Shown here: positions 1-5,137 of the stretch, piece after piece
Layout of the letters: every line of letters begins with the position of its first letter
Numbering within the stretch: the first letter of the stretch is position 1
Assembly (NCBI GenBank): GCA_030650265.1
Contig: JAUSEJ010000544.1
Location: forward strand, 1 to 5,137
Direction of reading: 5' to 3'
Length of the DNA: 5,137 nt
DNA from: Dehalococcoidia bacterium
GTDB taxonomy: Bacteria > Chloroflexota > Dehalococcoidia > JACPQF01
Translations under genes and position numbers: made by a program
Notes under the pieces: generated by a model
Database searches by the model: none
The model's input: only the letters and a program-made list of their open reading frames with translations
What the model was told of the DNA's origin: nothing

Positions 1-1
1 C

Positions 2-2647
2 AACGAAGGCCTTTCCAGGCGGAGCGCGGTGCATATTCTCTACCCGCAAGCGGTCCCTCTCAAGGCCGTTATTGATCCGGCGGTTTGCCTCTGGCTGAAG
101 AACGGCAAGTGCGTAAAGACCTGCCAAAAAGCCTGCGGCGTAAACGCTATCGACTTCGATCAACAACCCCAGACGCTCGATCTCAATGTCGGCGCTGTGG
201 TGTTAGCCCCTGGTTTCAACATATACAACGCCAGGCAGTCAGAGGAATTCGGCTATGGCCGCTACGCCAACGTCGTGACGGCCATTGAGTTCGAGCGACT
301 TCTCAGCGCGTCCGGGCCGACCAATGGCCACATCACCCGCCCTTCGGACAAGCAGGAACCCAAACGCATAGCCTTCTTCCAGTGCGTCGGATCGCGGGAT
401 CAGAACCACAAGTATTGTAGCTCGGTCTGTTGCATGTACGCCACGAAAGAGGCGATGCTGGCCATGGAGCATGTCCCAGGTGTGGAATGCCAGATCTTCT
501 TTATGGACATGCGCGCCTTTGGCAAGGGTTACGATGCCTTCTTTGAGAGGGCCAAGTCGCAGGGCGTCAAGTACACTCGCTGCCGGATATCCTCGGTAAA
601 AGAGGTGCCCGGCTCCAAAGAACTGTTAATAAAGTACCAAAGCGAAGATGGAGAAATGCGGCTGGAGACGTTCGACCTCGTTGTTCTGAGCGTCGGCATG
701 GAACCACCAAAAGGTGCGGCGGAACTCGCTGCGATTACGGGGATCGAACTCAACGAACACGGCTTCTGTCGAACCAATCCATTGAACCCGATTGAAACAA
801 GCAAGCCAGGCGTATTTGTCTGCGGCACTTTCGCTGAGCCAAAGGACATTTCGGAGAGCGTGACCCAGGCCAGCGGCGCCGCGGGGGCTGCCCTGCAGAC
901 GATCGGGACCGCCCGCGGCACTCTCGTCGAGGAGAAGGTCTATCCCCGCGAGTTGGCCGTCGAAGGAGAAGAGCCAAGAATCGGCGTCTTCGTCTGCCAC
1001 TGCGGCAACAACATCGCCGGTGTCGTAAATGTACCGGATGTCGTCGAATACGCCAGGGGTCTACCCGGAGTAGTACATGCCGATAATATCATCTACGCTT
1101 GCGCCGCGGACTCTCTCAAGGCTTTGCCTGAGACAATTAAGGAACATCGCCTGAACCGGGTGGTAGTCGCTAGCTGTACGCCCAGAACCCACGAACCCCT
1201 ATTTCAAGACACCCTGCGTGAGGCGGGCCTCAATCCCTACCTGTTCGAAATGGCCAATATCCGCGACCAATGCTCCTGGGTCCATAGTAAAGAGCCTGAA
1301 AAAGCCACGGATAAATCAAGGTCTCTCATCAAAATGGCCGTTTGGCGGGCCAGCACTCTGGAGCCAATCCATGAGACAAAGTTAGAACTCAACCACAGGG
1401 CTCTGGTAATAGGTGGCGGGGTTTCCGGCATGACCTCAGCTCTCAGCCTCGCCAGCCAGGGCTTTCAGGTGTTTCTGGTCGAGCGGGACAAACAACTAGG
1501 CGGCAATCTGAGGAACCTGAGCAGTACAGTTCAGGGAATCGACCCCAAGTCCTATGTAGAATCCCTGCTCAAACAAATTGCGGCGGCGCCACTTATCGAA
1601 GTACTGACAGGGGTGGCTGTTGCCAAAGTCGAGGGATTCATCGGCGCCTTTAAGACAACCCTGGAGACAGTAGATAGCCCCATTCAACGGCTCATCGAGC
1701 ACGGCGTAACCATCGTGGCCACGGGAGCACAAGAGTACCGCGGCAGCGAGTATCTCCTTGGTCAGCACCCCAACATCATTACTCAGGGCGACCTCGAAGC
1801 CAGGCTCTCACCGGATGGATCCGGTATCCCCAATGCCAGGTCGGTTGTGATGATCCAATGTGTGGGCCCCTGGGCCGAAAAGGAGTTCTATTGCAGCCGG
1901 GTCTGCTGCGGCGTGGCTGTGAAGAACGCCCTCCGCATTAAGAGACTTGATCCGTCCACCCAGGTTTACGTTCTCTACTGGGAGATGCGAACTTACGGAT
2001 TCAAGGAAGACCTGTACACGAAAGCGCGAGAAGAGGGGGTCATTTTCGTCCGCTATGACAGGGCCAACCCGCCGGTCGTGCAGGACACCGACTCCGGCGT
2101 CCGCGTTGAAATCACCGATCCGATTCTAAACGAGCGGCTTCAGTTGAACCCTGACTATCTGGTCCTATCCACGGCGATGGTTCCAAGGCCGGAGGGGATA
2201 GCACTGGCGCCTATCTTGAAGGTACCACAGTCGCGCGAGGGCTTCTTCCTCGAAGCGCACATCAAGCTTCGTCCAGTAGATTTCTCGTCGGAAGGAATGT
2301 TCCTTTGTGGTACCGCCCATTATCCGAAATTCATTAGCGAATGCGTGGTCCAGGCCGCGGCGGCGGCAGGGAGGGCAGCCACTGTCCTAACCAAAGAAAT
2401 GCTCACCGCCGGAGCTATCGTCGCCGTCGTGACCCCGGAGAAGTGTACGGCCTGTCTCACTTGCGTGAGGGTCTGCCCGTTCAGCGTGCCTTTCATTAAC
2501 GCAGAGGGATTAGCCGAGATCAGAGCTGCTGAATGCCGCGGCTGTGGCATTTGCGCATCCGAATGTCCGGCCAAGGCCATCGAGATCCTGAATTACAAGG
2601 ACAGGCAGATCGTCGCCAAGACGGACGCTCTGCTCAGCGGTTTCTAA
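2..2647 (+). CDS. hdrA: HdrA-like iron-sulfur flavoprotein, two-module form, 5' end outside window
   Basis: Flavin and Fe-S subunit of a cytoplasmic heterodisulfide-reductase-type complex; in this family HdrA is the FAD-bearing electron hub and the site of flavin-based bifurcation. The frame is open to the window edge. A GTG at 29 could be called as a start, but the codons before it continue typical HdrA sequence (SRRSAVHILYPQAVPLKAVID), so the gene starts upstream. Residues counted from that GTG: an Fe-S motif at C20/C28/C32/C36; the rest of a first FAD module with CVGSRD at 119-124, CSSVCC at 130-135 and a GTFAEPKDISESV tail; then a second, nearly complete HdrA unit with CHCG at 323-326, CTPRTHEPLF, a GGGVSG Rossmann loop at 462-467, CVGPW at 611 and CSRVCC at 622-627; finally two C-terminal [4Fe-4S] motifs at C806/809/812/816 and C836/839/842/846. 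Relatives are roughly 1000 residues, so probably 100-150 residues, including the first GxGxxG loop, are missing. The family call is firm; the electron partners are inferred. Confidence 0.95.
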   Translation, partial: NEGLSRRSAVHILYPQAVPLKAVIDPAVCLWLKNGKCVKTCQKACGVNAIDFDQQPQTLDLNVGAVVLAPGFNIYNARQSEEFGYGRYANVVTAIEFERLLSASGPTNGHITRPSDKQEPKRIAFFQCVGSRDQNHKYCSSVCCMYATKEAMLAMEHVPGVECQIFFMDMRAFGKGYDAFFERAKSQGVKYTRCRISSVKEVPGSKELLIKYQSEDGEMRLETFDLVVLSVGMEPPKGAAELAAITGIELNEHGFCRTNPLNPIETSKPGVFVCGTFAEPKDISESVTQASGAAGAALQTIGTARGTLVEEKVYPRELAVEGEEPRIGVFVCHCGNNIAGVVNVPDVVEYARGLPGVVHADNIIYACAADSLKALPETIKEHRLNRVVVASCTPRTHEPLFQDTLREAGLNPYLFEMANIRDQCSWVHSKEPEKATDKSRSLIKMAVWRASTLEPIHETKLELNHRALVIGGGVSGMTSALSLASQGFQVFLVERDKQLGGNLRNLSSTVQGIDPKSYVESLLKQIAAAPLIEVLTGVAVAKVEGFIGAFKTTLETVDSPIQRLIEHGVTIVATGAQEYRGSEYLLGQHPNIITQGDLEARLSPDGSGIPNARSVVMIQCVGPWAEKEFYCSRVCCGVAVKNALRIKRLDPSTQVYVLYWEMRTYGFKEDLYTKAREEGVIFVRYDRANPPVVQDTDSGVRVEITDPILNERLQLNPDYLVLSTAMVPRPEGIALAPILKVPQSREGFFLEAHIKLRPVDFSSEGMFLCGTAHYPKFISECVVQAAAAAGRAATVLTKEMLTAGAIVAVVTPEKCTACLTCVRVCPFSVPFINAEGLAEIRAAECRGCGICASECPAKAIEILNYKDRQIVAKTDALLSGF

Positions 2648-2699
2648 GTCAAGGACTACTCGTGTGTACATCGTCCTCATTGAAGGATATCACGGTAGC

Positions 2700-2705
2700 A
2701 GGAGG
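2700..2705 (+). promoter_or_regulatory. Ribosome binding site of mvhD
   Basis: AGGAGG, a full Shine-Dalgarno core, ends 4 bases before the ATG at 2710. It fixes the mvhD start there. An upstream in-frame ATG at 2533 lies inside hdrA and would add a stretch that does not resemble MvhD. Confidence 0.8.
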
Positions 2706-2709
2706 ATTT

Positions 2710-3186
2710 ATGAGTCCCAGTGATACATTCGAACCGGAGATAATCGGCTTTGCCTGTCACCATTGCGCCTTTGCAGCCGCCGATCTCGCCGGTTCTATGC
2801 GACTATCGTACCCGACCAACGTCAAGATCGTGCGCCTTCCTTGCACGGGCAGGCTCGACATCACTCACGTGCTAAGAGCCTTCGAGGCCGGCGCCGACGG
2901 TGTCTTTGTCGCTGGCTGACTGGAAGGCACATGTCATTACCTGGAAGGTAATATACACGCTAAGAGACGGGTCAAATATATCAAAGAGATACTCGAATCC
3001 ATCGGAATCGAAGGCGAGCGCCTCAGTATGTTCAATATGTCTTCGGCTGAAGGGCAACGCTTCGCTCAGATCGCCAGCGACGTGACCGATAAGATCCGGG
3101 CGCTGGGACCGACTCCAGTGAAGGGGCGAAGGGCGGGGAGCGACTCGCCATGCGAACCCGCCTTATCGGCCAATAACTCAAAGTAG
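2710..3186 (+). CDS. mvhD: MvhD/hydrogenase iron-sulfur subunit, probable selenoprotein (UGA = Sec at residue 70)
   Basis: Small [2Fe-2S] electron carrier (MvhD/FlpD family) that binds HdrA and links the Hdr complex to an electron donor or acceptor. The ATG follows AGGAGG. The first 69 residues are typical: GFACHHCAFAAADLAG near 13-28 with C16 and C19, then RLPCTGRLD with C45, then GADGVFVAG. The next codon is TGA at 2917-2919. Without any frame change the sequence goes on as LEGTCHYLEGN, AKRRVKYIKEILESIGI and SSAEGQRFAQIASDV, all recognisable MvhD, ending at TAG 3184-3186 (158 residues including residue 70). Cysteine-type homologues read G-C-x-x-G-x-C-H-Y here, so UGA replaces a conserved Fe-S ligand cysteine, the hallmark of selenocysteine. 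VhuD of some methanogens is a known selenoprotein of this family. A hairpin suited to a SECIS follows. The gene lies 62 bases after hdrA and 18 before metV, so it is probably co-transcribed. The tail after about residue 131 (KALGPTPV-like region onward) is low in family signal. The alternative is a Cys-to-stop mutation, which I find much less likely. Confidence 0.9.
2917..2919 (+). other. In-frame UGA, predicted selenocysteine codon
   Basis: TGA at codon 70 of mvhD is flanked by GVFVAG upstream and LEGTCHY downstream in the same frame. It takes the place of the cysteine in the MvhD motif G-C-x-x-G-x-C-H-Y. The following base is C, and UGAC is a weak termination context that is also found at the E. 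coli fdhF Sec codon. There is no start codon or ribosome binding site just after it that would allow a separate downstream gene: the first in-frame ATG comes about 40 codons later, inside conserved sequence. Confidence 0.85.
2932..2957 (+). promoter_or_regulatory. Candidate bacterial SECIS element
   Basis: The six-base stem ATTACC (2936-2941) pairs perfectly with GGTAAT (2947-2952) around the loop TGGAA (2942-2946). Below a small asymmetric internal loop (C2935 opposite A2953, T2954), TGT 2932-2934 pairs with ACA 2955-2957. The apical loop begins 22 bases after the UGA and has G at its second and third positions. This fits the known bacterial pattern of a coding-region hairpin shortly after UGA with a G among the first two loop bases, which is bound by SelB. 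The hairpin also encodes the conserved HYLEGN stretch, so its sequence is partly constrained by the protein. Hand-folded only. Confidence 0.65.
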
Positions 3187-3204
3187 AGGGATGGTGAACG
3201 TGAT

Positions 3205-3873
3205 ATGATCAAGGCTCAGCAAAAGCCTATTGACGAGATACGCGGCATGCTGGGTAGCGCCAAGAAGGTCCTCGTTTTTGGCTGTGGCACCTGCGTAACA
3301 ATCTGCTTCGCCGGTGGGGAGAAAGAGGTTTCTATTCTCAGCTCACTGCTGCGCATGGCCGAGGACATTGACAACGGCGACAGGCAGTTCCGCGAGCATA
3401 CAGTCAAGAGGCAGTGCGAATGGGAATTCCTCGACCAGGCTGCCGATGAAGCCAAGGACGCCGACCTCATCATTTCCTTGGCCTGTGGCATTGGCGTTCA
3501 GGCCACAGCCCAGCGCTTCCCTGATAAAACCGTCGTTCCCGGAGTGAACACCGCCTTTCTTGGCCTCATTTTGGAGCAGGGCGTTTGGAGCGAGCGATGC
3601 GTCGCTTGCGGTGACTGCGTCCTGAGCACGACCGGTGGCATCTGCCCGATAGTACGCTGCAGCAAGAGCTTGCTAAATGGCCCTTGTGGAGGCTCTGTCA
3701 ATGGCAAGTGCGAAATCTCGCCCGATGTCGAATGCGCCTGGCAGCTAATCGTTGACAAACTTACGGCCTTCGGAAGAGAGGACGAACTGGAACAGATCGC
3801 GCCTCCAAAGGACTGGAGAACCAGCCAGAGTGGCGGTCCAAGGAAAATCGTGCGGGAGGATCTTAGGATATGA
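3205..3873 (+). CDS. metV: MetV, cysteine-rich partner of methylenetetrahydrofolate reductase
   Basis: Methylenetetrahydrofolate reductase C-terminal-domain protein (MetV), the zinc/Fe-S subunit that partners MetF in acetogens and related anaerobes and passes electrons to or from its flavin. The 222 residues show GCGTCVTIC at C27/C30/C34, then RQCEWEF (C71) and SLACGIGVQ (C94). The diagnostic cysteine block follows: C132-x2-C135-x2-C138, TGGICP (C147), C152, LLNGPCGG (C161), C169 and C177-x-W. These cysteines are expected to hold [4Fe-4S] clusters and zinc. ATG 3205 is the only usable start in this frame, because the mvhD stop at 3184-3186 is in the same frame and no other start codon lies between. 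GGTGA at 3193-3197 is a plausible ribosome binding site 7 bases upstream. The 18-base gap to mvhD and 4-base overlap with metF indicate one operon and probably a MetVF heterodimer. Length and motifs look intact. Confidence 0.93.
   Translation: MIKAQQKPIDEIRGMLGSAKKVLVFGCGTCVTICFAGGEKEVSILSSLLRMAEDIDNGDRQFREHTVKRQCEWEFLDQAADEAKDADLIISLACGIGVQATAQRFPDKTVVPGVNTAFLGLILEQGVWSERCVACGDCVLSTTGGICPIVRCSKSLLNGPCGGSVNGKCEISPDVECAWQLIVDKLTAFGREDELEQIAPPKDWRTSQSGGPRKIVREDLRI
3854..3860 (+). promoter_or_regulatory. Ribosome binding site of metF inside metV
   Basis: GGGAGGA lies within the last codons of metV, 9 bases before the metF ATG at 3870. Together with the ATGA stop/start overlap it supports coupled translation of the two subunits. 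Confidence 0.7.
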
Positions 3874-4796
3874 AGTCTGGAAGCAACCTGGAAAAAGTGC
3901 TGGCAGCAGGACACTTTGCCGCCACTTCCGAGCTAGGTCCTCCCAAGAGCGCCAATCCCGCGGTCGTGCGCGAGAAGGCCAAATTCCTGCGCGGCTACAT
4001 TGACGCGGCCAATATTACCGATAATCAAACGGCAATCGTGCGAATGTCCAGCGTGGCGGCCGCCTACATAGCTCTGTCTGAAGGCGTGGAACCGGTAGCC
4101 CAGATGACCTGCCGCGACCGGAACCGCATTATGATGCAAAGCGACATCCTGGGCATGGCGGCCCTCGGCATCAAGAACCTACTCTGCCTTAGCGGCGACC
4201 ATCAGAGCTTCGGCAACCATCCGGGCGCCAAGAACGTCTTTGACATCGACTCCATCCAACTGCTGCAAATGGTCAAGAATATGCGGGACGATAAGAAGTT
4301 CCAGTGCGGCGACGCGATAGACGTCGAGCCCCGATTGTTCATAGGCGCCGCTGCCAATCCCTTCGCCGACCCATTCGATTTCAGAGTCATCCGGCTTGGC
4401 AAGAAGATCGCCGCCGGGGCCGACTTCATCCAAACCCAACTGGTTTTCGACGTGGACAAGTTCGCCCGATGGATGGAGGGCGTTAGAGAGCGAGGCCTGC
4501 ACAAACAGGTCAAGATTTTGGCGGGCGTCGGTCCGATCAAATCGGTCGGCGCCGCCCGCTATATGAAGAACAGGGTAGCCGGCATTGACGTCCCGGACGA
4601 AATTATCGCCAGAATGGCCGGTGCTCCCAAAGGCAAGGCCAAGGAAGAGGGCCTCAAGATCTGCGTGGAGATCATCCAGAGACTAAAATCAATCGAAGGG
4701 GTGGCCGGGGTGCACATCATGGCCATCGAGTGGGAAGAGGCGATTGCTGAGATCACCGAGTCGGCCGGACTTCTGCCCCGCCCTATACTAGACTAA
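3870..4796 (+). CDS. metF: 5,10-methylenetetrahydrofolate reductase
   Basis: Flavin-dependent TIM-barrel enzyme that interconverts methylene- and methyl-tetrahydrofolate, the last step of the methyl branch of the Wood-Ljungdahl pathway; cytoplasmic. At 308 residues it has the usual family length. Visible active-site features are TSELGPPKS with the probable catalytic Glu at residue 21 (E. coli E28 equivalent), QMTCRDRNR with D83 (E. coli D120 equivalent), the LLCLSGDH strand at 105-111, and FIQTQLVFD with Q190 (E. coli Q183 equivalent). LAGVGPIKS near the C-terminal third is also typical. The start ATG overlaps the metV stop (ATGA), preceded by GGGAGGA. The adjacency to metV and hdr genes points to the MetVF type, which receives electrons through Fe-S partners, rather than a stand-alone NADH-dependent enzyme. 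No disruption is seen. The physiological direction cannot be told from sequence. Confidence 0.95.
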   Translation: MKSGSNLEKVLAAGHFAATSELGPPKSANPAVVREKAKFLRGYIDAANITDNQTAIVRMSSVAAAYIALSEGVEPVAQMTCRDRNRIMMQSDILGMAALGIKNLLCLSGDHQSFGNHPGAKNVFDIDSIQLLQMVKNMRDDKKFQCGDAIDVEPRLFIGAAANPFADPFDFRVIRLGKKIAAGADFIQTQLVFDVDKFARWMEGVRERGLHKQVKILAGVGPIKSVGAARYMKNRVAGIDVPDEIIARMAGAPKGKAKEEGLKICVEIIQRLKSIEGVAGVHIMAIEWEEAIAEITESAGLLPRPILD

Positions 4797-4852
4797 GTGA
4801 CGACCGCAATGGAGACGCCGGTTGCGTCCTGATGCGATTGCCTGAATGATTT

Positions 4853-4856
4853 GGAG
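4853..4856 (+). promoter_or_regulatory. Ribosome binding site of hdrC
   Basis: GGAG ends 6 bases before the ATG at 4863. It decides between two in-frame ATGs: the one at 4857 directly abuts GGAG with no spacer, so 4863 is the likelier start. Confidence 0.65.
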
Positions 4857-4862
4857 ATGACT

Positions 4863-5137
4863 ATGACCACCGCAATAGCAACAGAAAACATAGTTGAGGT
4901 TATCCGGAGAGAGTGCGGCGAAAAGGTGATGCTGTGCTACCAATGCAAGAAATGCACAGTCGGCTGCCCCGTAGTCGATGAGATGGACCTGAAACCAAAC
5001 CAGATCATGCGAGCCTTACAGTTCAATCAGATCGACAGGGTGCTAAACTCCAAGACAATCTGGCTGTGCGCCAGTTGTAAAACTTGCACAACGCGCTGCC
5101 CCAACGATATCGATATCACCGAGATAATGGACTACCT
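4863..5137 (+). CDS. hdrC: HdrC-like heterodisulfide reductase subunit C, 3' end outside window
   Basis: Small cytoplasmic ferredoxin-like subunit that carries electrons between HdrA and the catalytic HdrB subunit. The 91 visible codons hold both [4Fe-4S] motifs of the family: CYQCKKCTVGCP with C25/C28/C31/C35, and CASCKTCTTRCP with C69/C72/C75/C79. The linker contains KPNQIMRALQFNQ, which matches the usual HdrC helix between the clusters, and the second cluster is followed by DIDITEIMD, also typical. HdrC proteins usually run to about 150-200 residues, so roughly half is missing. The gene starts 66 bases after metF, and hdrB would be expected next. The two-cluster architecture could in principle belong to another 4Fe-4S dicluster protein such as a GlpC/LutA-type N-terminus, but the context with hdrA and mvhD favours HdrC. 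Confidence 0.92.
   Translation, partial: MTTAIATENIVEVIRRECGEKVMLCYQCKKCTVGCPVVDEMDLKPNQIMRALQFNQIDRVLNSKTIWLCASCKTCTTRCPNDIDITEIMDY

Follow-up and report, generated by a model that had tools for sequence, protein, structure and literature searches.

The in-frame UGA at positions 2917-2919 of the window (the whole 5,137-nucleotide stretch of DNA that was analysed) is very probably a selenocysteine codon, and the gene that contains it, mvhD, would thereby encode a full-length MvhD subunit with selenocysteine at position 70. The selenocysteine codon, the hairpin that follows it, the assignment to the family and the operon are well supported by sequence comparison. The proposal of the initial annotation that mvhD encodes a selenoprotein is supported by the Cys or UGA found at codon 70 in its relatives, by the sel genes in the genome of the nearest relative and by a TGA at the same codon in that relative's locus, L001. 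Default annotation drops half of this subunit, through which electrons would enter a methylene-THF reductase module. The features of the window are collected in the table.

Table. Features of the 5,137-nucleotide window.
Feature	Positions	Strand	Description and basis
hdrA	2..2647	+	Truncated at the left edge of the window; HdrA2 profile 775 bits, below the model's own cut-off of 1100
Shine-Dalgarno-like AGGAGG	2700..2705	+	Upstream of ATG 2710; read from the sequence
mvhD	2710..3186	+	158 codons through one UGA; full PF02662 domain; translation, profile, PDB homologues
UGA, codon 70 of mvhD, very probably read as selenocysteine	2917..2919	+	TGA in L001; Cys in homologues
Cys75 codon of mvhD	2932..2934	+	Alignments
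Predicted bSECIS hairpin in coding sequence	2936..2952	+	Stem 2936-2941 with 2947-2952; apex UGGAA 2942-2946; 22 nt after UGA
metV	3205..3873	+	PF12225 127.5 bits; ends in TGA overlapping the metF start
metF, methylenetetrahydrofolate reductase	3870..4796	+	PF02219 148.7 bits
hdrC/hdrCB start	4851..5137	+	Cut by the right end of the window; Fer4_17 and HdrC profiles

The mvhD frame runs from ATG 2710 to TAG 3184-3186, with TGA 2917-2919 as its sole internal stop, and its read-through product has 158 residues with U at position 70. Residues 11-133 of this product matched the FlpD profile (PF02662) over its whole length (1-123 of 123), spanning the UGA, with 166.2 bits (cut-off, 22.3). Translation and profile therefore agree with the earlier claim that a complete MvhD lies in this interval, interrupted only by the TGA. 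The NCBIfam VhuD equivalence model NF045873 gave the protein 165.4 bits, below its cut-off of 215; it is a member of the MvhD family and, by that model, not a VhuD. Homologues in the PDB were found by both sequence and fold (7bkb, 5odc and 8rvu), with a further fold match to 5odh. In alignments, the conserved cysteines of the domain besides position 70 are Cys16, Cys19, Cys45 and Cys75. It had also been predicted that default annotation would leave a 69-residue fragment followed by an empty gap of 285 bases. The gap was found as described, reaching from 2920 as far as the start of the following gene at 3205. The length of the fragment depends on the start chosen, since a mechanical ORF finder begins the frame at ATG 2533, inside hdrA, and yields 128 aa.

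Database homologues mostly carry Cys at position 70 (115 of the 120 listed), with Trp in one (P0003) and four left unparsed by the regular expression used; UGA occupies codon 70 in 34 of the 103 distinct downstream sequences compared. The placement of the UGA at a conserved Cys position is thus confirmed, relatives carrying Cys or UGA there apart from the single database Trp. The Trp in P0003 probably stems from a metagenome gene caller that reads UGA as Trp.

The closest relative of the window is L001, from a Chloroflexi MAG obtained from groundwater, and on this nearest neighbour alone the window is likely to belong to Chloroflexota. The whole window aligns with it in one collinear alignment (L001 3605-8724; 79.9% nucleotide identity, 17 gap positions), and the same mvhD codon is TGA in this independent MAG, which speaks against the possibility that sequencing reads might show a cysteine codon instead. 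Between the two sequences, dN/dS amounts to 0.04 upstream of the UGA and to 0.12 downstream; the second half of mvhD, like the first, is therefore under purifying selection at the protein level. Read with the ordinary code, the TGA would be a true stop, or else a sequencing error, and mvhD a pseudogene or a gene for a 69-residue protein; the frame does end there under table 11, and TGA stops the adjoining metV. This reading is nevertheless highly improbable in view of the TGA in the independent MAG, the dN/dS downstream and the position of the next stop, which comes only at 3184. Equally hard to credit is a reassigned UGA, encoding Trp or another residue, or a UGA read by an ordinary suppressor tRNA. 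The Trp70 of P0003 would fit such a reading, but TGA ends metV in the window and both hdrA and metV in L001, the hdrA, metV and metF frames of the window contain no further internal TGA, and Trp is written TGG in these three genes (5, 4 and 2 times, respectively), which makes reassignment unlikely. The position is also otherwise Cys, and a reassigned codon would have no need of the hairpin described below. On these grounds a pseudogene, a sequencing error and an altered code were rejected.

The strongest evidence for the selenocysteine reading is a predicted bSECIS hairpin in the coding sequence, AUUACC-UGGAA-GGUAAU, which the initial annotation had not named. Its stem has six pairs, or a seventh if the loop is reduced to three bases, and its five-base apex is separated from UGA70 by 22 nt. 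It agrees with four of the four bSECIS criteria given in the available text of PMC13188914, including stem, apex UGGAA, spacing of 22 nt and MFE (-8.6). After duplicate downstream sequences had been dropped, 34 UGA70 and 69 Cys70 genes could be compared. All six stem pairs are present in 34/34 of the former and 1/69 of the latter, a distribution that also speaks against a true stop. The local peptide differs between the two groups; at identical peptide, the stem was found in 34/34 versus 1/5. Codon bias follows the same division, His76 being CAT and Asn81 being AAT in each of the 34 UGA70 genes, versus 33 and 37 of the 69 Cys70 genes, respectively. Codons 77 and 80 change together (Tyr TAC with Gly80 GGT in 23 genes, Phe TTC with GGA in 11), which in the aligned genes is a compensatory A-U/U-A change. 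The resulting covariation score was reached by none of 500 shuffles; the remaining five of the six stem pairs are invariant, so the covariation hangs on one pair. The folding energy is ordinary against shuffles (z of -0.57 and -0.89), and a stem as perfect arose in 3322 of 200000 rounds of random synonymous recoding with the codon usage of the window; the weight of the hairpin therefore comes from the comparison between genes. A search of the window against Rfam, with E up to 1, gave no match.

The hairpin preceded by TGN at codon 70 was also sought as a pattern in 294 genomes of the class to which the genome of L001 (G001) belongs. It was found at 23 sites in 18 genomes, 22 with TGA and one with TGC, and the reversed hairpin pattern gave zero sites in the same 294 genomes. 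In the class of genome G005, 94 of 117 genomes contain the hairpin pattern, with TGA at every site among the matches listed. A signature consisting of TGA and then CATTWCCTGGANGGWAAT at a fixed distance would permit simple re-annotation of such genes. The one TGC site is L107:1501-1902 (genome G105), where a complete U70-type hairpin stands behind the cysteine codon. As the tree described below places L107 among the U70 genes, this hairpin is probably a relic SECIS that outlasted a Sec-to-Cys change, of the kind described for other families in the available text of PMC1794560.

The initial annotation called for a search of the source genome for selA, selB, selC and selD; run on the genome of the nearest relative, G001, this search found all four. 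G001 contains a tRNA-Sec (69.8 bits; anticodon tca according to ARAGORN), on a contig other than L001, together with SelB (327 bits), SelA (563 bits) and SelD (410 bits, with a TGA of its own). No tRNA was found by ARAGORN in the window or in L001. Genomes sampled from 63 loci were searched more widely, 28 for SelB, 15 for tRNA-Sec and nine each for SelA and SelD. SelB was above cut-off in 24 of the 28, the genome of L025 being among the four that failed, and tRNA-Sec in 13 of the 15, the two failures being the genome of L022, a U19 locus, and that of L028, which has Cys at each site. SelA was present in 9/9 genomes and SelD in 7/9, the genome of L025 again failing. In two U70 genomes, those of L025 (50 bits) and L027 (49 bits), tRNA-Sec passed only narrowly. 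The Cys-type genomes of L002 and L023 contain it as well, out of three such genomes examined. Across the class of G001, tRNA-Sec occurs in 204 of 294 genomes and in 14 of the 17 that contain a TGA hairpin (the exceptions being G053, G186 and G196). Because the trait is this common in the class, the presence of tRNA-Sec fails as a discriminating test; the machinery is compatible with the use of selenocysteine, yet it does not discriminate. All nine SelD matches above cut-off, from seven genomes that include that of L001, contain one in-frame TGA (L092-L098, L101).

The window contains, in order, part of hdrA, then mvhD, metV and metF, and it ends within the first part of hdrC. The L001 operon runs on into a fused hdrCB that encodes a 470-residue HdrCB (L001:8429-9841), and the window stops inside the homologous gene. 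The HdrABC-MvhD-MetVF gene order is thus seen as hdrA-mvhD-metV-metF in the window, completed by the HdrCB fusion from L001. In the portions of the literature that were available, the same hdrA-mvhD-metV-metF arrangement is found in the modules of Moorella thermoacetica, Sporomusa ovata and Chloroflexi DscP3, the last of which has a fused hdrCB in common with L001, and an interaction of HdrABC-MvhD-MetVF is reported for Sporomusa ovata (PMC9430772). Those portions contain no mention of selenocysteine in the MvhD of DscP3 or Sporomusa. In the mechanism suggested by these observations, SelB and Sec-tRNA(UCA) would decode the UGA at 2917-2919 under the guidance of the bSECIS hairpin at 2936-2952, and read-through would yield a full MvhD carrying Sec70. 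MvhD would act as a small [2Fe-2S] subunit from which electrons pass to HdrA; the module, HdrA-MvhD-MetVF-HdrCB, would serve the Wood-Ljungdahl pathway by reducing methylene-THF. The source cell would have the selenocysteine machinery seen in the genome of its nearest relative and the complex would form; Sec70 may lie at or beside the [2Fe-2S] cluster and tune its potential or join in electron transfer.

MvhD/FrhD/VhuD is an established selenoprotein family, and the window adds a member to it. As far as the available text of each source extends, 19 bacterial FrhD selenoproteins have been described (PMC1794560), mvhD1, 2, 3 and 5 of Desulfobacterium autotrophicum encode selenoproteins (PMC2702500) and one selenoprotein of Desulfococcus multivorans is an mvhD product (PMC5109826). 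These family selenoproteins resemble the window in their domain (PF02662), in-frame UGA and adjoining hdrA. Two differences were found. The published family motif, CxxU (PMC2398784 and PMC13188914), corresponds to codon 19, whereas the window has Cys19 and UGA70; and the text seen of PMC13188914 makes selenocysteine-containing hydrogenases, MvhD included, exclusive to sulfate-reducing and methanogenic microorganisms, whereas the nearest relative of the window is a Chloroflexi MAG. An archaeal VhuD (PDB 9sfi chain K) aligns with the window along residues 8-138 and has a nonstandard residue, X, at the positions aligned with both 70 and 19, the latter being Cys in the window; we infer that this X is selenocysteine. 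The claim that selenocysteine was already known at the present site consequently holds in part: it is favored by the X in 9sfi and by the Sec count of 2 listed for a representative MvhD/VhuD in PMC13188914, while the published CxxU places the residue at codon 19. According to the same partial source, archaea and bacteria have different SECIS elements. The Moorella selenoproteins of the 2006 survey include FrhD and HdrA (PMC1794560; the gene is unspecified in the text seen), and this FrhD may be a case linked to MetVF. The literature covered, with subscription journals for the most part and supplements outside the search, contained nothing on codon-70 selenocysteine in bacteria, on alternation between codons 19 and 70, or on selenocysteine in MetVF-linked MvhD of Chloroflexi, and this silence is weak evidence of novelty.

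Codon 19 is a second site of selenocysteine in these proteins. Most Desulfobacterota relatives have UGA19 with Cys70, and others, including the window, have Cys19 with UGA70. The 169 distinct aligned rows from all loci comprise 81 U19, 71 U70 and 14 with Cys at both sites, none with UGA at both and three missing a site, numbers that are counts and not frequencies, many loci having been fetched by patterns requiring one hairpin. A second UGA would have been compatible with the hairpin patterns, but Cys at one site is demanded by two of the six peptide patterns. Site 19 has its own element, GACCTGGCAGGT, which is present in 53/54 U19 genes versus 0/48 C19 genes, 25 of the latter having the same ADLAGS peptide. 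Cys19 genes can also fold in this region, less stably than U19 genes (mean of -4.8 versus -7.0 kcal/mol). The apex ACC-UGGNA-GGU is common to both elements, which follow their UGA at a distance of 19 nt (site 19) or 22 nt (site 70). In the class of G005, the codon-19 pattern was found at 82 sites, spread over 63 of the 117 genomes, 79 with TGA and three with TGY, and by their coordinates the three TGY sites fall in genes with UGA70. Loss of mvhD from default annotation must accordingly be widespread, given the codon-70 pattern in 18/294 and 94/117 genomes of the two classes and the codon-19 pattern in 63/117. Among 103 distinct MvhD rows, metV was found within 3 kb downstream of 43 U19, 17 U70 and 10 Cys-both genes and one partial gene; the alternation thus extends to MvhDs linked to MetV.

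A tree was built from 101 rows and 134 columns, from which duplicates (L001, L045 and L014) and partial rows (L036 and L060) were left out; it is poorly resolved, 44 of its 98 inner branches being open. As placed by their sequences, the site states cluster on this tree. A parsimony count gave 11 changes among U19, U70 and neither, a total well above what the starred branches demand (one for U19, three for U70 and three for neither). Lineages have probably switched between the two sites, for example where the U70 loci L020 and L058 lie near U19 relatives. If the alternation is true site switching, it constitutes a natural experiment on the role of selenium beside an Fe-S cluster.

The structure of the protein was also modelled. 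The fold was confirmed (mean pLDDT of 77, with only 54 for residues 71-80), and Cys16, Cys19, Cys45, position 70 and Cys75 come after three strands, at the same end of each. Positions 19 and 70 are thus probably near one another and near the cluster. A [2Fe-2S] cluster usually needs four ligands, and five positions of the domain are conserved as Cys (16, 19, 45, 70 and 75). Sec70 could accordingly be redox-active without being a ligand, for instance in a selenenylsulfide with a nearby Cys, with four of the five conserved cysteines holding the cluster; this is a real possibility, albeit a somewhat improbable one. The occurrence of selenocysteine at 19 or 70 in relatives would fit such a Cys/Sec pair, but the placement at strand ends in the predicted model suits ligands equally. 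This alternative challenges only the reading of residue 70 as a ligand, as it had first been described, and leaves its assignment as selenocysteine intact. The literature searched yielded nothing on what ligates the MvhD cluster, nor on PDB entries 9sfi and 9t1s.

A broader proposal, tentative and in our judgment rather unlikely, is that positions 19 and 70 are interchangeable selenocysteine sites in bacterial MvhD, each with its own hairpin, between which selenium has moved from lineage to lineage. The two residues would work as a pair at the [2Fe-2S] site: they would either bind one iron together or act as a selenenylsulfide relay, helping to span the unexplained gap from the cluster of MvhD to the bifurcating flavin of HdrA. 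A single selenium would be enough, and bacteria would therefore not keep two.

Both sites occur side by side in several Desulfobacterota loci, where tandem hdrA-mvhD units lie about 3.6-4 kb apart and the first MvhD is U70 and the second U19 (L018, L024, L026, L030, L035, L037, L043, L044, L047, L048, L050-L053, L055 and L059). On contigs long enough to show it, the second unit is followed by metV. UGA19 was also observed in MetV-linked MvhD outside the usual sulfate reducers, in L022 (FCB group bacterium) and L033 (Myxococcales).
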